In this document: one piece after another, positions 1 through 64,000 of the stretch
How positions within the stretch are numbered: position 1 is the stretch's first letter
Layout of the letters: every line of letters starts with the position of its first letter
Assembly: GCF_032918005.1 (NCBI RefSeq)
Contig: NZ_CP136628.1
Location: 3,271,501 to 3,335,500, forward strand
Direction: 5' to 3'
Source of the DNA: Bradyrhizobium sp. NDS-1
GTDB lineage: Bacteria; Pseudomonadota; Alphaproteobacteria; Rhizobiales; Xanthobacteraceae
DNA length: 64,000 bases
Translations under genes and position numbers: made by a program
Notes under the pieces: model-generated
Databases searched by the model: none
Told to the model about the DNA's origin: nothing
What the model saw: the letters and a program-made list of their open reading frames with translations, nothing else

Positions 1-432
1 AGGCGTGAGGTGAATCCCGTCAGGCTGGTGCGGTTTGCCCCGGAACATGCCATTGGGCAGCATGATCACCTTGACCCCCATCTGCGCCAGCCGGGCCTTG
101 ATCTCGCCGGTATGGTCGGCCCCGCCTTTCCTCGCATCATTGCCGCCAGGCTGGAGAATGACGACCTTGGTCCCCTTCGGGACTGCACTTTCAAGCCGAG
201 CCATCATCCCGCCCGTCGTGTCACCGTTGACGCCGGCATTGACGACGCGAACGTCGAGGCCGCGCCCGCGCAGCAAAGCCTCGAGCTGGGCCGGATAGGC
301 CTGCTCGGACGAGACGCCCTTGCCTGCGGTATTGCTGGCGCCCAGGGCAACGACGGTCGCCGCCTGCGCCGCTCCGAGCTGAAGAGCCGCCGCTGCCACA
401 AGTGAAAGCAGCCATTTGGATATTGCATTCAT
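1..432 (-). CDS. GDSL/SGNH-type esterase (lysophospholipase L1-like), 3' end outside the window
   Basis: The N-terminal 144 codons are present; the C-terminus lies beyond the left edge. An N-terminal signal peptide (about residues 1-24, hydrophobic run ending AAQA) points to secretion. SGNH blocks are visible: VALGASN (block I, where most relatives have GDS), NAGVNGDTT (block II), GGND (block III, oxyanion) and DGIHL (block V, Asp-x-x-His dyad) right at the edge. The family hydrolyses carboxylic esters or thioesters. The block I Ser is preceded by Ala instead of Asp, as in GASN variants, so activity is likely but the substrate is unknown. Start ATG at 432, followed by the signal peptide; no convincing operon partner. 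Confidence 0.8.
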   Translation of the reverse strand, partial: MNAISKWLLSLVAAAALQLGAAQAATVVALGASNTAGKGVSSEQAYPAQLEALLRGRGLDVRVVNAGVNGDTTGGMMARLESAVPKGTKVVILQPGGNDARKGGADHTGEIKARLAQMGVKVIMLPNGMFRGKPHQPDGIHLTP

Positions 433-803
433 CCTGCATTCCTCACTTAAGAAATCAGTGCTCAAAATCTTCGGTGTCGTGGAACCAGCACGATGATAAT
501 GAGATTCGGACGCACGGCGCATGACACTTTGGGTCATGATTCCGGGACTCTTTGGGTCATAATTCCGGGGCCTTGACGGTCTTCCCCGACCTGGAAGCTG
601 CGAGGCGGCCACAGGGGCTTCTGCACCATTCAGTCACAGTTCTCGCTGAGCCATGCATCATAGGCATGGTGATTTCCGAGCGCTTGGCGTAAAGAGCGCC
701 CAGATCAAATCCAGCGTGCGGCCGGGCCGATTGCCTCCCCACGCGAGCTCAGGCCCGCCGGTCCACCGTTTGCGCGCCTGAATTAACCAAGGTTTTCCAT
801 CCC
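433..803. other. Intergenic region with a tandem repeat, no gene seen
   Basis: This is the divergent spacer between the GDSL esterase and the RNA helicase. I see no plausible coding sequence. It holds the 23-base-period tandem repeat listed separately (527-569). The rest is unremarkable apart from presumed promoters for the two flanking genes. Confidence 0.6.
527..569. repeat. Two-copy tandem repeat, possible insertion-sequence end remnant
   Basis: CTTTGGGTCATGATTCCGGG at 527-546 is repeated as CTTTGGGTCATAATTCCGGG at 550-569, 19 of 20 bases identical with period 23. Short internally repeated ends are known in IS21-family elements, so this may be a solo remnant of such an end. No transposase is present nearby. 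The IS interpretation is inference only. Confidence 0.5.
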
Positions 804-2744
804 GTGTCTTTTCCGGCCCTGACCCCGCCGCTCGCCAAAGCTTTGGCCGAGCGGAACTATGATTCACCGACCCCCGTTCAGCTCGCCGTGCTTGCGGACG
901 AGGCGGCCGATCGCGACCTCCTGGTTTCGGCGCAGACCGGCTCCGGCAAGACCCTCGCTTATGGCCTTGCCATGGCCAAGGATCTGCTCGGCGAGACCGA
1001 GCAGTTCGCGCAGGCTGCCGCCCCGCTCGCCCTCATCGTGGCACCGACCCGCGAGCTCGCGATGCAGGTCCACCGCGAACTCGCCTGGCTCTACGGGCAT
1101 GCGGGCGGGCGCGTGGTCTCGTGCGTCGGCGGCATGGATCCGCGCCGCGAGCAGCGCGAGCTGGCAGCCGGCGCCCACATCGTGGTCGGCACGCCCGGCC
1201 GGCTCTGCGACCATTTGCGGCGCGGCCGCCTCGATATCTCGGAATTGAAAGCGGTCGTCCTCGACGAGGCCGACGAGATGCTCAATCTCGGCTTTCGCGA
1301 GGACATGGAATTCATCCTCGAGACCACGCCGGAGACGCGCCGCACCCTGATGTTCTCGGCGACATTCCCGCGCGGCATCGTCGCGCTCGCCAAGCAATAT
1401 CAGCAGCAGGCCTTCCGGATCGAGGTCGCCGGCGACGAGGGCGGTCACGCCGACATCGAATACCGCGCGATCCGCATCGCGCCCGCCGATGCCGAGCATG
1501 CCGTCGTCAACGTGCTGCGCTTCTACGAGGCGCCGAGCGCGCTGGTGTTCTGCAGCACGCGCGATCACGTCAGGCATTTGCAGGCGGCACTGCTGGAGCG
1601 CGGCTTTTCCGTCGTCGCTCTCTCGGGCGAATTGACGCAGAACGAGCGCACCATGGCGCTGCAGTCTCTGCGTGACGGACGCGCGCGCGTGTGCGTGGCG
1701 ACCGACGTCGCCGCCCGCGGCATCGACCTGCCGAGCCTCGATCTCGTCATTCATGCCGACCTGCCCAACGACGCCGAGGTGATGCAGCATCGCTCGGGCC
1801 GCACCGGGCGCGCGGGGCGAAAGGGAACGAGCGTCCTGCTGGTGCCGCCCGCCCGCCGGCGGCGTGCGGAGCTGCTGCTCAATCTCGCAGGGGTTGACGC
1901 GGTCTGGGGCACGGCGCCGCAGGCGGACGAAATCCGCAAGCTCGATCACGATCGCATGAAGGACGTGTTGTTCACCGAGGAGACGACGGCCGACGATCTG
2001 GCGCTGGCCCAGGCGCTGCTGGCCGAGCGATCGGCCGAGGATATCGCCGCGGCACTGGCGCGGCTTTACCGTGCGCGGCTGCCGTCGCCCGAGGACATCA
2101 TCGATCCCGGCGAGCGCAGCGGCAAGCCGCGCGAGGATCGCGGCCGCGACAGATTTCAAGGCGAAGGCGGCGACGATCGTAGCGCGCGGCCTCGATCGAA
2201 ATCCGGCAAGGCGCCGTCGAAGCACGGCATGTCGGAGACCAGCGTCTGGTTCCGGGCCGCGATCGGACGACGCAAGAATGCGGAGGCGCGCTGGCTGCTG
2301 CCGATGATCTGCCGCCGCGGCGGCATCGACAAGCGCGACATCGGCGCCATCAGGATCATGGATACGACGACCGAGTTCGAGATTTCCGAGCGGGTGGCGG
2401 AGTCGTTCGCTGCAAAGGTCAAGCGTCCGGACAAGGAAGACAGCATCCGGATCGAGCTGATGGCGGAGGCGCCGCAGCGTCAGGAACGTTCGGAAGAGCG
2501 GTCCCATGCGCCGCGGCGCGAGGCGGGCGAGCATCGCGAACGGCGCGATGAACGTCCGCGCGAGGCGAGTGGGTTCAAGCCGCGCGGCAAGTCCCACGGC
2601 GAACGCGCGCCGAAATTCGAGGAGGCGCCTTCCTTCGCAAAGAAAAAGAAGCATCGGCCGGGCCACGCAGAGCCGTCATCGGTCACGCCATGGCCCGTGA
2701 AGGGCGCGCCGGGAAAGAAGGCGAAGAAGAAGCATCGCGGTTGA
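804..2744 (+). CDS. DEAD-box ATP-dependent RNA helicase with DbpA-like C-terminal RNA-binding domain
   Basis: This is an RNA-dependent ATPase/helicase, probably cytosolic and acting in ribosome assembly or RNA remodelling. Motifs seen: Q motif near residue 21-26, Walker A AQTGSGKT (43-50), PTRELA (81-86), DEAD (154-157), SAT (185-187) and HRSGRTGR (329-336). After a charged linker, residues about 475-560 (SVWFRAAIGRRKNAEARWLL ... DIGAIRIMDTTTEFEIS) fit the DbpA RNA-binding fold. The tail is rich in Arg, Lys and Glu. At 646 residues it is longer than E. coli DbpA because of linker and tail. The start is GTG at 804; a TTG or later ATG start cannot be excluded because the Shine-Dalgarno is weak. 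Confidence 0.93.
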   Translation: MSFPALTPPLAKALAERNYDSPTPVQLAVLADEAADRDLLVSAQTGSGKTLAYGLAMAKDLLGETEQFAQAAAPLALIVAPTRELAMQVHRELAWLYGHAGGRVVSCVGGMDPRREQRELAAGAHIVVGTPGRLCDHLRRGRLDISELKAVVLDEADEMLNLGFREDMEFILETTPETRRTLMFSATFPRGIVALAKQYQQQAFRIEVAGDEGGHADIEYRAIRIAPADAEHAVVNVLRFYEAPSALVFCSTRDHVRHLQAALLERGFSVVALSGELTQNERTMALQSLRDGRARVCVATDVAARGIDLPSLDLVIHADLPNDAEVMQHRSGRTGRAGRKGTSVLLVPPARRRRAELLLNLAGVDAVWGTAPQADEIRKLDHDRMKDVLFTEETTADDLALAQALLAERSAEDIAAALARLYRARLPSPEDIIDPGERSGKPREDRGRDRFQGEGGDDRSARPRSKSGKAPSKHGMSETSVWFRAAIGRRKNAEARWLLPMICRRGGIDKRDIGAIRIMDTTTEFEISERVAESFAAKVKRPDKEDSIRIELMAEAPQRQERSEERSHAPRREAGEHRERRDERPREASGFKPRGKSHGERAPKFEEAPSFAKKKKHRPGHAEPSSVTPWPVKGAPGKKAKKKHRG

Positions 2745-2770
2745 ATGCCCCGCACGCCGCGTGGGCGAGG

Positions 2771-3277
2771 TTACGGCCCGGCGAGGTCGCGCAGCATGTA
2801 CGTCGCGCTTTCGCCATAGGATGCGAGCTTTGCCCGCAGCTCCGCCTCCGCCGTGACGGGTCGAAAGCCGAGGCGCTCCCACAGCGGCCGCGTCGCGTAG
2901 ACCGAGACCAATGCGAGCGTTGCGATGCCTGAGGCACGCGCCAGCTCCTCGATCTCGGCGATATAGACGCGCAGAACGCCGCCGCGAGAATCCGGCAAGA
3001 CGGCGACGTCGTGGACATAGAGGCAATCCGCATCGTCGGGCAATCGTGCGAGCAACCCGTCGAGCGGCGGAATCCGGTGCTGCTTCCAGGGATGCGCAAG
3101 CCCGTAGCCGGCAATCTCGTCGCCGGCGATCAGCACGCGGCATCCACCGGGATAGAGCCGCATCTTCTCGGCGAACACCTCGGGCCTTTCAGGAAGGTCG
3201 GGATGTACCCGCGCCGCGATGGCGCTGATCGCGGGCAGGTCGGATGCGTGTGCGGGACGCCAATGCGGCTTGCTCAT
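2771..3277 (-). CDS. GNAT family N-acetyltransferase
   Basis: The 168-residue protein has the GNAT layout: an N-terminal WRPAHASDLPAISAIAARVH strand-helix, a central LYVHDVAVLPDSRGG stretch (strand 4 followed by the acetyl-CoA pyrophosphate loop, here PDSRGGV in place of the usual Q/RxxGxG/A), and a C-terminal ATRPLWERLGFRPV segment typical of the family. It would transfer an acetyl group from acetyl-CoA to an unknown amine. It converges on the helicase gene and is divergent from the small secreted protein at 3424. Substrate cannot be assigned. Confidence 0.85.
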   Translation of the reverse strand: MSKPHWRPAHASDLPAISAIAARVHPDLPERPEVFAEKMRLYPGGCRVLIAGDEIAGYGLAHPWKQHRIPPLDGLLARLPDDADCLYVHDVAVLPDSRGGVLRVYIAEIEELARASGIATLALVSVYATRPLWERLGFRPVTAEAELRAKLASYGESATYMLRDLAGP

Positions 3278-3423
3278 GTCTCTTTGTCGGTCTGTCTCGG
3301 TCCATCCAGTTTATTCCCCTGTGCCGGCGCGCGCAGCGAAAAATATCCTCGCCGTCATCTTGGGAATACCGGGCCGTGCGCGGCGTCCTATCCATGCAAG
3401 CCAATTGCATGACAGGAGATATC

Positions 3424-3810
3424 ATGAGGTCCTCGATCCGCCTCGCGCTCGCCCTGGCCATGTCCCTCGCGATCGTCCCCGCCGCCTTCGCCGCGCCGCC
3501 GACCAAGACTGGCAAGACCGACAAGGGCAACGTGCTCACCGACGCCAAGGGCATGACGCTCTACACCTTCGACAAGGATGCCGACGGCAAGTCGGCCTGC
3601 AACGGTCCATGTGCGACGAACTGGCCGGTGCTGAAGGCCGAGGCGAGCGATGCGGCCGGCGACGGCTACACCATCATCACGCGCGACGATGGCTCGAAGC
3701 AATGGACCTACAAGGGCAAGCCGCTCTACACCTTCGCCAAGGACCAGAAGCCCGGCGACGTCACCGGTGACGGCTTCTTGAACGGCGCCTGGCATCTGGC
3801 GATGCCCTAA
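3424..3810 (+). CDS. Secreted repeat protein of the COG4315 / Lipoprotein_15 type
   Basis: The 128-residue protein has a signal peptide (residues 1-22, cleavage after AFA). The mature part holds two copies of a short beta repeat, GMTLYTFDKDADGKSAC..CATNWP and KPLYTFAKDQKPGDVTG..GAWH, the pattern of PF03640. The paired cysteines in the first repeat may form a disulfide. Function of the family is unknown; it is periplasmic or surface-exposed. ATG at 3424 is chosen because it begins the signal peptide and has GACAGGAG a few bases upstream; in-frame ATG codons upstream would add a non-signal extension overlapping the acetyltransferase. Confidence 0.85.
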   Translation: MRSSIRLALALAMSLAIVPAAFAAPPTKTGKTDKGNVLTDAKGMTLYTFDKDADGKSACNGPCATNWPVLKAEASDAAGDGYTIITRDDGSKQWTYKGKPLYTFAKDQKPGDVTGDGFLNGAWHLAMP

Positions 3811-3823
3811 CGCCGTTCCCGCT

Positions 3824-4957
3824 TCATCTCGGATACTCGAGCTGCATCGCGACGAAGTCGGCCGTGCGCGATCCGTAGCGCGCATCGATGGCATGCAGCG
3901 TCTGGTCCAGCGCACGCGCCGGCGGCAGATCGACCGCTGCCGGCAGCGTCTGCTTCGCCGGCCAATCGCTTGCGACCTTGTCCGGCAGGATACGAAGACC
4001 GCCGCGGCTCGCCCGCGCCTCTGCCGTGGCCGCGAAGGTGAGGGCACGCGAGCGATAAGTGCGCGACCACGCATCGGTGACCAACGCAAGCGACACCTCG
4101 TCGATGCCTGATGTCAGCGCGATTCCGAGTTGCTCGCGATTCCAGAATGCGAGCGTGCCCGCGATCGCCGTCAGCGCGAAGGGGCGTGTGAACTGGAACG
4201 CCTCGCTGCGGTGGCGCGCATCCCACTGCGAAAGACCGATCTCTTGGGCGACCGCCTCCGCCTTGGCGCGGCCGGCGATGGCCTCGACCAGGGTCAGCGC
4301 CATCGGCATGGACGCGGTGATGCCGGTCGTCGTCGCAACGCCGCGGTCGATCACCAGCCTGCGGTCCGGGATATAGCGGATCGCGGAATGCTTCTGCAGA
4401 TCGCGCAACGAGTACCAGTGTGTGGTGGCCCGCCGGCCGTCGAGCAGCCCGGTGTTGGCGACGACCTTGGCGCCGACGCAGACACCGATGACGATCGCGC
4501 CCTTGCCGGCCTGGCTTCTGATCCACTGCAAGGCCGTGGCATCGTCTTCGGGGCTCATCGCGGGCACGATGACGTAATCGGCGCCGTCCGGATGCGCGGC
4601 GTCGAACTCGGCGATGGTCGCGTGCGGCTGCACTTTGAGCGCGGGATAGAGCGCGACGGGACCAGGCTGCGTCGCCAATGTCTGGACGTCGGCGACATCG
4701 GCGCGTGCGAGGATGCCGTATGGCATCAGATAGTCCGTCGTCTCGGTCATGTCGTTGATGCCGACGATGGCGATCAGGGGACGTTTGCGTTTGGGCGGCT
4801 TCAGCGCGGCAAGCGTCGCCTCGGTCTCGTCCTTGGATATCGCGGGCGCGCTTCCCCGAGCCGGCGAGCCCGGCAGCAGGAACAGCCAGGTTCCGCCGAT
4901 CGCGGCCAGCAATGCCAGGCAACCGACGCCGCTCAACGCCAGAATGCGCCACGTCAT
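3824..4957 (-). CDS. Membrane-anchored DJ-1/PfpI (GATase1-like) family protein
   Basis: The 377-residue protein starts with a transmembrane anchor (about residues 7-28) followed by a periplasmic domain. The GATase1-like region contains a nucleophile elbow IGVCVGAKVVANTGLL with Cys in the position used by DJ-1/PfpI and GlxA-like proteins, followed by RRATTHW as in the N-terminal domain of GlxA regulators. There is no C-terminal AraC domain, so it is not a transcription factor. A second half (about 230-377) has no recognisable motif. The reaction is unknown; a hydrolase or sensor role is possible. Converges with the 3424 gene. Confidence 0.75.
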   Translation of the reverse strand: MTWRILALSGVGCLALLAAIGGTWLFLLPGSPARGSAPAISKDETEATLAALKPPKRKRPLIAIVGINDMTETTDYLMPYGILARADVADVQTLATQPGPVALYPALKVQPHATIAEFDAAHPDGADYVIVPAMSPEDDATALQWIRSQAGKGAIVIGVCVGAKVVANTGLLDGRRATTHWYSLRDLQKHSAIRYIPDRRLVIDRGVATTTGITASMPMALTLVEAIAGRAKAEAVAQEIGLSQWDARHRSEAFQFTRPFALTAIAGTLAFWNREQLGIALTSGIDEVSLALVTDAWSRTYRSRALTFAATAEARASRGGLRILPDKVASDWPAKQTLPAAVDLPPARALDQTLHAIDARYGSRTADFVAMQLEYPR

Positions 4958-5118
4958 GATGATGTCACCCGATCCTCGTTGCTTCGCGCGAGGCGGAAGC
5001 TAACGCCTGGCAACGAGATCAGGAATGACGCAGATCCGGCAAAAACGGCCATCCGCATCCGCGTTGATGTCGCGCTACGGGTTCCCGCTTCGCGCGATAC
5101 CCGCGCGTTGGGCGGCGA

Positions 5119-5673
5119 TTATCTCAGGCCCTCATACACCATCAGTCCGCGTGCGATCTGCAGTTTGCGGATCGCGCGCGGCAAGAGCTTCTCCGGCTGG
5201 TGCAGATAGCGCCAGGACGTGAGGGTGAAGGCTGACAGCGCGCCGCACGCGTCGTCGAACGGCGCGAGCACGCCCGTCACGCTCACGGGTGTGTGCGGGC
5301 GGGCGTTGAAGGGCAGCAGCAACAGCTCGAGATGGGCCTTGCTGCCGTCCTCGTGCGCGGCCGTGACGCCGGCGATCACGCCTAACGTCTCGTCGGCGAC
5401 GACGGTCGTGATCTCCTCGATCTCGCTGCGGCTCGCATCGTCGAACAGCGCCGCAAAGCTCTGGTCCTTGAGGTCGGATCCTGCCAGCGCGCAGACCCGC
5501 GTGCCGGCGACGCGGAACGGGAAGCCGAGGTTCGGCTCACAGGACAGCACGAAGATGTCGCCGAGCAGGCCGCGGACCGCGGCCGGATCGATGTCGGCCC
5601 TGTCGGGGGCCCGTGCAGCGCCGCGCTTCTTGTCCCAATACGCGAAGAACGCGCGGCTCGACGGATGTTTCAT
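5119..5673 (-). CDS. PAS_5-type single-domain PAS protein
   Basis: The 184-residue soluble protein matches the PF07310 (PAS_5) pattern: HPSSRAFFAYWDKKRG, a PAAVRGLLGDIFVLS segment, FRVAGTRVCALAGSDLKDQSF, and a C-terminal LTSWRYLHQPEKLLPRAIRKL helix. No catalytic domain is attached, so it is a sensory or adaptor module. Single-domain PAS proteins of this type include, to my recollection, Caulobacter MopJ, which feeds into CtrA control; the perfect CtrA box 153 bases upstream makes a related role plausible but unproven. The start is ATG at 5673 because it opens the conserved domain; an ATG at 5802 would add a 43-residue non-conserved extension. Confidence 0.8.
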   Translation of the reverse strand: MKHPSSRAFFAYWDKKRGAARAPDRADIDPAAVRGLLGDIFVLSCEPNLGFPFRVAGTRVCALAGSDLKDQSFAALFDDASRSEIEEITTVVADETLGVIAGVTAAHEDGSKAHLELLLLPFNARPHTPVSVTGVLAPFDDACGALSAFTLTSWRYLHQPEKLLPRAIRKLQIARGLMVYEGLR

Positions 5674-5825
5674 GACTGAACGCTTACCCCGGGGTGTAAC
5701 CTCGACGGGACAGACCTGTCCCGCTTCAGTGCACCCACGATCCCTTGTGTTGTTGTGCAGGAGGGGATTTGCAGCGTCCATGCCGGAGCGGCGTTTTCGC
5801 ACTCCTTAAGGTCGCCTTTGCGTTG

Positions 5826-5841
5826 TTAACGTTAAATTAAC
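5826..5841. promoter_or_regulatory. Perfect CtrA-type binding site (TTAA-N7-TTAAC)
   Basis: TTAACGTTAAATTAAC matches the alphaproteobacterial CtrA consensus exactly. With the preceding G the site reads GTTAA-N7-TTAAC and is a perfect match on both strands. It lies between the PAS_5 gene (start 5673, minus) and the rhomboid transcript (plus), so it could control either or both. Confidence 0.65.
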
Positions 5842-5844
5842 TAT

Positions 5845-6050
5845 GCGCTTTGCACCTCGCGCCCCGCTACTATGGTGGCCGCAGTCGCAAGCCCCGTCGC
5901 TTTTCTCCAGGTTCTCAGCGGGGTCTGTACACAGGGCGTCAAACAGTTTGGCCGCGGGCCGGGGAGGGGTGGGGATACACTTCATTCCTCGGGTGCCGGA
6001 AAGGCCAACACGGACAGGCAGGGCTTCCCAGGGCCCTGCCTTTTCCTTTT
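5845..6050 (+). ncRNA. Candidate structured leader or small RNA ending in an intrinsic terminator
   Basis: Between the CtrA box and the rhomboid start lie about 280 bases that I do not believe are coding. They contain GC-rich pairable blocks (for example GCCCCG at 5891 with CGGGGT at 5918, and TGGCC at 5949 with GGCCA at 6003) and end in a strong terminator hairpin. This is the arrangement of an attenuated leader or an independent small RNA. I could not match it to a known RNA family, and no fold was computed. Confidence 0.3.
6016..6050 (+). terminator. Intrinsic terminator upstream of the rhomboid gene
   Basis: AGGCAGGGC (6016-6024) pairs perfectly with GCCCTGCCT (6033-6041) across an 8-base loop and is followed by TTTCCTTTT. 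It sits inside the presumed 5' region of the rhomboid gene, so it may end a small RNA or attenuate transcription. Confidence 0.7.
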
Positions 6051-6125
6051 GTGCACTTGCGCAAGGCTGGCAAAGGCGACTATCTGCAAGCGTGTTGCTC
6101 CGGTCGCGCTGAAAGCGAAGCTGCC

Positions 6126-6959
6126 TTGGATTCCTCTCAAGATTCTCCGCCGCAAGGCCCTCGGCAAGATCCTCAAGCGGAGGGGCCGGCGGTTGTCGAA
6201 GAGGCCCCGCGCGAGCCGGTCCTGACGCTGCCCACGGCGCTGACCGCCTATATCGTCCTGCTGGCGGTGATCCATCTGCGGGTGCTGCTGCCGCCCGAGA
6301 TCGAGAACTGGACCATCGACGTCTTCGGCTTCATCCCGAAGCGCTATGATTCCTCGCTGCTCAATCTGGAGATTCCCGGCGGGACGGGTGCGAAGATCTG
6401 GACCTTCGTCACCTATTCGCTGCTGCACGCCAATCTGACCCATCTCGGCTTCAACGTGCTGTGGCTGCTGCCGTTCGGCAGCGCGCTGGCGCGGCGCTTT
6501 GGGGCGGTCAGGTTCTTCCTGTTTCTGGCGGTGACGGCGGCGGCCGGCGCGCTCGCCCATCTCGTCACCCATGAGCACGCGGTGGCGCCGATGATCGGCG
6601 CCTCGGCCTCGGTGTCGGGCGCGATGGCCGCCGCCATCCGCTTTGCCTTCGTCCGCGGCAGCTTCCTGTCGTTCAACCGTTCGGACGCCGATACCGCAGC
6701 AAGGGTTCCGGCGCTGCCGCTGTCGCGCGCGCTGCGCGACGGGCGGGTGGTCGGCTTCCTGGCGGTGTGGTTCGGCGTCAACATCATCTTCGGCGTCGGC
6801 GCGATCGGCATCGATTCCGAAACCACGAGCGTCGCCTGGCAGGCGCATATCGGCGGCTTCTTTGCCGGCCTGTTGCTGTTCACCCTGTTCGATCCGGTGC
6901 CGCGCATGCGAAGCGATGCTGCGGATGCGTCGTCACAGGACGTTTCAGACCGTATTTGA
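6126..6959 (+). CDS. Rhomboid family intramembrane serine protease
   Basis: The polytopic protein has the rhomboid core: the WTFVTYSLLHANLTHLGFNVLWLLPFG segment of TM2, the catalytic serine segment GASASVSGAMAAAIRFAF and the catalytic histidine segment WQAHIGGFFAGLLLF. The usual GxSG is SVSG here, a variant I associate with alphaproteobacterial members. It would cleave transmembrane substrates within the membrane. An insertion with SFNRSDADTAARVP lies between the Ser and His helices. The start is uncertain: TTG at 6126 follows the terminator; an in-frame start near 5850 would translate through the structured leader and is disfavoured. Confidence 0.85.
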   Translation: MDSSQDSPPQGPRQDPQAEGPAVVEEAPREPVLTLPTALTAYIVLLAVIHLRVLLPPEIENWTIDVFGFIPKRYDSSLLNLEIPGGTGAKIWTFVTYSLLHANLTHLGFNVLWLLPFGSALARRFGAVRFFLFLAVTAAAGALAHLVTHEHAVAPMIGASASVSGAMAAAIRFAFVRGSFLSFNRSDADTAARVPALPLSRALRDGRVVGFLAVWFGVNIIFGVGAIGIDSETTSVAWQAHIGGFFAGLLLFTLFDPVPRMRSDAADASSQDVSDRI

Positions 6960-7150
6960 AGCGGCGCTTGCGGCGCGGCCCGAATTCATCCATCATTCGA
7001 GTGAAGAATGTTCCGAAGCGACAGGCCGATAGCGGCAACGCTTCGACAAGCGCACGAGCGTGAAACCGGCGCTGAAACTGTTAGTTGAAGACTCGAAGAA
7101 CAAGTCCGGACCGCCCAATGGCGGGACGGGTCCGATTCAGGGAGGCAACA

Positions 7151-7579
7151 ATGACGGTACGTTCCATTCTGAACACCAAGGGTCACCAGATCATGAGCGT
7201 TGGGCCCGACGCAAAGCTGGCGGCCGCGGTCAAGCTGCTCGCTGACAAGAAGATCGGCGCGGTGCTGGTGATGGACCAGAGCCGGCTCGAAGGCATCCTG
7301 TCGGAGCGCGACATCGTCCGCGTGCTCGGCGAGCGCGGCGCCGGCGTGCTGGAGGAGCCGGTCGCTCAGGTCATGACCCGCAAGGTGGTGACCTGCAAGG
7401 AGACCGACACGGTCGCCGAGATCATGGAGATGATGACATCGGGCAAGTTCCGCCATCTGCCCGTGATCGACAACGGCAAGGTGGTCGGCCTCATCTCGAT
7501 CGGCGACATCGTCAAGCGCCGGGTCCAGGAATACGAAACCGAGCAGGAAGCCTTGCGCGACTACATCAAGACGGCCTGA
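7151..7579 (+). CDS. Tandem CBS-domain protein
   Basis: The 142-residue soluble protein consists almost entirely of one CBS pair: domain 1 around LAAAVKLLADKKIGAVLVMD..LEGILSERDIVR and domain 2 around VAEIMEMMTSGKFRHLPVIDNGKVVGLISIGDIVK. Such stand-alone Bateman modules bind adenine nucleotides and regulate a partner. A clear GGAGG at 7141-7145 fixes the ATG at 7151; upstream in-frame ATGs are not supported. Its stop codon abuts the stop of the convergent patatin gene (TGA then TCA, 7577-7582). Confidence 0.9.
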   Translation: MTVRSILNTKGHQIMSVGPDAKLAAAVKLLADKKIGAVLVMDQSRLEGILSERDIVRVLGERGAGVLEEPVAQVMTRKVVTCKETDTVAEIMEMMTSGKFRHLPVIDNGKVVGLISIGDIVKRRVQEYETEQEALRDYIKTA

Positions 7580-8641
7580 TCAGGCCTGCTCGTCCGCTTT
7601 GGGCGCGCTGCCTGCCGGCGCCGGCGCGAGCACCTCGATCGCCTCCTGGATCGACTCAAGCGCGCGCTCGGCGGCGCGCGTGCCGTGGGCGATCAGGTCC
7701 TCTGAACGGTGGAAGTCGAACCAGCCGAACTGGCCGACCCGCGGCGTGATCAGAAGGTCGGGCGGATCGCCGGCGAGGCGGGCGCGGGTGATGCGGTCCT
7801 GCATGATGTTGAAGGCGTCGACCATCACCGAGGAGATGCCGGGACGGCCGTTGCCGCCAAAGAACTCTCGCTTCATCGTCTTCTCCGGCGAGAACAGGCG
7901 CGGGAAGCGCCGCTTGGCAGCCGGCTCCCCAGGCTCCGGCACGACCGGACTGGGCACTGCACCGTGCGAATGAATCGTCGTGGAATGCGTGAAGATGTCG
8001 CTGGAAAGATTTGCGGCGATGACGATTTCAGCACCCAGCGCGCGGGCGGCCGAGACCGGCACGGGATTGACCAGCGCGCCATCGACCAGCCAGCGGTCGC
8101 CGATCAGCATCGGCGCGAAGATGCCGGGCAGCGTGTAGGACGCGCGCATCGCATCGACCAGGCGGCCGCGTGTCAGCCAGATCTCGTGACCGGTGCGGAC
8201 CTCGGTCGCCACGCTCGCGAACTTGACGGGGAGATCCTCGATCAGCGTCTGCCCGACCGCCTCCTCGAGCCGGGTTGCAAGCTTCTCGCCGCCGAGCAGG
8301 CCGGAGCCGTTGAGGCGGATGTCGAGATAGCCGAGGATGTTGCGCATGCCTTGCAGGCTGCGCCCCCACTCTTCGAACGTGTCGAGCCGGCCGGCCGCGT
8401 GGAGGCCACCGACCACGGCTCCGATGGAGGTGCCGACCACGACGTCGGGCACGATCCCGTTGGCAAGCAGCGTCCTGAGAATCCCGATATGGGCAAAGCC
8501 GCGCGCCGCGCCGCCCCCAAGGGCAAGGCCGATCACCGGCCGGCGGATGCTGCCCAAGCCGACTTTTTCACCGGCTTTTTCGCCATTGGAGCCGTTCGCG
8601 CCCCGACCCTTCAAAATATCCAGCACCGAAAACTCTCCCAC
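7580..8641 (-). CDS. Patatin-like phospholipase (RssA type)
   Basis: The 353-residue protein has the patatin hydrolase signature: glycine-rich oxyanion loop GLALGGGAARGFAHIGIL, nucleophile elbow GTSIGAVVGG (GxSxG) and the DGALVNPVP motif supplying the catalytic Asp. It would hydrolyse acyl ester bonds of lipids; no signal peptide is seen, so it is cytosolic or membrane-associated. The N-terminal 35 residues are a Gly/Lys-rich linker. The start is a GTG at 8641. The C-terminal part after about residue 230 includes a variable Pro/Ser segment and ends in an Ala/Pro-rich tail. Confidence 0.88.
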   Translation of the reverse strand: MGEFSVLDILKGRGANGSNGEKAGEKVGLGSIRRPVIGLALGGGAARGFAHIGILRTLLANGIVPDVVVGTSIGAVVGGLHAAGRLDTFEEWGRSLQGMRNILGYLDIRLNGSGLLGGEKLATRLEEAVGQTLIEDLPVKFASVATEVRTGHEIWLTRGRLVDAMRASYTLPGIFAPMLIGDRWLVDGALVNPVPVSAARALGAEIVIAANLSSDIFTHSTTIHSHGAVPSPVVPEPGEPAAKRRFPRLFSPEKTMKREFFGGNGRPGISSVMVDAFNIMQDRITRARLAGDPPDLLITPRVGQFGWFDFHRSEDLIAHGTRAAERALESIQEAIEVLAPAPAGSAPKADEQA

Positions 8642-8871
8642 CCGGGCCAGCCCTCACACCAGAGTAGGCGCCGTATTCCTGCTCCGCCATAACGAGGGTG
8701 AAGCATGGTTTATACCGTTCGGGACACAGGGGGCAGCAGTGTGGCGACGGCTGGCCGTCGTCGGCCCAATCACGCAGGCGTTAACCGGGTTCCAAAGAAC
8801 CGTGCCGGGACCGTATTTCCTGGGGTTTCAGAGGCTTGAATTTGCCGCGTTTTCGGTGAAAAGCAGGAAGC

Positions 8872-9945
8872 ATGACACGCGGGGGTGACGGCATCATCGG
8901 ATGGCGGCGCAGCGGCAGGCTGCTGCCGGCGCTGATCCTTGCCGCGTGCGTCCTTACCTCAGGCCAAAACGCTGCGCAGGCGCAGCTTTTCTCCGATCGG
9001 CCGCCGCCGGTGCCGCCGGCTTCGGTGCCCGACCCCGGCGGGGCCATCAACCTGGCGCCTCCTTCCGGCCTGGGTGCCGGTCCTCCGAGCCTGCCGCCGA
9101 CCTTGATGCAGCCGGTGACCCCGAGCATGCCGCCGCCCGCCGTCACGACCGTGCCGTCGGCCGCCCCCCTCAACGCCGCCGCGCCCGGACAGGGCGTGCT
9201 GTCCCTGACCGCGAAATACGGCAAGGACTCGGCGCCCATTACCAGTGGCCTGGTCTGGCGCGTGTTTGCCGACCGTCCCGACGAGAACGGCACCTTCAAG
9301 CTGATCCGTGAGGACCGTAACGCCACGCCCAACATCGTGCTGCCGCCGGGCAATTACGTCGTGCACGTCGCTTTCGGCCTCGTCAGCGCGGTACGCACCG
9401 TCAGCCTGAAAGCCGAGACCGACCGGGAATCCTTCGTGCTGCCGGCCGGCGGCCTGCGCATCGAGGGCCGGGTCGGCACCAGCCGCATTCCGCAGAACCA
9501 GATCTCGTTCGCGATCTACAAGGGCAGCCAGTTCGAATCCGGCGAGCGCGCCTCGCTGGTGCCGAACGTCGCCGCCGGCGACGTCGTGCTGATCCCCGAG
9601 GGCACCTATTACATCGTCTCCAACTATGGCGATGCCAATTCGGTGGTGCGCTCCGACATCCGCGTGCAGGTCGGCAAGCTCACCGACGTCACCATCACCC
9701 ACCGCGCCGCCGTGATCACACTCAAGCTGGTCAGCGACAGAGGCGGCGAGGCGCTCGCCAACACCGCCTGGTCGGTGCTGACCCCGGGCGGCGACGTCAT
9801 CAAGGAATCGATCGGCGCCTTCCCGCGCGTGGTGCTTTCCGAAGGCGAGTACCGCGCCATCGCCAAGAACGAGGGCAAGGTCTACGAGCGCGGCTTCAAC
9901 GTCGTGAACGGCGTCGACGGCGAGGTCGAAGTCGTCGCGCGCTGA
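8872..9945 (+). CDS. Secreted protein of unknown function with a Pro-rich N-terminal region
   Basis: The 357-residue protein has a signal peptide (about residues 14-37, ending AQA) followed by a Pro/Ala-rich stretch (residues about 44-105) that is probably disordered. The remaining 250 residues look all-beta, with repeated carboxypeptidase-regulatory-like elements such as LPPGNYVVHVAFG, IPEGTYYIVSNYGD and LSEGEYRAIAKNEGKVYER, each a G-Y/Y strand pattern. It is probably periplasmic or exported. I recognise no enzyme motif. AGGAAG just before ATG 8872 supports the start. Confidence 0.8.
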   Translation: MTRGGDGIIGWRRSGRLLPALILAACVLTSGQNAAQAQLFSDRPPPVPPASVPDPGGAINLAPPSGLGAGPPSLPPTLMQPVTPSMPPPAVTTVPSAAPLNAAAPGQGVLSLTAKYGKDSAPITSGLVWRVFADRPDENGTFKLIREDRNATPNIVLPPGNYVVHVAFGLVSAVRTVSLKAETDRESFVLPAGGLRIEGRVGTSRIPQNQISFAIYKGSQFESGERASLVPNVAAGDVVLIPEGTYYIVSNYGDANSVVRSDIRVQVGKLTDVTITHRAAVITLKLVSDRGGEALANTAWSVLTPGGDVIKESIGAFPRVVLSEGEYRAIAKNEGKVYERGFNVVNGVDGEVEVVAR

Positions 9946-10421
9946 TCGCGTGTCCCGGACGCGGTGCAGCACGAAGTGAAGCCCCGCTGAAGAAGCGTTG
10001 CAACGCTGCACGAGACCGGCGCGATCACCGAAAGCACGGCGTTCGATGCGAGCGATTTCCGCAACATCGTACCGCGGTTCTCATCCAGCGCACGAAAAGC
10101 CAATCAGACGCGTAGGCCGCTGACGCCCGCCATGGAAGTCCAGTGAGCATTTGCTTACCGGACCTCCGCGCCCTCATCCTGATTTGAATACCTGCCAGCG
10201 TTAACAGCTCGCGTCGAAGAGCCGGCAAGAACACCGGCAACGCCCGCTTATTCCGGAGGACGTCGCGCGTTCATCACAACGGTGCAAGATGCGCATTTCC
10301 GATCATCAATTTCATTCTCTTTCTATTCCGCTGCGCTATATGTCGGGTCTCCAACGGAGGAGTCCGGAGCAGGCTGTGCGTCTGCGAGACCGGCAAGGGG
10401 CAGGGGACCAAGCGCGTCGGC
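9946..10421. other. Non-coding gap carrying a half repeat unit
   Basis: I find no convincing gene here. CGTGTCCCGGACGCG at 9949-9963 is the same 15-base core found at 13456 (inverted), 42937 and 43049, but the matching inverted arm is missing, so this is a half copy. The remainder is ordinary GC-rich intergenic sequence with short open frames lacking good start sites. Confidence 0.6.
9949..9963 (+). repeat. Half copy of the CGTGTCCCGGACGCG hairpin repeat
   Basis: The sequence is CGTGTCCCGGACGCG immediately after the stop of the preceding gene. Full copies with both arms occur at 42937-43063 and, diverged, at 13333-13470. Confidence 0.6.
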
Positions 10422-10616
10422 ATGTTCGAAGTGATCCTCACCAGGCGCAAGCGGTTTGGTTGGCGATGGCAGGTGTGCGACCAGTCCGGCAAGATCTTTG
10501 CCGATGGCTTCGAGCGCACGCGGCCGTCCGCCAAATACCAGGGCGAGCGCGCGTTGTTCTTCCTGCTATCGCAAGCGTATTTGCGCAACCGCTCCGCGGC
10601 GTCCAGCGAGGATTAG
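10422..10616 (+). CDS. Small conserved-looking protein of unknown function (64 residues)
   Basis: The 64-residue product begins MFEVILTRRKRFGWRWQVCD and is basic, with a compact alternating hydrophobic pattern suggesting a short beta-sheet followed by a helix (ERALFFLLSQAYL). It lies alone between the secreted protein and the oxidoreductase. There is no strong Shine-Dalgarno. Coding status rests on the plausible amino-acid composition and an open frame that ends naturally; the function is unknown. Confidence 0.55.
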   Translation: MFEVILTRRKRFGWRWQVCDQSGKIFADGFERTRPSAKYQGERALFFLLSQAYLRNRSAASSED

Positions 10617-10651
10617 CGGCGGGCACAGCGCCACGCCGGCTACAAGCTCAC

Positions 10652-11644
10652 TCAGATCTCGACGACCAGCTTGCCTTTGGCGGCGTGATCTCGGATCCGC
10701 GCATAGGCCTCGCCGACGCTCTCCAGCGTAAAACGCCTGGGGTCGAGCAGCGGCACGAGCCTGCCGGCCTCGACCAGGCGCGTTGCCTCCGCCATGATCT
10801 CTCCGTGATGGGCGCGCCCTTCGCCCGACAGCAGCGGGAGCAGCGTGAAGACGCCTGAATAGGTCGCTGCGCGGAACGACAGCGGCGCAAGCGCGTGCGC
10901 CCCCCAGCCGAGTGCACTCACCACATGGCCGAAGCGGCGTACCGCTTCAAAGGAGGCGTCGAGCACCTTGCCGCCGACGGTGTCGTAGACGATGTCGAAG
11001 CCCTGGCCGCCTGTATGCTGCGTCACATAGGCCTCGACCGAACTGTCGCGATCAATGAATACAGCGCCGAAACCCTCGATGATGGCACGCTGCGACGCAG
11101 AGCCGGTTGCGAACACCTCCGCTCCGAAGGCGCGCGCGATCTGGATCGCGACATGACCGACGCCGCCCGCACCGCCATGGATCAACACCTTCTGGCCCGC
11201 CTTCAACGCTGCGCGGTCGATCAGGCCTTCCCAGGCCGTGATGACGATCAGGGGAAGGGCGGCAGCCTCCCGCATGCTGAGATTGGCGGGCTTCAATGCC
11301 AGGAGGTCGGCATCGACCGCCGCGAATTCAGCGAGCGATCCCGGCACGCCGCCGACGCCACCGGTCATGCCGTAGACCTCGTCGCCCGGCTTGAACCGGG
11401 TCACCTCGCGCCCAGTGCGTTCGACCACGCCGGCAAGATCGATGCCGGGAATCGCCGGCAGCGGATGGCGCGCATGCGCGGCCGTACCTGCATGGATCTT
11501 GGTGTCGAGCGGATTGATGCCGCTGGCGCACACCCGCACGAACACCTCGCGCGGCCCGATCTCAGGCCTGGAAATCGTCGAGAGGCGTAACGGGGCGTTG
11601 TGAGCCTCCAGGACGCCAGCGCGCATCGTCGATTGTGTCGTCAT
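10652..11644 (-). CDS. Zinc-free MDR family oxidoreductase (quinone reductase-like)
   Basis: The 330-residue protein belongs to the medium-chain dehydrogenase/reductase superfamily, quinone oxidoreductase branch. It has the GroES-like N-terminal domain with PGIDLAGVVERTGREVTRFKPGDEVYG and a Rossmann domain with HGGAGGVGHVAIQIAR (NADPH binding). The catalytic and structural zinc ligands of alcohol dehydrogenases are absent. It would reduce quinones or enones with NADPH. ATG at 11644 is preceded by AAGAGGGTC and starts the conserved region. It is divergent from a LysR regulator across 104 bases that contain a perfect palindrome, so that regulator probably controls it. Confidence 0.9.
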   Translation of the reverse strand: MTTQSTMRAGVLEAHNAPLRLSTISRPEIGPREVFVRVCASGINPLDTKIHAGTAAHARHPLPAIPGIDLAGVVERTGREVTRFKPGDEVYGMTGGVGGVPGSLAEFAAVDADLLALKPANLSMREAAALPLIVITAWEGLIDRAALKAGQKVLIHGGAGGVGHVAIQIARAFGAEVFATGSASQRAIIEGFGAVFIDRDSSVEAYVTQHTGGQGFDIVYDTVGGKVLDASFEAVRRFGHVVSALGWGAHALAPLSFRAATYSGVFTLLPLLSGEGRAHHGEIMAEATRLVEAGRLVPLLDPRRFTLESVGEAYARIRDHAAKGKLVVEI

Positions 11645-11720
11645 GACCCTCTTGCTCCCTTGTCGGCCTCCAATGTGGTCATGAAATTTTGCATAGGAAG
11701 GAACAAGCATGTACGATCAT

Positions 11721-11736
11721 CATACAGTTCTGTATG
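11721..11736. promoter_or_regulatory. Inverted repeat between oxidoreductase and LysR genes, probable LysR operator
   Basis: CATACAG-TT-CTGTATG is a perfect 7-base inverted repeat. It lies 12 bases upstream of the chosen LysR start, in the divergent promoter region, the usual place for an autoregulatory LysR site. It also contains the T-N11-A pattern. Confidence 0.55.
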
Positions 11737-11748
11737 GCGGGAATTCTG

Positions 11749-12615
11749 ATGGATTGGAGCGACCTACGCATCTTCCTGGCGATTGCCCGTGAAGGCACGC
11801 TCGGTGCCGCCGCACGGAAGATCGGCCAGACCCAACCGACCATGGGCCGGCGGCTTCGCGCGCTGGAGATGTCGCTGGGGCAGACACTGTTCCAGCGCAC
11901 CGCGGATGGCTTCGTGCTCACCGACGAGGGCACGGCCGTGCTCCGTCACGCCGAGCGGATTGAGGATGAGGCGCTCGCGCTGGAGCGGCAGGTGTCTGGT
12001 GCGAAGACGCAGCTCGACGGCCTGTTGCGCCTGTCCTCGTCGGACTGGTTCGGGACGGTGATGCTGTCGCCGGTGATCGCCGCGTTCGGCAAGCGTCACC
12101 CCAAGGTGATTGTGGAGCTTCTGACCGATGCGCGGCTCTACAGCCTGCCGCGGCGGGAAGCCGATCTCGTCTTCCGCATCAAGCCGTTCAGCGAGCCCGA
12201 GGTGGTCTCCAGAAAGCTGCTGCATATTCCCTACGCGCTCTATGGCAAGAAGGGCACCAAGCCGCCGCGCCCCGGCGACGGCAAGGCCAACGCTGTCCGC
12301 GTCGTGACGATGAATGCCGAGTACGCCGACATGCCCGACGCGGTCTGGCTGAAGCGCGCGCTGCCCAATGCGGAGGTCGCCTCGCGTAGTAACAACAGGC
12401 AGGTGCAGGCCGAGCTGTGCGCGAGCGGCGCCGGATTGGCCGTGCTGCCACGTCCGCTCGGGGACCGCGACCGCCGTCTGGTCGCGCTCGACATCGGAAC
12501 GACGCCACCCGGCCGTGACACCTATGTGGGCTACCATCGCGATATGAGGCGCCTCGCTCGTCTCCGCGCGCTGCTCGATCTCGTGATCGAGCAGCTGGCG
12601 GAACCGCGATCATAG
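11749..12615 (+). CDS. LysR family transcriptional regulator
   Basis: The 288-residue protein has an N-terminal winged helix-turn-helix, DLRIFLAIAREGTLGAAARKIGQTQPTMGRRLRALE, followed by a substrate-binding domain of the LysR type. It probably controls the divergent oxidoreductase and itself. ATG at 11749 is preferred over ATG 11734: GGCGGGA is spaced six bases before 11749, and 11734 lies inside the operator-like palindrome. The effector cannot be inferred. Confidence 0.9.
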   Translation: MDWSDLRIFLAIAREGTLGAAARKIGQTQPTMGRRLRALEMSLGQTLFQRTADGFVLTDEGTAVLRHAERIEDEALALERQVSGAKTQLDGLLRLSSSDWFGTVMLSPVIAAFGKRHPKVIVELLTDARLYSLPRREADLVFRIKPFSEPEVVSRKLLHIPYALYGKKGTKPPRPGDGKANAVRVVTMNAEYADMPDAVWLKRALPNAEVASRSNNRQVQAELCASGAGLAVLPRPLGDRDRRLVALDIGTTPPGRDTYVGYHRDMRRLARLRALLDLVIEQLAEPRS

Positions 12616-12620
12616 TGCCC

Positions 12621-12696
12621 TTAGCCCGGGTGAGCGAAGCGACACCCGGGACCACTCGTGCCTGGAGGCTCGAATGTCGCTTCCCTCATCCGGGAC
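12621..12696. repeat. Hairpin repeat, CCCGGGTGAGCGAAGCGACACCCGGG type
   Basis: CCCGGGTG and CACCCGGG pair perfectly around AGCGAAGCGA, followed by a diverged inverted copy (ATGTCGCTTCCCTCATCCGGG). This unit is one I recognise from memory as dispersed in Bradyrhizobium intergenic regions. It lies right after the LysR stop. Confidence 0.6.
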
Positions 12697-12744
12697 ACAA
12701 GATGTTGCGTCGCTACGAGACCTTGTATTCCCTGACGGGCAAAA

Positions 12745-13260
12745 CACCCAACATCGGGGTCAACCCGCATTATCAAAAATATTCCACTTTACCGAAATTC
12801 GGAAACGGCGTATGTGTCGCGGCAACCCGGCCCAAGGAAGAGGGGCGTATCGCGATCGTCACGAACGCGGGCCGGACGGCGGTGGACGCTGATTGCATCG
12901 GCGCGAAGAGCTTCGCAGGGCGGGCAACCGTGAGCGAGAGCGTCGCGCATACGACCGGTGTAATCAGCGTACGGCAAAATCGTGTGGTCCTGACGCCCGG
13001 GGTCTGTGCGTCAAGTCTTGTGGTGATGTGTCTCGTCCAACCGGACGTACGCGTCAGCCATCCGCAAGGCGACGGGGGCAATAGTGCAACGCTCCCCGGG
13101 GAGAGTACGACATAAGCCGTAAAACCACTGCGCAGGGAAGGCCGGTTGTTTGGCTTCACCTGTATGCCGCTGTGCAGAGTCTTGCTCTACCCTTCGCACA
13201 GTGGACCGTGGGTGCCCGGCCGGCACCCGGTCTTCCCTGCGCCCTCTTTCAATTGAGGGC
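12745..13260 (+). repeat. Long structured dispersed repeat (Bradyrhizobium-type), non-coding
   Basis: I recognise this block from memory as a family found repeatedly in Bradyrhizobium genomes, with landmark segments GTGGTCCTGACGCCC, GACATAAGCCGTAA and CTGCGCAGGGAAGGCCGG. Structural features seen here: a perfect 12-base palindrome CTCCCCGGGGAG (13092-13103); arms GCGCAGGGAAGGCCGG (13130-13145) and CCGGTCTTCCCTGCGC (13227-13242), pairing at 15 of 16 positions; an inner hairpin GGGTGCC/GGCACCC; and a final hairpin GCCCTC/GAGGGC (13241-13260). Open frames across it are judged spurious. The left boundary is approximate. Copy number was not checked. Confidence 0.65.
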
Positions 13261-13332
13261 AAGCGACGAAGCAAAGCTCGGGCGAAATGCGCCGCGAGGA
13301 TGATCAACCATGTGTGCCGTTGAACAAAGGTC

Positions 13333-13470
13333 TCGTGCCCCGGGGCGCGGCGCAGCGTCCTTTCGACGATGCGCTGCAGAAGCCGGGGCCCATGCATCAG
13401 CGAGCTCCGTGGCCTGCTGGGTCCCGCTCTGCGCAGCAGCGTAAGAACGCTGCAGCGCGTCCGGGACACG
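13333..13470. repeat. Diverged CGTGTCCCGGACGCG hairpin repeat
   Basis: The right arm CGCGTCCGGGACACG (13456-13470) is the exact reverse complement of the 15-base core. The left arm is degenerate (CGTGCCCCGGGGCGCG near 13335). Internal GGGGCCC and GGGTCCC segments match the nested hairpin of the fuller copy at 42937-43063. Confidence 0.55.
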
Positions 13471-13633
13471 CCCGTATCGCCTTCGCACGACCGTCATAGT
13501 GTCTAACGCGCACTAACCAACGCCCGACTTAAAACTGTCATAATCGCCGAATGGAACCCGGACCCCCGCGCTTTTTACATGTCGTTAAGTGCGCCTGCAT
13601 TGGATGCGGCGGGAAAGTGCGTTGGGGACTGCC

Positions 13634-16097
13634 ATGAATACCGCGAAGAAAGTGTCGGGAAAACCGGCCGCCGAAATGTTCGACGACATCCCGGTGCTTC
13701 AGCGCAAATGGCGTGCCGCGCTGAGGCCCGGCGATCGGCTGCCACGCTACGAGGATGTGATGCTCGGCAGTCTCGGACGGCTCGCCGATCACATCGCGCT
13801 GCTGAGGAACGACGGCGCGCTCGAACTGTCGCGCAGCGGACGCTACGTGCAGAAATGGCTCGGCGACGAGCGCTGGGATATTCCCGTCGCCGAACTGTCG
13901 CCGGATTGCGCCACCGCGCTGTCGCAAGCGGCGACGAGCGCGCTTGCCAACGGACGACCGCATCGGGCCAGCGCACATTGCGTGCGCGATGGCATGGTGC
14001 GGACCTACGACGTGCTGGCGCTGCCGACGGCCTCGCGCTGGGGCGCCACTCTGGTCGGCGCCTATGTCAACGAGCGCGGCGCGCAGTACAATTTGCTGGA
14101 CGCGATCTTCGCCTCCACCGACGACGCGGTGGTCTCGCTGGCCGTCTTGCGCGATGCCGGGGGCAAGCCGTTCGATCTCCAGATCGTGCATCACAACAAC
14201 AGCGCGGGCGCAATGCTGAAGGTTGCGAGCGAAAGCCTGTTGTGGCGGCGAGTTGGCGAGGGGACCCCGCTGCTGGCCTTGCCCGACGTCATGGACTTTC
14301 TGCTCAAGGCCGTCGCGGGCGGCCGCGGCGAGCAGCTCGAGATCGAGAGCGAGGGCCGGCACCTTCGCCTCAGCGCCACGGCTTTCGCCGACGTGGTCTC
14401 GCTGACGATCTTCGATGTTACCGCCTTGAAGCGGCGCGACGCCTCGTTCCGCCTGCTGTTCGACAGCAATCCCATGCCGATGTGGGTGTTCGACGCGCGG
14501 ACCAAGGAATTTCTTGGCGTCAACGATGCCGCGGTCCAGCATTACGGCTACAGCCGCGCCACCTTCCTGCGCATGAAGCTGCACGAGATCTGGCCGGAAG
14601 ACGAGTGGGACAGCCACGCCGAGGCGCTCGAACGCGTCGGCGATGCCTATCATTCCTCACGCAACTGGCGGCACCTGCGCGCCGACGGCAGCGAGATCGA
14701 AGTGCTCACCTTCGGCCGCCGCGTCGCCTTCGACGGTCGCGACGGCTATCTGGTCGCGGTGGTCGACATCACCGAGCGGCGCAAGGCCGAGGCGCGCATC
14801 GCGCACATGGCCCACCATGACGGGCTCACCGACCTGCCGAATCGCGAATATTTCCAGGAGCGCCTGAAGCAGGCCCTGGACCAGGCTGGGGACAAGCGCG
14901 TCGGCGTGCTCTACATCGATCTCGACCTGTTCAAGAACATCAACGATTCCTTCGGTCATCCCGTCGGCGACCGTCTGCTCAAGCAGGTGGCCGAACGCCT
15001 GACCAACGCGGTCCGCGGCGCCAATCTGGCGGCCCGGCTCGGCGGCGACGAGTTCGCGGTGATCCTTGCGGCCGACGTCTCGCCGAACGAGGCCAGCGCC
15101 TGCGCAGGCCTGCTGATCGACATGCTGAAGGCGCCCTATGATCTCGACGGTCAGGAGATGGTGATCGGCGCCAGTATCGGCATCGCGCTGTCGCCCGGTG
15201 ACGGCACGACGCCGGAAGAGTTGATGCGAAACGCCGACATGGCGCTGTACCGGGCCAAGTCCGACGGCGGCAGCGTGCACCATTTCTTCGAGCGTGAGAT
15301 GGACCTCCAGGCGCAGAAGCGCCGCGACATGGAGCTCGATCTGCGCCGGGCGTTCGCCAATGGCGAGTTTCGAGCTGCACTACCAGCCGCTGGTGTCGAT
15401 CGCCTCCGACCGCATTTCCGGCTTCGAATCGCTGCTGCGCTGGCGTCATCCGGACAAGGGCATGATCTCGCCGGCGGAGTTCATCCCGGTCGCAGAGGAC
15501 ATCGGCCTGATCACCCAGTTGGGGGAGTGGGTGCTGCGCGAAGCCTGCGCCGAGGCGGTCAAATGGCCTGCCGACGTCAAGGTCGCGGTCAATCTGTCGC
15601 CGGCGCAATTCCGCAGCCGCAATCTGGTTCAGGTCGTGATCTCGGCCCTGGCGCAGTCAGGCCTGTCGCCGAGGCGGCTCGAGCTCGAGATCACCGAGTC
15701 GATCTTCCTCGCCGAGACCGATGCCAATCTCGCCATCCTGCACCAGCTCCGCGAGCTCGGCGTCAGCATTTCCATGGACGATTTCGGCACCGGCTATTCC
15801 AGCCTCAGCTACCTGCGCAGCTTTCCCTTCGACAAGATCAAGATCGACCGTTCCTTCGTCAAGGATCTGGCGCTGCGGCCCGATTGCGGTGCGATCGTGC
15901 GCGCGATCTCGGGCCTCGGCCGCAGCCTCAACATCACCACGACCGCCGAAGGAGTCGAGACGGAGGATCAGCTCGACTGGCTCCGCGCCGAAGGCTGCAA
16001 CGAGGTGCAGGGTTTTCTGTTCAGCGCGGCGCGGCCTGCCGGCGAGATCGCAAAGCTGCTCGCAGATTGCGGCCAGCGCGCCTCACGGGCGGCGTAG
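13634..16097 (+). pseudogene. PAS-GGDEF-EAL cyclic-di-GMP enzyme interrupted by a +1 frameshift
   Basis: The reading frame from ATG 13634 encodes PAS-like sensor regions (a clear PAS at FRLLFDSNPMPMWVFDARTKEFLGVNDAA) and a complete GGDEF domain with RLGGDEFAVIL. It then runs DLRRAFANGEF and shifts. From there the next frame encodes ELHYQPLVSIASDRISGFESLLRWRHP and a full EAL domain with AVNLSPAQF, LELEITES, MDDFGTGYSSLSYL, KIDRSFV and TAEGVETEDQL. One extra T in TTT at 15368-15370 explains the break; with two Ts the protein would be continuous to 16097. Unshifted translation instead runs on to 16132. The allosteric I-site RxxD before GGDEF is RGAN, so product inhibition is probably absent. It could be a true mutation, phase variation or a sequencing error. 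GGGGA precedes the start. Confidence 0.85.
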
Positions 16098-17351
16098 CCC
16101 CTCGGGGTAGCAGTCGTAGACCAGCGCCTTGAACGCGGGGGTGATGCGGCCGCGCTCGTTCTGAGTCTGCTGCATCATGAGGTAGACCATGTCGAGCTTG
16201 GGATCGACGCCGAAATAGGTGCCGCTGCCACTGTCCCATTTCAACTCGCCGAGCGAGCCCGGCGGCGGCGGTTTTGCGTTGCCCGGATCGGTCCGCACCG
16301 CAAGGCCGTAGCCATAGCCGAAGCCGTCGCCCGGGTAATAGAAGTAATCGCGTCCGACGCCGGAGCCTGGCCCGATATGATCGGTCGTCATGGCCTTGAA
16401 CGCGGCGGGGCTCAGGTAGCGCTTGCCCTCGAATTCGCCGCCGTTGAGGAGCATCTGCGAAAAGCGCTGATAGTCGGTGATGGTCGAGAGCAGGCCGCCG
16501 CCGCCGGACTGCCATTCGGGATGGTCGAGACGCTCGCGCTCGCCGGCGAGCAGGATGAAATCGTTCGGCAGCGGTCGCGCCATCCGCGCCAGCTCGTCCT
16601 CCGTCGTCAGTGCGAATTTGGTGCTGCTCATGCCGAGCGGATCGAAGATGCGCTGCTTCAGGAACTGATACAGCGTCTGGCCCGAGATGATCTCGATGAC
16701 GCTGCCGAGCACGTCGGTGGAATGGCCGTAGCGCCACAGCGTTCCAGGCTGCCGCGCCAGCGGCAGCCTGGCGATGCGATCGGCGAATTCCCTGTTGTTG
16801 AACTGGCCTTCGAAGATGTTGGCGGCCTTGTAGACCTGCTCGACCCATTTGCCGCCGATATAGTCGTAGCTGATGCCCGAGGTATGCCGCAGCAGATCCT
16901 CGATGTTGACGGGACGGACCGGCGGCACGAGGTCGAGCTTGAGCTTGCCGTCCGGCTCGGTGACCTCGAGACCGACCTTGGTGTCGGCAAACAGGGGGAT
17001 GTATTTCGACACGGGGTCGGTGAGCGCGAGCTTGCCCTCGTCGATCAGCATCATCGCGCCAAGGCACGTGATCGGCTTCGTCATCGAGTGGATGGCGAAG
17101 ATCGTGTCCGGCGTCATGGCAAGGCCGGTTCGGGTGTCACGCACGCCGAACGTCTTGAGATAGACCGGCTTGCCGTGCTGCTGCACCAGGATGACGGCGC
17201 CGGGCAGCCGGCCGCTCGTGACCTCGTTGTCGAAGAAGGCCGTGATGCGGTCGAGCCCCGCGGACGAGGGGGCGGGGATGTCGGCGGCCCGGCTTCGCGC
17301 CATCGAGCCGGCGAGCAGCGCGGCTCCGACCAGAAAATCACGACGTCTCAT
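16083..17351 (-). CDS. Class C beta-lactamase-like serine hydrolase, exported
   Basis: The 422-residue protein begins with a twin-arginine-like signal (MRRRDFLVGAALLAGSMARSRA). The serine hydrolase motif SMTK (SxxK) lies in FAIHSMTKPITCLGAMML, and YGHS is in the place of the YxN motif. The C-terminal half carries GGGGLLSTITDYQRFSQMLLN and the glycine/tyrosine-rich DGFGYGYGLAV segment typical of EstB/AmpC-like esterases. It is likely a periplasmic esterase or peptidase with an unknown substrate. ATG 17351 is preceded by GGGAGGAAG. Its last codons overlap the end of the EAL reading frame by 15 bases, tail to tail. Confidence 0.88.
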   Translation of the reverse strand: MRRRDFLVGAALLAGSMARSRAADIPAPSSAGLDRITAFFDNEVTSGRLPGAVILVQQHGKPVYLKTFGVRDTRTGLAMTPDTIFAIHSMTKPITCLGAMMLIDEGKLALTDPVSKYIPLFADTKVGLEVTEPDGKLKLDLVPPVRPVNIEDLLRHTSGISYDYIGGKWVEQVYKAANIFEGQFNNREFADRIARLPLARQPGTLWRYGHSTDVLGSVIEIISGQTLYQFLKQRIFDPLGMSSTKFALTTEDELARMARPLPNDFILLAGERERLDHPEWQSGGGGLLSTITDYQRFSQMLLNGGEFEGKRYLSPAAFKAMTTDHIGPGSGVGRDYFYYPGDGFGYGYGLAVRTDPGNAKPPPPGSLGELKWDSGSGTYFGVDPKLDMVYLMMQQTQNERGRITPAFKALVYDCYPEGLRRP

Positions 17352-17599
17352 CCGGGCTTCCTCCCTGCTCGGGAACAAAGCCGCAAGACGTCGAACGCGT
17401 CAACAAGACTCCGATTAAAATCGTGTCACGATTCGGCGCGTACGGTCTTGCTCGGCTGATGGGCTGGCAGACATGGACGACCCGGGCGAGCTCTCGTCCG
17501 GATCGAGGCTGACATCGCCGGGCATCTCGTCAACCGAAGGTACTCCGGCCGCTCGACCAGCAGATCGCTCCGGCCTCAATGGTGCAGTTGGAGCTCCGG

Positions 17600-19072
17600 C
17601 TACATAGCGCGAACGCTCGCGAGGAATTTATCGACTTGAACCTCCAACGCGGATGCATTCTTGGCCAGGCTGCCGGAGGCGGTCAGAACATTCCCCGCTG
17701 CGTCGCTTGTGTCGCCGACGGCCTGGTTGGTGCTGCTGATATTGGTCGAAACCTCCTTGGTGGCCGCGACTTGTTGCTCGACCGCACTCGCGATTGCCGT
17801 GCTGATCTCGCTTATGCGATTGATGGTCTGGGAAATCGCCTTCAGCGCTCCGGCCGTGTTGCCTGTCGCGGATTGCATCTCGTTGATCTGGGCGCCGATC
17901 TCCTCCGTCGCCTTGGCCGTTTGGCTTGCAAGTGCCTTCACCTCCGATGCAACGACGGCGAAGCCTCTGCCAGCCTCGCCGGCCCGCGCGGATTCGATTG
18001 TTGCGTTCAGTGCGAGGAGGTTGGTCTGACCGGCAATCTGGCTGATGAGGGCCACTACGTCGCCGATCTTCTGTGCCATTTTCACCAGGCCGGAGACGAG
18101 TTGATCGGACTTTTCCGCCTCTTCGACCGCCACCCTTGCGACTTTGCTCGCCTCGGCAACTTGCCTGCTGATCTCGTTCACGGAGGAGCTGAGTTGCTCG
18201 GAAGCCGATGCCGCTCCGGCGGATCGCTGGCTGACAAACTCGGCGGTGGAGGACAGCGACTGCGCCGTCGCCTGCATCTCGGACGAGGCGGAAGCCAGTG
18301 TGCCCACCAGGCTCTTCACGTCTCGTTCAAAATCATCCGCGAGCCGCACATTGGTTGTGACGACGGACCAGTTGAGCATCGCTCCCGTGTAGTTGCCCTT
18401 CCGGTCGTACAGGGGCGAAACGCGCAAGTCGAGAGTCTCGGGTCCCAGCTTGATCTTGGCGGCGTGGGGCAGGCGGGTCGGGTCGCCGACGATGCGACGT
18501 TGGTGCTGTGGGTTCTTGTGGAAGATGTCAAATGACTTGCCGACGAGCTCGTCCGGGGCGGCCGGAAGCAGGTGCCGCAGAGGCGTGAGAGTCTTGACAC
18601 TGGTTTTGTTGACGTAAGTGATATTGAAATTGGTGTCGCACATCATGATATTGAGCGGCATGTTGTCGAGCATCTGCAACTGCCGTTCGGTCTCGGCTTC
18701 GAGCTTGGCCTTCTCGGTCGCAAGCTCCCAAGTGAGCATCGGGCCAGTGTAGCGGCCGCGCGCATCGATCATGGCGGTCACGGTGAGATCGAGCGTCTCG
18801 CCGCCAATGGTGATGCGGGCCCGGTGCGGGAGATTTTTGGGATCGGACAGAAGTCGTCGCTGGTGATCGGGATTCTTGTGGAAGATGTCGATCGATTGGC
18901 CGATCAGGGCGTCGACTTTGACGGGCAGCACGTGTTCGATTTTCTTGAGATTGTTCCTCGTCGATTCATTCAGGTAAATGATCTTGAAATCTGTCATTTC
19001 GCAGATCATCACGCTGATCGGCATCCGGTCGAGCAGACCGAACGAGCTGTCAGATTTGAAGCGGGAAAGCAT
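17600..19072 (-). CDS. Soluble methyl-accepting chemotaxis protein with duplicated PAS domain
   Basis: The 490-residue protein has no transmembrane segment, so it is a cytoplasmic receptor. Two PAS units are exact-period duplicates of 120 residues: [18 protein letters not shown] at 61-78 and [18 protein letters not shown] at 181-198. The signalling domain (about 255-490) includes the conserved hairpin [37 protein letters not shown] region at about 346-382, which contacts CheA/CheW. The repeated FHKNP motif resembles heme- or small-ligand PAS receptors, but the ligand is unknown. No other chemotaxis gene is adjacent. Confidence 0.93.
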
Positions 19073-19208
19073 GTTTTAAGACCCCCAGTTGAGAACGTTC
19101 AAGTTAAGATGACATCGGGCCATGACTGGCCAATTCCGAATTGCGGAATGACTCAACGCAACTTGCTACAATGATCGTGCGGTGGCTGAATTGGATTGCG
19201 GCACTAGG

Positions 19209-20879
19209 TCAATTGACGAGCACGGCGCCGTCGCATCTGACGCCGGAAACCCATACGTCCGCTTGCCCAATACCGACGCCGAGCGCAGCGAGCGTGCCTG
19301 CGAGTATCTGATCAATCGAACTGGTAGCGCCGGAGAGAATGTTGGCGACTGTCGAGCCGACGCCCGGTAGAGGAAGCGCGAGAGGACCCGACGTGACCGT
19401 CAGACTCATGTCCCTGAGCAGGCTCGACATCAGCGAAGAGGTGAAGTTCGTCGTCGTGACTGTCTTGATCGTCTGGGCCTGAATGTCAGAGTAGGTGAAA
19501 TCAACCTGCTTTGCGGTGGAGTTGCTTATTTCAGCATGAGCGCGCCCAGTGACGCTTACGCCGGCTACGCTGAGCAGCGTAGCGGGCGGAGGATTTGGCT
19601 TGGTCCTGAAATTGGTCATGTCGGCTATCGTGACATTGCCGACCCATGCATCGACGACGCCCGGGGTGACGCCGAGCGATACAGTCGTGCTGCTGATGTC
19701 GGGTCGTCCGCAGGAGATGGCGGACAGCGTGGCCGTACCTGCCGCGACTTCGACATAGATCGGCAGGTTGACAGCGGGAATTCCTCCGCTGCCGGCGAGC
19801 TGGATCGTAATCAGGACGCGCGTTTGAGCCGTGTGGACGCTCGCTCCCTGCGCGCCGACGGCGAACCAGCCCGAGCCCACCGGACGTTCACCGATCGTGG
19901 CGACCACGGAAACTTGCGTGATGCCCGGCAGGTTGAGGTTCACGCTGGTTGCGATCTGATTGGTCCCATTCGCAACTGCGGCAGCGCCGGACAGCAGGTT
20001 CAAGAGCGAGAGGCTGACTCCGATCTTGGGCTTCTGGCCAACGGCGAGGCTGCCGTAAGGCCCAAGATTCAGAAGCGATCCCGGGGCAATCCGGGTTGAC
20101 TGTCCCGAGACTGCTTGCGCTATATTCGACAAAGTGATCGTGGCCGCGTTGTTGCCATTCGTACTCTGTTGCGTCGCCAACATTGCCGTAATGAGATCGG
20201 CCATCTTGATGTTTCCGGTCAAGACATTGTCGTAAGTGGGGCCAGTCACGCTGGCGCGGGTGGCGAGCGCAGAAAGGAAATCGAACGCATCGATCCGCGC
20301 GTTCGCAAGTGCCTGATAATCCATTGCCGTAAGTGAAAGGTTTGTGCCCAGCATCGATCCAAGCACGGCATTGATCAGCCCGCCGTTCACCGCAAGCAGG
20401 CGTGAGCCGATCGCAAATGAAGCGAGTGCCGTGCTCGATGCCGTTGCTGACGTCCTGATCGTGTATTCGCTCGAACCGGTGATGTAACGGGCAAAATGAA
20501 GCGGGGTCTTTGTTTCGAGAGTGACGCGCGCGGCCGTCGGAGCGCCAGTTGCCGGCGTGACGAAGCGTTTGTCCGGCACTACGGCAGCGTTCGGCGCGTA
20601 GGTTCCAAGCTCGACGCTGACCAGCGCTTTCGCTGGATAGTTGTTGCGTACGACAGTTGCCGAGGCGGCATTCGTCGCATTGTTCAGATTGCCAGCGGCG
20701 ACGATCGCGGCAAGATCCGCTGCGCTCTGAGCTTTGCGCCTGTCGGCAAAGATCGAGCCGACATCGACGCCCAGGGCCGCACAGCCGATGACCAGCGTCA
20801 TCATACTCGCTCCGATGATTGCAACGTTGCCGCGATCGTCAGAGGCGAACCGAAACAGGAGGTGCCGAGCCAATTTCAT
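19209..20879 (-). CDS. TadG-like pilus-assembly or secretion protein
   Basis: The 556-residue protein starts with the TadG-type N-terminus: a short cytoplasmic stretch, FASDDRGNVAIIGASMMTLVIGCAALGVDVG (membrane helix) and DRRKAQSAADLAA. The large exported part is Ser/Thr/Ala-rich with long repetitive beta-like segments and a C-terminal paired-Cys element (SGVRCDGA). TadG-like proteins act with the Flp/Tad pilus or as anchored surface proteins. The rest of a tad locus is not in this window. ATG 20879 is preceded by GGAGGG and starts one base after the TadE stop codon, indicating translational coupling. Base composition looks less GC-rich than the surroundings. Confidence 0.82.
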   Translation of the reverse strand: MKLARHLLFRFASDDRGNVAIIGASMMTLVIGCAALGVDVGSIFADRRKAQSAADLAAIVAAGNLNNATNAASATVVRNNYPAKALVSVELGTYAPNAAVVPDKRFVTPATGAPTAARVTLETKTPLHFARYITGSSEYTIRTSATASSTALASFAIGSRLLAVNGGLINAVLGSMLGTNLSLTAMDYQALANARIDAFDFLSALATRASVTGPTYDNVLTGNIKMADLITAMLATQQSTNGNNAATITLSNIAQAVSGQSTRIAPGSLLNLGPYGSLAVGQKPKIGVSLSLLNLLSGAAAVANGTNQIATSVNLNLPGITQVSVVATIGERPVGSGWFAVGAQGASVHTAQTRVLITIQLAGSGGIPAVNLPIYVEVAAGTATLSAISCGRPDISSTTVSLGVTPGVVDAWVGNVTIADMTNFRTKPNPPPATLLSVAGVSVTGRAHAEISNSTAKQVDFTYSDIQAQTIKTVTTTNFTSSLMSSLLRDMSLTVTSGPLALPLPGVGSTVANILSGATSSIDQILAGTLAALGVGIGQADVWVSGVRCDGAVLVN

Positions 20880-20880
20880 C

Positions 20881-21294
20881 CTAGAACCCTCCGTAGGGAA
20901 TGGCGGCGGACCGAATGATCGTTGATGTGGGAGCCCGTACGAGTGGAAGGGCGAAAACGATGCTGCCGGACGCATCATATGTGACGGTCACCACGTACAC
21001 GTTCGCGGCGCTGCTCGATGGAGCCGCGCTGACGGCAAGCTTACCGGGATCCAGCAGAGGGTAGGTCGAAGCGTGTGCAGAGACGTAACCGGTCGCAATC
21101 GTGTTGCGTTCGCTGTCGGAGATTCCAGCGACCGAAGACCGCGCGGCTTCCGCGGCGAGCTGCTGGACTCCGTGGACCATCGTCAGATAGCCACCGAAGA
21201 TGACGATCCCGAACAGCATCAACAGAAAGAGAGGAGTGATCAGAGCGAATTCGACGGCGGAAGCGCCACGTAGGCAGAGCACGAATCTAAGCAT
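20881..21294 (-). CDS. TadE-like pseudopilin-type protein
   Basis: The 137-residue protein has the TadE-like prepilin start CLRGASAVEFALITPLFLLMLFGIVIFGGYL, with a Glu five residues after the likely processing point, and a single N-terminal transmembrane helix followed by a periplasmic domain. It forms an operon with the TadG-like gene one base downstream. TadE minor pseudopilins are normally cut by the TadV/CpaA peptidase, which must lie elsewhere if this protein is used. Confidence 0.85.
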   Translation of the reverse strand: MLRFVLCLRGASAVEFALITPLFLLMLFGIVIFGGYLTMVHGVQQLAAEAARSSVAGISDSERNTIATGYVSAHASTYPLLDPGKLAVSAAPSSSAANVYVVTVTYDASGSIVFALPLVRAPTSTIIRSAAIPYGGF

Positions 21295-21510
21295 GTCAAC
21301 CTCAACCCTTTGTTGTGGCTGAGGATGGGAGCATGCTCGTTACGGGTTATTGTATGCTTTGTTCCGTAAATTTGCGGATACCATTGCAAGCTTTGGGCCT
21401 CCAAGAATCTATGGGCCCATAAAAGTGTTGTGGCACATCAACGTTTCAGGGGGGGTATGCCGTAAGAGAAGCAACCATTGGTTAAATATCTTAAAGGGGA
21501 TTTTGATTAA
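21295..21510. promoter_or_regulatory. AT-richer divergent promoter region with a 12-base palindrome
   Basis: This 216-base spacer separates the tadE-tadG pair from the LysR gene at 21511. TATGGGCCCATA (21410-21421) is a perfect palindrome. The region is visibly richer in A and T than most of the window, as expected of promoters. No precise promoter can be assigned by eye. Confidence 0.4.
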
Positions 21511-22374
21511 ATGAATCACCGCAAGAGGCACGTAAATATCCCAACAGAAATCGTGCGTACCGCGATTGTGATCTCCGAAACCGGGAGCCTTTCGAAGGCC
21601 GGTGAACTGTTGGGCTTGAGCCAGCCGGCGATCAGTTCACAGATGAAAAGGCTTCAGAATCTCGTGGGAGGACCGCTGTTTGAGCGGAGTTCAACCGGTA
21701 CGACTCTCAGCGACCTCGGCAGGCTTGCGCTGCAACAAGCCAGGCGGATGATTGAGGCGAATGACCAGTTAATGAGACTGTCGGGCAATACTGAGCGCTC
21801 GCAGCCGGTCAAGCTGGGCCTCAATTCGCTCTTCGCGACCGATTTTTTCAAGGCACCACAGTCAGTTGGTAGCCTTTCTGGCATCTTCATCCAGGTCGAC
21901 CAGTCAGGCACCCTCGCCAAAGCCTTGATCGAGGGGTATCTCGATATTGCCTGCTTGTTTGATCATCAACGCATGGATGGCGATCTTCGCCAAATGATAG
22001 TGGCGGCAGATGACGAGCCGCTCGTCTGGGTCAGGGCGAAGCAGTTTGTGGTAAGTCCGGGATCTCCCATTCCGATCCTGACTTGGCCCGGAGACGACTG
22101 GATGGTGCGAACGCTCGAACGTCACGAAATTTCTTATCGGATTGTTTTCAGCAGCCCCGATTTCGAAGTGAAGCTACGAGCGGTGGAAGCTGGCATGGGG
22201 TTCACCGCCGTCCCTGCCAGCAAGGTGCCGGGCACGGTGGTCGTCGCCAAGGATTATTATCTTCCTGAACTGCCTCCCATACGCCGGATCATGTGCGTTC
22301 GAACGAATCCCGGCAACGCGCTCATGGCTGAACTCACGAAGCAGCTGACGTCGTTGTTCTTCGAGCCGAAATAA
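21511..22374 (+). CDS. LysR family transcriptional regulator, divergent from tadE-tadG
   Basis: The 287-residue protein has a LysR DNA-binding domain, VRTAIVISETGSLSKAGELLGLSQPAISSQMKRLQ, and an effector domain with VKLGLNSLF and ESMGF-like VEAGMGFTAVPAS. It sits directly upstream of, and divergent from, the Tad-like genes and may control them. AAAGGGGA is about 12 bases before the ATG, a rather long spacing. Its codon use seems less GC-biased than neighbours, as for the tad pair. Confidence 0.9.
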   Translation: MNHRKRHVNIPTEIVRTAIVISETGSLSKAGELLGLSQPAISSQMKRLQNLVGGPLFERSSTGTTLSDLGRLALQQARRMIEANDQLMRLSGNTERSQPVKLGLNSLFATDFFKAPQSVGSLSGIFIQVDQSGTLAKALIEGYLDIACLFDHQRMDGDLRQMIVAADDEPLVWVRAKQFVVSPGSPIPILTWPGDDWMVRTLERHEISYRIVFSSPDFEVKLRAVEAGMGFTAVPASKVPGTVVVAKDYYLPELPPIRRIMCVRTNPGNALMAELTKQLTSLFFEPK

Positions 22375-22405
22375 ATCGTCGGCCTTGGAAGCAGACTTTC
22401 CGGCC

Positions 22406-22969
22406 CTAGAATTTGGTCACGATAGTGGACAGATCGGGTCGCGGACGGTCTTCGCTGGGCTTGGTCGGCGTGCCGATATGGACGAAGCCGGCGAGCTTTT
22501 CGTCCGGCTTGAGGCCGAGTCCGTCGAGCACGTCGCGATCGAAGGAGAACCAGCCGGTCAGCCAGCAAGCGCCGTAGCCGAGCGCGGTCGCGGCCGTGAC
22601 GATGTTCATGGCGCTGGCGCCCGCCGACAATTCCTGCTCGAACGCCGGCACTTTCGGATGCGGTTTGGTGAAGCTGACGATGCCGATCACCAGCGGCGCG
22701 TCGGTGAGGCGCTTGCGCTCGACCTCGACGTCGGCCGCGGGCGCGCCTGGATTCTTCCGCGCAAAGACCTTCGCGATCACCTCGCCGGCGCGCTGGCGGG
22801 CATCGCCCTCGAAGATGATGAAGCGCCAGGGCGCGAGCTTGCCGTGATCGGGCACGCGCGCGCCAATGGTGAGGATCGTCTCGAGCTCGGCCGGCGAAGG
22901 GCCAGGGCCGGTCATCTCGCGCGGCTTGACCGAGCGGCGGGTCTTCAGGAGTTCGATGGCGTCGGGCAC
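22406..22969 (-). CDS. Nitroreductase family protein (YdjA-like)
   Basis: The 187-residue FMN-dependent oxidoreductase has the nitroreductase pattern: AIELLKTRRSVKP (FMN phosphate contacts), LTIGARVPDHGKLAPWRFIIF, and a C-terminal ATALGYGACWLTGW flavin-ring motif. It would use NAD(P)H to reduce nitro compounds or quinones. The start is taken as GTG 22969, preceded by GAAGAGGAT and immediately starting the conserved region; an ATG at 23032 would add 21 unconserved residues. Confidence 0.88.
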   Translation of the reverse strand: MPDAIELLKTRRSVKPREMTGPGPSPAELETILTIGARVPDHGKLAPWRFIIFEGDARQRAGEVIAKVFARKNPGAPAADVEVERKRLTDAPLVIGIVSFTKPHPKVPAFEQELSAGASAMNIVTAATALGYGACWLTGWFSFDRDVLDGLGLKPDEKLAGFVHIGTPTKPSEDRPRPDLSTIVTKF

Positions 22970-23062
22970 TGCAATATCCTCTTCAGCTCGTCGTCGGGCG
23001 TGCCATGCCGAGATAAGCATGCACGCCCGCAACCGGAAGCGAATTTAGATCGATTTCAGGGA

Positions 23063-25105
23063 TCAGCCCGCTTCCCGCATCCGCCGGACGTCCGGCGGCG
23101 TCGCCTCGTCGACCAGCGCGGCGATGGCTTCGGCGGTCGTCATCACCGTCTGGCCGTCGCTGCCGAGGCGGCGGACCGAGACCGAATGCGTCTCGGCCTC
23201 TTTCTTGCCGACCACGAGCAATGCGGGGATCTTGGCCAGCGAATGCTCGCGGACCTTGTAGTTGATCTTTTCGTTGCGCAGGTCGATCTCGACCCGCAGC
23301 CCCGCGCGCCGCGCCTGTTCCATCACCACCTTGGCGTACTCGTCGCCTTCCGAGGTGATGGTGGTGACCACCGCCTGCACCGGCGACAGCCAGAGCGGGA
23401 AGTTGCCGGCATAGTGCTCGATCAGGATGCCGATATAGCGCTCCATCGAGCCGCAGATCGCGCGGTGCACCATGACAGGCGGTTTCTTGCCGCCGTCATG
23501 GTCGATATAGAACGCGCCGAACCGTTCCGGCAGGTTGAAGTCGACCTGCGTGGTGCCGCACTGCCAGTCGCGGCCGATGGCGTCGCGCAGCACGTATTCG
23601 AACTTCGGTCCGTAGAAGGCGCCTTCGCCCGGATTGATCTCGGTCTTGATGTGATTGTTCTGCGCCTGGATCGTGCTCAGCACGGTCGCCATCACCCGTT
23701 CGGCGTGATCCCACATCGCGTCCGTGCCGACGCGCTTCTCCGGCCGGGTCGACAGCTTCACGGTGAGGTCGCCGGTGAAGCCGAAGTCCGCATAGGTCGA
23801 CAGAATCAGGTCGTTGATCTTCAGGCATTCCGCGGCGAGCTGGTCCTCGGTGCAGAAGATGTGCGCGTCGTCCTGGGTGAAGCCGCGCACGCGCATCAAG
23901 CCGTGCATGGCGCCGGAAGGCTCGTAGCGATGCACCACGCCGAACTCGGCGAGGCGCAAGGGCAGGTCGCGGTAGCTCTTCAGGCCGTGCTTGAAGATCT
24001 GCACGTGACCCGGGCAGTTCATGGGCTTGAGCGCGAACCAGCGCTTGTCCTCGGCCTCGTCGCCGGCCGACTGCGCGGCGAACATGTTCTCGCGATACCA
24101 GCCCCAATGGCCCGAGGTCTCCCACAGCACCTTGTCGAGGATTTGCGGCGCGTTGACCTCGCTGTAATCGCCGGTCAGGCGCCGGCGCATATAGGCGATG
24201 AGCTGCTGGAAGATGGTCCAGCCCTTCGGGTGCCAGAACACGACGCCCGGACCTTCCTCCTGGAAGTGGAAGAGGTCGAGCTCGCGCCCGAGCTTGCGAT
24301 GGTCGCGCTTTTCGGCTTCCTCGATCTGCCTGAGGTAGGCGTCGAGGTCCTCCTGCTTGGCGAAGGCCGTGCCGTAGATGCGGGTCAGCATCGGATTGTT
24401 GCTGTCGCCGCGCCAATAGGCGCCGGCCACCTTCATCAGCTTGAAGGCGTTGCCGACCTTGCCGGTCGAGGTCATGTGCGGGCCGCGGCAGAGGTCGAAC
24501 CAGTCGCCCTGATAGTAGATCTTGATCGGCTCGTTGCCGGGAATGGCGTCGACCAGCTCGACCTTGAACGCCTCGCCCTTGTCGCGGAATACCTGCTTGG
24601 TCTTCTCGCGGTCCCAGACCTCCTTGGTGAAAGGTTTGTCGCGCGCGATGAGCTCGCGCATCTTCTTCTCGATCGCGGCAAAGTCTTCCGGGGTGAACGG
24701 CTCGTTGCGGAAGAAGTCGTAGTAGAAGCCGTTCTCGATCACCGGACCGATGGTGACCTGCGTGCCCGGCCACAGCGTCTGCACGGCTTCGGCCAGCACG
24801 TGCGCGCAGTCGTGGCGGATCAATTCGAGGGCGCGCGGGTCGTCGCGGTTGACGAGCTCGAGCTTGGCGTCGGCCTCGATCGGGTCATTGAGATCGGTGA
24901 GCACACCGTCGAGCGCCATCGCAACCGTACGCTTGGCCAGCGACGGCGAGATGCCCTTGGCGATGTCGAGGCCGGTGATGCCGTGGTCGAACTGGCGCTG
25001 TGCGCCGTCGGGGAAGGTGAGGGTGACTTTGGCGGCGGGGGTCACGGGCTTCAGATTGGAGAGGCTGTACTGGAAGCCGGACTCGGATTTGGGCTGGTCG
25101 GTCAT
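23063..25105 (-). CDS. thrS: Threonine--tRNA ligase
   Basis: This is the full-length (680 residues) class II synthetase that charges tRNA-Thr. Domain order: N-terminal TGS domain ([23 protein letters not shown]), the editing/SAD domain with [11 protein letters not shown], the catalytic core with zinc ligand [31 protein letters not shown] (motif 2), [14 protein letters not shown] and [18 protein letters not shown] (motif 3), and the C-terminal anticodon-binding domain. It is cytosolic and essential. Start ATG 25105 has a nearby AGGAGAAA. It is single-gene, flanked by the nitroreductase downstream and a divergent MFS gene. Confidence 0.98.
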
Positions 25106-25291
25106 TGCTTTTTCTCCTGAGGCTCACTCCTGCGAACGAGCGCAGGTAAGCGGGAACGAGCGATATATCAGGCGATTCGGCCTGCGCAATCCGGCAATTC
25201 CAAGAAATCGGCGCGCAAAGCCGGGACGGTGCATCAACTATTTCGAGCGGCGGCCTTTAACGGGTGCCGGGCCCGCGCTACATGCACCTGC

Positions 25292-26461
25292 ATGGAAAAT
25301 GCGCGCGCCCGGCGTTTCGCGCCAACCGCCCTGATGCTTGGCAATCTCGTCACCGGCTGCTCCGTGCTGGCCCCAGCGGGCATGCTGCCGGAGTTGGCGG
25401 GCGGGCTCGACGTCAGCATTCATGCAGCCGGGCTGCTGATCACCTTCGGCGCGGTGACGCTCTGCATCGGCTCGCCGCTGACGGCCTGGCTGACCAGTCG
25501 CATCGAACGTCGGACGTTGCTCACGACGACGCTGGTGGTGCTTGCCTTGGGCAATCTCGCCTCGGCCTTTGCGCCCGACTACACCAGCCTCCTCGTCATT
25601 CGTCTCGTGATGCTCGCGGTCGGCGCACTCTATACGCCGCAGGCCGCCGGCACGGGGGCCTTGATCGTGCCGGCCGAGCGGCGGGGCAGCACCATCGCCT
25701 ATATCTTTCTCGGCTGGTCGCTCGCTGCTGCCGTTGGCCTTCCGCTGATCACCTTCATCGCCAGCCGCTATGGCTGGCGCGCGGCCTATGGCGAAATCGG
25801 AGTGCTCGGCTGCATCAGCTTCGTGCTGTTGCTGCTGCGGCTTCCGGCGGGCCTGAAGGGCGCGCCGGTGGATTTGAAGACCTGGCGCGAGGTCGGCGGC
25901 AACAGGACGATTCTGCTGCTGCTTGCGATCACCATGCTGCAAATGTCGGGGCAGTTCGTGGTGTTCACCTTCATGGGCCCGCTGCTCAACAAGCTCACCG
26001 GCGCCGGCCCCGATGCGATTGGCACGGTGTTCGCGCTCTACGGCGTCTGCGGTTTCCTCGGCGTCGTCATCGCCACCCGCATCGTCGACACTTGGGGCCC
26101 TTATCGCACCTCGCTGCTGTTCGCCTGCCTGTTATTGACCGGGATCACGGGCTGGGCGCTCGGCGCGGGCACGCTTGCTTTCATGACGTGCGGGGTCGCG
26201 ATCTGGGGCCTCGGCTTTGCGTCGACCAATTCGATGCAGCAGGTGCGGCTGGTCGCTGCCGCGCCGCCGCTTGCATCGGCGACCGTCGCGCTCAACACCT
26301 CCGTCCTCTACATCGGCCAGGCGGTCGGCTCTGCCATCGGCGGACTGTTGTTCGCCCGCGAGCTCCTGCATACGCTCGGCTTCGTCGCGGTCGGTTTCGT
26401 CGCGGTGGCGCTGATCCTGCTGATCCTGACCCGGCCCCGGTCCGCTGCCGCAGCGGCCTGA
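25292..26461 (+). CDS. Major facilitator superfamily transporter (drug efflux type)
   Basis: The protein of about 389 residues has twelve hydrophobic segments and the DHA1 hallmarks: a WLTSRIERRTLL loop between TM2 and TM3 and GWRAAYGEIGVLG after TM5. It probably exports sugars, amino-acid derivatives or drugs using the proton gradient; the substrate is unknown. The start is uncertain: ATG 25292 gives a normal short N-terminus, whereas ATG 25229 adds 21 residues including several Cys. It is divergent from thrS. Confidence 0.87.
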   Translation: MENARARRFAPTALMLGNLVTGCSVLAPAGMLPELAGGLDVSIHAAGLLITFGAVTLCIGSPLTAWLTSRIERRTLLTTTLVVLALGNLASAFAPDYTSLLVIRLVMLAVGALYTPQAAGTGALIVPAERRGSTIAYIFLGWSLAAAVGLPLITFIASRYGWRAAYGEIGVLGCISFVLLLLRLPAGLKGAPVDLKTWREVGGNRTILLLLAITMLQMSGQFVVFTFMGPLLNKLTGAGPDAIGTVFALYGVCGFLGVVIATRIVDTWGPYRTSLLFACLLLTGITGWALGAGTLAFMTCGVAIWGLGFASTNSMQQVRLVAAAPPLASATVALNTSVLYIGQAVGSAIGGLLFARELLHTLGFVAVGFVAVALILLILTRPRSAAAAA

Positions 26462-26551
26462 ATCTCGCGGTTTCGTATGTGCAAGGTGCTTGGCAAACCG
26501 CGCGCGGGAGCGTTAGAACGCGGTCATGGGGACCAAAGAGAGTTGACTGAA

Positions 26552-26929
26552 ATGAGGATGATTCTGGCGGTTGCCGCGGTGCTCTATTCAGCCTCCGCGT
26601 TCGCGCAAGCCGACAAGCCACCGATGGTGGGGGACAAGCCGCTGGTGCAGGTCAAGCCCAAGGGAACCAAGGAGGCGGCGGCAAAGCCTGCTGCAGCGCC
26701 GAAGGGCAAGCCGCAGTCGATCGCCGTGCGGCTCCAGGCCTGCCTCGAGATCGACGACGGCACCAAGGATCGTCTCAATTGTTACGACGCCGTGATGCCG
26801 CCGGCCCCGAAGCCGAAGCCGGCGAAGGCCAAGGGCTACGCCGATTGCCGGTTCTTCAAGGAAGAGGACGAGCGGCTGACCTGCTACAACGGCTTCGCCG
26901 AGGCCATTCCGAAGCTGCCCAAGACCTGA
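26552..26929 (+). CDS. Small secreted protein with four conserved-looking cysteines
   Basis: The 125-residue protein has a signal peptide (MRMILAVAAVLYSASAFAQA). After a Lys/Ala/Pro-rich linker come two Cys-containing segments of the same type: RLQACLEIDDGTKDRLNCYDAV and DCRFFKEEDERLTCYNGF. The repeated C-x(11)-LxCY pattern suggests an internal duplication stabilised by two disulfides. Periplasmic function is unknown. ATG 26552 is chosen because it begins the signal peptide; AGAGAG lies upstream. Confidence 0.75.
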   Translation: MRMILAVAAVLYSASAFAQADKPPMVGDKPLVQVKPKGTKEAAAKPAAAPKGKPQSIAVRLQACLEIDDGTKDRLNCYDAVMPPAPKPKPAKAKGYADCRFFKEEDERLTCYNGFAEAIPKLPKT

Positions 26930-26989
26930 AGCAAGACCTGAAGCAGGCACGGCCACAGCCGCCCCGATCGCGCTGAGCAGCTTGCAGGC

Positions 26990-28306
26990 CTAGCGGCTCG
27001 AGGCGACGCGCGTCAGCGCCAACGCTGGCGTCGCCGCCATCTTCACCAGCACGTCCTTGAGCGGATCCCGCGTCCAGGCGCGGGTGACATAGTCGCGATG
27101 GGTGATGCCGTCGCCGGTCTCGACGAACACCACGCTGCCGGGCCGCAATGGTCCGTCCATGTCCTCGGCGACGCTGATGCCCTTTTGCCGCAGCATGCTC
27201 ATCAGCTCGCGGTCCCGCCGCGCGGTGTGGCGGGTGTAGGCGCTGACGAAGAAGCCGGAGCGGTGGCTCTCGATCCAGGATGCGAACTTGTCCATTTCGC
27301 CGTAGACGGCATCGAGCAGCACGACGCCGCGGACGCGGTCGCTGATGCCGCCGACTTCCAGGCTCCAGGCCGTCGGCAGGAAGCCGCCGCTGTAGCCGAC
27401 GATCACGATCGGCATGTTGGCGAAGGCGCGCGCGCTGGTGGGATCGCCGGTGACGCGAGCGAGGTGGTCGGCCGCTTCCGCCATGAAGCGCTTGAAGCCG
27501 CCCGGTTGCCAGAACTTGCCGGCGCTGGAATCGGCGGCATCGACCGCCATCTGCGGTGCAAGCAGCACGGCATTGGCGCCGGAATCGGTGATCTGCTTGG
27601 GCACGAGCTGACGATCACGCACGTCGCGCTCGAGCGTTGCGCCATTGCCGTGGAAGAACACCACGATCACCCCGGGCTTGCGCACGTCGAAATGCTCGGG
27701 CACGTGCATCAGCACGCGGCTGTCATTGTAGGTCTCGTCCTGCCAGAACACGCGACCGGAATAGCTGCGATGGCCACGGCGATCGCCCTTGGAGATGTTG
27801 AGGAAGGGCGCGTCGGAGGCGGGGTTGTTGCCGAAATAGGGAAAGGCCGACGATTTCATGCTGACGAGCGTCGTCAAATCGTCGCGTGGCGGACGCTTGT
27901 AGGGGACCTGCGGCTCCAGCGAAGCGACCTTGTAGGGGGCCTGCTCGGGCGCCTGCGGCTGCACGGCGCGCTTGGGCGAGAAGTCCGACATCTGCCGTTG
28001 CAGGAGACTTTCGCTCGCCGAGGGGAAGCGTTCCTTGAACTGCGGAGCAGGGAAGCGATCCTCGAACGTGTCGCCGCTTGCCACTTGGGGATGGGTTTTC
28101 GCGACGACCTGACTGCCTCCTTGGACATTGGCCTGCGAATTCGCCGCGAGCGCCGCCGGGTTCGGCGCCTTGCCGCATTGACCCAGTGACAGCGACATCG
28201 GCACCAAGGCTGAGATCAGGCCGATCTTGAGCGCACGACCGCGCCGACCGGACGGCGTCCGGCCGGCACGGCTGTCAGCTCTCATTTTCGGAACGGCCCC
28301 GACCAT
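26990..28306 (-). CDS. Alpha/beta-hydrolase-like protein with N-terminal membrane signal
   Basis: The 438-residue protein has a basic N-terminus and a hydrophobic segment (about 26-44) followed by a Cys, resembling but not matching a lipobox. A low-complexity region (about 50-140) leads to an alpha/beta-hydrolase-like fold: VIVVFFHGNG (oxyanion loop) and IVIVGYSGGFLPTAW (GxSxG-like elbow with Ser), then VVLLDAVYGEMDKF. A C-terminal His in GDGITHRDYV may complete the triad. It is probably anchored in the periplasm; the substrate is unknown. Confidence 0.72.
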   Translation of the reverse strand: MVGAVPKMRADSRAGRTPSGRRGRALKIGLISALVPMSLSLGQCGKAPNPAALAANSQANVQGGSQVVAKTHPQVASGDTFEDRFPAPQFKERFPSASESLLQRQMSDFSPKRAVQPQAPEQAPYKVASLEPQVPYKRPPRDDLTTLVSMKSSAFPYFGNNPASDAPFLNISKGDRRGHRSYSGRVFWQDETYNDSRVLMHVPEHFDVRKPGVIVVFFHGNGATLERDVRDRQLVPKQITDSGANAVLLAPQMAVDAADSSAGKFWQPGGFKRFMAEAADHLARVTGDPTSARAFANMPIVIVGYSGGFLPTAWSLEVGGISDRVRGVVLLDAVYGEMDKFASWIESHRSGFFVSAYTRHTARRDRELMSMLRQKGISVAEDMDGPLRPGSVVFVETGDGITHRDYVTRAWTRDPLKDVLVKMAATPALALTRVASSR

Positions 28307-28623
28307 CCACCCATGACCCCAAAGTCACGTCCATCGGCAATCTTTCGACAATTGAGCCGACTGGCGTTTAGGCGACGTTAAGCGTCCGGAGAAACTTCCC
28401 CACATCCGGAACGCTCAAAGGGACCACGCAATCGTGTCCTGATTGTGGGGGAGAGGGACGGGACTTCCCTGGGCAAACGCAGCTTTTTCGAGCGGGAGCG
28501 GGAAATGCGGTGCCCAAATACCTGTTTCGGCCGCCTCATTTAACCCTTGTTAACCCTGCTTGAATTGACTGGGCCAAACTGCACGATGCCCGCAAGGCAT
28601 GACGCCTGAGGTGAAGGACCCCG
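28307..28623. other. Divergent promoter region, no gene seen
   Basis: This spacer lies between the hydrolase and the permease. It contains TTTAACCCTTGTTAACCC near 28539-28555: two TTAAC half-sites spaced by six instead of seven bases, so not a canonical CtrA box. It also holds an imperfect inverted repeat, GCGTCCGGA/TCCGGAACGC, around 28383-28413. No open frame here looks genuine. Confidence 0.45.
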
Positions 28624-29991
28624 ATGACGGCATCAGATGCGGGCACCACACCCTGGACTCGCCGGCTGACCGGAAACGGGACCGGGGTCTCGGCCCTTGT
28701 CGCAACCGCCATCGTCGTGGCCGACATGATCGGGGTCGGCGTCTTCACCAGCCTCGGCTTCCAGGTCAAGGATATCCCGTCCGGCTTCTCGATCCTGCTG
28801 CTCTGGACCGTCGGTGGCATCGTCGCGTTGTGCGGGGTGTTCGCCTACAGCGAACTCGGGGCGATGTTTCCGCGCTCGAGCGGCGAGTACAATTTCCTCG
28901 GCCGTGCCTATCATCCGGCCTTCGGCTTTCTCGCCGGCTGGGTGTCGGCCACGGTGGGGTTTGCGGCGCCGGTCGCGCTCGCGGCGATGGCGTTCGGCGA
29001 ATATGCCAAATCGGTCCAGCCCGATCTGCCGCCGATCCCGCTCGCCATCGCTGTGGTGTGGCTGGTCTCGCTTGTGCAGCTGACCGGCGTCAGGCACTCC
29101 TCGACCTTCCAGCTGATCTCGACGATCATCAAGGTCGCGCTGATCGTCGCCTTCCTGGTCGCCGGTTTCGTCATCGGCGTGCCGCAACCGATCGCCTTCA
29201 CCCCGCAGCCGGGCGACATCGCCCACATCGTCAGCGCACCCTTCGCGATCGGGTTGGTCTTCGTGATGTACTCGTTCTCGGGCTGGAATGCCGCGACCTA
29301 CATCATCGGTGAGATGAACATGCCGCAGCGGAATCTGCCGCGCGCGATGCTCGCGGGCACGCTGATCGTGCTCGTCCTGTATGTCGCGCTGAACGCGGTG
29401 TTTCTCTACTCCACGCCGGTCGGCGAACTCGCCGGCCAGCTCGACGTCGCCAGCGTCGCCGGCAGCGCCATCTTCGGCGACTTCGGCGGCCGCATCGTCG
29501 GCGCGATGATCTGCGTCGGCCTGATCTCCTCGATCTCTGCGATGATGTGGATCGGCCCGCGCGTGATGATGACCATGGGGGAGGACATTCCCGCCTTGCG
29601 CGTCTTCTCGAAGCGATCGGCCAGCGGCGCGCCGGCCTATGCCATCCTGTTTCAGCTCGTCGTCGCCAATCTGCTGCTGTTCACGCGCAGCTTCGAGGCC
29701 GTGCTCGACTTCATCCAGTTCGCACTCTTGTTTTGCTCGTTTTTCACGGTCGCCGGCGTCATCAAGCTGCGCATCACCGATCCCGATTTGCCGCGGCCCT
29801 ATCGCACCTGGGGATACCCGTTCACGCCGCTCGTTTTCCTGCTCGTGACAGGGTTCATGATGTACTACCTGTTGACCGAGCGGCCGGTGCAGTCGCTCGC
29901 GGGGATGCTCGTCATGCTCTCGGGCCTGTTGATTTATGCTGTTTTCCGCAGGCGGCCGGTCGCCGCTGGCAATTCACACAATCGCGAATAG
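28624..29991 (+). CDS. APC family amino-acid permease
   Basis: The 455-residue integral membrane protein has about twelve transmembrane helices and the APC signature: ADMIGVGVFTSLGFQ in TM1 (unwound GxG segment), FAYSELGAMFPRSSGEYNFLGRAYHPAFGFLAGW after TM2, and FVMYSFSGWNAATYIIGEMNMPQRNLPRAM in TM6/loop. It probably imports amino acids or amines by proton symport. The downstream secreted-protein gene begins three bases after its stop, so the two are co-transcribed. Confidence 0.92.
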   Translation: MTASDAGTTPWTRRLTGNGTGVSALVATAIVVADMIGVGVFTSLGFQVKDIPSGFSILLLWTVGGIVALCGVFAYSELGAMFPRSSGEYNFLGRAYHPAFGFLAGWVSATVGFAAPVALAAMAFGEYAKSVQPDLPPIPLAIAVVWLVSLVQLTGVRHSSTFQLISTIIKVALIVAFLVAGFVIGVPQPIAFTPQPGDIAHIVSAPFAIGLVFVMYSFSGWNAATYIIGEMNMPQRNLPRAMLAGTLIVLVLYVALNAVFLYSTPVGELAGQLDVASVAGSAIFGDFGGRIVGAMICVGLISSISAMMWIGPRVMMTMGEDIPALRVFSKRSASGAPAYAILFQLVVANLLLFTRSFEAVLDFIQFALLFCSFFTVAGVIKLRITDPDLPRPYRTWGYPFTPLVFLLVTGFMMYYLLTERPVQSLAGMLVMLSGLLIYAVFRRRPVAAGNSHNRE

Positions 29992-29993
29992 AC

Positions 29994-31208
29994 ATGCTTC
30001 GACCCCTCAGAATTGCGGCCGCAGCTCTCGCCTTGCTGGCAGCGGCCGTCTCGTCCGCAAATGCCGCCGACGTGACCTTCGATGACACCGCGCGCTTCCT
30101 TGCGGGCATGCAGCCCTCGGCCGACTCGCCGCTGGTGCCGCTCACCAAGGAACCAGGCTGGCAGCGCCATGCAAAGTTCTTCGACGGCGCCTTCGCGCAG
30201 CTCGAACAGCGCCAGCTCTCGAAGATCCGCAATTGGGCCGACGTCAATCTCGCCGCGCCCCGGCCGACCATGTTCTACATGTTCAGCGGTCCCGATTTCC
30301 TCTACGCCAACACCTTCTATTCCAAGGCCAGCACCTACGTGCTCGGCGCGCTGGAGCCGGTCGGCGCCGTGCCCGATCTGACGCGGCTGCCGCGCGGCTC
30401 GGTCGGCGCTGCGCTCTACAATGTCGAGCGTTCGCTCGGCTCGATCCTGAGCTTCTCCTTCTTCATCACCAAACAGATGAAAGTCGACCTGCGCGCCAAT
30501 CAGGTCAACGGCACCTTGCCCATCCTCTATGTCTTCCTCGCGCGTTCCGGCAAGACGATCCGCAATGTCGAGATGGTCGCGCTCGACGACAAGGGCGGGG
30601 TTCATGTCGGCGACGACAATCCGGGACGGAGCGCGACGCGCGGCGTCCGCATCACCTTCGCCGGCAGCGATGGGGAAGCGCGCACGCTGTATTACTTCTC
30701 GACCGATCTTTCCAACTCCGGGGCGCGCGCGACCGGTTTCCTGAAATTCTGCGAGACGCTCGGGCCCGGCAACAGCCTGCTCAAGAGCGCGTCCTATTTG
30801 TTGCACTCCGGCAATTTCACCGTCGTGCGCGATTGGCTGCTCGCCAACAGTGCCACCATCATCCAGGACGATTCCGGCATTCCGCTTGCGAATTACAGCG
30901 CGCGGCAGTGGCAGTTCTTCCCGTTCGGCCGTTATCTCGGGCCAATCGACGAATTCCCCGGCCGCTACCAGGAACGCTATGCCCGGCTGTTCACGCGCGC
31001 CCAGCCGATCGATTTCGGTGTCGGCTATCGCTGGCGGATGCACGAATCGAATTTGCTGCTGTCGGTGAAGGTGCCGGGCAGCGAGACCGCGCCGGCCGCG
31101 GAGGCCAGCCCGGCTGCCGAGCCGGCGCCAAAGCCGCCACGTCCGAAGCGGTTGCGGCCGCCAGAATCGATCCCGCCGCAGTCCGGGCGCACCTTCTGGT
31201 TTCGCTAG
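29994..31208 (+). CDS. Secreted protein of unknown function, co-transcribed with the permease
   Basis: The 404-residue protein has a signal peptide (residues 1-24, ending ANA). The body contains SSFYMFSGPDFLYANTFY-like segments and a hydrophobic, aromatic-rich core with no motif I can assign. The C-terminal 40 residues are Ala/Pro-rich (PAPKPPRPKRLRPP) and probably disordered. The three-base spacing from the permease suggests a link to transport or sensing, but that is inference only. Confidence 0.78.
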   Translation: MLRPLRIAAAALALLAAAVSSANAADVTFDDTARFLAGMQPSADSPLVPLTKEPGWQRHAKFFDGAFAQLEQRQLSKIRNWADVNLAAPRPTMFYMFSGPDFLYANTFYSKASTYVLGALEPVGAVPDLTRLPRGSVGAALYNVERSLGSILSFSFFITKQMKVDLRANQVNGTLPILYVFLARSGKTIRNVEMVALDDKGGVHVGDDNPGRSATRGVRITFAGSDGEARTLYYFSTDLSNSGARATGFLKFCETLGPGNSLLKSASYLLHSGNFTVVRDWLLANSATIIQDDSGIPLANYSARQWQFFPFGRYLGPIDEFPGRYQERYARLFTRAQPIDFGVGYRWRMHESNLLLSVKVPGSETAPAAEASPAAEPAPKPPRPKRLRPPESIPPQSGRTFWFR

Positions 31209-31315
31209 GCCGTGAACTCAAGAATCGACCGGGCGGACAGCTCAAGGGCTTCCGCTGCGCCGATGAGATACGACCTAAGTTCCCAACAATATTGGTTCGC
31301 GCCTGCCTCCGCGGA

Positions 31316-32374
31316 TTACTTCCGCACGTGATGCTTGGTCGACGTCACCGTGCTCGCTGGCGGCGCGGGCGAGATGGAGAACGTCAGCCAGGTGTTCCAG
31401 CCGGACGGCCGATTTGCCGCGTCGAACTCTCCATAAGCTTTCACGTTCAAATAGCCCTGCATGTCTCCGACGGGAAACAGGTAGCCGAATTGCGGGCCGA
31501 TGCCCAGGACGCGCGAGCGGAATGGGCCGAGAATGGGGTGCTGACCGGAATCGTCGGTGATCTGCTGATAAGCATATCCAACGAAGCCCACGAACGCGTG
31601 CTTGGAGAGAAACTTGGACACGCCCCAGTCGAAATGAAAATCGATTCCGCTCTGGTACTGGGTGTCAGGGTTCTTGAAATTGTAGGTGAACCCGGCAACA
31701 CCGGAGAATTCCTGCCCGGTCGCGAGATCGAGATAGGTGTATCCGCCGCCGGCATCGATGGCGCCATGACCGAGGCCGGTGTTGGCCAGACGGGTCGATT
31801 GATAATCTCCGACGGGAATGTCGCCAGTCGCATACGTCATCCAGTTGTGAACGCCGTTGTGCCACTTCAGCGACATCACCGGATAGAGATCGCCGACGGA
31901 CACTAGCGTGTCGGAGAGACTGCCGGTTCGAGTCGAGCCGAACGGGCCGACGTTGGTGGTCAGCGTTCCGTCGATTCCGACGGCGCTCCGCGCGAATGTG
32001 CCGGTGAGACCCACGGCCAATTGTCCGCCCAGCACCGGCGTGCCGAACGTATAGCTCGGCGCCAGGATCAGGAGATCGGCTTGTGCGTTGAGGCTGGCGT
32101 TCAGGCTGACATTGACCGTCGCCGGAAGTCTGCCGGTCGAGATCTGCCGCGACGCGGCGACCCCGCCGGAGCCGCCGACGGAGGTATGATAATAGACGGT
32201 GCCGAGCGACCACCCTGGCATCATCGGCACGGCCGCCAGGCTGCCAAACTGGCCCGGAAGCCAGAACGAGATGCCGTTTTCGTCGGCGAGGGCCACCTGC
32301 GGAGAAAGCAAAGCAAGCGCGGCGGCAGCGAGAGCGCCACTCAGCCGACGCGCGGGTGCAGCATTGTGCGTCAT
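31316..32374 (-). CDS. Outer-membrane channel-like protein, phenol-degradation MetA family
   Basis: The 352-residue protein has a signal peptide (to about residue 30, ending ALA) and then an all-beta sequence with alternating aromatic residues ending strands, for example GWSLGTVYYHTSVGG, VGLTGTFARSAVG, AGGGYTYLDLATGQEFSGVAGFTYNFKNPDTQYQSGIDFHFDWG and VGFVGYAYQQ. This is the PF13557 pattern, found in putative hydrophobic-substrate channels. It lies next to the sulfatase genes on the same strand and may serve uptake of their substrate. Confidence 0.8.
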   Translation of the reverse strand: MTHNAAPARRLSGALAAAALALLSPQVALADENGISFWLPGQFGSLAAVPMMPGWSLGTVYYHTSVGGSGGVAASRQISTGRLPATVNVSLNASLNAQADLLILAPSYTFGTPVLGGQLAVGLTGTFARSAVGIDGTLTTNVGPFGSTRTGSLSDTLVSVGDLYPVMSLKWHNGVHNWMTYATGDIPVGDYQSTRLANTGLGHGAIDAGGGYTYLDLATGQEFSGVAGFTYNFKNPDTQYQSGIDFHFDWGVSKFLSKHAFVGFVGYAYQQITDDSGQHPILGPFRSRVLGIGPQFGYLFPVGDMQGYLNVKAYGEFDAANRPSGWNTWLTFSISPAPPASTVTSTKHHVRK

Positions 32375-32443
32375 GATTGCCGCCTCACAGCCAACTTGAT
32401 GAAGTCGAGCCGGGGCGAACCGGAGCTTCCGCCATGCGATTGC

Positions 32444-33028
32444 TCAATCCGACAATCCTCTCTTCAACATGGCCGCCTTGCGACCTTCTGCAGCTTCTTC
32501 GCTGTCGGCCTTCTTCATTTCCTTCAGCTCGATCGTCACCTGGCTGATCTTGCCGGAGAATTTGAACGGCACCTTGTAGGCTTCAGTTACGGGAGTACCC
32601 TCGTCAGCACCGACGTCCGCGCCCTCGTCAGCGGAGAAGCCGCAGCATTGCGTCCGATCGATCCGACCTGTGGCAACACTCTTTCCGTTGACGAAAAGCG
32701 TGCCCACGGCGCCCTTGCCGATTCCGCCGCCATCGTAGGCGAACTCGAAACGGATCGTAGACTTGCCGGCAGGTAACCCCTGCGGGGCAGATATCGTAAA
32801 TCGCTGGAGACCAAGGAAATTGTAGGTGTAGGTCGGTTTGCCGTCCTTCAGATACAAGCTCCAGCCGCCGAACCGGCCGGCCTGGGCGAGGATGGCACCG
32901 CTGGTTCCGGCCTTGGGAATTTCTACATCGGCGGTGATCACATGCGAGCGGTTCTTCGTGTTGATGAAGACGTTCTCCGACATGCCGAGCATGCCCTCAT
33001 GAACCGTCAACGAGGTGCGGCCCGCCAT
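32444..33028 (-). CDS. Detached C-terminal domain of an arylsulfatase
   Basis: The 194-residue product (starting MAGRTSLTVHEGMLGMSENV) matches what normally follows the catalytic domain in long bacterial arylsulfatases: ITADVEIPKAGTSGAILAQAGRFGGWSLYLKDGKPTYTYNFLG and IRFEFAYDGGGIGKGAVGTLFVNGKSVATGRI, a concanavalin/LamG-like beta sandwich. Here it is in a different frame from the catalytic part. Its ATG lies 22 bases before the end of the upstream gene, with AAGGAAG six to seven bases upstream, so it could be translated by coupling. A short out-of-frame deletion at the junction is the simplest origin. Confidence 0.7.
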   Translation of the reverse strand: MAGRTSLTVHEGMLGMSENVFINTKNRSHVITADVEIPKAGTSGAILAQAGRFGGWSLYLKDGKPTYTYNFLGLQRFTISAPQGLPAGKSTIRFEFAYDGGGIGKGAVGTLFVNGKSVATGRIDRTQCCGFSADEGADVGADEGTPVTEAYKVPFKFSGKISQVTIELKEMKKADSEEAAEGRKAAMLKRGLSD

Positions 33029-34809
33029 TTGACGGCTTCCTTGAGGAAGAGATCCTGAAGCTCTTTCAGCTTGTCCGGATTCTTTGCTGCCAGATCGTTC
33101 GTCAGGCTGAAGTCCGATCGCGTGTCGTACAGCTCCCAGATATCCTGCTCAAGCGGCCTGCGGTTCGTCGTTTCCCACGCTGCACGGTGAATCGTGCCGG
33201 CCAGCCAGCCGTCGCTGTAAATTGCGCGGTTGCCGAATATCTCGAAGTACTGGGTGGTATGCCGGCTCGCAGCGCCGGCGTTGCCAAAACTGTAAGCCAT
33301 GCTCACACCCTCGATCGGGGCTTGCGGCGTTCCATTCACGCTCTTCGGTTCGGGAATCTTCGTGGCTTCGAGGATCGTCGGCACGATATCGATGACGTGA
33401 TGCCACTGCGAGCGTACTTCACCCTTCGCCGCAATGCCCTTGGGCCAGTGAACGACCATGCCGTTGCGGGTGCCGCCATAGCTCGAAGCTACCTGCTTGG
33501 TCCACGTGAAGGGCGTGTCGCCAGCGACGGCCCAACCGGCAGCATAGTGACTATACGTCATCGGGCTGCCCAGTTCATCGTAGTGCTTGAGAATGTCCTG
33601 AACGCTCTCCTGCACGCTGTTGAAATAGGTCATCTCGTTGAACAGCCCGTTCATGCCGCCTTCTGCACTCGCGCCATTGTCGCCGACGATGTAGAAGACC
33701 AGGGTGTTGTCGAGTTGACCCGTCGCTTTGACGGCGTCGACGAGGCGGCCGATCTCGGTGTCGGCGTATTCGCCAAAGCCGGCGAACACCTCCATCTGGC
33801 GAGCGAACAGCTTCCTTTCGTCAGGGCTCAGCGCGGCCCAATCCTTGATGGCTTCCGGCTTGGGCGCGAGCTTCGTCCCCGACGGCACCACACCGAGCTT
33901 GATCTGGCGGGCCAGCGTCTCCTCACGCAGCTTGTCCCAGCCCTGATCGAACTTGCCCTTGTACTTCGCGATCCATTCTTTCGGCACGTGGTGCGGCGCA
34001 TGGGTAGCGCCCGGCGCGAAGTACATGAAGAACGGCTTATCGGGCGTCAGCGACTTCTGGTATTGCATCCAGTCGATCGCCTTGTTGGTCATGTCCGTCA
34101 TGAAGTTGTAGTTGGGATCCTTCGACGGCTCGACCTGCGTCATGCCGTCATAGATGAGGGGAGCCCATTGGTTGGTCTCGCCGCCCATGAAGCCGTAGAA
34201 CTTGTCGAAGCCCTGGCGGGTCGGCCAGCGATCGGTTGGCCCGGAGGGACTCACCTCCCATGCCGCCGTCTCGTGGTTCTTGCCGAAATGGGCGGTGCTG
34301 TAGCCGTTCAGTCTCAGCATCTCCGCGATCGTGGCAACGCTGTTGGGGCGCTGTCCGGTCTGCCCCGGAAAGGTCGTCGCGGTTTCCGCGATCGATCCAA
34401 AGTTGTTCATGTGATGGTTGCGGCCGCTCAACAGCGCAGAGCGAGTCGGCGAACAGAGCGCCGTGGTATGGAATTCGTTGTAGCGCAGCCCTTCATTCGC
34501 CAGCTTCTCCACCGTCGGCATGCGGATCGGACCGCCGAAGGCGCCGGACTGGCCGAAGCCCATGTCGTCGATCAGCACAATGAGCACGTTGGGTGCACCG
34601 ACAGGTGCCTTGACCTCGAAGCGTGGCGGCGGCGTTGCATTGCGGGCGTCGAAGACGGTGCTGTGCGGATATGACGGCTCGGGAATCGGCAGCACTGTGC
34701 GATCGGTCGGAAGCACGACCGCGGGTGGGGCAACCTGCTGGGCATTCGCCGGAATGGGCAGCAGCACGATCAAGGACAGCGCGGTGACCGCCGTCGTCAT
34801 ACGTCTCAT
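33007..34809 (-). CDS. Arylsulfatase catalytic domain, exported, prematurely ended
   Basis: The 600-residue protein has a signal peptide (residues 1-23). The sulfatase signature CSPTRSALLSGR (CxPxR, whose Cys must be converted to formylglycine) and metal ligands IDDMGFGQSG and GDNG are all present. It hydrolyses sulfate esters, probably in the periplasm. The chain stops at LKEAVKWRAAPR, where related enzymes continue about 25 more residues and then into the beta-sandwich encoded by the overlapping next reading frame. So the gene is split. GAGGTAGCC precedes the ATG. No formylglycine-generating enzyme is in the window. Confidence 0.9.
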   Translation of the reverse strand: MRRMTTAVTALSLIVLLPIPANAQQVAPPAVVLPTDRTVLPIPEPSYPHSTVFDARNATPPPRFEVKAPVGAPNVLIVLIDDMGFGQSGAFGGPIRMPTVEKLANEGLRYNEFHTTALCSPTRSALLSGRNHHMNNFGSIAETATTFPGQTGQRPNSVATIAEMLRLNGYSTAHFGKNHETAAWEVSPSGPTDRWPTRQGFDKFYGFMGGETNQWAPLIYDGMTQVEPSKDPNYNFMTDMTNKAIDWMQYQKSLTPDKPFFMYFAPGATHAPHHVPKEWIAKYKGKFDQGWDKLREETLARQIKLGVVPSGTKLAPKPEAIKDWAALSPDERKLFARQMEVFAGFGEYADTEIGRLVDAVKATGQLDNTLVFYIVGDNGASAEGGMNGLFNEMTYFNSVQESVQDILKHYDELGSPMTYSHYAAGWAVAGDTPFTWTKQVASSYGGTRNGMVVHWPKGIAAKGEVRSQWHHVIDIVPTILEATKIPEPKSVNGTPQAPIEGVSMAYSFGNAGAASRHTTQYFEIFGNRAIYSDGWLAGTIHRAAWETTNRRPLEQDIWELYDTRSDFSLTNDLAAKNPDKLKELQDLFLKEAVKWRAAPR

Positions 34810-34848
34810 GTCGGCTACCTCAGCGAAGGAGGAAAAATAGAAATCAAT

Positions 34849-34878
34849 TGATCAAATGGCGGGTGATCAAATGGCGGG
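34849..34878. repeat. Exact 15-base tandem duplication
   Basis: TGATCAAATGGCGGG occurs twice back to back (34849-34863 and 34864-34878), about 40 bases upstream of the arylsulfatase start. It may be a replication-slippage duplication in the promoter region. Confidence 0.7.
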
Positions 34879-34923
34879 GTGCGACCAGCGCATCCCGGAG
34901 TTCGACAACAGTTCGATGCGGTC

Positions 34924-35175
34924 TCAGCGCCGCCCGGCGCGATTGACCGGACCGCCGCGATTCATGGGGGTGCCCACCGCTCCAACTCCGGGGGTCACCA
35001 CGGCACGCGCGACCGGCCGCGGCCGTAGCACGACGCCGGGCCTGACGATGCATCCGACGGGATAATCGACATACTGGCAGTAGACGACCGCACCGGCCTG
35101 GTCTGTGCTCGCGGCTACGAAGCCGGCGACCAGTCCAGCTGTCAGCAGGGCAGACAATGCGATTGAGCGCTTCAT
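34924..35175 (-). CDS. Small secreted Val/Pro/Arg-rich protein
   Basis: The 83-residue protein has a clear signal peptide (MKRSIALSALLTAGLVAGFVAAS...AGA). The mature part of about 55 residues carries VVYCQYVDYPVGCIVRPG with two cysteines, then a basic Gly/Pro/Arg tail (RPVARAVVTPGVGAVGTP). Proteins of this kind are common in Bradyrhizobium, to my recollection, and have no known function. AGAGGACAC precedes the start. Confidence 0.7.
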   Translation of the reverse strand: MKRSIALSALLTAGLVAGFVAASTDQAGAVVYCQYVDYPVGCIVRPGVVLRPRPVARAVVTPGVGAVGTPMNRGGPVNRAGRR

Positions 35176-35250
35176 CCCGGTGTCCTCTATTGTTGATTGC
35201 CGAATTTACCCGATCGAACGACCGGCGTATTGAGCTGGATCAAGTGCTTC

Positions 35251-35266
35251 GATCACGATCGTGATC
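35251..35266. promoter_or_regulatory. 16-base perfect palindrome in a divergent promoter region
   Basis: GATCACGATCGTGATC lies between the small secreted protein (minus) and the octaheme cytochrome (plus). About one perfect 16-base palindrome is expected by chance in a window of this size, so the operator interpretation is weak. Confidence 0.3.
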
Positions 35267-35449
35267 CGAGGCATGATGATGCGCGAAGGAATTCGTTGGT
35301 GTCGGCCCTTCCTCATTGGGGAGCGCAGTGGAATGAGGCGAACCGTTGCGCGCAGCTCGATGCCAAATGATCCTGCAGACTTGACTCGCAGAGCCTGCAG
35401 CCGAAGATAGACAAGCCTATGCCGACCGGATGCAGATACCCGCATTTCG

Positions 35450-37954
35450 GTGAAGCGGAAGGCTGAAAGGCTGTCGTTGGCACGCAAACGTCGCAAAGCC
35501 GGCAGCAAGACTGTCTTGCGGCAAGAACCTGCCGCCAAGCTGTCGCATGTTGTGTCGTCGCAAGCGCAAGCCTCGGAAACATCGAGAACCACGCAGTTCT
35601 CGAAGCTCTATATATTGTTTTCGATGCTGGCAGTGGCGGCGGCTGTCCTCGTCATAGGCCTCGCCGTTCATCTACTTGGCGGCGGCCCGGCTTGGGATGC
35701 CCAATCACCGTCTACGGCGGCCTATGTCGGGAGCGACGCCTGCGCAGGCTGCCACCAGGCCGAAGCACAATCGTGGGCCGCCTCGCAGCACAAGGCGGCG
35801 ATGCAGCACGCCAACGACAAGACCGTGCTCGGCAACTTCAATGATGCGAGTTTCGAATATTACGGCGTACGTTCACGTTTCTTCCGCAGGGCCGGAAAAT
35901 TCCTGGTCGAGACCGACGGCGCCGACGGCAGCCTTTCCGAGTTCGAGGTCAAGTACACTTTCGGCCTCGATCCGCTGCAGCAATATCTCGTCGCGTTCCC
36001 GGATGGGCGCGTCCAGGCACTGCCGATCGCATGGGACGGTCGGCCGCAAGACAAGGGCGGCCAGCGCTGGTTTCACCTTTCGCCCAATGAGGCCATCAAG
36101 CATGACGATATCCTGCACTGGACCAAGCTGAACCAGAACTGGAATTTCATGTGCGCGGAGTGCCACTCCACCGGCTTGCGCAAGAACTACGACGCCGCAA
36201 GGGATCGCTTTTCGACGACCTGGGCGGAGATCAGCGTCGGCTGCGAGGCCTGTCACGGTCAGGGCTCGCGCCATGCCGCCTGGGCGCGAGAGCAGCAGAG
36301 CTGGTGGCCGTTTGGCAAGCAACAGGACGCCGCCAAGGGCTTGCTGGTGCGTTTCGACGAGCGGCACCGCATCTGGCCGATCGATCCGCAGACCGGAAAC
36401 GCAAGGCGTTCCGCCGAACCGGCAATGCTCCGCAAGGAAGTGGAGACCTGTGGCCTCTGTCACGCACGGCGGGGTGCCTTCGACGAGAATTGGGTTCCCG
36501 GCCAATGGCTGTCGCAAACCCATGTCGTCGAGCCGCTCGCGCGCAATACCTATCATGCCGACGGGCAGATCCGCGATGTCGAGGAGCCCTATAACTATAC
36601 ACCCTTCAAGCAAGGCAAGATGTTTGCGGCCGGTGTCACCTGCAGCGACTGCCACGAGCCGCATAGCGCGAAGCTTCGTTTGCCGGGCGAGGGAGTCTGT
36701 CTGCAGTGCCATGCGTCCGACAAATATGCCGGCGTGACGCATCGCCAGCACGCCGACGTCGAGCCGTCGCCGACCTGTATCTCATGTCACATGCCGGTCA
36801 GGACCTACATGGTGATCGATACCAGGCACGATCACACCTTCAGGGTCCCGCGTCCCGATCTGTCCGTCACCCTCGGAGCGCCGAACGCCTGCAACGACTG
36901 TCACCGCGACAAGTCACCGCAATGGTCGGCGGCAGCCGTCGAGCGATGGTTCGGTCCGCTCCGGAAGGGCTTCCAGAATTACGGAACGGCATTCCATGCC
37001 GCCCGCACCGACCAGACCGATGCCACCGCGCTGCTTGCCGTCCTTGCGGCGGATCGCAAAGCGCCCGCCGTGGCCCGCGCCAGCGCACTCGACGAACTTG
37101 CATCGCGCGTGACGTCGGCGAACATCGCGACGGTCCGTGTCGCGCTGGCCGATCCCGATCCGATGGTGCGGATAGGCGCGCTCGACATGCTGGGCAACGT
37201 GCCCGTTGATCGGGTCTGGTCCCTCGTGTCCCCGCTGTTGTCTGATCCCGTCCGCGGTGTCCGCATCAGGGCGGTCTCCCTGCTCGCGGGCGTTCCTTCC
37301 GCAAGCCAGCCTCAGCCGGATCGTGCACGCTTCGATCAGGCGGCAGCGGAGTTCGTCGCCGCCCAGCGCGCCAATGCCGAGAGACCGGAGGCCCGCACCG
37401 CGCTCGGAGACTTCCTTGCGCGGCGCGGAGAGATGCAGGAAGCCGAGGCCGAATACAGAGCGGCCCTCAGGCTGAGCCCGCAATACGCGACGGCGGCGAT
37501 CAATCTCGCCGATCTCGATCGGCAACGCGGGCGGGACGGCAACGGCGAATCCGTCCTTCGCGCCGCGCTTGCGAGTTCACCGCGCGACGCGGCGCTGCAC
37601 CATGCGCTCGGCTTGACGCTGACGAGGCTGAAACGGTCCGAGGACGCGCTCAACGAGCTCCGTCGGGCGACGGAGCTGGAGCCGGACGGGCCGCGTTACG
37701 CCTACGTCTACGCCGTCGCGCTGCATTCCGGCGACCGACGCGAGGAGGCCTTGAACGTCCTGAAGGAAGCCTTACGCCGTCATCCGAACGACCTCGATAT
37801 TCTTCAGGCCCTCGTCTCGTTCAACCGAATGGCCGGAGATATGGCGTCGGCGCTGAAGTACGCGGAACAGCTCGCGACTTTCCGGCCAGCTGACCAGGGT
37901 CTTACGACACTGATTCAAGAACTTCGCCGAGCCGTCCGGCCCCGCGCGCAGTGA
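35450..37954 (+). CDS. Octaheme c-type cytochrome fused to HEAT-like and TPR repeats
   Basis: The 834-residue protein has one N-terminal membrane anchor (about residues 53-76), then a periplasmic cytochrome region with eight CxxCH heme sites: CAGCH (98-102), CAECH, CEACH, CGLCH, CSDCH, CLQCH, CISCH and CNDCH (near 480). Between about 520 and 620 are HEAT-like repeats (MVRIGALDMLGNVP, GVRIRAVSLLAGVP). From about 630 to the end are TPR repeats (RGEMQEAEAEYRAALRLSPQYATAAINLADL and onward). The cytochrome part resembles cytochrome c554/octaheme families, which carry electrons or reduce nitrogen or sulfur oxyanions. The repeats suggest a protein partner. The start is uncertain: the frame opens at a GTG with no clear Shine-Dalgarno. 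Confidence 0.88.
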   Translation: MKRKAERLSLARKRRKAGSKTVLRQEPAAKLSHVVSSQAQASETSRTTQFSKLYILFSMLAVAAAVLVIGLAVHLLGGGPAWDAQSPSTAAYVGSDACAGCHQAEAQSWAASQHKAAMQHANDKTVLGNFNDASFEYYGVRSRFFRRAGKFLVETDGADGSLSEFEVKYTFGLDPLQQYLVAFPDGRVQALPIAWDGRPQDKGGQRWFHLSPNEAIKHDDILHWTKLNQNWNFMCAECHSTGLRKNYDAARDRFSTTWAEISVGCEACHGQGSRHAAWAREQQSWWPFGKQQDAAKGLLVRFDERHRIWPIDPQTGNARRSAEPAMLRKEVETCGLCHARRGAFDENWVPGQWLSQTHVVEPLARNTYHADGQIRDVEEPYNYTPFKQGKMFAAGVTCSDCHEPHSAKLRLPGEGVCLQCHASDKYAGVTHRQHADVEPSPTCISCHMPVRTYMVIDTRHDHTFRVPRPDLSVTLGAPNACNDCHRDKSPQWSAAAVERWFGPLRKGFQNYGTAFHAARTDQTDATALLAVLAADRKAPAVARASALDELASRVTSANIATVRVALADPDPMVRIGALDMLGNVPVDRVWSLVSPLLSDPVRGVRIRAVSLLAGVPSASQPQPDRARFDQAAAEFVAAQRANAERPEARTALGDFLARRGEMQEAEAEYRAALRLSPQYATAAINLADLDRQRGRDGNGESVLRAALASSPRDAALHHALGLTLTRLKRSEDALNELRRATELEPDGPRYAYVYAVALHSGDRREEALNVLKEALRRHPNDLDILQALVSFNRMAGDMASALKYAEQLATFRPADQGLTTLIQELRRAVRPRAQ

Positions 37955-38026
37955 GCAAAACCAGGAGTAGTGGCTGCTGGGGCTTGGTAGGCAACCGGTG
38001 GCTCGCGCAATGGGTCCACGCCTGAG

Positions 38027-38236
38027 CTACCAATGCACGCTCTGGCTCGGCACGATGAACGTCGTCGTGCTCGGCGCCGTCGCAAGGCTCGATGCAAGAT
38101 ACCAGCCCGAGCCGAGCACGAGTGCCAGCAAGGCGACGATGGCGAGCAGATCCATGGTTCTGGGGTCGTGATGTCGCCTGAAGCCGGGGGCGGGCCCAGG
38201 TTTGAGGTGAAGATGGGGGCTGATTTTCCAGCGCAT
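38027..38236 (-). CDS. Small single-pass membrane protein (69 residues)
   Basis: The ATG at 38236 is preceded by a strong GGGAGGAACAACA. The product has a basic His/Pro-rich start (MRWKISPHLHLKPGPAPGF), one hydrophobic helix (DLLAIVALLALVLGSGWYLA) and a short polar tail ending TFIVPSQSVHW. No function can be assigned. An internal ATG at the head of the helix (MDLLAIV) is an alternative start. It lies just downstream of yidD on the same strand. Confidence 0.6.
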   Translation of the reverse strand: MRWKISPHLHLKPGPAPGFRRHHDPRTMDLLAIVALLALVLGSGWYLASSLATAPSTTTFIVPSQSVHW

Positions 38237-38325
38237 TGTTGTTCCTCCCGAGGGAGCGTCAAAACAACGCAGGAAGGAAGTCCAAGGTTCCTCGGGCCAC
38301 CGATGCGCAACGCATCGCGGCAATC

Positions 38326-38664
38326 TCAGGATGCATTGACGCCCCGCCATCGGGCATAGCGCCATGGCAGATACCAGCGCGCGCCTTGCGGCGCCGTGAG
38401 CGGCACGTTGTCGATGCCGGACGTGCCGAACGGATGGCAGCGCAGCAGCCGCGCGAGCGTCATCCAGCCGCCGGCCCAGAGCCCGAACCGTTCGATCGCC
38501 TCGTCGCCATAGACGGAGCAGGTCGGCAGGTGCCGGCAGTTGTAGCCAACCAGAGGCGACAGCGTATGCCGATAGAGCCAGATCAGCGCGCGGCCGAATC
38601 TGCGCGGGAGCCGAAGCGCCCCTTCCACCGAACTTGAACAATGCCCGCAGGCTGAATGCTTCAT
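38326..38664 (-). CDS. yidD: Membrane protein insertion efficiency factor YidD
   Basis: The 112-residue protein carries the YidD family pattern [52 protein letters not shown], with the characteristic cysteines and PTCSxY element. YidD assists YidC-dependent membrane protein insertion at the inner membrane. Here it is not next to rnpA/yidC as in many genomes. An N-terminal extension ([17 protein letters not shown]) with two Cys is unusual; a later start would remove it. Confidence 0.9.
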
Positions 38665-38892
38665 GTGCGCTGTGATGCCACGTTAGGCGAGATATTGCTC
38701 GGTTCCGAGGCAGGGAACTGTAAGCTGTTGTTTCCACGCCATATTTTGCATGCTTTTTGGGAGCAGTGCAGCAAGTGCCTATGGACGATCTGTATTCCCC
38801 CGGATACCATTTTTGTGACGTCCATGTGTAGACTCATCGGGCGCAAGACGGGGCTTACCCGAATCGCTTTGGGGCTTGGGGAAGGGACCAGT

Positions 38893-39786
38893 TTGAAAGT
38901 ACTGACGTCGCTCAATCTTCGCGGCTGGTTGCTGGTGGGAACCGCCGTTTGTGGAGTCGTGCTGGCTGGTGCCGTCGCGACACTCGGGTCGTCGGCCCGC
39001 GCGGGTAACGCTCTCGAAGAGCGCAAACTGCCAATGAAGTTCAACTGGATCGCCTGCGAGCCGAACTGCCGCGGCTGGGTCAGCGCGGTGGGCATCATCA
39101 CCGCCGATACGCCAAAGGATTTCGAAGAGTTTTCCCGTGGGCGCCAGCTCGGCGGCGCCACCGTGGTGCTCGATTCCAGCGGCGGTTCCGTCAACGACGC
39201 GATTACGCTCGGCCGGCGCTTCCGCAATCTGGGGCTCCTGACCACGGTCGGCGTAAGCCTCCGCGGCGGGCCATCGGCTCGTCCGGCGGTCGCGCCCGAG
39301 GCCTATTGCGAATCCATGTGCGTGTTCCTGCTGCTGGCCGGCAAGAAGCGCTACGTGCCGGAAGCGGCCCATGTCCGCGTTCACCAGATCTGGATGGGCG
39401 ACCGCGCCGACGATGCCAAGGCGGCAAGCTACAGCGCGCAGGATCTGATGATCGTGGAGCGCGACATCGGCCGGCTCGCCAAGTACACCTTCGACATGGG
39501 CGGAGCGGGCGATCTGCTGTCGCTCGCGCTCAGCGTTCCGCCCTGGGAGGATCTGCACGAGCTGGACGCCGGCGAGCTCAAGCTCACCAATCTCGTGACG
39601 ACGGATCTCGTTGCCGACGTTCTGCCGCATGTGGACATCTCCGCGCCGGCGATGGCGGACCTGGCCCCGAAGACACAGGCCAGGTTCGGCACGGAACCCG
39701 AGCAGTCTGCCAAGTCGACCAAGACGGCGGAAGCCGTGGTGCCGACGGGCGGTGTGGCCGCGCCAGCTGCGGCGGCGCCGAAGTAG
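38893..39786 (+). CDS. Periplasmic ClpP-like (COG3904-type) protein
   Basis: The 297-residue protein begins with a membrane/signal helix (LNLRGWLLVGTAVCGVVLAGAVATL). The core has ClpP/crotonase-fold features: VVLDSSGGSVNDAITLGRRFR, AYCESMCVFLLLAGKKRYVPEAAHVRVHQIWMG, with a Ser in the ESMC nucleophile region and His in RVHQ. It may be a periplasmic serine protease or a non-catalytic relative. The C-terminal 50 residues are Ala/Thr/Lys-rich. TTG 38893 is chosen because GGGAAGGGA is five to six bases upstream; ATG 38824 would add 23 residues. Confidence 0.75.
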   Translation: MKVLTSLNLRGWLLVGTAVCGVVLAGAVATLGSSARAGNALEERKLPMKFNWIACEPNCRGWVSAVGIITADTPKDFEEFSRGRQLGGATVVLDSSGGSVNDAITLGRRFRNLGLLTTVGVSLRGGPSARPAVAPEAYCESMCVFLLLAGKKRYVPEAAHVRVHQIWMGDRADDAKAASYSAQDLMIVERDIGRLAKYTFDMGGAGDLLSLALSVPPWEDLHELDAGELKLTNLVTTDLVADVLPHVDISAPAMADLAPKTQARFGTEPEQSAKSTKTAEAVVPTGGVAAPAAAAPK

Positions 39787-39827
39787 GCTCTGCAATCTCG
39801 GCAGTCAGGCGCGCGTTGCCCAACTAT

Positions 39828-39904
39828 GGTGCGCAATTGCGCACCTCAGAATCTCGGCCGCAATCTCTGGATTCCGGGTTCGATGCTGCGCATCGCCCCG
39901 GAAT
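39828..39904. repeat. Intergenic hairpin repeat with an 18-base perfect palindrome
   Basis: GGTGCGCAATTGCGCACC (39828-39845) is a perfect palindrome. It is followed by a hairpin ATTCCGG...CCGGAAT (39871-39904) enclosing GATGC/GCATC. The ATTCCGGG hairpin is the same type as the unit at 41759-41798. Confidence 0.65.
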
Positions 39905-39917
39905 GACAGGAGAGGTC

Positions 39918-40373
39918 TCAGCCCTGCGCCACAGCCGGCTGCTTGGTTTTGGCTTCGATCTGGCCGATGGCATCAACCACGGCATCGAAGGTCAGAAGCG
40001 TCGAGGCGTGGCGCGCCTTGTAGTCGCGGACCGGCTCAAGGAACTTGATCTCCTCCCATTTTCCCTCAGGAGGCGCACCGTTTTCTTTCAGCATCTTGCG
40101 AACAGTCTCGCGTAACTCACGGAGTTCGCTCGCAGTCGACCCGACGATCCGACTTGCCATGATGGATGAGGAGGCCTGGCCCAGGGCGCAGGCCTTCACG
40201 TCGTGAGCGAAGTCGGTGACGGTGTCCCCGGTCATCTTGAGATCGATCTTGACGGTCGAGCCGCACAGCTTGGAGTGAGCGGTGGCGGAGGCATCGGGGT
40301 CCGACAGCCGTCCGAGGCGCGGAATATTCCCGGCCAGTTCGATGATCCGCTTGTTGTAGATGTCGTTCAGCAT
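39918..40373 (-). CDS. IscU/NifU-like iron-sulfur scaffold relative lacking the third cysteine
   Basis: The 151-residue protein matches the IscU/SufU scaffold fold: N-terminal YNKRIIELAGN, first Cys in HSKLCGSTVKI, second Cys in VKACALGQASSSIMAS. The third cluster ligand, expected near the C-terminus (as in RxxCxxL), is Ala in RHASTLLTF. So it may not hold a conventional cluster and could be a sulfur carrier or transfer protein. It is divergent from folE. The absence of iscS/sufS nearby means its system is not defined here. Confidence 0.85.
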   Translation of the reverse strand: MLNDIYNKRIIELAGNIPRLGRLSDPDASATAHSKLCGSTVKIDLKMTGDTVTDFAHDVKACALGQASSSIMASRIVGSTASELRELRETVRKMLKENGAPPEGKWEEIKFLEPVRDYKARHASTLLTFDAVVDAIGQIEAKTKQPAVAQG

Positions 40374-40615
40374 GTGATGGAGTCCAGCACTTCCGCACCC
40401 GATCGGCCTTGGCGGGCGGCGTCCACGGTCCTATATAGGGTCGGAACTGGTGGAAAAACAGTCCAGCAGCGCGCCGGCGGCGATTTCCAACTGTGCGGCC
40501 GGCATGACAGCCTGCGGACCCTTTGCGCCAAAACTGTTCTCTTCAGGCGTCCGGCGGCTTGGCCGCCCCGTCTGCCGGTGACACTCCGGCCGCGAGGCCG
40601 TCGAACGGAGTCGAT

Positions 40616-41305
40616 ATGGACGCTGCAATCAAATCCATCCGCCCTGGCAAACCCTCCGACCGGCAGCCCGAGAGCCGCCCGGCGGAGCTTGATCCCGCCG
40701 AATTCCTCGCGGCCGCCGTCCGCGCCGACCAGCCGCGCCCGGCGCGTGCCGAGGCGGAAGCAGCGGTCAAGACGCTGCTCGCCTATATCGGCGAGAACAC
40801 CGAGCGCGAGGGCCTGCTCGACACGCCGCGCCGCGTGGTCGAGGCCTTCGACGAACTCTATCAGGGCTATCATCAGTGCCCGGCCGAGGTGCTCGACCGC
40901 ACCTTTGGCGAGACCGCGGGCTATGACGATTTTGTCCTGGTGCGCGACATCGAATTCACCTCGCAATGCGAGCATCACATGATGCCGTTCTATGGCAAGG
41001 CGCACATCGCCTATACGCCGGTGGAACGCGTCGTCGGCCTGTCCAAACTGGCGCGCCTCACCGACATCTTCGCCCGCAGGCTCCAGACCCAGGAGCATCT
41101 GACGGCGCAGATCGCGGCGGCGATCGACGAGGTCCTCAAGCCGCGCGGCGTTGCGGTGCTGATCGAGGCCGAGCATACCTGCATGTCGGTGCGCGGCGTC
41201 GCCAAGCATGGCGCCTCCACCTTCACCAGCCGATTCACCGGCATGTTCCGCGACAATCCGGCGGAGCAGGCCCGTTTCCTGTCCCTGGTGCGAGGCACGC
41301 GCTGA
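40616..41305 (+). CDS. folE: GTP cyclohydrolase I
   Basis: This converts GTP to dihydroneopterin triphosphate, the first step of folate/pterin synthesis. The C-terminal catalytic region has the family pattern: [31 protein letters not shown] with zinc ligands Cys and His, [23 protein letters not shown] and CMSVRGVAK. The N-terminal 60 residues are a Pro/Arg-rich extension typical of rhizobial homologues. Cytosolic homodecamer in known members. ATG 40616 is preceded by ACGGAG. It is followed after 24 bases by hisI, probably as an operon. Confidence 0.97.
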
Positions 41306-41329
41306 CCTCGCGAGTAGATCGGCAAGGTC

Positions 41330-41752
41330 GTGTCCGCTCACTCTCATGAGATCGAGGAAGGTCTGTCCTTCCGGCCGCGGTTCGACGCGGCAGGGCTCGT
41401 GACGTGCGTCGCGACCGACGTTGCCACCGGCGACGTCCTCATGGTCGCGCACATGAACGAGGAGGCGCTGCGCAAGACGATCGCGACCGGCGAGGCCTGG
41501 TATTTCAGCCGTTCGCGCAATGCGTTGTGGCGAAAAGGTGAGACCTCAGGTCAAACCCAGCGCGTGGTCGAGATGCGCACCGATTGCGATCAGGACGCGG
41601 TCTGGATCCGCGTCGAGCAGATCGGCGCGGCCTGCCATACCGGGCGAAGGTCCTGCTTCTACCGCAAGGTCGAGGGGGAGGGTGGAGGTGCCAAGCTGGT
41701 CTTCACCGATGCCGACAGGCTGTTCGATCCGGACGCGGTCTACAAGAAATAG
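41330..41752 (+). CDS. hisI: Phosphoribosyl-AMP cyclohydrolase
   Basis: This opens the adenine ring of phosphoribosyl-AMP in histidine biosynthesis. The 140-residue protein has the family core [58 protein letters not shown] and the metal motif [12 protein letters not shown]. It lacks a fused HisE domain, as usual in alphaproteobacteria. The start is GTG 41330. The stop is followed within ten bases by the repeat hairpin at 41759, which may also end the folE-hisI transcript. Confidence 0.97.
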
Positions 41753-41758
41753 CAGGCT

Positions 41759-41798
41759 GTCATTCCGGGCCTGCACCTACGGTGCGCCCCGGAATGAC
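41759..41798. repeat. Intergenic hairpin repeat, GTCATTCCGGG type
   Basis: GTCATTCCGGG (41759-41769) pairs perfectly with CCCGGAATGAC (41788-41798) around CCTGCACCTACGGTGCGC, which itself can pair (GCACC/GGTGC). The outer arms recur in 39871-39904. Position after hisI allows a terminator role, but no T tract follows. Confidence 0.7.
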
Positions 41799-41810
41799 GA
41801 CCATGGCCGA

Positions 41811-41826
41811 TTAACCCCGCATTAAC
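41811..41826 (+). promoter_or_regulatory. Perfect CtrA-type binding site upstream of the lytic transglycosylase
   Basis: TTAACCCCGCATTAAC matches TTAA-N7-TTAAC exactly, and the second half continues TTAACCAT, the extended CtrA half-site. It ends about 80 bases before the transglycosylase ATG, a normal distance for a CtrA-controlled promoter. Confidence 0.7.
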
Positions 41827-41906
41827 CATAGCTGTCCCACGGTGAGACGACAGGGCGTCCGAATTGCCGGCGCCGTTCAACGCCGCGCGGGGCGGGGCAC
41901 CTCATC

Positions 41907-42926
41907 ATGTCGGTCGACAATTTCAGAGCGACGCAGACGGCCGGTCTCGATCCGTCGCGCGCGCGCGTCGCCGGTGCGATCAAGCAGGCCTCGAACGTCT
42001 CCGGCGTCAGCTTCCACTACATGCTGACCACGGCCAAGATGGAATCGGACTTCAATCCGACGGCGGGTGCGACGACGTCGTCCGCGCATGGGCTCTACCA
42101 GTTCATCGACCAGACCTGGCTCGGCACCGTGAAGGAGGCCGGCACCCAGCTCGGCTACGGCAACTACTCCGCCGCCATCACCAGGACATCGTCGGGCAGC
42201 TACACCGTCGGTGATCCCTTGATGAAGCGGTCGATCATGAAGCTGCGCGACGATCCCGAGGCCGCCTCCAGCATGGCGGCCGCGCTGACGCAGTCGAACA
42301 GCTTCAAGCTCACCGGCCTGCTCGGCCGCAGGCCGAGCGATAGCGAGCTCTATATGGCACATTTCATGGGCGTCGGCGGAGCCGCAAAACTGATCGCCAA
42401 TGCCGAGGACAACCCGCAGGCGGTCGGCGCGCGGCTGTTTCCCAACGCGGCGTCCGCCAATCGTTCGATCTTCTACGCCAGAGACGGCCGCGCCCGCAGC
42501 GTCTCCGAAGTCTATTCGGTGCTGGACGCGCGCTATGCCAGCGCGGCCAATTCGAAAACGACCCGCAGCGCGATGGCGATGTATGGCGGCACGCCGTCGA
42601 CCACCGAGGTCGCGAGCGCGAGCGGCATGCAGCCCACGGCGCCCGTCATCGACAATGCCGCCTATCTCCAGACCTTCCCGAACACACGCGCGGTGACGCC
42701 TGTCAGTGCATCGGCGCCCACGACGCTCGCGGATAATGCGCCGGGCACGCCGGTGTTTCGTTCGATCTATCAGCCCGGCGACGCCACGCAGCCGGTCTCG
42801 ACCACCGTGCAGAAATTGTGGGGCAACAACGCCTCGCTGACATCCGTCGCTTCAGCGACGCCGGATGTGCGGCCGCCGCAGCCACTCGATCTCTTCAGCG
42901 ATCGCAGCGGCACGTTCTCGAGCTAG
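41907..42926 (+). CDS. Lytic transglycosylase (SLT domain)
   Basis: The 339-residue protein has an SLT-type lysozyme-like domain: FHYMLTTAKMESDFNPTAGATTSSAHGLYQFIDQTWLGTV (catalytic Glu in ESDF, followed by the GLYQF motif). It would cleave peptidoglycan between N-acetylmuramic acid and N-acetylglucosamine. The C-terminal 130 residues are Ser/Thr/Ala-rich. No classical signal peptide is seen, so export by a flagellar or other route is possible. The perfect CtrA box upstream suggests cell-cycle or flagellar timing. Confidence 0.88.
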   Translation: MSVDNFRATQTAGLDPSRARVAGAIKQASNVSGVSFHYMLTTAKMESDFNPTAGATTSSAHGLYQFIDQTWLGTVKEAGTQLGYGNYSAAITRTSSGSYTVGDPLMKRSIMKLRDDPEAASSMAAALTQSNSFKLTGLLGRRPSDSELYMAHFMGVGGAAKLIANAEDNPQAVGARLFPNAASANRSIFYARDGRARSVSEVYSVLDARYASAANSKTTRSAMAMYGGTPSTTEVASASGMQPTAPVIDNAAYLQTFPNTRAVTPVSASAPTTLADNAPGTPVFRSIYQPGDATQPVSTTVQKLWGNNASLTSVASATPDVRPPQPLDLFSDRSGTFSS

Positions 42927-42936
42927 CCTCCACTTT

Positions 42937-43063
42937 CGTATCCCGGACGCGCTGCGGCGTGAAACGCGGCTCGAAGCCGGGACCACGCCACCAACTCCTC
43001 TCGAATTTCTGGGTCCCAGCTCGGCGGCGCTTCGCTGGCGCGCTGCGCCGCGTCCGGGACACG
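42937..43063. repeat. Full CGTGTCCCGGACGCG hairpin repeat
   Basis: The outer arms CGTATCCCGGACGCG (42937-42951) and CGCGTCCGGGACACG (43049-43063) pair at 14 of 15 positions. Inside are CCGGGACCA and GGGTCCCAG, giving a nested second stem. The core recurs at 9949 and 13456. Confidence 0.75.
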
Positions 43064-43207
43064 AGAGCGGACGCGATTTGTTCCCTTAACAAAACGTCAA
43101 TCAAACCAGTCAGTTATGGTGAACGCTTTGTTAAGCGTCGTGGTTTATTTTGTGTTGCAGGTGACGAGCCGTCACCATTTTCGTTTGTTGTGTAAGCCGG
43201 AAGCAGC

Positions 43208-44371
43208 ATGATTGTTCGGCAGTTCATCAATTGGATCAGGACGGCACCCGCCGGCGAGCGGGCCGAGGCCACACGGGCGTTGGCCCGGGCCTGGCTGATC
43301 TCAGACCTTTCGACCGACGACCGCATCGCCGCCGAAGGCGCGCTTTTGATGCTGCTCGACGATCCCTCGCCGCTGGTGCGGCAGGCGATGGCCGAGGCTT
43401 TCGCGCACAGCACGGATGCTCCGGCGTCGATCGTGCGGGCGCTGTCGTCGGACCAGCCGACGGTCGCGCTTCCCGTGCTCGAACATTCCCCGCTGCTGAT
43501 CGACGCCGATCTCGTCGACATCGTCGCGACCGGCAATGACGAGGTGCAATGCGCGGTTGCCCGCCGCGTCGCGCTGCCGGTCTCGGTCTGCGCCGCCATT
43601 GCCGAGGTCGGCTGCGCGGCGGCCGCGCTGGAGCTGATCGAGAATCCTCATGCCGAGCTTGCTCCGTTCTCGTGGAATCGCATCGTCGAGCGCCATGGCC
43701 ATCTCGCCGCGATCCGCGAGGCGATGCTGGTGCTGGACGATCTGCCGTCGGCAACCCGCGCTGCGCTGGTCGCAAAGCTCTCCGAGACGCTGGCGCAATT
43801 CGTCGTGGCGCGGAACTGGCTGAGCGCCGATCGTGCCGATCGCATCACGATCGAGGCGCGCGACCGCTCCACCATGAACATCGCAGCGCGCTCGCGCGGC
43901 GATGACATGCAGGGCCTGGTGCACCATCTGCGCGTCACGGGCCAGCTCACTGCCGGCCTGATCCTGCGCGCGCTGCTGTCCAGCAATCTCGACCTGTTCG
44001 ACGCGGCGCTGGCCGAGCTCGCCGATCTGCCGCTGGCGCGCGTCACCGCGCTGCTGCACGACCGCGGCGGCAACAGCCTGCAGGCGCTGCTCCGCCGCGC
44101 CGGGCTTCCCGAGGCGACGTTCGCGGCGTTCCAGGTCGCGCTCGAGGCCTGCCACGAACAAGGCTTTGTCGACAGCGACGCCGGCGCGGCGCGGTTGCGC
44201 CGGCGCATGGTCGAGCGCGTGCTCACCCATTGCGAGACCGACGGTGGTGCCACCGAGCCGCTGATGGTCCTGCTGCGCCGCTTCGCCACGGAATCGGCGC
44301 GGGAGGAGGCAAGGCTGTTCTGCGACGAGCTGGTCGCCGACGAGGACGGCTACGATCTGATCGCGGCGTAG
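43208..44371 (+). CDS. DUF2336 domain protein
   Basis: The 387-residue soluble protein is helical, with HEAT-like segments at the start (IAAEGALLMLLDDPSPLVRQAMAEAFAHS). It then contains the DUF2336 region, including LLSSNLDLFDAALAELADLPLARVTALLHDRGGNSLQALLRRAGLP. Function of DUF2336 is unknown; these proteins are common in alphaproteobacteria, often near two-component genes, and here an HPt and response regulator pair converges on it. GGAAG precedes the ATG. Confidence 0.88.
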   Translation: MIVRQFINWIRTAPAGERAEATRALARAWLISDLSTDDRIAAEGALLMLLDDPSPLVRQAMAEAFAHSTDAPASIVRALSSDQPTVALPVLEHSPLLIDADLVDIVATGNDEVQCAVARRVALPVSVCAAIAEVGCAAAALELIENPHAELAPFSWNRIVERHGHLAAIREAMLVLDDLPSATRAALVAKLSETLAQFVVARNWLSADRADRITIEARDRSTMNIAARSRGDDMQGLVHHLRVTGQLTAGLILRALLSSNLDLFDAALAELADLPLARVTALLHDRGGNSLQALLRRAGLPEATFAAFQVALEACHEQGFVDSDAGAARLRRRMVERVLTHCETDGGATEPLMVLLRRFATESAREEARLFCDELVADEDGYDLIAA

Positions 44372-44382
44372 CGGGAGCTGTG

Positions 44383-44461
44383 GGGTGAGTTAGGCGAAGC
44401 CGTAACCCACCAATTCTGTCTATGCGGCAATCAAGCGGTGGATTGCGCTGCGCTAATCCAC
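44383..44461. repeat. Two adjacent GGTG...CACC hairpin repeats
   Basis: GGTGAGTTAGGC...GCCGTAACCCACC (44383-44410) and GGTGGATT...AATCCACC (44436-44461) are two related hairpins of a type dispersed in Bradyrhizobium intergenic regions. They fill half of the convergent spacer between the DUF2336 and HPt genes. Confidence 0.6.
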
Positions 44462-44503
44462 CCTACGATCTGATCGTGGGGATAGGCCCAGCCTCCCAAC
44501 CAC

Positions 44504-44590
44504 CGTCATTGCGAGCGCAGCGAAGCAATCCAGAGTCTTGCCGCGGAAAGATTCTGGATTGCTTCGTCGCAAGTGCTCCTCGCAATGACG
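44504..44590. repeat. Long perfect hairpin repeat, CGTCATTGCGAG type
   Basis: Outer arms CGTCATTGCGAG (44504-44515) and CTCGCAATGACG (44579-44590), and inner arms CGAAGCAATCCAGA (44521-44534) and TCTGGATTGCTTCG (44553-44566), all pair perfectly. The unit is one I recognise as dispersed through rhizobial genomes. It may act as a bidirectional terminator here. Confidence 0.75.
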
Positions 44591-44608
44591 GGGAGAGAGA
44601 CGAGGGCC

Positions 44609-45187
44609 TTACTCCGCCGGCACGATGCTCGGCGCCAGGATCACCTCGAGATGCTCGGGGCGGTCGCGGTTGACGTGGGCGAGGTAGTCGTCGGCGACTT
44701 TGCGCAGGCGGCGACTGAGCTCGGCGGAAACGCTGATGCTGTCGAGCCTGGTGTTCTCGTGCACGATCGCGAGGATGGCGTTGATGTGGTGCGTGAACAG
44801 CTCGCTCGGCACCTTTTCGAGATCGGGCGCGTGCTCGATGACGCGGCACAGGCTCTCGGCTACCCCCGCCGCGGCCGGATAGCCGAAGGTCGGGGCGTCG
44901 CCCTTGACGTCGTGGGCGGCGCGAAACAGTTCGTCGCGCCTTTCCTTGGTGAAGCCGTCATTGCGGATGGCGACATAGGCGGTCGACAGCCGGTTGACCT
45001 CGATTGCCATCCAGTCCTTGAACTCGCCGGCGAGGCCCGCAAGCGCCTGCTCGGCGCGGCTGACCGGATCGTCCAGGTCCTTCGCATCGACGCGGCGCAT
45101 AACCTTGCGCAGCGGGTTGGGCTGCGTGATGATCTGATGCGTGGCAAAGGCCTTGACCTCGATGTCCTTTGCGCTGTTCTTCGCCAT
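44609..45187 (-). CDS. Histidine phosphotransfer (HPt) domain protein
   Basis: The 192-residue protein has an HPt helix ELFRAAHDVKGDAPTFGYPAAAGVAESLCRVIEH, with the phospho-accepting His in AHDVKG as in the P1 domain of CheA. No kinase or receiver domain is attached, so it relays phosphate between other proteins. It follows the CheY-like regulator by 28 bases on the same strand, so that regulator is its likely partner. GAGGCAG precedes the ATG at 45187. Confidence 0.82.
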   Translation of the reverse strand: MAKNSAKDIEVKAFATHQIITQPNPLRKVMRRVDAKDLDDPVSRAEQALAGLAGEFKDWMAIEVNRLSTAYVAIRNDGFTKERRDELFRAAHDVKGDAPTFGYPAAAGVAESLCRVIEHAPDLEKVPSELFTHHINAILAIVHENTRLDSISVSAELSRRLRKVADDYLAHVNRDRPEHLEVILAPSIVPAE

Positions 45188-45215
45188 GATGCCTGCCTCG
45201 TCTGAAGACGTTGCG

Positions 45216-45761
45216 CTAGATGGTGGAACGGGCTTTGTCGAGCAACGAGGGCTGCTGCAGCACCTCGTGCTTTTCGCCGACGCGGCGCTCGGGACCCATA
45301 TAGGCGGAATTGGTGTTGCGGCGACGGTCCGGTCCGAAATAGGTCTTGGTCTTGATGAAGGGACGGGGATTGGCGACCACGTTGAGGATGCGCTGATAGA
45401 GTCCCTTGGCCGAGATCGGCTTGGCCAGGAATTCGGTGACGCCGGCATCGCGCGCCACGGTGACGCGGCGCTTCTCGGAATGACCGGTCAGCATGATGAT
45501 CGGCGCGTAGGGATTGCCCTTGGAGTCCGGCTGCCGGATCATCTGCGCGAGCTCGAGCCCGTCGAAGATCGGCATGGCCCAGTCGGTGATGACGATGTCG
45601 GGCACATAATGGCTGTACATTTCGAGCGCGGTGGCGCCGTCCTCGGCCTCGTAGACCTCGCGCGCGCCAAAGGAATGCAGCAGCGTCCGCAGGATGCGGC
45701 GCATGTGCGGATTGTCGTCGCAGACGAGGAAGCGCAGCTTGTTGAAGTCGATGCGGAACAT
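45216..45761 (-). CDS. CheY-like response regulator with a GPxRR tail
   Basis: The 181-residue protein has a canonical receiver domain: CDDNPHMRRIL (acidic pair), DIVITDWAMP (phospho-Asp), MLTGHS and FLAKPIS (conserved Lys). After about residue 130 there is no output domain but a tail with the twice repeated element YFGPDRRRN and YMGPERRVG. Such tails occur in some alphaproteobacterial regulators and may be a docking element; the function is not known to me. It is upstream of the HPt gene in one operon. Confidence 0.88.
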   Translation of the reverse strand: MFRIDFNKLRFLVCDDNPHMRRILRTLLHSFGAREVYEAEDGATALEMYSHYVPDIVITDWAMPIFDGLELAQMIRQPDSKGNPYAPIIMLTGHSEKRRVTVARDAGVTEFLAKPISAKGLYQRILNVVANPRPFIKTKTYFGPDRRRNTNSAYMGPERRVGEKHEVLQQPSLLDKARSTI

Positions 45762-45784
45762 GACGCCCGGGCCAGAACGGTCAA

Positions 45785-45821
45785 CCTTCGTTAACCATAT
45801 CGTGGCGGGGGTTAACGAAGG
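45785..45821. promoter_or_regulatory. 12-base inverted repeat containing TTAACCAT half-site
   Basis: CCTTCGTTAACC (45785-45796) and GGTTAACGAAGG (45810-45821) are perfect inverted arms with a 13-base spacer, upstream of the response regulator (start 45761). Each arm holds TTAACC, and one extends to TTAACCAT, a CtrA-like half-site. The spacing is not canonical for CtrA. Confidence 0.4.
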
Positions 45822-45860
45822 GTTGCGAGCGAAGCGCCGGCGGCGGGCGGGGCGGCGGTT

Positions 45861-46640
45861 TCAGTAGCCGAACTGCTCGCGCAGGATGCGCTCTTCCAGG
45901 CTGTGGCCGGGGTCGAACAGCATGCGCATCGAGATGCTCTTGTCGGACAGGATCTCGACGCGCCGGACCCTGCGGACCTCCTCATGGTCGGCGACGGCCG
46001 CGACCGGACGCTTGTCGTCCTCCAGCACCTCGATCACAACATAGGCGGTGTTGGGCAGCAGAGCGCCGCGCCAGCGCCGCGGGCGGAAGGCGCTGATCGG
46101 GGTCAGCGCCAGAAGGGCGGCGTTGATCGGCAGGATCGGTCCCTGCGCCGACAGATTGTAGGCGGTCGAGCCGGCCGGTGTCGCCACAATGATCCCGTCG
46201 GCGATCAGCTCGGGCATGCGCTCGCGCTCGTCGATCAGGATCCGAAGGCGCGCCGCCTGGGAGGTCTGCCGGAACAGGTAAACCTCGTTGATGGCGTGGT
46301 GCAGATGAACGCGGTCGTTGACGTCGGTCGCGCGCATCAGGAGCGGATTGATCTCGGATTCATGTGCCGTCTCGAGCCGCGCGCGCAGATCGTGCGGCGA
46401 ATACTCGTTCATCAGGAAGCCGACGGTGCCGCGGTGCATGCCGTAGATCGGCTTTCCCGTGCGCATGTTCTGGTGCAGCGTCTGCAGCATCAGCCCGTCG
46501 CCGCCGAGTGCGACCACGATATCGGCCTCTTTGGGATCGCAATTGCCATAATCCCTGGTGAGCTGGTCGAAGGCGGCCTGCGCCTCGCTGCTCGGGCTGG
46601 CGACGAAGGCGATGCGGTCGTATCGCTGGGGCTTTGTCAT
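45861..46640 (-). CDS. nadK: NAD kinase
   Basis: This phosphorylates NAD to NADP using ATP or polyphosphate. The 259-residue protein contains the family motifs [13 protein letters not shown] (GGDG), [34 protein letters not shown] and the HHAINEV segment. Cytosolic. It lies upstream of the response regulator and HPt genes on the same strand with a 99-base gap containing the inverted repeat, so it probably has its own transcript. Confidence 0.95.
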
Positions 46641-46885
46641 GGTGTCCGGGCAGGGCCGCTGGCTGGAGGAAGTTCCGCCGCGCTCGTCTATACGAGGTGG
46701 GCCTCCATTGTCGAGGACGACCGGCGCTCAAGGCAAACGGGGACTGCCCGCTCCTGGACAAAACCAGGGCGTTTCAGGTCCGATCGGCCGCCTTGCGAGT
46801 GCCGAACCAATGATCCCTAAACCGTCGCATTTTTCGCTAGGCTATCGACCTCGCCGGCGCTTGCGGCCGGGCTGGGAGGACGATC

Positions 46886-48454
46886 ATGACCACGAAGGTG
46901 CGGGCGCTTCGCCGCGCGACTCTGGTGCTGGCGGTGTCGGCTTTCGCGCTTGCAGGATTTGCGCGCGCGGATGATCTGCCGCAGCCGCGCTCCGAGACGA
47001 CAGCGCCCCCCGGTCAGAAGGGCGGCCGCGCCAGCGCCGCGCAAAGCGGACCACAGAGTTCGTCCTCGGCCGCAGAACTACATCGCCTCCCGCCGGATTC
47101 CACGACCAGGCAGACGCTCGATCTGCCCGGCCGCACCCTCAACTTCGCTGCGACGGCCGGCTCCATCCGCGTGTTCGACGGCAAGGGCGAGCCGCTGGCC
47201 GACATCGCCTATACGTCCTACCAGCTCGACGGCGCCGACCGTGCCTCGCGCCCGGTCACGTTCCTGTTCAACGGCGGTCCCGGCGCGTCCTCGGCATGGC
47301 TCCAGTTCGGCGCCGCCGGTCCGTGGCGGCTGCCGCTCGATGGCAATGCGCTGTCGCCGTCGGCCTCGCCTGAGGTGAAGCCGAACGCGGAGACCTGGCT
47401 CGACTTCACCGATCTCGTCTTCGTCGATCCCGTCAGCACCGGCTACAGTCGCTTCGTTGCGAGCGGCGAGGACGCGCGCAAATCGTTCTACTCCGTCGAC
47501 GGCGACGCCAATGCGATCGCGCTCGTGATCCGCCGCTGGCTCGAGAAGCACGACCGGCTGACCTCGCCGAAATACGTCGCCGGCGAGAGCTATGGCGGCA
47601 TTCGAGGGCCGAAGGTGGTGCGCCAACTGCAGCTCCAGCATGGCGTCGGCGTCAGGGGCTTGATCCTGGTGTCGCCGCTGCTCGACTTCCGCGAATTCAC
47701 CGGCACGAGCCTCCTGCAATATGTCGCGACGCTGCCGAGCTATGTGGCCGTCGCGCGCGAGGCCAAGGGCCCGGTCAAGCGCGCCGATCTCGCCGATGTC
47801 GAGGCTTACGCACGCGGCGAATTCCTGGCCGACCTGGTCAAGGGGCAGGCGGACAAGGAGGCCACCAATCGGCTTGCCGACAAGGTCGCCGAGCTCACCG
47901 GCATCGACCAGGCGGTGAGCCGCAGGCTCGCCGGCCGTTTCGACGTCGGTGAATTCCGCCGCGAATTCGACCGCAAGAACGCCAAGGTGACGGGACGTTA
48001 CGATGCCTCGGTGCGCGGCTTCGATCCCTATCCGGATTCGAGCAGCTCGCGGTTCGGCGACCCCTCGGGCGATGCGCTCCAGGCCCCGCTGACGAGTGCT
48101 GCGGTTGACGTATTGACACGCAAGCTCAACTGGCGGCCGGATGGCTCATACGAAGTGCTGAACGGCACTGTGGAAGGTCACTGGGATTTCGGCCGCGGCA
48201 TCAACCCGCCGCAATCGGTGACCGAGTTGCGCCAGATCCTCGCCACCGATGCCAAGCTGAACGTGCTCGTCACGCACGGCCTGTTCGACCTTGCCACGCC
48301 TTATTTCGGAACGAAACGGGTGCTCGATCAACTGCCGGCTTTCGTGACGCAGCGCGTGAAGTTCGTCGTCTATCCCGGTGGCCACATGTTCTATTCGCAG
48401 GGCGGCTCGCGGCAGGCGTTGCGCAGCGAGGTCGAGGCGCTCATTCGGGAGTAG
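46886..48454 (+). CDS. Serine carboxypeptidase (peptidase family S10), exported
   Basis: The 522-residue protein has a signal peptide (residues 1-28, ending ARA). S10 features: FLFNGGPGASSAWLQFG, the nucleophile elbow YVAGESYGGIRGP, LVTHGLFDLATPY (Asp region) and VYPGGHMFY (catalytic His). It would remove C-terminal residues from peptides in the periplasm. ATG 46886 is preceded by GGGAGGA. The end overlaps the convergent serine hydrolase by 14 bases. Confidence 0.92.
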   Translation: MTTKVRALRRATLVLAVSAFALAGFARADDLPQPRSETTAPPGQKGGRASAAQSGPQSSSSAAELHRLPPDSTTRQTLDLPGRTLNFAATAGSIRVFDGKGEPLADIAYTSYQLDGADRASRPVTFLFNGGPGASSAWLQFGAAGPWRLPLDGNALSPSASPEVKPNAETWLDFTDLVFVDPVSTGYSRFVASGEDARKSFYSVDGDANAIALVIRRWLEKHDRLTSPKYVAGESYGGIRGPKVVRQLQLQHGVGVRGLILVSPLLDFREFTGTSLLQYVATLPSYVAVAREAKGPVKRADLADVEAYARGEFLADLVKGQADKEATNRLADKVAELTGIDQAVSRRLAGRFDVGEFRREFDRKNAKVTGRYDASVRGFDPYPDSSSSRFGDPSGDALQAPLTSAAVDVLTRKLNWRPDGSYEVLNGTVEGHWDFGRGINPPQSVTELRQILATDAKLNVLVTHGLFDLATPYFGTKRVLDQLPAFVTQRVKFVVYPGGHMFYSQGGSRQALRSEVEALIRE

Positions 48455-49829
48455 GTCGCCGCTTGCGTGGCTTGTATCGACGCGCGATCTCGCGTGCCAC
48501 GGCTTTTTCGGGCTTCACATTGGCGCCGGCGATCCAGATGTCGGTGATCCTCCCGCGCTTGTCGCGGACGCGCCGCACCGACTCGCCGTGACTTGAATAG
48601 CCCGCGGCCCAGGCGAGCTTGCCGATATCGCGGCCGGTGACCTCGATCTCTGCGGCATCCATGAACGGGTTGTTGAATTGCGGATTGGCGACCAGCACAC
48701 GGTTGCCCGCGGGGACGAGGTCGGTCGCGCCCCAGATCGTCCACCAGCGGCCGGTCCAGTCGCGCAGGCGCCGGTCGGCCACCCCGCGCGTCTTGAACAC
48801 ACGCAGGATCTGCATCGCGCCGTCCATCCAGAACGGTGCCGCGCCGTCGATGGAGTTGCTGAGGATACTGATCGAAAGCTCGCAGGCGGGAATGCAGCAG
48901 GTTCGCGAAATGTAGCCCTGGAAGCCACCGCCGTGGCCGAACCAGTCCCAGCCGTCGGTCTTGCCGGCGCTGACGCCGAGACCGTAATAGCCTTCGAAGC
49001 TCTGCGGGATGCGCCAATGATGGCGCGTCATCTCGCGGCGGCTTGCAGCCGACAGCACACTTCCTCTGGCGTTGGGCGCAAGCTGCGCGAAGAAGCGCGC
49101 GGTATCGCCGGCGGTCGCAACGAAGCCTGCGGCCGATGCCATCGCGCGCGCGGGATTGTCACCGGGGATCACGCAGCGCTCGCCGAACGGAACCTTTCGC
49201 GTGTGGCCGCGCGCGAACCGCGCGCCTTTGGGAAGGGGCGCGTCCGGCTCGGTCTCGCGCAGGTCCGCCGGCTCGACGATCTCGCGCTTGATCCAGACCG
49301 TGTAGGGCTCCTTCGTCACCGCTTCGATCACGAGTCCGATCAGGCCGAAGCCGTGATTGGAATATTTGAAGCGGGTGCCGGACTCGATTGCGGTCGGCTG
49401 CTTCAATTCCGCGATCAGCTCTTTCGCGTCAAGATAGGGGCGGCGGTCGATGAACTGGCCGGAATCGGCACCGTCGCGCGTCAGCCCCGCGCTGTGCGAC
49501 AGCACCTGTGCGATCGTTGTCTCGGCGACGCGCGGATGCAGTCCGCCGACATATTGGCCGACCGTGTCGTCGAGCCGGATCCTGCGCTGCTCGCGCAGCT
49601 TCATGACGCCGGCTGAGGTGAAGCTCTTGGAATGCGAGGCGATCCGGAAACGGTGGCGCGGGGTGAGCTTTTCGCCGGTGTCGAGATTGGCGAGGCCGAA
49701 CGCACGTTCTGCGACGACCTCGCCGCGATGAGCGAAGGCGAGGATGACGCCTGGTTGTTGGATTGTGGTCAGCTGGAATTCGATCCAGGAGCCGATGTAG
49801 TCGATCGCGGATCGCAGCCACGGGTCCAT
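48441..49829 (-). CDS. Class C beta-lactamase-like serine hydrolase, cytoplasmic
   Basis: The 462-residue protein has SHSK (SxxK) in FRIASHSKSFTSAGVMKL and YSNHGFG (YxN) in the second motif. Unlike the hydrolase at 16083, no signal peptide is visible. The C-terminal 100 residues (after about 350) form an extra domain of the kind seen in penicillin-binding-protein-related esterases. Substrate unknown. Confidence 0.87.
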   Translation of the reverse strand: MDPWLRSAIDYIGSWIEFQLTTIQQPGVILAFAHRGEVVAERAFGLANLDTGEKLTPRHRFRIASHSKSFTSAGVMKLREQRRIRLDDTVGQYVGGLHPRVAETTIAQVLSHSAGLTRDGADSGQFIDRRPYLDAKELIAELKQPTAIESGTRFKYSNHGFGLIGLVIEAVTKEPYTVWIKREIVEPADLRETEPDAPLPKGARFARGHTRKVPFGERCVIPGDNPARAMASAAGFVATAGDTARFFAQLAPNARGSVLSAASRREMTRHHWRIPQSFEGYYGLGVSAGKTDGWDWFGHGGGFQGYISRTCCIPACELSISILSNSIDGAAPFWMDGAMQILRVFKTRGVADRRLRDWTGRWWTIWGATDLVPAGNRVLVANPQFNNPFMDAAEIEVTGRDIGKLAWAAGYSSHGESVRRVRDKRGRITDIWIAGANVKPEKAVAREIARRYKPRKRRPTPE

Positions 49830-49881
49830 TGCGCACCAATTTGCGAGGGAAGGTTGGTGCGAGAGGCTAGCCGAGAAAGCG

Positions 49882-49913
49882 GAACGGGCACAACCAGAAG
49901 GTTGTGCCCGTTC
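49882..49913 (-). terminator. 14-base-pair hairpin downstream of the TPR gene
   Basis: GAACGGGCACAACC (49882-49895) pairs perfectly with GGTTGTGCCCGTTC (49900-49913) with a four-base AGAA loop. It lies 25 bases after the stop of the TPR gene on the minus strand. The following T-run is weak, so it may be a partial terminator. Confidence 0.65.
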
Positions 49914-49937
49914 GCTTCATGCAAAGCTGCGATGTCG

Positions 49938-50480
49938 TCAGTAGACCAGCGTCGCGCCGGTCGGCTTGTCGAGCGCTGCGGCAAGCGAGCGATACTCGGA
50001 GCTGTCGGTGCCGGCGAGCGAGGCGATCTTGTTCAGATGATACTGCGCCTGTTCGCGGTTGCCCTGCTCGAGCTGCCAGAGGCCGTAATACTGCCAGGTG
50101 CGGACGTGGTTCGGATCGTCCTTCAGCGCCAGCTCGTAATAGGCCTTCGACGACTGGTAATCGCCGAGCTTGCGATAAGAGTAGCCGATCAGATTGGCGA
50201 CGTCGGCGACGTCGTCGCGCTTCAGCGACTTCAACTGGCCGATCGCGCCGCTGTAGTCGTGGTTGTCGTAGATCGCAGTGTAGGCGGTGCGATAGGCCGC
50301 CAGGAACTTGGGATCACTGACGGATGAGCTCTTCTTCTTGCCCTTCTTGGCCGAACTGTCGGACTTCGGTGGCGGTGAGGGTTCATCGCTGCCGGCGGCA
50401 TAGGCGCTGGTCAGCATCGGCCCGGCCGCCAGCGCCATCGAGACGAGTCCCGGCACCAGAAGCATTGAGAGTCTGCGCAT
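49938..50480 (-). CDS. Secreted TPR-repeat protein
   Basis: The 180-residue protein has a signal peptide (MRRLSMLLVPGLVSMALAAGPMLTSAYA) and a Ser/Lys-rich linker (SPPPKSDSSAKKGKKKSSS). Three TPR-like repeats follow: AYRTAYTAIYDNHDYSGAIGQLKSL, VANLIGYSYRKLGDYQSSKAYYELALKDDPNH, and VRTWQYYGLWQLEQGNREQAQYHLNKIASL. A periplasmic protein-interaction role is likely. GGGAGAAC precedes the start. Confidence 0.85.
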   Translation of the reverse strand: MRRLSMLLVPGLVSMALAAGPMLTSAYAAGSDEPSPPPKSDSSAKKGKKKSSSVSDPKFLAAYRTAYTAIYDNHDYSGAIGQLKSLKRDDVADVANLIGYSYRKLGDYQSSKAYYELALKDDPNHVRTWQYYGLWQLEQGNREQAQYHLNKIASLAGTDSSEYRSLAAALDKPTGATLVY

Positions 50481-50726
50481 TGATGTTCTCCCGTATGGAA
50501 CGTGGCGATCCTACACGATTGCCCGAAGACCGAAACACCCATGGGGCAAAAACATTCCCGCTTCGCGCGATCTATTCGCCCCGCGGGGATGACAAACTTG
50601 TCATCGAGATGAACGGAAGCCTGCAAGGGCCTTCAGAACGGGTTCAGCGGGTGCCCCCTAGGCTCGCACCCACGATCGAGAGGTGACGAGGGCGCCGCCT
50701 CGAGATCCTTCCAAGAGGAGACCACC

Positions 50727-51056
50727 ATGTTGAAGACCATTTCCGCAGCCTTGCTTGCAGCTTCCGTGATCGCAGCGCCGTCCTTTGCGGCCGAGGCCAG
50801 CAAGACCACCGGCACCGCACCGACGATCAAGGCGGACCAGAGCCAGACCAAGGCGGCGACCACTGCAGCCGACGTCAAGACGGATGCCAAGGTGGACGGC
50901 AAGTCGAGCGCAATGAATGCCAACGCCGCCGCCAAGCCCGACGAGCACAAGACCGCAGGCAAGCATCACCACCAGGACAAGCAGGTCTCTGAAAAGCAGT
51001 CACAGAAGGTGCAGCCGGACGTGACCAAGCCGGGAACGACCGATAAGCGCAACTGA
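50727..51056 (+). CDS. Small secreted Lys/Ala/His-rich protein
   Basis: The 109-residue protein has a signal peptide (MLKTISAALLAASVIAAPSFAAEA). The mature part is low-complexity and hydrophilic: Lys-, Ala-, Thr- and Asp-rich with a GKHHHQDKQ cluster. It is probably disordered in the periplasm, possibly binding metal or polyanions. The composition resembles stress-induced small proteins, but no family is recognised. Shine-Dalgarno GAGGAG precedes ATG 50727. Confidence 0.75.
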   Translation: MLKTISAALLAASVIAAPSFAAEASKTTGTAPTIKADQSQTKAATTAADVKTDAKVDGKSSAMNANAAAKPDEHKTAGKHHHQDKQVSEKQSQKVQPDVTKPGTTDKRN

Positions 51057-51259
51057 CGACTGATCCTGCGCGGCGGCATCCCGACATTGCCCCGCCGCCG
51101 CGTGCGGAATCCAGGGCCCGGCCCGTTCGTCATGCCTCGTGCGGAAGCCGAGGTGTCGGCGGCGGGCCGGTGCGCCATTGCGCCGCTGCAAGCGAATTCC
51201 CTTCGCGCAGGGTTGGGGCTAGAACGTGCTCTGGTCTGATCGAGCGGAGAGCGGGGCCC

Positions 51260-51682
51260 GTGGGGCGGTTGGCGAGATGTGCGGTGATCCTGGCGTTGCC
51301 CTTTGCGCTTGCGGCATGTCTCGGCACCGGCAGTGACCGGCCGTCACTCTGGGGTGGGGGCCAAGCCGGAGGCCCGCAGCCGTTTCCGGAGAATTTCCGC
51401 AGCGACACGCTGGCTCTGATGCGGACCTATCTCAACAACCCGGTCGGCGTGCGCGAGGCCAGCATGGCCGAGCCGGTGCAGCGCGAGGTCGGCGGCCGGC
51501 AGTTCTATGTGAGCTGTCTGCATTTCACCCCGCGCGAGACCGATGGCAGCTACAAGGCCATGCGCGAGCGAGCCGTGATCTTCGTCAACGGGCGGGCCGA
51601 TCGTGTCGTCGACCGGACGAACGAGCTCTGCGCCGGCGCGGTTTACGTACCCTTTCCGGAACTGGAAAAGATGACGCGGTAG
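51260..51682 (+). CDS. Probable lipoprotein of unknown function
   Basis: The 140-residue protein starts with a signal ending in a lipobox, ALPFALAACLG (LAAC, lipidation Cys). The mature part has no domain I recognise; two further cysteines (YVSCLHF and ELCAGA) could form a disulfide. The start GTG 51260 is preceded by GGAGAG; an upstream ATG at 51170 would add 30 residues that weaken the signal peptide. Anchored in a membrane leaflet. Confidence 0.7.
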   Translation: MGRLARCAVILALPFALAACLGTGSDRPSLWGGGQAGGPQPFPENFRSDTLALMRTYLNNPVGVREASMAEPVQREVGGRQFYVSCLHFTPRETDGSYKAMRERAVIFVNGRADRVVDRTNELCAGAVYVPFPELEKMTR

Positions 51683-51963
51683 CGCAAAGACCGCTTTCAT
51701 CGCCTCGTGGTACGACAGACCACGCCGGAGCCGCTGGATCACATTTCGGCGAGCTTTGAACGGGGTGGTCTCGGCTTGCGACAAATCGTTACGGCAGGCC
51801 TCGCGCAGGCGACAGAAACAGTCGGCGCAGGGTCGCGGGACGGAACAAAATCGCGTTGTTGCCACCCCGTCACAGTAGCGAACGATCAACGTTCCGGCAT
51901 TGCCGCGAAGCAACCCAATTCACGCCACGTTGTTTCCTGAGTGTCGTAGATGAAAGAACGGGG

Positions 51964-52677
51964 ATGATCATGAAATCGATTTTGCTGGGCGCAGTCGCTC
52001 TGCTCGCGCTGGCCGGACCGGCCGCAGCAGCCGACATGCAGCCGCGCCCTTACACCAAGGCGCCGGCCTATACGCCGCCGCAGGTGATCTATAACTGGAC
52101 CGGCTTTTACATCGGCGGCCATGTCGGCGGCGCCTTTGCCGGCGACAGCAGCTTCCAGTCCAGCGACGCCCGCTTCCTGGGCGGCGTGCAGGGCGGCTTC
52201 GACTACCAGTTCGCGCCCAACTGGGTGGTGGGCATCGAGGCCCAGTATTCCTGGCTGCCGACCAACAACAACGGTGCGACGTTCCCGCTGGGCACGCAGG
52301 TGACCTCCAACACCGACCAGCTCGGGTCGGTGACCGGCCGCATTGGCTACACCTGGGGTCCGGCGCTGCTCTACGCCAAGGGCGGTTACGCCTGGCGCAA
52401 TGGCGGCCTGGGCGTCAACGTCGCCGGCGTGCCGCAGACCTTCACGGCCACCGGCAACAACAAGGACGGCTACACCGTCGGCGCCGGCCTCGAATACATG
52501 TTCGCGCCGAACTGGTCGGCCAAGGCCGAGTATCAGTACTATAATTTTGGCAGCACCACCTTCACCTCCGGTCCGGCCGACATCGTCGGCGTCCGCGGCC
52601 GGGAGGACGAGCATACCGTCAAGGCCGGGGTGAACTACCGCTTCGGCTGGGGCGGGCCGGCAGCCTCGCGCTACTGA
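51964..52677 (+). CDS. Omp25-like beta-barrel outer membrane protein
   Basis: The 237-residue protein has a signal peptide (to about residue 23, ending AAA). The mature sequence starts with DMQPRPYTKAPAY and then an eight-stranded small barrel pattern: YNWTGFYIGGHVGGAF, FLGGVQGGFDYQFAPNWVVGIEAQYSW, TGRIGYTWGPALLYAKGGYAW, TVGAGLEYMFAPNWSAKAEYQYYNFG and VKAGVNYRFGWG at the end, ending with a terminal aromatic region. It belongs to the Omp25/RopB family of rhizobial outer membrane proteins. An intrinsic terminator follows at 52706. Confidence 0.9.
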   Translation: MIMKSILLGAVALLALAGPAAAADMQPRPYTKAPAYTPPQVIYNWTGFYIGGHVGGAFAGDSSFQSSDARFLGGVQGGFDYQFAPNWVVGIEAQYSWLPTNNNGATFPLGTQVTSNTDQLGSVTGRIGYTWGPALLYAKGGYAWRNGGLGVNVAGVPQTFTATGNNKDGYTVGAGLEYMFAPNWSAKAEYQYYNFGSTTFTSGPADIVGVRGREDEHTVKAGVNYRFGWGGPAASRY

Positions 52678-52705
52678 CCGTCTCCCGCGAGATCTCGCTC
52701 TGACA

Positions 52706-52728
52706 AAAGGCCGGCTCTGCCGGCCTTT
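52706..52728 (+). terminator. Intrinsic terminator after the Omp25-like gene
   Basis: AAAGGCCGGC (52706-52715) pairs perfectly with GCCGGCCTTT (52719-52728) with a TCT loop, followed by CGTTT. It is located 29 bases after the stop codon. Confidence 0.75.
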
Positions 52729-52850
52729 CGTTTGCCCGCCGCCCCCTTCGCCAGCCCCTGTGTTTGCAATGCGTGAACCATCTGGCGCGTCATTTGCAGG
52801 CAAACAGTCCAGCGCGCGCCTTCTCACGCGCGTCATGGGATTGGCGTAAA

Positions 52851-52867
52851 GCAAAAATAATTTTTGC
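52851..52867. other. AT-rich short hairpin
   Basis: GCAAAAATAATTTTTGC is a perfect 7-base-pair stem with a three-base loop in the 254-base spacer before the next small gene. It stands out against the high-GC background. No role is evident; it could be part of a promoter. Confidence 0.35.
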
Positions 52868-52931
52868 CGCTTACGGAACTCGCGCTCCGGAACGCGTTAT
52901 AGAGAATTACCGGGCTGGTGGGACGACGGAC

Positions 52932-53174
52932 ATGCGTATCTTGGTGTCGGTAGTGGTGCTCTCGTGGTTCGCCTGTCTGCCGTGCTCTGCACAGGCAATC
53001 CTCAGATCCGAGCCTTTGGTGCTGGCACCTTACGAGGTGGCTTTCGTCAAGGACGCGGCCTGTCCGTCGGGCAAGGTGATGAAGGTGACCGGGGCCATCC
53101 GCGGGCTGCATCGCCGCAAGGCCTGCGTGGCGCTGCCTGGCGAGCAGGCCTCGCTGGTAGCCGCAACGCCCTGA
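52932..53174 (+). CDS. Small secreted Cys-containing protein
   Basis: The 80-residue protein has a signal peptide (MRILVSVVVLSWFACLPCSAQA). The mature part contains LVLAPYEVAFVKDAACPSGKVMKVTGAIRGLHRRKACVAL with two cysteines that could pair. Function is unknown. ATG 52932 is chosen because it begins the signal peptide. Confidence 0.65.
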   Translation: MRILVSVVVLSWFACLPCSAQAILRSEPLVLAPYEVAFVKDAACPSGKVMKVTGAIRGLHRRKACVALPGEQASLVAATP

Positions 53175-53201
53175 CCCTCTCGGACTTGCTCCGGCAGTAC
53201 C

Positions 53202-53456
53202 TCAAGAATTCAACTCGAGCTCCATCCCGGACTGGCGTTCGGCCTCAGCCTTGTTTTTGGCGGGGTCCTCGCCCTGGGCGGCCCGGCAGGGCTTGATCTC
53301 GTAGTCATTATCGAGCACCCGGCGCGGCCCCGGGCGATCCTCGTCGGCGCCGACATCCACGACCAGGCCGCTGCGGTGGGCGAGCTTCCAGACGTCGGTT
53401 TCGCTCGGATAGGCCTTGCTGATCTGGGCGTCGTTGCAAAACAAGGCGTAGGGCAT
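53202..53456 (-). CDS. Small soluble protein of unknown function
   Basis: The 84-residue product starts MPYALFCNDAQISKAYPSETDVWKLAHRSGLVVDV and is followed by a charged tail. GGGAGCGGGAAGA lies before the ATG at 53456, a strong ribosome-binding site that favours this start over the longer frame. The beginning looks like a compact alpha/beta fold. No family is recognised. Confidence 0.65.
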   Translation of the reverse strand: MPYALFCNDAQISKAYPSETDVWKLAHRSGLVVDVGADEDRPGPRRVLDNDYEIKPCRAAQGEDPAKNKAEAERQSGMELELNS

Positions 53457-53621
53457 TCTTCCCGCTCCCGGAAAGCGCGTTAACGACCTCATCTGCCAAT
53501 GGGTTCCAGGTTGCCGTTCGTCGATCACGGATCCGTGATCGACCTTGCGGGCCCTGAGTCCTTAACGAGTCCTGAATCGCGAAAAAAAGAATCCCTGGGA
53601 CTCGTTTGGCGGAATCAGCGG

Positions 53622-53741
53622 ATGTTTTCCGCCATGACGAGCGACCTGAAGACCTCCTGTGAGCACATGCTCCTGCCGCTAACGCTGGCGCTAATCGGCG
53701 CCTGCGCGGCCAATCTTTGGCTGGTGTGGTCCTGGTTATAG
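53622..53741 (+). CDS. Possible 39-residue membrane peptide
   Basis: The product MFSAMTSDLKTSCEHMLLPL... has one hydrophobic helix ending in ANLWLVWSWL. There is no strong Shine-Dalgarno. Small Trp-ended helices of this type occur in real membrane peptides, but this could be a chance frame. Confidence 0.3.
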   Translation: MFSAMTSDLKTSCEHMLLPLTLALIGACAANLWLVWSWL

Positions 53742-53774
53742 GTCCTGGCTGCAGGCCCCTGACGGGAGGCGGCG

Positions 53775-54140
53775 TTATTTCTTGACCAGTGGGCCCGAGG
53801 CGTCGCGGATGGCGGCGCGCAATTTGGTCAGGGTACTGGCACAGTATTCCTCGCGCTCACGCTCGAACCGCTCCTGATGCTTGCGGAAATTGGCAATGCG
53901 GGCCTGCATCTCGGTGCGGACGTCACTGCTCGCTCGCGGCGGCGAAAGCTGGATGGGCTGAGACTGAGGAGGGGGCTCGGGCGGCTTGATCTCGACCCTG
54001 ACGGCCTCGATCGCGACGGTTGCCGCCGGAGAATCCGACGGAGCGTCCGGCCGAAGGACGTCATCCTTCTTGCCGGTCACCGATTGGACGAAGGCCATCG
54101 TCTGCGCGATCAGTGCGTCGCGCTCGCTGATCCACTTCAT
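53775..54140 (-). CDS. Small coiled-coil protein of unknown function
   Basis: The 121-residue soluble protein begins MKWISERDALIAQTMAFVQSVTG, continues with a Pro-rich linker (KPPEPPPQSQPIQLSPP), and ends with a long charged helix (TEMQARIANFRKHQERFEREREEYCASTLTKLRAAI) likely to be coiled coil. GAGGTGGACC precedes the ATG at 54140. No known family. Confidence 0.65.
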   Translation of the reverse strand: MKWISERDALIAQTMAFVQSVTGKKDDVLRPDAPSDSPAATVAIEAVRVEIKPPEPPPQSQPIQLSPPRASSDVRTEMQARIANFRKHQERFEREREEYCASTLTKLRAAIRDASGPLVKK

Positions 54141-54241
54141 GGTCCACCTCAGCCGTGCCCCATTCCAGCAAAGCGGCTGCGCCGAATCAAGGTCTCTTGC
54201 AAGGGATTGCATATTTTTCCCGATCGCCCGACATTGGACGG

Positions 54242-54406
54242 ATGGACGCCGAAGACGAACGGGTGGACGAAGCGGAGGGCCTGAGGCTCATCCGCGCGTT
54301 CCTGTCGCTGCCGCCCGCCAAGCGGGCGGAGGTGATCGCGTTCGTGGAGGAATTGGCGCGGGCTCATGGCCAGCCCGGGGAGGGCACGAAGGTGTCGCCG
54401 AGGTGA
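54242..54406 (+). CDS. Small helical protein (54 residues)
   Basis: The product MDAEDERVDEAEGLRLIRAFLSLPPAKRAEVIAFVEELARAHG resembles the helical tail present after the DNA-binding domain in some alphaproteobacterial regulators, but no helix-turn-helix is present. It is short and acidic at its N-terminus. The function is unknown. Confidence 0.5.
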   Translation: MDAEDERVDEAEGLRLIRAFLSLPPAKRAEVIAFVEELARAHGQPGEGTKVSPR

Positions 54407-54409
54407 GCG

Positions 54410-54640
54410 CTATCGCTGGCGCGGGTTGACGTTGAGCTCGAACGGCGCGCCGACCACCCGAACCGGGGTCTGAACGTTGACGTCGCTCGCCACCCTCACG
54501 TCGGCCGGTCTTTCGGGGGCAGAGCCAAGAGCAGGTCCAGGCACGGGGTCGAAAAGCGTCAACGTGCCGGCCACGGCGCCACAGCACAGTGTCACCGCCG
54601 TCAGCAGAAAGATGTTTCGGTTTTCTTCTTGGATACGCAT
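54410..54640 (-). CDS. Small single-pass membrane protein
   Basis: The 76-residue product starts MRIQEENRNIFLLTAVTLCCGAVAGTLTLF, an N-terminal transmembrane helix, then a Pro/Val-rich periplasmic tail (APERPADVRVASDVNVQTPVRVVGAPFELNV). GGAGGC lies directly upstream of the ATG at 54640. Function unknown. Confidence 0.6.
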   Translation of the reverse strand: MRIQEENRNIFLLTAVTLCCGAVAGTLTLFDPVPGPALGSAPERPADVRVASDVNVQTPVRVVGAPFELNVNPRQR

Positions 54641-54735
54641 GCCTCCAGAACGGCTGATGCCTGCTTTTGGTTCCGGTCCGGCCCTATGGTCCTGTATGGT
54701 GTGCCCGCGCGGAATTTCCATTCGGGTCCCAACCG

Positions 54736-55449
54736 ATGATCGCCAACCGTCCACCCGTCCTCGCCCACGAACGTTTCCTCGCCGACCGCGATAATTTCGC
54801 GGGCCTCGATCTCGCTGCGCGGTTCGAGCGGATCGAGCGGACGAACCTTTGGGGCGCTGCCAGCTCGGTGTCGGGCCTCGGCTCGGAGGATACCGCCACG
54901 GCTGCGATCCGGGAGGCGCTTCCGCCGTTGCTCCAACGGCTCGGCGTGCGCTCGCTGCTCGATGCACCCTGCGGCGATGCGGGCTGGATCGGACGCATCA
55001 AGCTCGACCTCGACTATATCGGCATCGACATCGTGCCGTCGCTGATCGAGGCCAACAACCGGCGTGTGGCGGGCGGCGAATTAACCGGCCGATTCCTGGT
55101 TGCCGACATCACGCGCGATGCGCTGCCGCGTGCCGATCTGATTCTATGCCGGGATTGCCTGGTGCATCTGAGTTTTCGGAACATCGCCGGCGTCGCTGCC
55201 CGCTTTCGCGAGAGCGGTGCGCAATTCCTGCTCGCCACGACGTTTCCGGAGTGGGAGAACAACCGCGATTGCGAGGATGGCGACTGGCGTGCGCTCGACA
55301 TGACGAAGGCGCCGTTCAATTGGCCGGTGCCGCACGCGTTGATCGACGAGCGCTGCGAAGAGGGCGACGGCGGCTGGCGCGACAAGAGCCTCGGGCTGTG
55401 GCGGCTGGACGAGTTGCCGGACCGCATCTGCATGACCACGAACGTGTGA
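54736..55449 (+). CDS. Class I SAM-dependent methyltransferase
   Basis: The 237-residue protein has a Rossmann methyltransferase core with motif I SLLDAPCGDAGWIG (glycine-rich loop, D-x-PCG), motif II YIGIDIVPSLIEANNRR, and a motif IV region ADLILCRDCLVHLSF. It transfers methyl from SAM; the substrate is unknown. ATG 54736 begins the conserved part; an in-frame TTG upstream at 54667 is an alternative. No operon partner. Confidence 0.85.
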   Translation: MIANRPPVLAHERFLADRDNFAGLDLAARFERIERTNLWGAASSVSGLGSEDTATAAIREALPPLLQRLGVRSLLDAPCGDAGWIGRIKLDLDYIGIDIVPSLIEANNRRVAGGELTGRFLVADITRDALPRADLILCRDCLVHLSFRNIAGVAARFRESGAQFLLATTFPEWENNRDCEDGDWRALDMTKAPFNWPVPHALIDERCEEGDGGWRDKSLGLWRLDELPDRICMTTNV

Positions 55450-55542
55450 CAGAAGCGGTGCGACGTCGAGCGCATCCGCCATCGGGCCGAAGCGCGCGGG
55501 CTGAGACCTGGGCCTGCCTTTCGTCGTCGTCGATGTCTTCAG

Positions 55543-56058
55543 CTACGCCGCTTTCCTGCGGGGCTTCGGCTTTGCCTTCTTGTCGAGCAAGGCTGTCTCT
55601 GCTGCCGGGCGCGCGCCCGGACCAGGATGGACATGAACCTCCTTGGCCGAAAGCGGCTCGCCGCATTCCGAGCACACCATCACGGGGTCAAACATCTTGC
55701 CGCATTTGCGGTGCTCATGCAGAAGGGGCCGCCCACGTTCGTCGACCATGTGGGTGTCGCCCCAATGCACCAGCGCCATCATGATCGGATAGAGGTCGAG
55801 GCCCTTCTGCGTCAGGATGTACTCGTGGCGTTTGGGCGATTCCTGATAGGGAATGCGGCGCAGGACGCCTTGCCGAACCAGCTTTTTCAGCCGCTCTGCG
55901 AGCAGATGGCGCGTGATTCCCAGCGCTGACTGAAAGCCCTCGAAACGGCGCGTCCGCAGGAAGCACTCGCGGAGAATAAGAAGCGTCCAGCGGTCACCGA
56001 TCACCCCGATGGTGCGAGCCATCGAACATGGCTCTGCCTCAAGCTCATCCCATTTCAT
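55543..56058 (-). CDS. HxlR family transcriptional regulator
   Basis: The 171-residue protein has the HxlR winged helix: CSMARTIGVIGDRWTLLILRECFLRTRRFEGFQSALGITRHLLAERLKKLVRQGVLRRIPYQESPKRHEYILTQKG. The C-terminal part carries CGKMFDPVMVCSECGEPL with three or four cysteines (HRKCGK, VCSECG), which may bind zinc or sense oxidants or electrophiles. It faces the catabolic genes across a 230-base divergent region containing an inverted repeat, and probably represses them. ATG 56058 is preceded by AGCAGGA. Confidence 0.9.
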   Translation of the reverse strand: MKWDELEAEPCSMARTIGVIGDRWTLLILRECFLRTRRFEGFQSALGITRHLLAERLKKLVRQGVLRRIPYQESPKRHEYILTQKGLDLYPIMMALVHWGDTHMVDERGRPLLHEHRKCGKMFDPVMVCSECGEPLSAKEVHVHPGPGARPAAETALLDKKAKPKPRRKAA

Positions 56059-56199
56059 TCCTGCTCTCCGGTCGACCGGTGCCCGTTCCACTCGCATTCG
56101 GGAAAGGGCTGCGCCACCATACCATTCTAGATAGGTACTAAAGTTGATACAATACCCCCGCCGGTCCCATCAAACCCCAAGCATTCAGGTGGATTTGAC

Positions 56200-56216
56200 A
56201 GTTCGATTTTAGAACT
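56200..56216. promoter_or_regulatory. Inverted repeat AGTTC-N7-GAACT, candidate operator (copy 1)
   Basis: AGTTCGATTTTAGAACT followed by ATA lies 72 bases upstream of the isomerase ATG. The same AGTTC-N7-GAACT-ATA arrangement occurs at 59844-59860. It is probably an operator for the cluster regulator, either the adjacent HxlR protein or another factor. Confidence 0.6.
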
Positions 56217-56288
56217 ATAAGACCGAGTAGCCTGCGCTCGGCCTAGAAGATCACCGAACCATCGTTGCACTCTGCGGGAGGAACTGAC

Positions 56289-56921
56289 ATGTCTCTGAAG
56301 GTTGAATTTCTGTTCGATTTCGGCAGTCCAAACGCTTATCTCGCGGAATTGGCCCTTCCGGGAATCGAACGGCGCACCGGCGTGAAATTCGATTACGTCC
56401 CGATCCTGCTCGGCGGCATCTTCAAGGCGACGGGCAACATGTCCCCGTTCGAATTCCTTCAAGGCATCAAGAATAAGCCGGAATACCAGGCGCTGGAGAC
56501 ACAGCGCTTCATTCGCCGCCACAATGCAACGAAGTTCCGGACCAATCCGTTCTTTCCGGTCAATACGCTGATGTTGATGCGCGGCGCCGTGGCGGCGCAG
56601 CTCGAAGGCGTGTTCGAGCCCTATTTCCGCGCGGCCTACCACCACATGTGGGAGGAGCCGAAGAAGATGGATGATCTCGAAACCTACCGAAAGGCATTCA
56701 CCTCCTCAGGGGTCGATATCGATCGGTTGCTTGCGCGTGCGCAGCAGGACGACGTCAAGAAGGGGTTGATCGATCGGACCACCGACGCGGTCAACCGCGG
56801 CGCATTCGGCTCGCCGACCTTCTTCGTTGGAGAGGAAATGTTCTTCGGCAAGGACCAGCTCCGCGATGTCGAGGAGTCGATCGTCGAGCAGATCGGCCAG
56901 CCCGTTTCGAAGACGGCCTAG
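56289..56921 (+). CDS. DsbA-fold 2-hydroxychromene-2-carboxylate isomerase-like protein
   Basis: The 210-residue protein matches the HCCA isomerase/GST-kappa fold: FLFDFGSPNAYLAELALPGIE (the catalytic Ser in FGSPNAYL), NPFFPVNTLMLMRGAVAA, and C-terminal GAFGSPTFFVGEEMFFGKDQL (cis-Pro loop). Members isomerise naphthalene-pathway intermediates or use glutathione. It is the first gene of the plus-strand pair with the CoA-transferase. GGGAGGAACTGAC precedes the ATG at 56289. Confidence 0.88.
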   Translation: MSLKVEFLFDFGSPNAYLAELALPGIERRTGVKFDYVPILLGGIFKATGNMSPFEFLQGIKNKPEYQALETQRFIRRHNATKFRTNPFFPVNTLMLMRGAVAAQLEGVFEPYFRAAYHHMWEEPKKMDDLETYRKAFTSSGVDIDRLLARAQQDDVKKGLIDRTTDAVNRGAFGSPTFFVGEEMFFGKDQLRDVEESIVEQIGQPVSKTA

Positions 56922-57023
56922 GGACAGAACCTGAAGCCTGCAGAGCCGGACGGATATCCGGCGCCTGCAGGGGCGAAAAATCCGGTCGGCCTCATAACAA
57001 AACCAAATCGAGGGAGAGAGATC

Positions 57024-58223
57024 ATGCCCGGTCCACTCAGCGGCGTCCGTGTCCTCGATCTGACAGGTGTGGTGTCGGGCCCGTTCGCGACCATGTTTCT
57101 GGCGGATCAGGGCGCCGACGTCCTGAAGATCGAGCCGATCGGCGGTGATATTACACGCCGGAGCCGTGCGACGATCGACAAGGACGGTGAGTTTTCGGCC
57201 CTGTTCATTTCGTCAAACCGCGGCAAGCGCTCGCTGTCGATCGACGTCAAGAGCGCGGCTGGCCGAGAGGTTCTCGCCAAGCTGGTCGCGCAGGCGGATG
57301 TCCTGGTGCAGAATTTCCGGCCCGGCACCATGGAGCGCCTCGGTCTCGGCGTCGAAGAGTTGCGCCAGCGCCATCCGCGCCTGATCTATGTGTCGATCAG
57401 CGGTGTTGGTGACACCGGACCCTATGTGAAGAAGCGCGTTTACGACCCGATCATTCAGGGACTCTCGGGCTTTGCCGATATCCAGTCGCAGCCGGTCACC
57501 AACCGTCCGCAGATGATCCGTACCATCGTATGCGACAAGACCACCGCCGTGTTCACCGCCCAAGCGGTCGCAGCGGCGCTCTATGCCCGCGAGAAGACAG
57601 GGCGGGGCGACCACATTCAGATCGCTATGCTGGATGCGATGATCTCGTATCTGTGGCCCGAGGGCATGATGCAATACACGGTGGTGGGTGCCGAGGCCGC
57701 AGCTGCCGATCCCAACGATCGCCCCGATCTCGTGTTCAAGACCAGCGACGGCTACATCACCGCCGGTACCATTTCCGATTCTGAATGGCAGGGCTTTTGC
57801 AAGGCCTCCGGCGATCCCGAGCTTGCCAACGATCCCCGGTTTGCGACGCCTGCGGCGCGTTCCGTCAACGCCACGGCACGCATCAACAAAATGGCGGAGT
57901 ATATCGGCCAGCACACCACCGCCGAATGGCTGGAACGCCTGGATGCCGCCGACGTCCCTTGCTCGCCGATCCTGCGGCGAGGCGAGATCATCCACAATGA
58001 ACAGGTGGTCGCGCGCGAGATCATCGCGGAGTTCGATCAACCCAAGGTCGGTCGGGTGCGTCAACCAAAGCCCGCAGCGCGCTTTGCAATCAACGAGGCC
58101 GCGATCGGTGGACCTGCTCCCAGGGTCGGCGAGCACTCCCGCGACGTGTTGCGCGAGCTGGGTTACGACGACAGCGCCATCGACAAGATGGTCGCAGAGC
58201 GCAGCGTACGCGTCGCGGTTTAG
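57024..58223 (+). CDS. Family III CoA-transferase (CaiB/BaiF type)
   Basis: The 399-residue protein moves CoA between a carboxylic acid and an acyl-CoA. Hallmarks: GPLSGVRVLDLTGVVSGPFATMFLADQGADVLKIEPIGGD at the N-terminus, SVNRGKRSLSIDVKS-like segment, the catalytic Asp in IVCDKTTAVFTAQAV, and C-terminal VARRIIAEFDQPKVGRVRQP. Cytosolic. It follows the isomerase by about 100 bases and ends convergently with the GST gene. It likely activates or recycles the pathway acid. GAGGGAGAGAGATC precedes the ATG. Confidence 0.92.
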   Translation: MPGPLSGVRVLDLTGVVSGPFATMFLADQGADVLKIEPIGGDITRRSRATIDKDGEFSALFISSNRGKRSLSIDVKSAAGREVLAKLVAQADVLVQNFRPGTMERLGLGVEELRQRHPRLIYVSISGVGDTGPYVKKRVYDPIIQGLSGFADIQSQPVTNRPQMIRTIVCDKTTAVFTAQAVAAALYAREKTGRGDHIQIAMLDAMISYLWPEGMMQYTVVGAEAAAADPNDRPDLVFKTSDGYITAGTISDSEWQGFCKASGDPELANDPRFATPAARSVNATARINKMAEYIGQHTTAEWLERLDAADVPCSPILRRGEIIHNEQVVAREIIAEFDQPKVGRVRQPKPAARFAINEAAIGGPAPRVGEHSRDVLRELGYDDSAIDKMVAERSVRVAV

Positions 58224-58249
58224 CCGCGAAGCCCGTTGGCAGCGGTCTT

Positions 58250-58927
58250 CTAGGCCTTCGCCGGCACCGGCGTGATCGGTGCCATCGCGACATTCGCCGC
58301 GAGGGCTCGCTGAAATGCATCCCGTTTCCTGATGCGCTCGAGATAGGGCTGAGCGTTGTCGCAAATGGGCACGCCATAAACGATGGCCCACTCAAGGCAG
58401 GTCGTGAGCAGGATGTCTGCGCTGGTAAACCGGTCGCCCATCAGGAATTGCCGGCCGTCCGAGAACGCGACCTCGACATGGCGCAACTGCTGGCGGAAAT
58501 ACTCGCCGGCTTGGGCGACGACCTCGGGCGCGATGCCGTAGATCGGGCCGAGCGCGTCGGCACGATGGCGGCGCATCACGTAAAGGCTGGTGGAATCCAG
58601 CTCCGCGACGATAAAGAAGCACCATTCCAGCCACGCTGCATATTCGCGGGGGGCTTCCGGAATCAGCGAGCGTTCCGTCGTGGAATACATTCGCGACAAA
58701 TAAGCAACGATCGCCGCGCTCTCGCCGATGCAGAAGTCACCGTCCTGAAGCAGCGGGATCTTCTGGCGCGGATTGAGCTTCGAGTATTCTGCGGTCTTGG
58801 TCTCGCCGGTTCGCGGCCCAATGGGCTTTGTCTCATAGACCAGACCCAGCTCGTGCATGGCCCAATGCGGACGAATGGTGCGGCTTGTTCCAACGCCCCA
58901 TAGCGTCAGGTTTGGCGTCGCGCTCAT
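58250..58927 (-). CDS. Glutathione S-transferase
   Basis: The 225-residue protein has a thioredoxin-like N-domain with the catalytic Ser in LWGVGTSRTIRPHWAMHELGL, the cis-Pro region KIPLLQDGDFCIGESAAIVAYL (glutathione contacts), and the helical C-domain with FTSADILLTTCLEWA. It follows the SDR gene by one base, so both are translated from one message. It may act in glutathione-dependent isomerisation or detoxification for the pathway. Confidence 0.92.
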   Translation of the reverse strand: MSATPNLTLWGVGTSRTIRPHWAMHELGLVYETKPIGPRTGETKTAEYSKLNPRQKIPLLQDGDFCIGESAAIVAYLSRMYSTTERSLIPEAPREYAAWLEWCFFIVAELDSTSLYVMRRHRADALGPIYGIAPEVVAQAGEYFRQQLRHVEVAFSDGRQFLMGDRFTSADILLTTCLEWAIVYGVPICDNAQPYLERIRKRDAFQRALAANVAMAPITPVPAKA

Positions 58928-58928
58928 G

Positions 58929-59672
58929 CTACCACTTCTCCACGGACGGGCGGAGATCGAGTTCGTGGGTCCAGCCATCTCTGCTTTGCTGGTGAGTGAA
59001 CCAATAGGCTTCGGCAATGGAGGAGGTCTTGGTCAGACTATCCGGCGGAATGTCGCTTGCTTCGATCCCCTTCGCTGCCTTCATGCGCTGGTGAATCGCC
59101 TCGCTGTCCACGCCAGCGTCGATCAGGAGGTGGACGACGTGAATGTTCTTCGGTCCAAGCTCGCGCGCCATCGCCTGGGCAACTGCTCGAAGTCCGAACT
59201 TCGCCGACGAGAACGCGGCAAATCCCTTGCCGCCACGCACACTGGCCGTCGCTCCGGTGAAGAAAATGGTGCCGCGTCCGCGCGGCAGCATCACGCGCGC
59301 AGCCTCGCGTCCGACCAGGAAGCCGCCGTAGCAGGCGAGTTCCCAGGCTTTGAAGAACAGCTTCTCCGTGGTGTCGAGCAGGGGCTTGTTGACGTTGGAG
59401 CCGGCATTGTAGAGGCAGACCTCGACAGGCCCGAGCTCTTTCTCGACCCGCGCGAATATGCCTTGGACGTCCGCTTCCTGGCGGGCATCGACGCTGAAGG
59501 CGTGAATGTCATGCCCGAGAGCCCTCAGCTCCGCCACGAGCCCCTGCGATTTGGACGCGTCACGCCTGCAGATGCAAACCGTATAGCCGCCCTTGGCAAA
59601 ACGCCGGGCGACCGCAGCGCCAATGGCATCGCCTGCGCCCACAAGCATCGCTACACCGCGGCTCGTTGCCAT
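58929..59672 (-). CDS. Short-chain dehydrogenase/reductase-like protein without catalytic Tyr (paralogue A)
   Basis: The 247-residue SDR has the dinucleotide-binding start VAMLVGAGDAIGAAVARRFAKGGY and NAG in VCLYNAGSNVN. At the active site the Tyr of YxxxK is Phe: FSSAK within GFAAFSSAKFGLRAVAQAMARELGPKNIHV. The usual Ser segment reads TGATAS. So normal alcohol oxidation is doubtful; it may use another residue or act differently. It is a close paralogue of the SDR at 61542 and is divergent from the ligase gene. Confidence 0.88.
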   Translation of the reverse strand: MATSRGVAMLVGAGDAIGAAVARRFAKGGYTVCICRRDASKSQGLVAELRALGHDIHAFSVDARQEADVQGIFARVEKELGPVEVCLYNAGSNVNKPLLDTTEKLFFKAWELACYGGFLVGREAARVMLPRGRGTIFFTGATASVRGGKGFAAFSSAKFGLRAVAQAMARELGPKNIHVVHLLIDAGVDSEAIHQRMKAAKGIEASDIPPDSLTKTSSIAEAYWFTHQQSRDGWTHELDLRPSVEKW

Positions 59673-59843
59673 TTTCGTTCCTCCTTAAGTTCTTATTTGA
59701 TACGTTATGCACACTAGCTGCCGAATGACGCGCTGTAAACGACGGCCGCTCTTGCGATCGTCATAGCGTCGCTCTTTTGTATGAGAAGAGGCAGACGGGT
59801 TGCCCAGACGATCCCGGGAGAGACGACGACATATCGATTGACG

Positions 59844-59860
59844 AGTTCTAAAAAAGAACT
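59844..59860. promoter_or_regulatory. Inverted repeat AGTTC-N7-GAACT, candidate operator (copy 2)
   Basis: AGTTCTAAAAAAGAACT followed by ATA lies in the divergent region between SDR paralogue A (minus) and the ligase (plus), 61 bases upstream of the chosen GTG. Half-site AGTTC recurs at 59688-59692 nearer the SDR gene. Confidence 0.6.
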
Positions 59861-59921
59861 ATATTTTGACGCCAGATGCCGGGTCGCAAAAGCCGGCATG
59901 GGTTCGATCGGGAGGTCAGTC

Positions 59922-61523
59922 GTGGTGGAGCTGTCAGAGGCGATCGGTCTCGACGAGATTGCTGTCGGCTTGCCGAGCCGCATCCATGAAGTCACGGCAA
60001 GCCAGGTTGCCAGAGCGCCCAGCCGGATTGCGCTGGTGGAAGACGGGGCTTCCTGGACTTACGGGGACCTGGAGCAGCGCGTTGACGGGATCGCCACCGT
60101 ACTCTCGTCCCTGGGGATCAGGGCCGGCGATCGGATGATCCTCGTCAGCGAAAACTGTATTGCGCTTGCCGCTTTGCTGTTGGCGTCGAGCCGGCTCGAC
60201 GCCTGGGCGATTGTCGCCAACCCGCGCTTGTCGGCGCGCGAACTGGACCAGATCCGCGACCACAGCGGCGCCCGCCGGATGTTTTTCACGTCGGGCATTT
60301 CGAAGGAGGCCGCTGCTCACGCCTCCCGCCATGGCGCCGAGAACCGGCGAATCGGCGCACTGGCAGACATTGGTGTCGGTCCGCTCAACGAAAGCGCGAC
60401 CGTCGAGCCGGTGCAGGCCAACCCTGCAACACAGGTCGCGGTGCTGATCTACACCTCGGGCACGACGGGGACTCCCAAGGGGGTGATGCTCTCGCACGAC
60501 AACCTGCTGATCAGTGCGAAGACCACCGCGCATTTCCGCAGGATGACCGAGGACGACAAGATCTATCTGGTGTTGCCGATCTCGCATATCGTCGGCATCT
60601 CGCTCCTGATCATGACGCTGATGGTCGGCGGCACGGTGCGGATGGTCAGCAAGTACGATCCGGCAACGACCGCAAAGGCGATCGCGGAGGAGGGCGTCAC
60701 CATCCTCAATGGCGTGCCTGCCACCTATCAGCGCCTGCTGGAGTACAAGACCGTATCAGGCGTGGAGCAACTCACCCGAGGTTCGTTGCGCCTGATTGCC
60801 GTTGCCGGTGCGCCGCTGGATTTGAATCTGAAGTTGCGTGTGGAAAGGGAGTTCGGGCTTTCGTTGCTCAACGGCTACGGGATCACCGAATGCTCGCCGG
60901 GAATATCAGGCGTCCGTTTCGACAGGCCGCGCTCGGATCAGGCGGTTGGTACGCTGTTGCCGGGAGTGGAGGCGCGGGTGCGAACCCTGGAAGGGTTTCC
61001 GACGGCCGCAGGTGAAGTCGGCGAGTTGCATGTTCGCGGGCGCAACGTGATGCTGGGGTACTACCGTGCCCCCGAGCTTACCGCGAAGGTGATTGATAGC
61101 GAGGGTTGGTTCAATACCGGCGATCTCGCGCGTTTCGACGGCGATTGTCTGTACATCGTGGGCCGCTCCAAGGAAATGATCATCCGATCCGGGTTCAACG
61201 TCTATCCCGCGGAGGTCGAAGCGGTCCTCAATTCACACAAGGACGTCGTGCAATCGGCTGTGGTCGGTCGTGCCGCGGACGGCAACGAGGAGATCGTCGC
61301 CTTCGTGCAATTGCTGCCGAGATCGCGCACGACGCCCGAGACTCTGAAGAGTTTCGCCCGATCCCAGCTGACGTCCTACAAACGGCCGTCCGAAATCATC
61401 GTACTTGATGCCTTGCCGGCGACCTCGACCGGCAAGATACTCAAGCACAAGCTGGCGGAGTCCTTGCGCGAAGGTGGCGCAGTCCCTCCGGTGCAGTCCG
61501 AACTCCGCCGGCAACATATCTAA
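59922..61523 (+). CDS. Acyl-CoA synthetase (AMP-binding enzyme)
   Basis: The 533-residue protein activates a carboxylic acid to its CoA thioester via an acyl-adenylate. Motifs: YTSGTTGTPKGVMLSH (P-loop), GYGITECSPG, GWFNTGDLARFD, GRSKEMIIRSGFNVYPAEVE and the catalytic Lys in TSTGKILKHKL. GTG 59922 is chosen because GGGAGG lies six bases upstream; ATG 59898 is an alternative start. The chain length or ring specificity cannot be read. Start of the plus-strand operon with SDR paralogue B (18 bases downstream) and the flavin reductase. Confidence 0.93.
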   Translation: MVELSEAIGLDEIAVGLPSRIHEVTASQVARAPSRIALVEDGASWTYGDLEQRVDGIATVLSSLGIRAGDRMILVSENCIALAALLLASSRLDAWAIVANPRLSARELDQIRDHSGARRMFFTSGISKEAAAHASRHGAENRRIGALADIGVGPLNESATVEPVQANPATQVAVLIYTSGTTGTPKGVMLSHDNLLISAKTTAHFRRMTEDDKIYLVLPISHIVGISLLIMTLMVGGTVRMVSKYDPATTAKAIAEEGVTILNGVPATYQRLLEYKTVSGVEQLTRGSLRLIAVAGAPLDLNLKLRVEREFGLSLLNGYGITECSPGISGVRFDRPRSDQAVGTLLPGVEARVRTLEGFPTAAGEVGELHVRGRNVMLGYYRAPELTAKVIDSEGWFNTGDLARFDGDCLYIVGRSKEMIIRSGFNVYPAEVEAVLNSHKDVVQSAVVGRAADGNEEIVAFVQLLPRSRTTPETLKSFARSQLTSYKRPSEIIVLDALPATSTGKILKHKLAESLREGGAVPPVQSELRRQHI

Positions 61524-61541
61524 CCTTACCGGGAGGCATCC

Positions 61542-62279
61542 TTGCAAAAGAGAAACGCAACCGTGGCCGTGATCGGCGCCGGAGACTATATCGGCGGCGA
61601 GATCGCCAAGAAGTTCGCTTCAGAGGGCTTCACCGTGTTCGCCGGGCGCCGCAATGGCGCCAAGCTCGAGCCCCTGGTCAAGGAGATCGAGGCGGCAGGC
61701 GGCGAAATCCACGCGCGCTCTCTCGATGCGCGCAAGGAAGAGGAGATCATCTCCTTTCTCGGCGACGCGGACAAGCACGCGCCGCTCGAGGTTTGTATCT
61801 TCAACATCGGCGCCAACGTCAATTTTCCGATCCTGGATACGACCGAACGCGTGTTCCGCAAGGTCTGGGAGATGGCCTGCTATTCCGGCTTTCTCGCCGG
61901 CCGTGAGGCCGCCCGCCTGATGCTGCCCCGCGGCAAGGGCAATATCTTCTTCACCGGTGCGACCGCGAGCCTTCGCGGCGGAAGCGGCTACGCAGCCTTC
62001 GCCAGCGCGAAGTTCGGCCTGCGGGCCGTGGCGCAGGCGACCGCGCGCGAACTGGGTCCTAAGAACATCCACGTGGCCCATCTCATCATCGATTCCGGAG
62101 TTGATACCGAATGGGTCCGCCAGCGGCGGATCGAGGCGCTCGGTCCCAACGCGCTGGATGACCCCAATCTCTTGATGCCGCCCTCGTCGGTCGCTGAGTC
62201 CTATTGGCTGCTCTATCAGCAGCCCAGAAGCGCCTGGACTTTCGAGCTCGAGATTCGCCCCTTCGGCGAGAAGTGGTAG
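61542..62279 (+). CDS. Short-chain dehydrogenase/reductase-like protein without catalytic Tyr (paralogue B)
   Basis: The 245-residue SDR has VAVIGAGDYIGGEIAKKFASEGF at the N-terminus. Like paralogue A, the segment GYAAFASAKFGLRAVAQATARELGPKNIHVAHLIIDSGVDTEW carries Phe four residues before the conserved Lys (FASAK). The two proteins share long identical stretches, for example SAKFGLRAVAQ and ARELGPKNIHV, and the tail EKW. The start is TTG 61542 with GGGAGG five bases upstream, 18 bases after the ligase stop. Confidence 0.88.
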   Translation: MQKRNATVAVIGAGDYIGGEIAKKFASEGFTVFAGRRNGAKLEPLVKEIEAAGGEIHARSLDARKEEEIISFLGDADKHAPLEVCIFNIGANVNFPILDTTERVFRKVWEMACYSGFLAGREAARLMLPRGKGNIFFTGATASLRGGSGYAAFASAKFGLRAVAQATARELGPKNIHVAHLIIDSGVDTEWVRQRRIEALGPNALDDPNLLMPPSSVAESYWLLYQQPRSAWTFELEIRPFGEKW

Positions 62280-62356
62280 CGGGAGCCGCTTGCGGTGTGA
62301 TGGAGCTCGACTGGCGAGCGATCGCCGACTAGCGGCGACCCCGGGAAAGGGACCTT

Positions 62357-63010
62357 ATGGATCCGTCAGACTTCCACTATTACGAGCCATCGAAGGGCCA
62401 CGGGCTCCGGCATAATCCGTTCAACGCGATTGTCGCGCCGCGTCCGATCGGCTGGATCTCGTCGCGTAATGCGGCTGGTCAACTCAACCTCGCGCCGTAC
62501 AGCTTCTTCAACGCGTTCCTCTACGATCCTCCGATCATCGGATTCTCCTCGATTTCGTGGAAGGACACCGTCAAGAACGTCAGCGAGACCCGCGAGTTCG
62601 TCTGGAATCTGGTCACCATGGATCTCGGCGAACGCATGAACGTGACAGCGGCACCGCTCGATCACGGCGTGAGCGAGTTCGAAGCAGCCGGACTGACGCC
62701 GATACCCGGGCGCCATGTTGACGTGCCGCGAGTCGGCGAGAGCAGGGCCGCCATGGAATGTAAGGTCGTCGAGGTCTCCCAACTGGCCAACGCACGCGGT
62801 GAAAAGGTCGAAGGTTGGTTCGTGCTTGGCGAGGTTGTCGCGGTCTACATCGACAAATCCTTGATCGAGGACGGCGTCTACAACACGGCACTTGCGCGTC
62901 CGATATTGCGTGCCGGCCGGGGTGGAGATTACCTCGAGGTCAGGACCGAAAACATGTTCGAGATGAAGCGCCCGCCGGGTAGCAGCAAGCCTGAATTCCA
63001 CGGTACATGA
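62357..63010 (+). CDS. Flavin reductase family protein (FMN-binding split barrel)
   Basis: The 217-residue protein has the HpaC/flavin reductase pattern: NPFNAIVAPRPIGWISSRNAAGQLNLAPYSFFNAFLYDPPIIGFSS. Such proteins bind FMN and can supply reduced flavin to a monooxygenase, or act as a flavin-binding enzyme on their own. No monooxygenase partner is in the window. It follows SDR paralogue B by 77 bases with AAAGGGAC before the ATG. Confidence 0.9.
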   Translation: MDPSDFHYYEPSKGHGLRHNPFNAIVAPRPIGWISSRNAAGQLNLAPYSFFNAFLYDPPIIGFSSISWKDTVKNVSETREFVWNLVTMDLGERMNVTAAPLDHGVSEFEAAGLTPIPGRHVDVPRVGESRAAMECKVVEVSQLANARGEKVEGWFVLGEVVAVYIDKSLIEDGVYNTALARPILRAGRGGDYLEVRTENMFEMKRPPGSSKPEFHGT

Positions 63011-63046
63011 TGCCGTGCCGGGAGCGCGTGTGGCCTCACAAGCTGA

Positions 63047-64000
63047 TCACGATCCGGGGCCCCGCGCGTACAGGCCAAGGGCCAGCAGGGAAAACCCGCT
63101 CAGCACGACGCCCAGCGCCAGCATCGCTTCATGCGACACCGTGGCAGCAAGCCACACGCCGATCGCGGCGGTCATCATCTGCCAGAAGCCCAGCAGCGCC
63201 GAGGCCGCGCCGGCCTTGTTGCCGAATGGCGAGAGAGCGCGTGCGGTGGCCAGTGGACTGACAATCCCCATGCCGAGAAGATAGACGCTCATCGCGCCCA
63301 GGAACGGCAAGAAGGTCGGGTTGACCACCGAGATGAGCAGAACCGCAAGGCTGCTGGCCGCTGTCGCCAACAATGCTGCCCGGATCGGGCTATCGAGCCC
63401 GTAGCGTGGCGCCAATCTCGTCGCCAGCATGCCAGCCGCGAATACGATAAAGACGGTGCCGGCGAAGAAGAGGCCGAGCTGGATCGGCGTGAAGTGCAGT
63501 GCTTCGATGAACAAGCGCGGTGCGGCCGAAAACATCGAGAACAAGCCGCCTATGATCAGGCTCGAGGTGGCCGCGGGGACAGCGAAGCGACGGTCGCCGA
63601 TGAGGCCGGCATAGGTCCTGCCGATGACAATCGGATTGAACGGCGTTCGGATCGAATGGTGGGTTTCGCCGAGAACGATGCTGTAGGCGATGGCGCCGAC
63701 TGCGGCAAAGGCCGCGACCAGCGCGAATTCGGCGCGCCATCCGAAGCTGTGGTCGAGTGCGCCGCCCAGCAGTGGCGAGAACCCGGGGGCGGCGGACATA
63801 ACGATCATGATGAGCGCCATTGCGCGTGCCAGAGCCGCGCCGCTGAACATGTCGCGGGCGATGGCGCGAGACAGCACCGACGTCGCGCAAGCACCTGTTG
63901 CCTGCACGACGCGGCCGGCCAGGAGATTAGGCAGATCGGTTGCCAGACCGCACCAAGCGCTGCCGACGAAGAACACGGCAAATCCGATCAGCACCGGCCA
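63047..64000 (-). CDS. Bcr/CflA-type MFS drug-resistance transporter, 5' end outside the window
   Basis: At least 318 codons of the C-terminal part are visible; the beginning is beyond the right edge. The sequence has repeated hydrophobic segments and the Bcr/CflA features GRVVQATGACATSVLSRAIARDMFSG (motif C-like, TM4/TM5) and APGFSPLLGGALDHSFGWRAEF. It is an inner-membrane proton-coupled exporter. It converges with the flavin reductase gene and may export a toxic pathway compound or an unrelated drug. Confidence 0.85.
   Translation of the reverse strand, partial: WPVLIGFAVFFVGSAWCGLATDLPNLLAGRVVQATGACATSVLSRAIARDMFSGAALARAMALIMIVMSAAPGFSPLLGGALDHSFGWRAEFALVAAFAAVGAIAYSIVLGETHHSIRTPFNPIVIGRTYAGLIGDRRFAVPAATSSLIIGGLFSMFSAAPRLFIEALHFTPIQLGLFFAGTVFIVFAAGMLATRLAPRYGLDSPIRAALLATAASSLAVLLISVVNPTFLPFLGAMSVYLLGMGIVSPLATARALSPFGNKAGAASALLGFWQMMTAAIGVWLAATVSHEAMLALGVVLSGFSLLALGLYARGPGS

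Follow-up and report, generated by a model that had tools for sequence, protein, structure and literature searches.

YodB and CatR of Bacillus subtilis bind operators that are TTAC-N7-GTAA repeats, with the same 7-bp spacing as the palindromes described here. Both are MarR/DUF24 (HxlR-family) repressors. They combine an HxlR-type winged helix with an N-terminal sensor cysteine and repress catabolic or detoxification operons, as we propose for the HxlR protein of this locus. Compared by gene families alone, the locus resembles isoGHIJ of isoprene degraders, which brings together a glutathione S-transferase (GST), a short-chain dehydrogenase (SDR; this is IsoH) and a class III CoA-transferase, all of which also occur in our cluster. 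B. subtilis HxlR, a formaldehyde sensor of the same Pfam family, is an activator that gains DNA binding once formaldehyde crosslinks Cys11 to Lys13 (PMC7835342).

The locus

The window, that is, the whole stretch of DNA analysed, comprises 64,000 nucleotides of the Bradyrhizobium sp. NDS-1 genome. An hxlR gene lies beside a catabolic block with the following features:

55543..56058, minus strand: hxlR, HxlR-family regulator, 171 aa, start MKW (PF01638, E 1.2e-23; open reading frame readable from 56097)
56123..56139, minus strand: degenerate copy of the candidate operator, AGTACCTATCTAGAATG, lying across the hxlR promoter (autoregulation predicted)
56124..56129, minus strand: predicted hxlR -10 box TAGAAT (from sequence; 17 bp from the -35 box)
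56147..56152, minus strand: predicted hxlR -35 box TTGTAT (from sequence)
56195..56200, plus strand: -35 box TTGACA predicted for the isomerase/CoA-transferase operon (TTGAC abutment at 168/182 sites)
56200..56216, plus strand: candidate operator 1, AGTTC-GATTTTA-GAACT (sequence, conservation, geometry)
56218..56223, plus strand: predicted -10 region, TAAGAC, with its initial TA conserved (111 gap-0 sites)
56289..56921, plus strand: DsbA-fold/2-hydroxychromene-2-carboxylate (HCCA) isomerase-like protein, kin to kappa-GST (PF01323; PDB 2imd, HCCA isomerase, E 5.4e-11)
57024..58223, plus strand: class III CoA-transferase (PF02515, E 2.6e-110)
58250..58927, minus strand: glutathione S-transferase (PF02798, PF13410)
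58929..59672, minus strand: short-chain dehydrogenase SDR1 (PF00106)
59838..59843, plus strand: -35 box TTGACG predicted for the ligase promoter (one of the gap-1 class, which has 57 distinct sites)
59844..59860, plus strand: candidate operator 2, AGTTC-TAAAAAA-GAACT (sequence, geometry, composite promoter-operator scan)
59862..59867, plus strand: predicted -10 box TATTTT of the ligase promoter (57 gap-1 sites)
59922..61523, plus strand: acyl-CoA ligase, AMP-binding (PF00501, E 1.7e-82)
61542..62279, plus strand: short-chain dehydrogenase SDR2 (PF00106; PDB 3h7a, E 2.6e-126)
62357..63010, plus strand: flavin-reductase-like protein, possible operon end (PF01613)

The best PDB matches of the acyl-CoA ligase include feruloyl-CoA synthetase and malonyl/benzoate-CoA ligase chains, and of the NCBIfam models listed for the ligases, dehydrogenases, old-yellow enzyme (OYE) and CoA-transferase, no equivalog reached its cut-off. 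SDR2 is often the partner of this hxlR, and in the smallest loci it is the sole gene beside it. Beyond isoGHIJ, the cluster and its predicted regulon add acyl-CoA ligases, ABC proteins and HxlR; the likeness is one of parts only. No isoprene monooxygenase was noticed among the genes called around the sites of the NDS-1 genome. Unlike YodB and CatR, this HxlR has predicted operator arms AGTTC/GAACT and a predicted regulon of CoA-linked catabolism and uptake. It is also longer, at 171 aa against 112 for YodB, and adds a conserved His/Cys pattern at its C-terminus.

The HxlR protein

The HxlR winged-helix domain scores 83.2 bits against a PF01638 gathering cut-off of 20.8. The redox families RrpA and RrpB of NCBIfam were rejected, with scores below their curated cut-offs (32.9 vs 185 bits and 48 vs 175 bits, respectively). 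Met1, Lys2, Trp3 and Cys11 are invariant in 17/17 aligned close homologues. Cys11 aligns with a cysteine of HypR (YybR, 4a5m) and with Cys11 of B. subtilis HxlR (7bze), the position of the family's electrophile-sensing cysteine (PMC7835342). Unlike B. subtilis HxlR, our protein reads C11-S12-M13 and thus has no counterpart of Lys13. The C-terminal pattern, H-x-H-x2-C-x9-C-x2-C, holds three further cysteines and looks more like a metal site; Cys11 is the likelier sensor. The closest solved relatives by sequence, PA1607 (2f2e, E 7.3e-23) and 4gcv (E 1e-22), do not have the CxxC cysteines in the aligned C-terminal part.

Two matching palindromes in the window

The preliminary description of this DNA had reported AGTTC-N7-GAACT followed by ATA at two places, each 60–75 bases upstream of a start codon. 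We found both exactly, AGTTCGATTTTAGAACT at 56200–56216 and AGTTCTAAAAAAGAACT at 59844–59860, each with ATA directly 3', and the window has no further exact match. The distance from operator end to start codon is 72 bp for the ATG of the isomerase gene and 61 bp for the GTG of the ligase gene. Placing both in divergent promoter regions was correct for 56059–56288, between hxlR and the isomerase gene and thus with the regulator, and did not hold for 59673–59921, between the SDR and ligase genes. The ATA itself is no part of the palindrome: its second and third positions, T and A, are 94–98% conserved across relatives and match the start of a -10 box.

Under a first-order Markov model of the window, 0.024 exact copies would be expected in 64 kb, in line with the few percent estimated earlier, and the probability of at least two is 2.8e-4. 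The 7.65-Mb genome holds seven exact N7 palindromes against three for the reversed control pattern, and we rejected a chance origin on these grounds. When an A/T-rich spacer centre is required, there are four sites and no control matches. Allowing up to one mismatch as well gives 10 places against one control match, and all 10 lie within three gene regions, so the motif is not scattered genome-wide. Over 36 genus genomes, the control for the A/T-rich-centre motif totals 0 on the forward strand and 1 on the reverse strand.

The site follows one HxlR subfamily

Both copies of hxlR in the genome, the second of them at genome positions 5186450–5186965, adjoin the site. Across the 36 genus genomes, an exact site lies within 350 bp of 37/43 hxlR genes of this subfamily, compared with 2/100 listed matches to HxlR paralogues below 50% identity; these 100 are the best matches listed, and in some cases two of them come from a single double-domain frame. 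Neither count includes a short fragment of 72% identity (G022:C19) or the matches from order-level genomes. Of the six subfamily genes without an exact site, five show a TTGAC-flanked site with one mismatch upstream of the isomerase gene or SDR2, and the sixth lies on L068, the contig of L112, where the site has one mismatch. A general HxlR-family motif was rejected, given the 2/100 matches with an exact site close by. A site is also present at two HxlR paralogues that look unrelated.

Conservation upstream of orthologous clusters, proposed earlier as a check, also holds: in the best 80 of 152 relatives, the site upstream of HxlR is exact in 75/80 named loci and has one mismatch in the remaining five. 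Among 119 family genomes, it occurs in 14/15 with this HxlR and 6/104 without (Fisher p 9e-13); 35 members of this set were listed and the rest were taken to be G060–G176, all labelled with the same family, genus or species. For the genus and order genomes together, the figures are 30/33 and 1/27. These counts are not independent, because the relatives compared have common ancestry and some loci belong to both locus sets. As the preliminary description had suggested in naming one regulator for both sites and HxlR as the candidate, the palindromes are very probably operators of the neighbouring HxlR protein.

Promoter geometry and mode of control

TTGAC abuts exactly one side of the palindrome at 168/182 distinct exact sites, without a gap at 111 and with one base between at 57. 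It is absent at 14/182 exact sites and at 3/10 sites of the NDS-1 genome. Downstream of the TTGAC-flanked sites lies a known target gene in 160/168 cases and another open frame in the remaining eight. The -10 element begins with T and A in 96% and 94% of the gap-0 sites and in 98% and 98% of the gap-1 sites. Thus, at these 168 sites the 17-bp palindrome fills a predicted -35/-10 spacer of 17 or 18 bp, the candidate operator overlapping the core of a predicted promoter as in YodB/CatR-type control. A dimer bound there should exclude RNA polymerase, and this geometry favours repression.

MerR-type operators also sit in the -35/-10 spacer, at promoters whose spacers are 19–20 bp long. While HxlR might bind the same sites as an activator, whether in the manner of B. 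subtilis HxlR or through MerR-like twisting of the spacer, we regard this as improbable. With a spacer predicted at 17 or 18 bp and a full TTGAC box, the promoter is of the normal kind, for which untwisting is unnecessary, and its spacer falls short of the MerR-type length. PDB entries of B. subtilis HxlR do name an activator, and formaldehyde confers DNA binding on it (PMC7835342), yet a recruiting activator would be expected to bind upstream of the -35 box.

Sites also occur at a great distance from any hxlR gene of the subfamily, for example at 1803176 in the NDS-1 genome, as would be expected if an unlinked transcription factor of another kind bound the palindrome and HxlR were a mere neighbour. 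However, the site follows the HxlR subfamily across genera, adjoins both hxlR copies of the genome while being rare by other HxlR genes, and has a degenerate copy over hxlR's own promoter, which makes an unlinked factor very unlikely. Least credible of all is that the two copies arose by chance or are promoter elements conserved in the absence of any regulator. A plain -35/-10 promoter does make up part of the conserved block, but palindromic arms in the spacer are foreign to a sigma-70 promoter, the motif is found in few family genomes without this HxlR, and the expected copy number per 64 kb is far below two.

From the observed sequence, conservation, geometry and co-occurrence we infer, with high confidence, that each palindrome is an operator at which HxlR acts as a spacer-occluding repressor of local and distant operons, with autoregulation. 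The two subunits of a dimer would read the AGTTC/GAACT arms and, bound within TTGAC[A/N]-17-mer-TA, keep RNA polymerase from the isomerase/CoA-transferase and ligase/SDR operons. An inducer would release HxlR, perhaps by way of Cys11; the likeliest candidates are an acid derived from the substrate, the CoA thioester of that acid and a reactive enone. The type of control is a familiar one, of which this is a clear new example.

The hxlR promoter

The degenerate copy over the hxlR -10 box suggests negative autoregulation through a weaker operator. We took 123 hxlR upstream regions, dropped six with no recognised start codon and kept 117, or 110 distinct; the best operator match is within three mismatches in 105 of the 110, compared with 24% of shuffles, although some of this conservation may be that of the promoter, given the -10 box overlap.

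Predicted regulon

The predicted regulon extends past the cluster to ABC substrate-binding proteins (SBP), acyl-CoA ligases, acyl-CoA dehydrogenases and the old-yellow enzyme. In trans, HxlR would act on a second hxlR/isomerase divergon, an SDR-acyl-CoA-dehydrogenase operon, ABC substrate-binding-protein genes and a ligase-OYE-enoyl-CoA-hydratase operon. Titles and abstract openings, with most subscription journals outside coverage, yielded nothing on the motif, its letters or the regulon, and HxlR together with Bradyrhizobium nothing on this system.

If true, a single switch governs uptake and acid-degradation genes that lie scattered in Bradyrhizobium and its relatives. From sequence alone, a proteobacterial HxlR-family protein thereby gains a sharply defined predicted operator, a promoter geometry that points to repression and a list of regulon members, and the function of a conserved catabolic network of Bradyrhizobium (isomerase, GST, CoA-transferase, ligases, paired acyl-CoA dehydrogenases, ABC binding proteins) becomes testable. 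It is tempting to speculate, though we hold this only tentatively and think it rather doubtful, that the subfamily is a metabolite sensor dedicated to glutathione- and CoA-linked catabolism, which reads an enone or alpha,beta-unsaturated acyl-CoA via Cys11 and holds a metal in its His/Cys cluster, and that the precise fit of its operator within the promoter spacer amounts to a portable two-phase promoter module (TTGAC abutting or one base off), through which dispersed operons for uptake and degradation were drawn into its regulon across the family.

In a scan for the composite promoter-operator, a match within two mismatches was found upstream of the isomerase gene in 94/94 regions, of SBP in 52/56 and of the ligase in 39/52, and in no shuffles. 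The match is worse than four mismatches in 12/52 ligase and 4/56 SBP regions and at 3–4 in one further ligase region. Rows for HxlR (23/116 within two) and SDR1 (4/60) were not used, as both are contaminated by the neighbouring promoter, whose palindrome has the same sequence on the opposite strand. Usually operon-internal genes gave no matches (CoA-transferase 0/61, GST 0/59, large acyl-CoA dehydrogenase 0/65, 606-aa ligase 0/42), and results were mixed for SBP2 (0/7), OYE (1/4) and ACL2 (5/10), some of which are operon-internal.

Distribution of the palindrome and the hxlR subfamily

The two copies of AGTTC-N7-GAACT that the preliminary description reported, each followed by ATA, are borne out at 56200–56216 and 59844–59860, 72 bp and 61 bp from the start codons of the DsbA/isomerase and acyl-CoA ligase genes, respectively. 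No other exact match exists in the window, whose first-order Markov model gives 0.024 expected copies per 64 kb and P = 2.8e-4 for two or more. The 7.65-Mb NDS-1 chromosome holds 7 exact N7 palindromes versus 3 for a reversed control; requiring an A/T-rich spacer centre leaves 4 versus 0. The third of these four lies 131 bp upstream of another copy of hxlR that shares 87% identity with the window gene, and the fourth upstream of an ABC substrate-binding protein (SBP) gene.

Across 36 genomes of the genus, AGTTC-NNWWWWN-GAACT occurs at 64 distinct places, versus a reversed-control count of 0 on the forward strand of every genome and 1 on the reverse strand, in one genome. An exact site lies within 350 bp of 37 of the 43 hxlR genes with at least 75% identity to the window gene (the subfamily), versus 2 of the 100 matches listed for paralogous HxlR proteins (below 50% identity), and 18 of the 27 sites without an adjoining subfamily gene are still within 30 kb of one. 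In the best 80 of 152 relatives, which are chiefly Bradyrhizobium but include Afipia and related metagenome bins, and which partly overlap the 36 genomes, the exact site is found at most 320 bp upstream of hxlR in 75, and the remaining five have a one-mismatch site. A locus of B. diazoefficiens SZCCT0449 encodes a HxlR 100% identical to the window's.

Among 119 genomes of the family, 15 encode a subfamily HxlR (E 1e-45 or better), and an exact site is present anywhere in the genome in 14 of these 15 versus 6 of the 104 others (Fisher p 9e-13). Five of these six match on one strand only, so their spacers are not A/T-rich along the whole length, which is what chance hits would look like. Summing the genus set and 24 genomes from other families of the order, the motif occurs in 30/33 genomes with HxlR and 1/27 without. 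Presence of the motif thus follows presence of the subfamily gene. The analysis as a whole supports and extends the earlier proposal that one regulator, HxlR, acts at both sites; its binding to the two palindromes is predicted from these comparisons.

One genome of another family (G041) carries three identical copies of AGTTCAGTTTATGAACT on three contigs, probably a repeated element unrelated to the hxlR system. At locus L091, AGTTC-TTATTTT-GAACT (6098–6114; G025:C1:1892097) lies about 90 bp upstream of a gene for a HxlR 38–39% identical to the window's, and the operator may therefore be common to a wider HxlR branch.

The predicted operator as promoter spacer

We pooled 182 distinct exact sites from related loci and the window, merging identical 137-base contexts. 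At 168 of them TTGAC touches exactly one side of the palindrome, either without a gap, so that the palindrome's first A is the sixth base of TTGACA (111 sites), or with one base between (57 sites). Beyond the other end of the palindrome, T follows at the second position and A at the third in 94–98%, which is how a −10 box would be expected to begin if 17 or 18 bp separated it from the −35 box. The predicted promoters in the window are:

56195–56200 and 56218–56223, + strand: isomerase promoter, TTGACA, 17-bp spacer, TAAGAC
59838–59843 and 59862–59867, + strand: ligase promoter, TTGACG, 18-bp spacer, TATTTT

The gene downstream in the direction given by TTGAC is the isomerase at 88 of the 168 sites, an SBP gene at 37, the short-chain dehydrogenase SDR2 at 18, a ligase at 17 and another open frame at 8. 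When the 15 positions of TTGAC and the two arms were scored upstream of orthologues, allowing up to 2 mismatches, matches were found for isomerase in 94/94, SBP in 52/56, ligase in 39/52, SDR2, which is often operon-internal, in 36/103, a second ligase in 5/10, old-yellow enzyme in 1/4 and a second SBP in 0/7. The usually operon-internal genes gave none (CoA-transferase 0/61, GST 0/59, large acyl-CoA dehydrogenase 0/65, 606-aa ligase 0/42), nor did shuffled sequences.

The operator's A/T centre is asymmetric and flips between promoter classes, being TATTTTA after ungapped TTGACA and TAAAAAA after TTGAC plus one base, as exemplified at 8813 and 12447 of locus L063. Shared ancestry of each class is our guess at the cause.

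Mode of action and the HxlR protein

A HxlR dimer bound to the operator would cover the core promoter, and the natural reading of this position is therefore repression through exclusion of polymerase. An activator working as B. subtilis HxlR does is less likely: the operator sits inside a spacer of normal length, and the lysine needed for the formaldehyde crosslink of the B. subtilis protein is a methionine in the window HxlR. The closest mechanistic relatives of the window HxlR are the MarR/DUF24 repressors YodB and CatR. The system would be a HxlR repressor with a palindromic operator, a kind already known, with an operator unusually well defined by comparison.

In alignments, Cys11 of the window HxlR falls on the conserved sensor cysteine of B. 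subtilis HxlR (PMC7835342) and on a HypR cysteine, so a response to an electrophile signal is possible. In the C-terminal tail, the pattern H-x-H-x2-C-x9-C-x2-C (residues 114–132) is kept in 17/17 close homologues, with H114, H116, C119, C129 and C132 invariant; no such pattern was seen in either of the two closest relatives of known structure. These five residues look like metal ligands.

Possible autoregulation of hxlR

The predicted hxlR promoter, which points opposite to the isomerase promoter, overlaps a degenerate operator copy 64 bp before the start codon:

56147–56152, − strand: predicted −35 box, TTGTAT
56124–56129, − strand: predicted −10 box, TAGAAT, 17 bp from the −35 box
56123–56139, − strand: degenerate operator copy, AGTAC-CTATCTA-GAATG

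With the main site masked in 110 distinct hxlR upstream regions, the best second match had at most 3 mismatches in 105 (versus 24% of base shuffles) and at most 2 in 22 (versus 3%). Of the 105 copies, 98 start AGTAC, AGTTC or AGTGC; other lineages have AGTTC-N7-GAATT or AGTTC-N7-TGACT at this position, and the copy is exact in locus L164. Because the GAAT half is also the −10 box, promoter conservation contributes to this signal; the AGT-C half lies outside the −10 box and so favours the operator reading.

Predicted regulon

Allowing one mismatch with an A/T-rich spacer, the NDS-1 genome has ten sites versus one control, all within three regions:

Region (i): the cluster in the window and, 14 kb beyond it, an operon for ligase, SBP, old-yellow enzyme (OYE) and enoyl-CoA hydratase (one-mismatch site 3345545)
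Region (ii), 5185–5196 kb: an SDR2'-acyl-CoA-dehydrogenase pair; isomerase2/hxlR2; an SBP gene adjoining the 606-aa acyl-CoA ligase gene
Region (iii), 1803 kb: an SBP gene

No TTGAC abuts sites 5190511, 5196087 and 1803010, which may be auxiliary or chance. The predicted regulon includes the Pfam families AMP-binding, Peripla_BP_6, Oxidored_FMN and ECH_1 and paired acyl-CoA dehydrogenases. The nearest model to the large acyl-CoA dehydrogenase is PimC (486 bits, under the cut-off of 624), and the 606-aa ligase exceeds the cut-off of subfamily model PRK12582 (809 vs 777). From family knowledge, we take the pathway to be import of an acid, formation of its CoA ester and degradation by dehydrogenation, with glutathione chemistry alongside. 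Relatives repeat the gene order hxlR / isomerase-(CoAT, GST, SDR1)-ligase-SDR2-ACD-ACD (CoAT, CoA-transferase; ACD, acyl-CoA dehydrogenase) wholly or partially, the smallest form being hxlR / SDR2.

In genome G034, exact sites at L087 7363 and L088 6579 precede an ETF beta-like open frame (by eye) and an old-yellow-enzyme gene, possibly further regulon members. The L087 site adjoins a 95% orthologue of the 442-aa NDS-1 gene next to which the one-mismatch site 5196087 lies. The catabolic region extends past the window (L174, genome 3333000–3352000) to include the operon under the one-mismatch operator 3345545; genes there were labelled by eye as MFS, thiolase-like, TetR-like and a 773-aa oxidoreductase, together with SDRs, enoyl-CoA-hydratase-like proteins and another HxlR-like frame.
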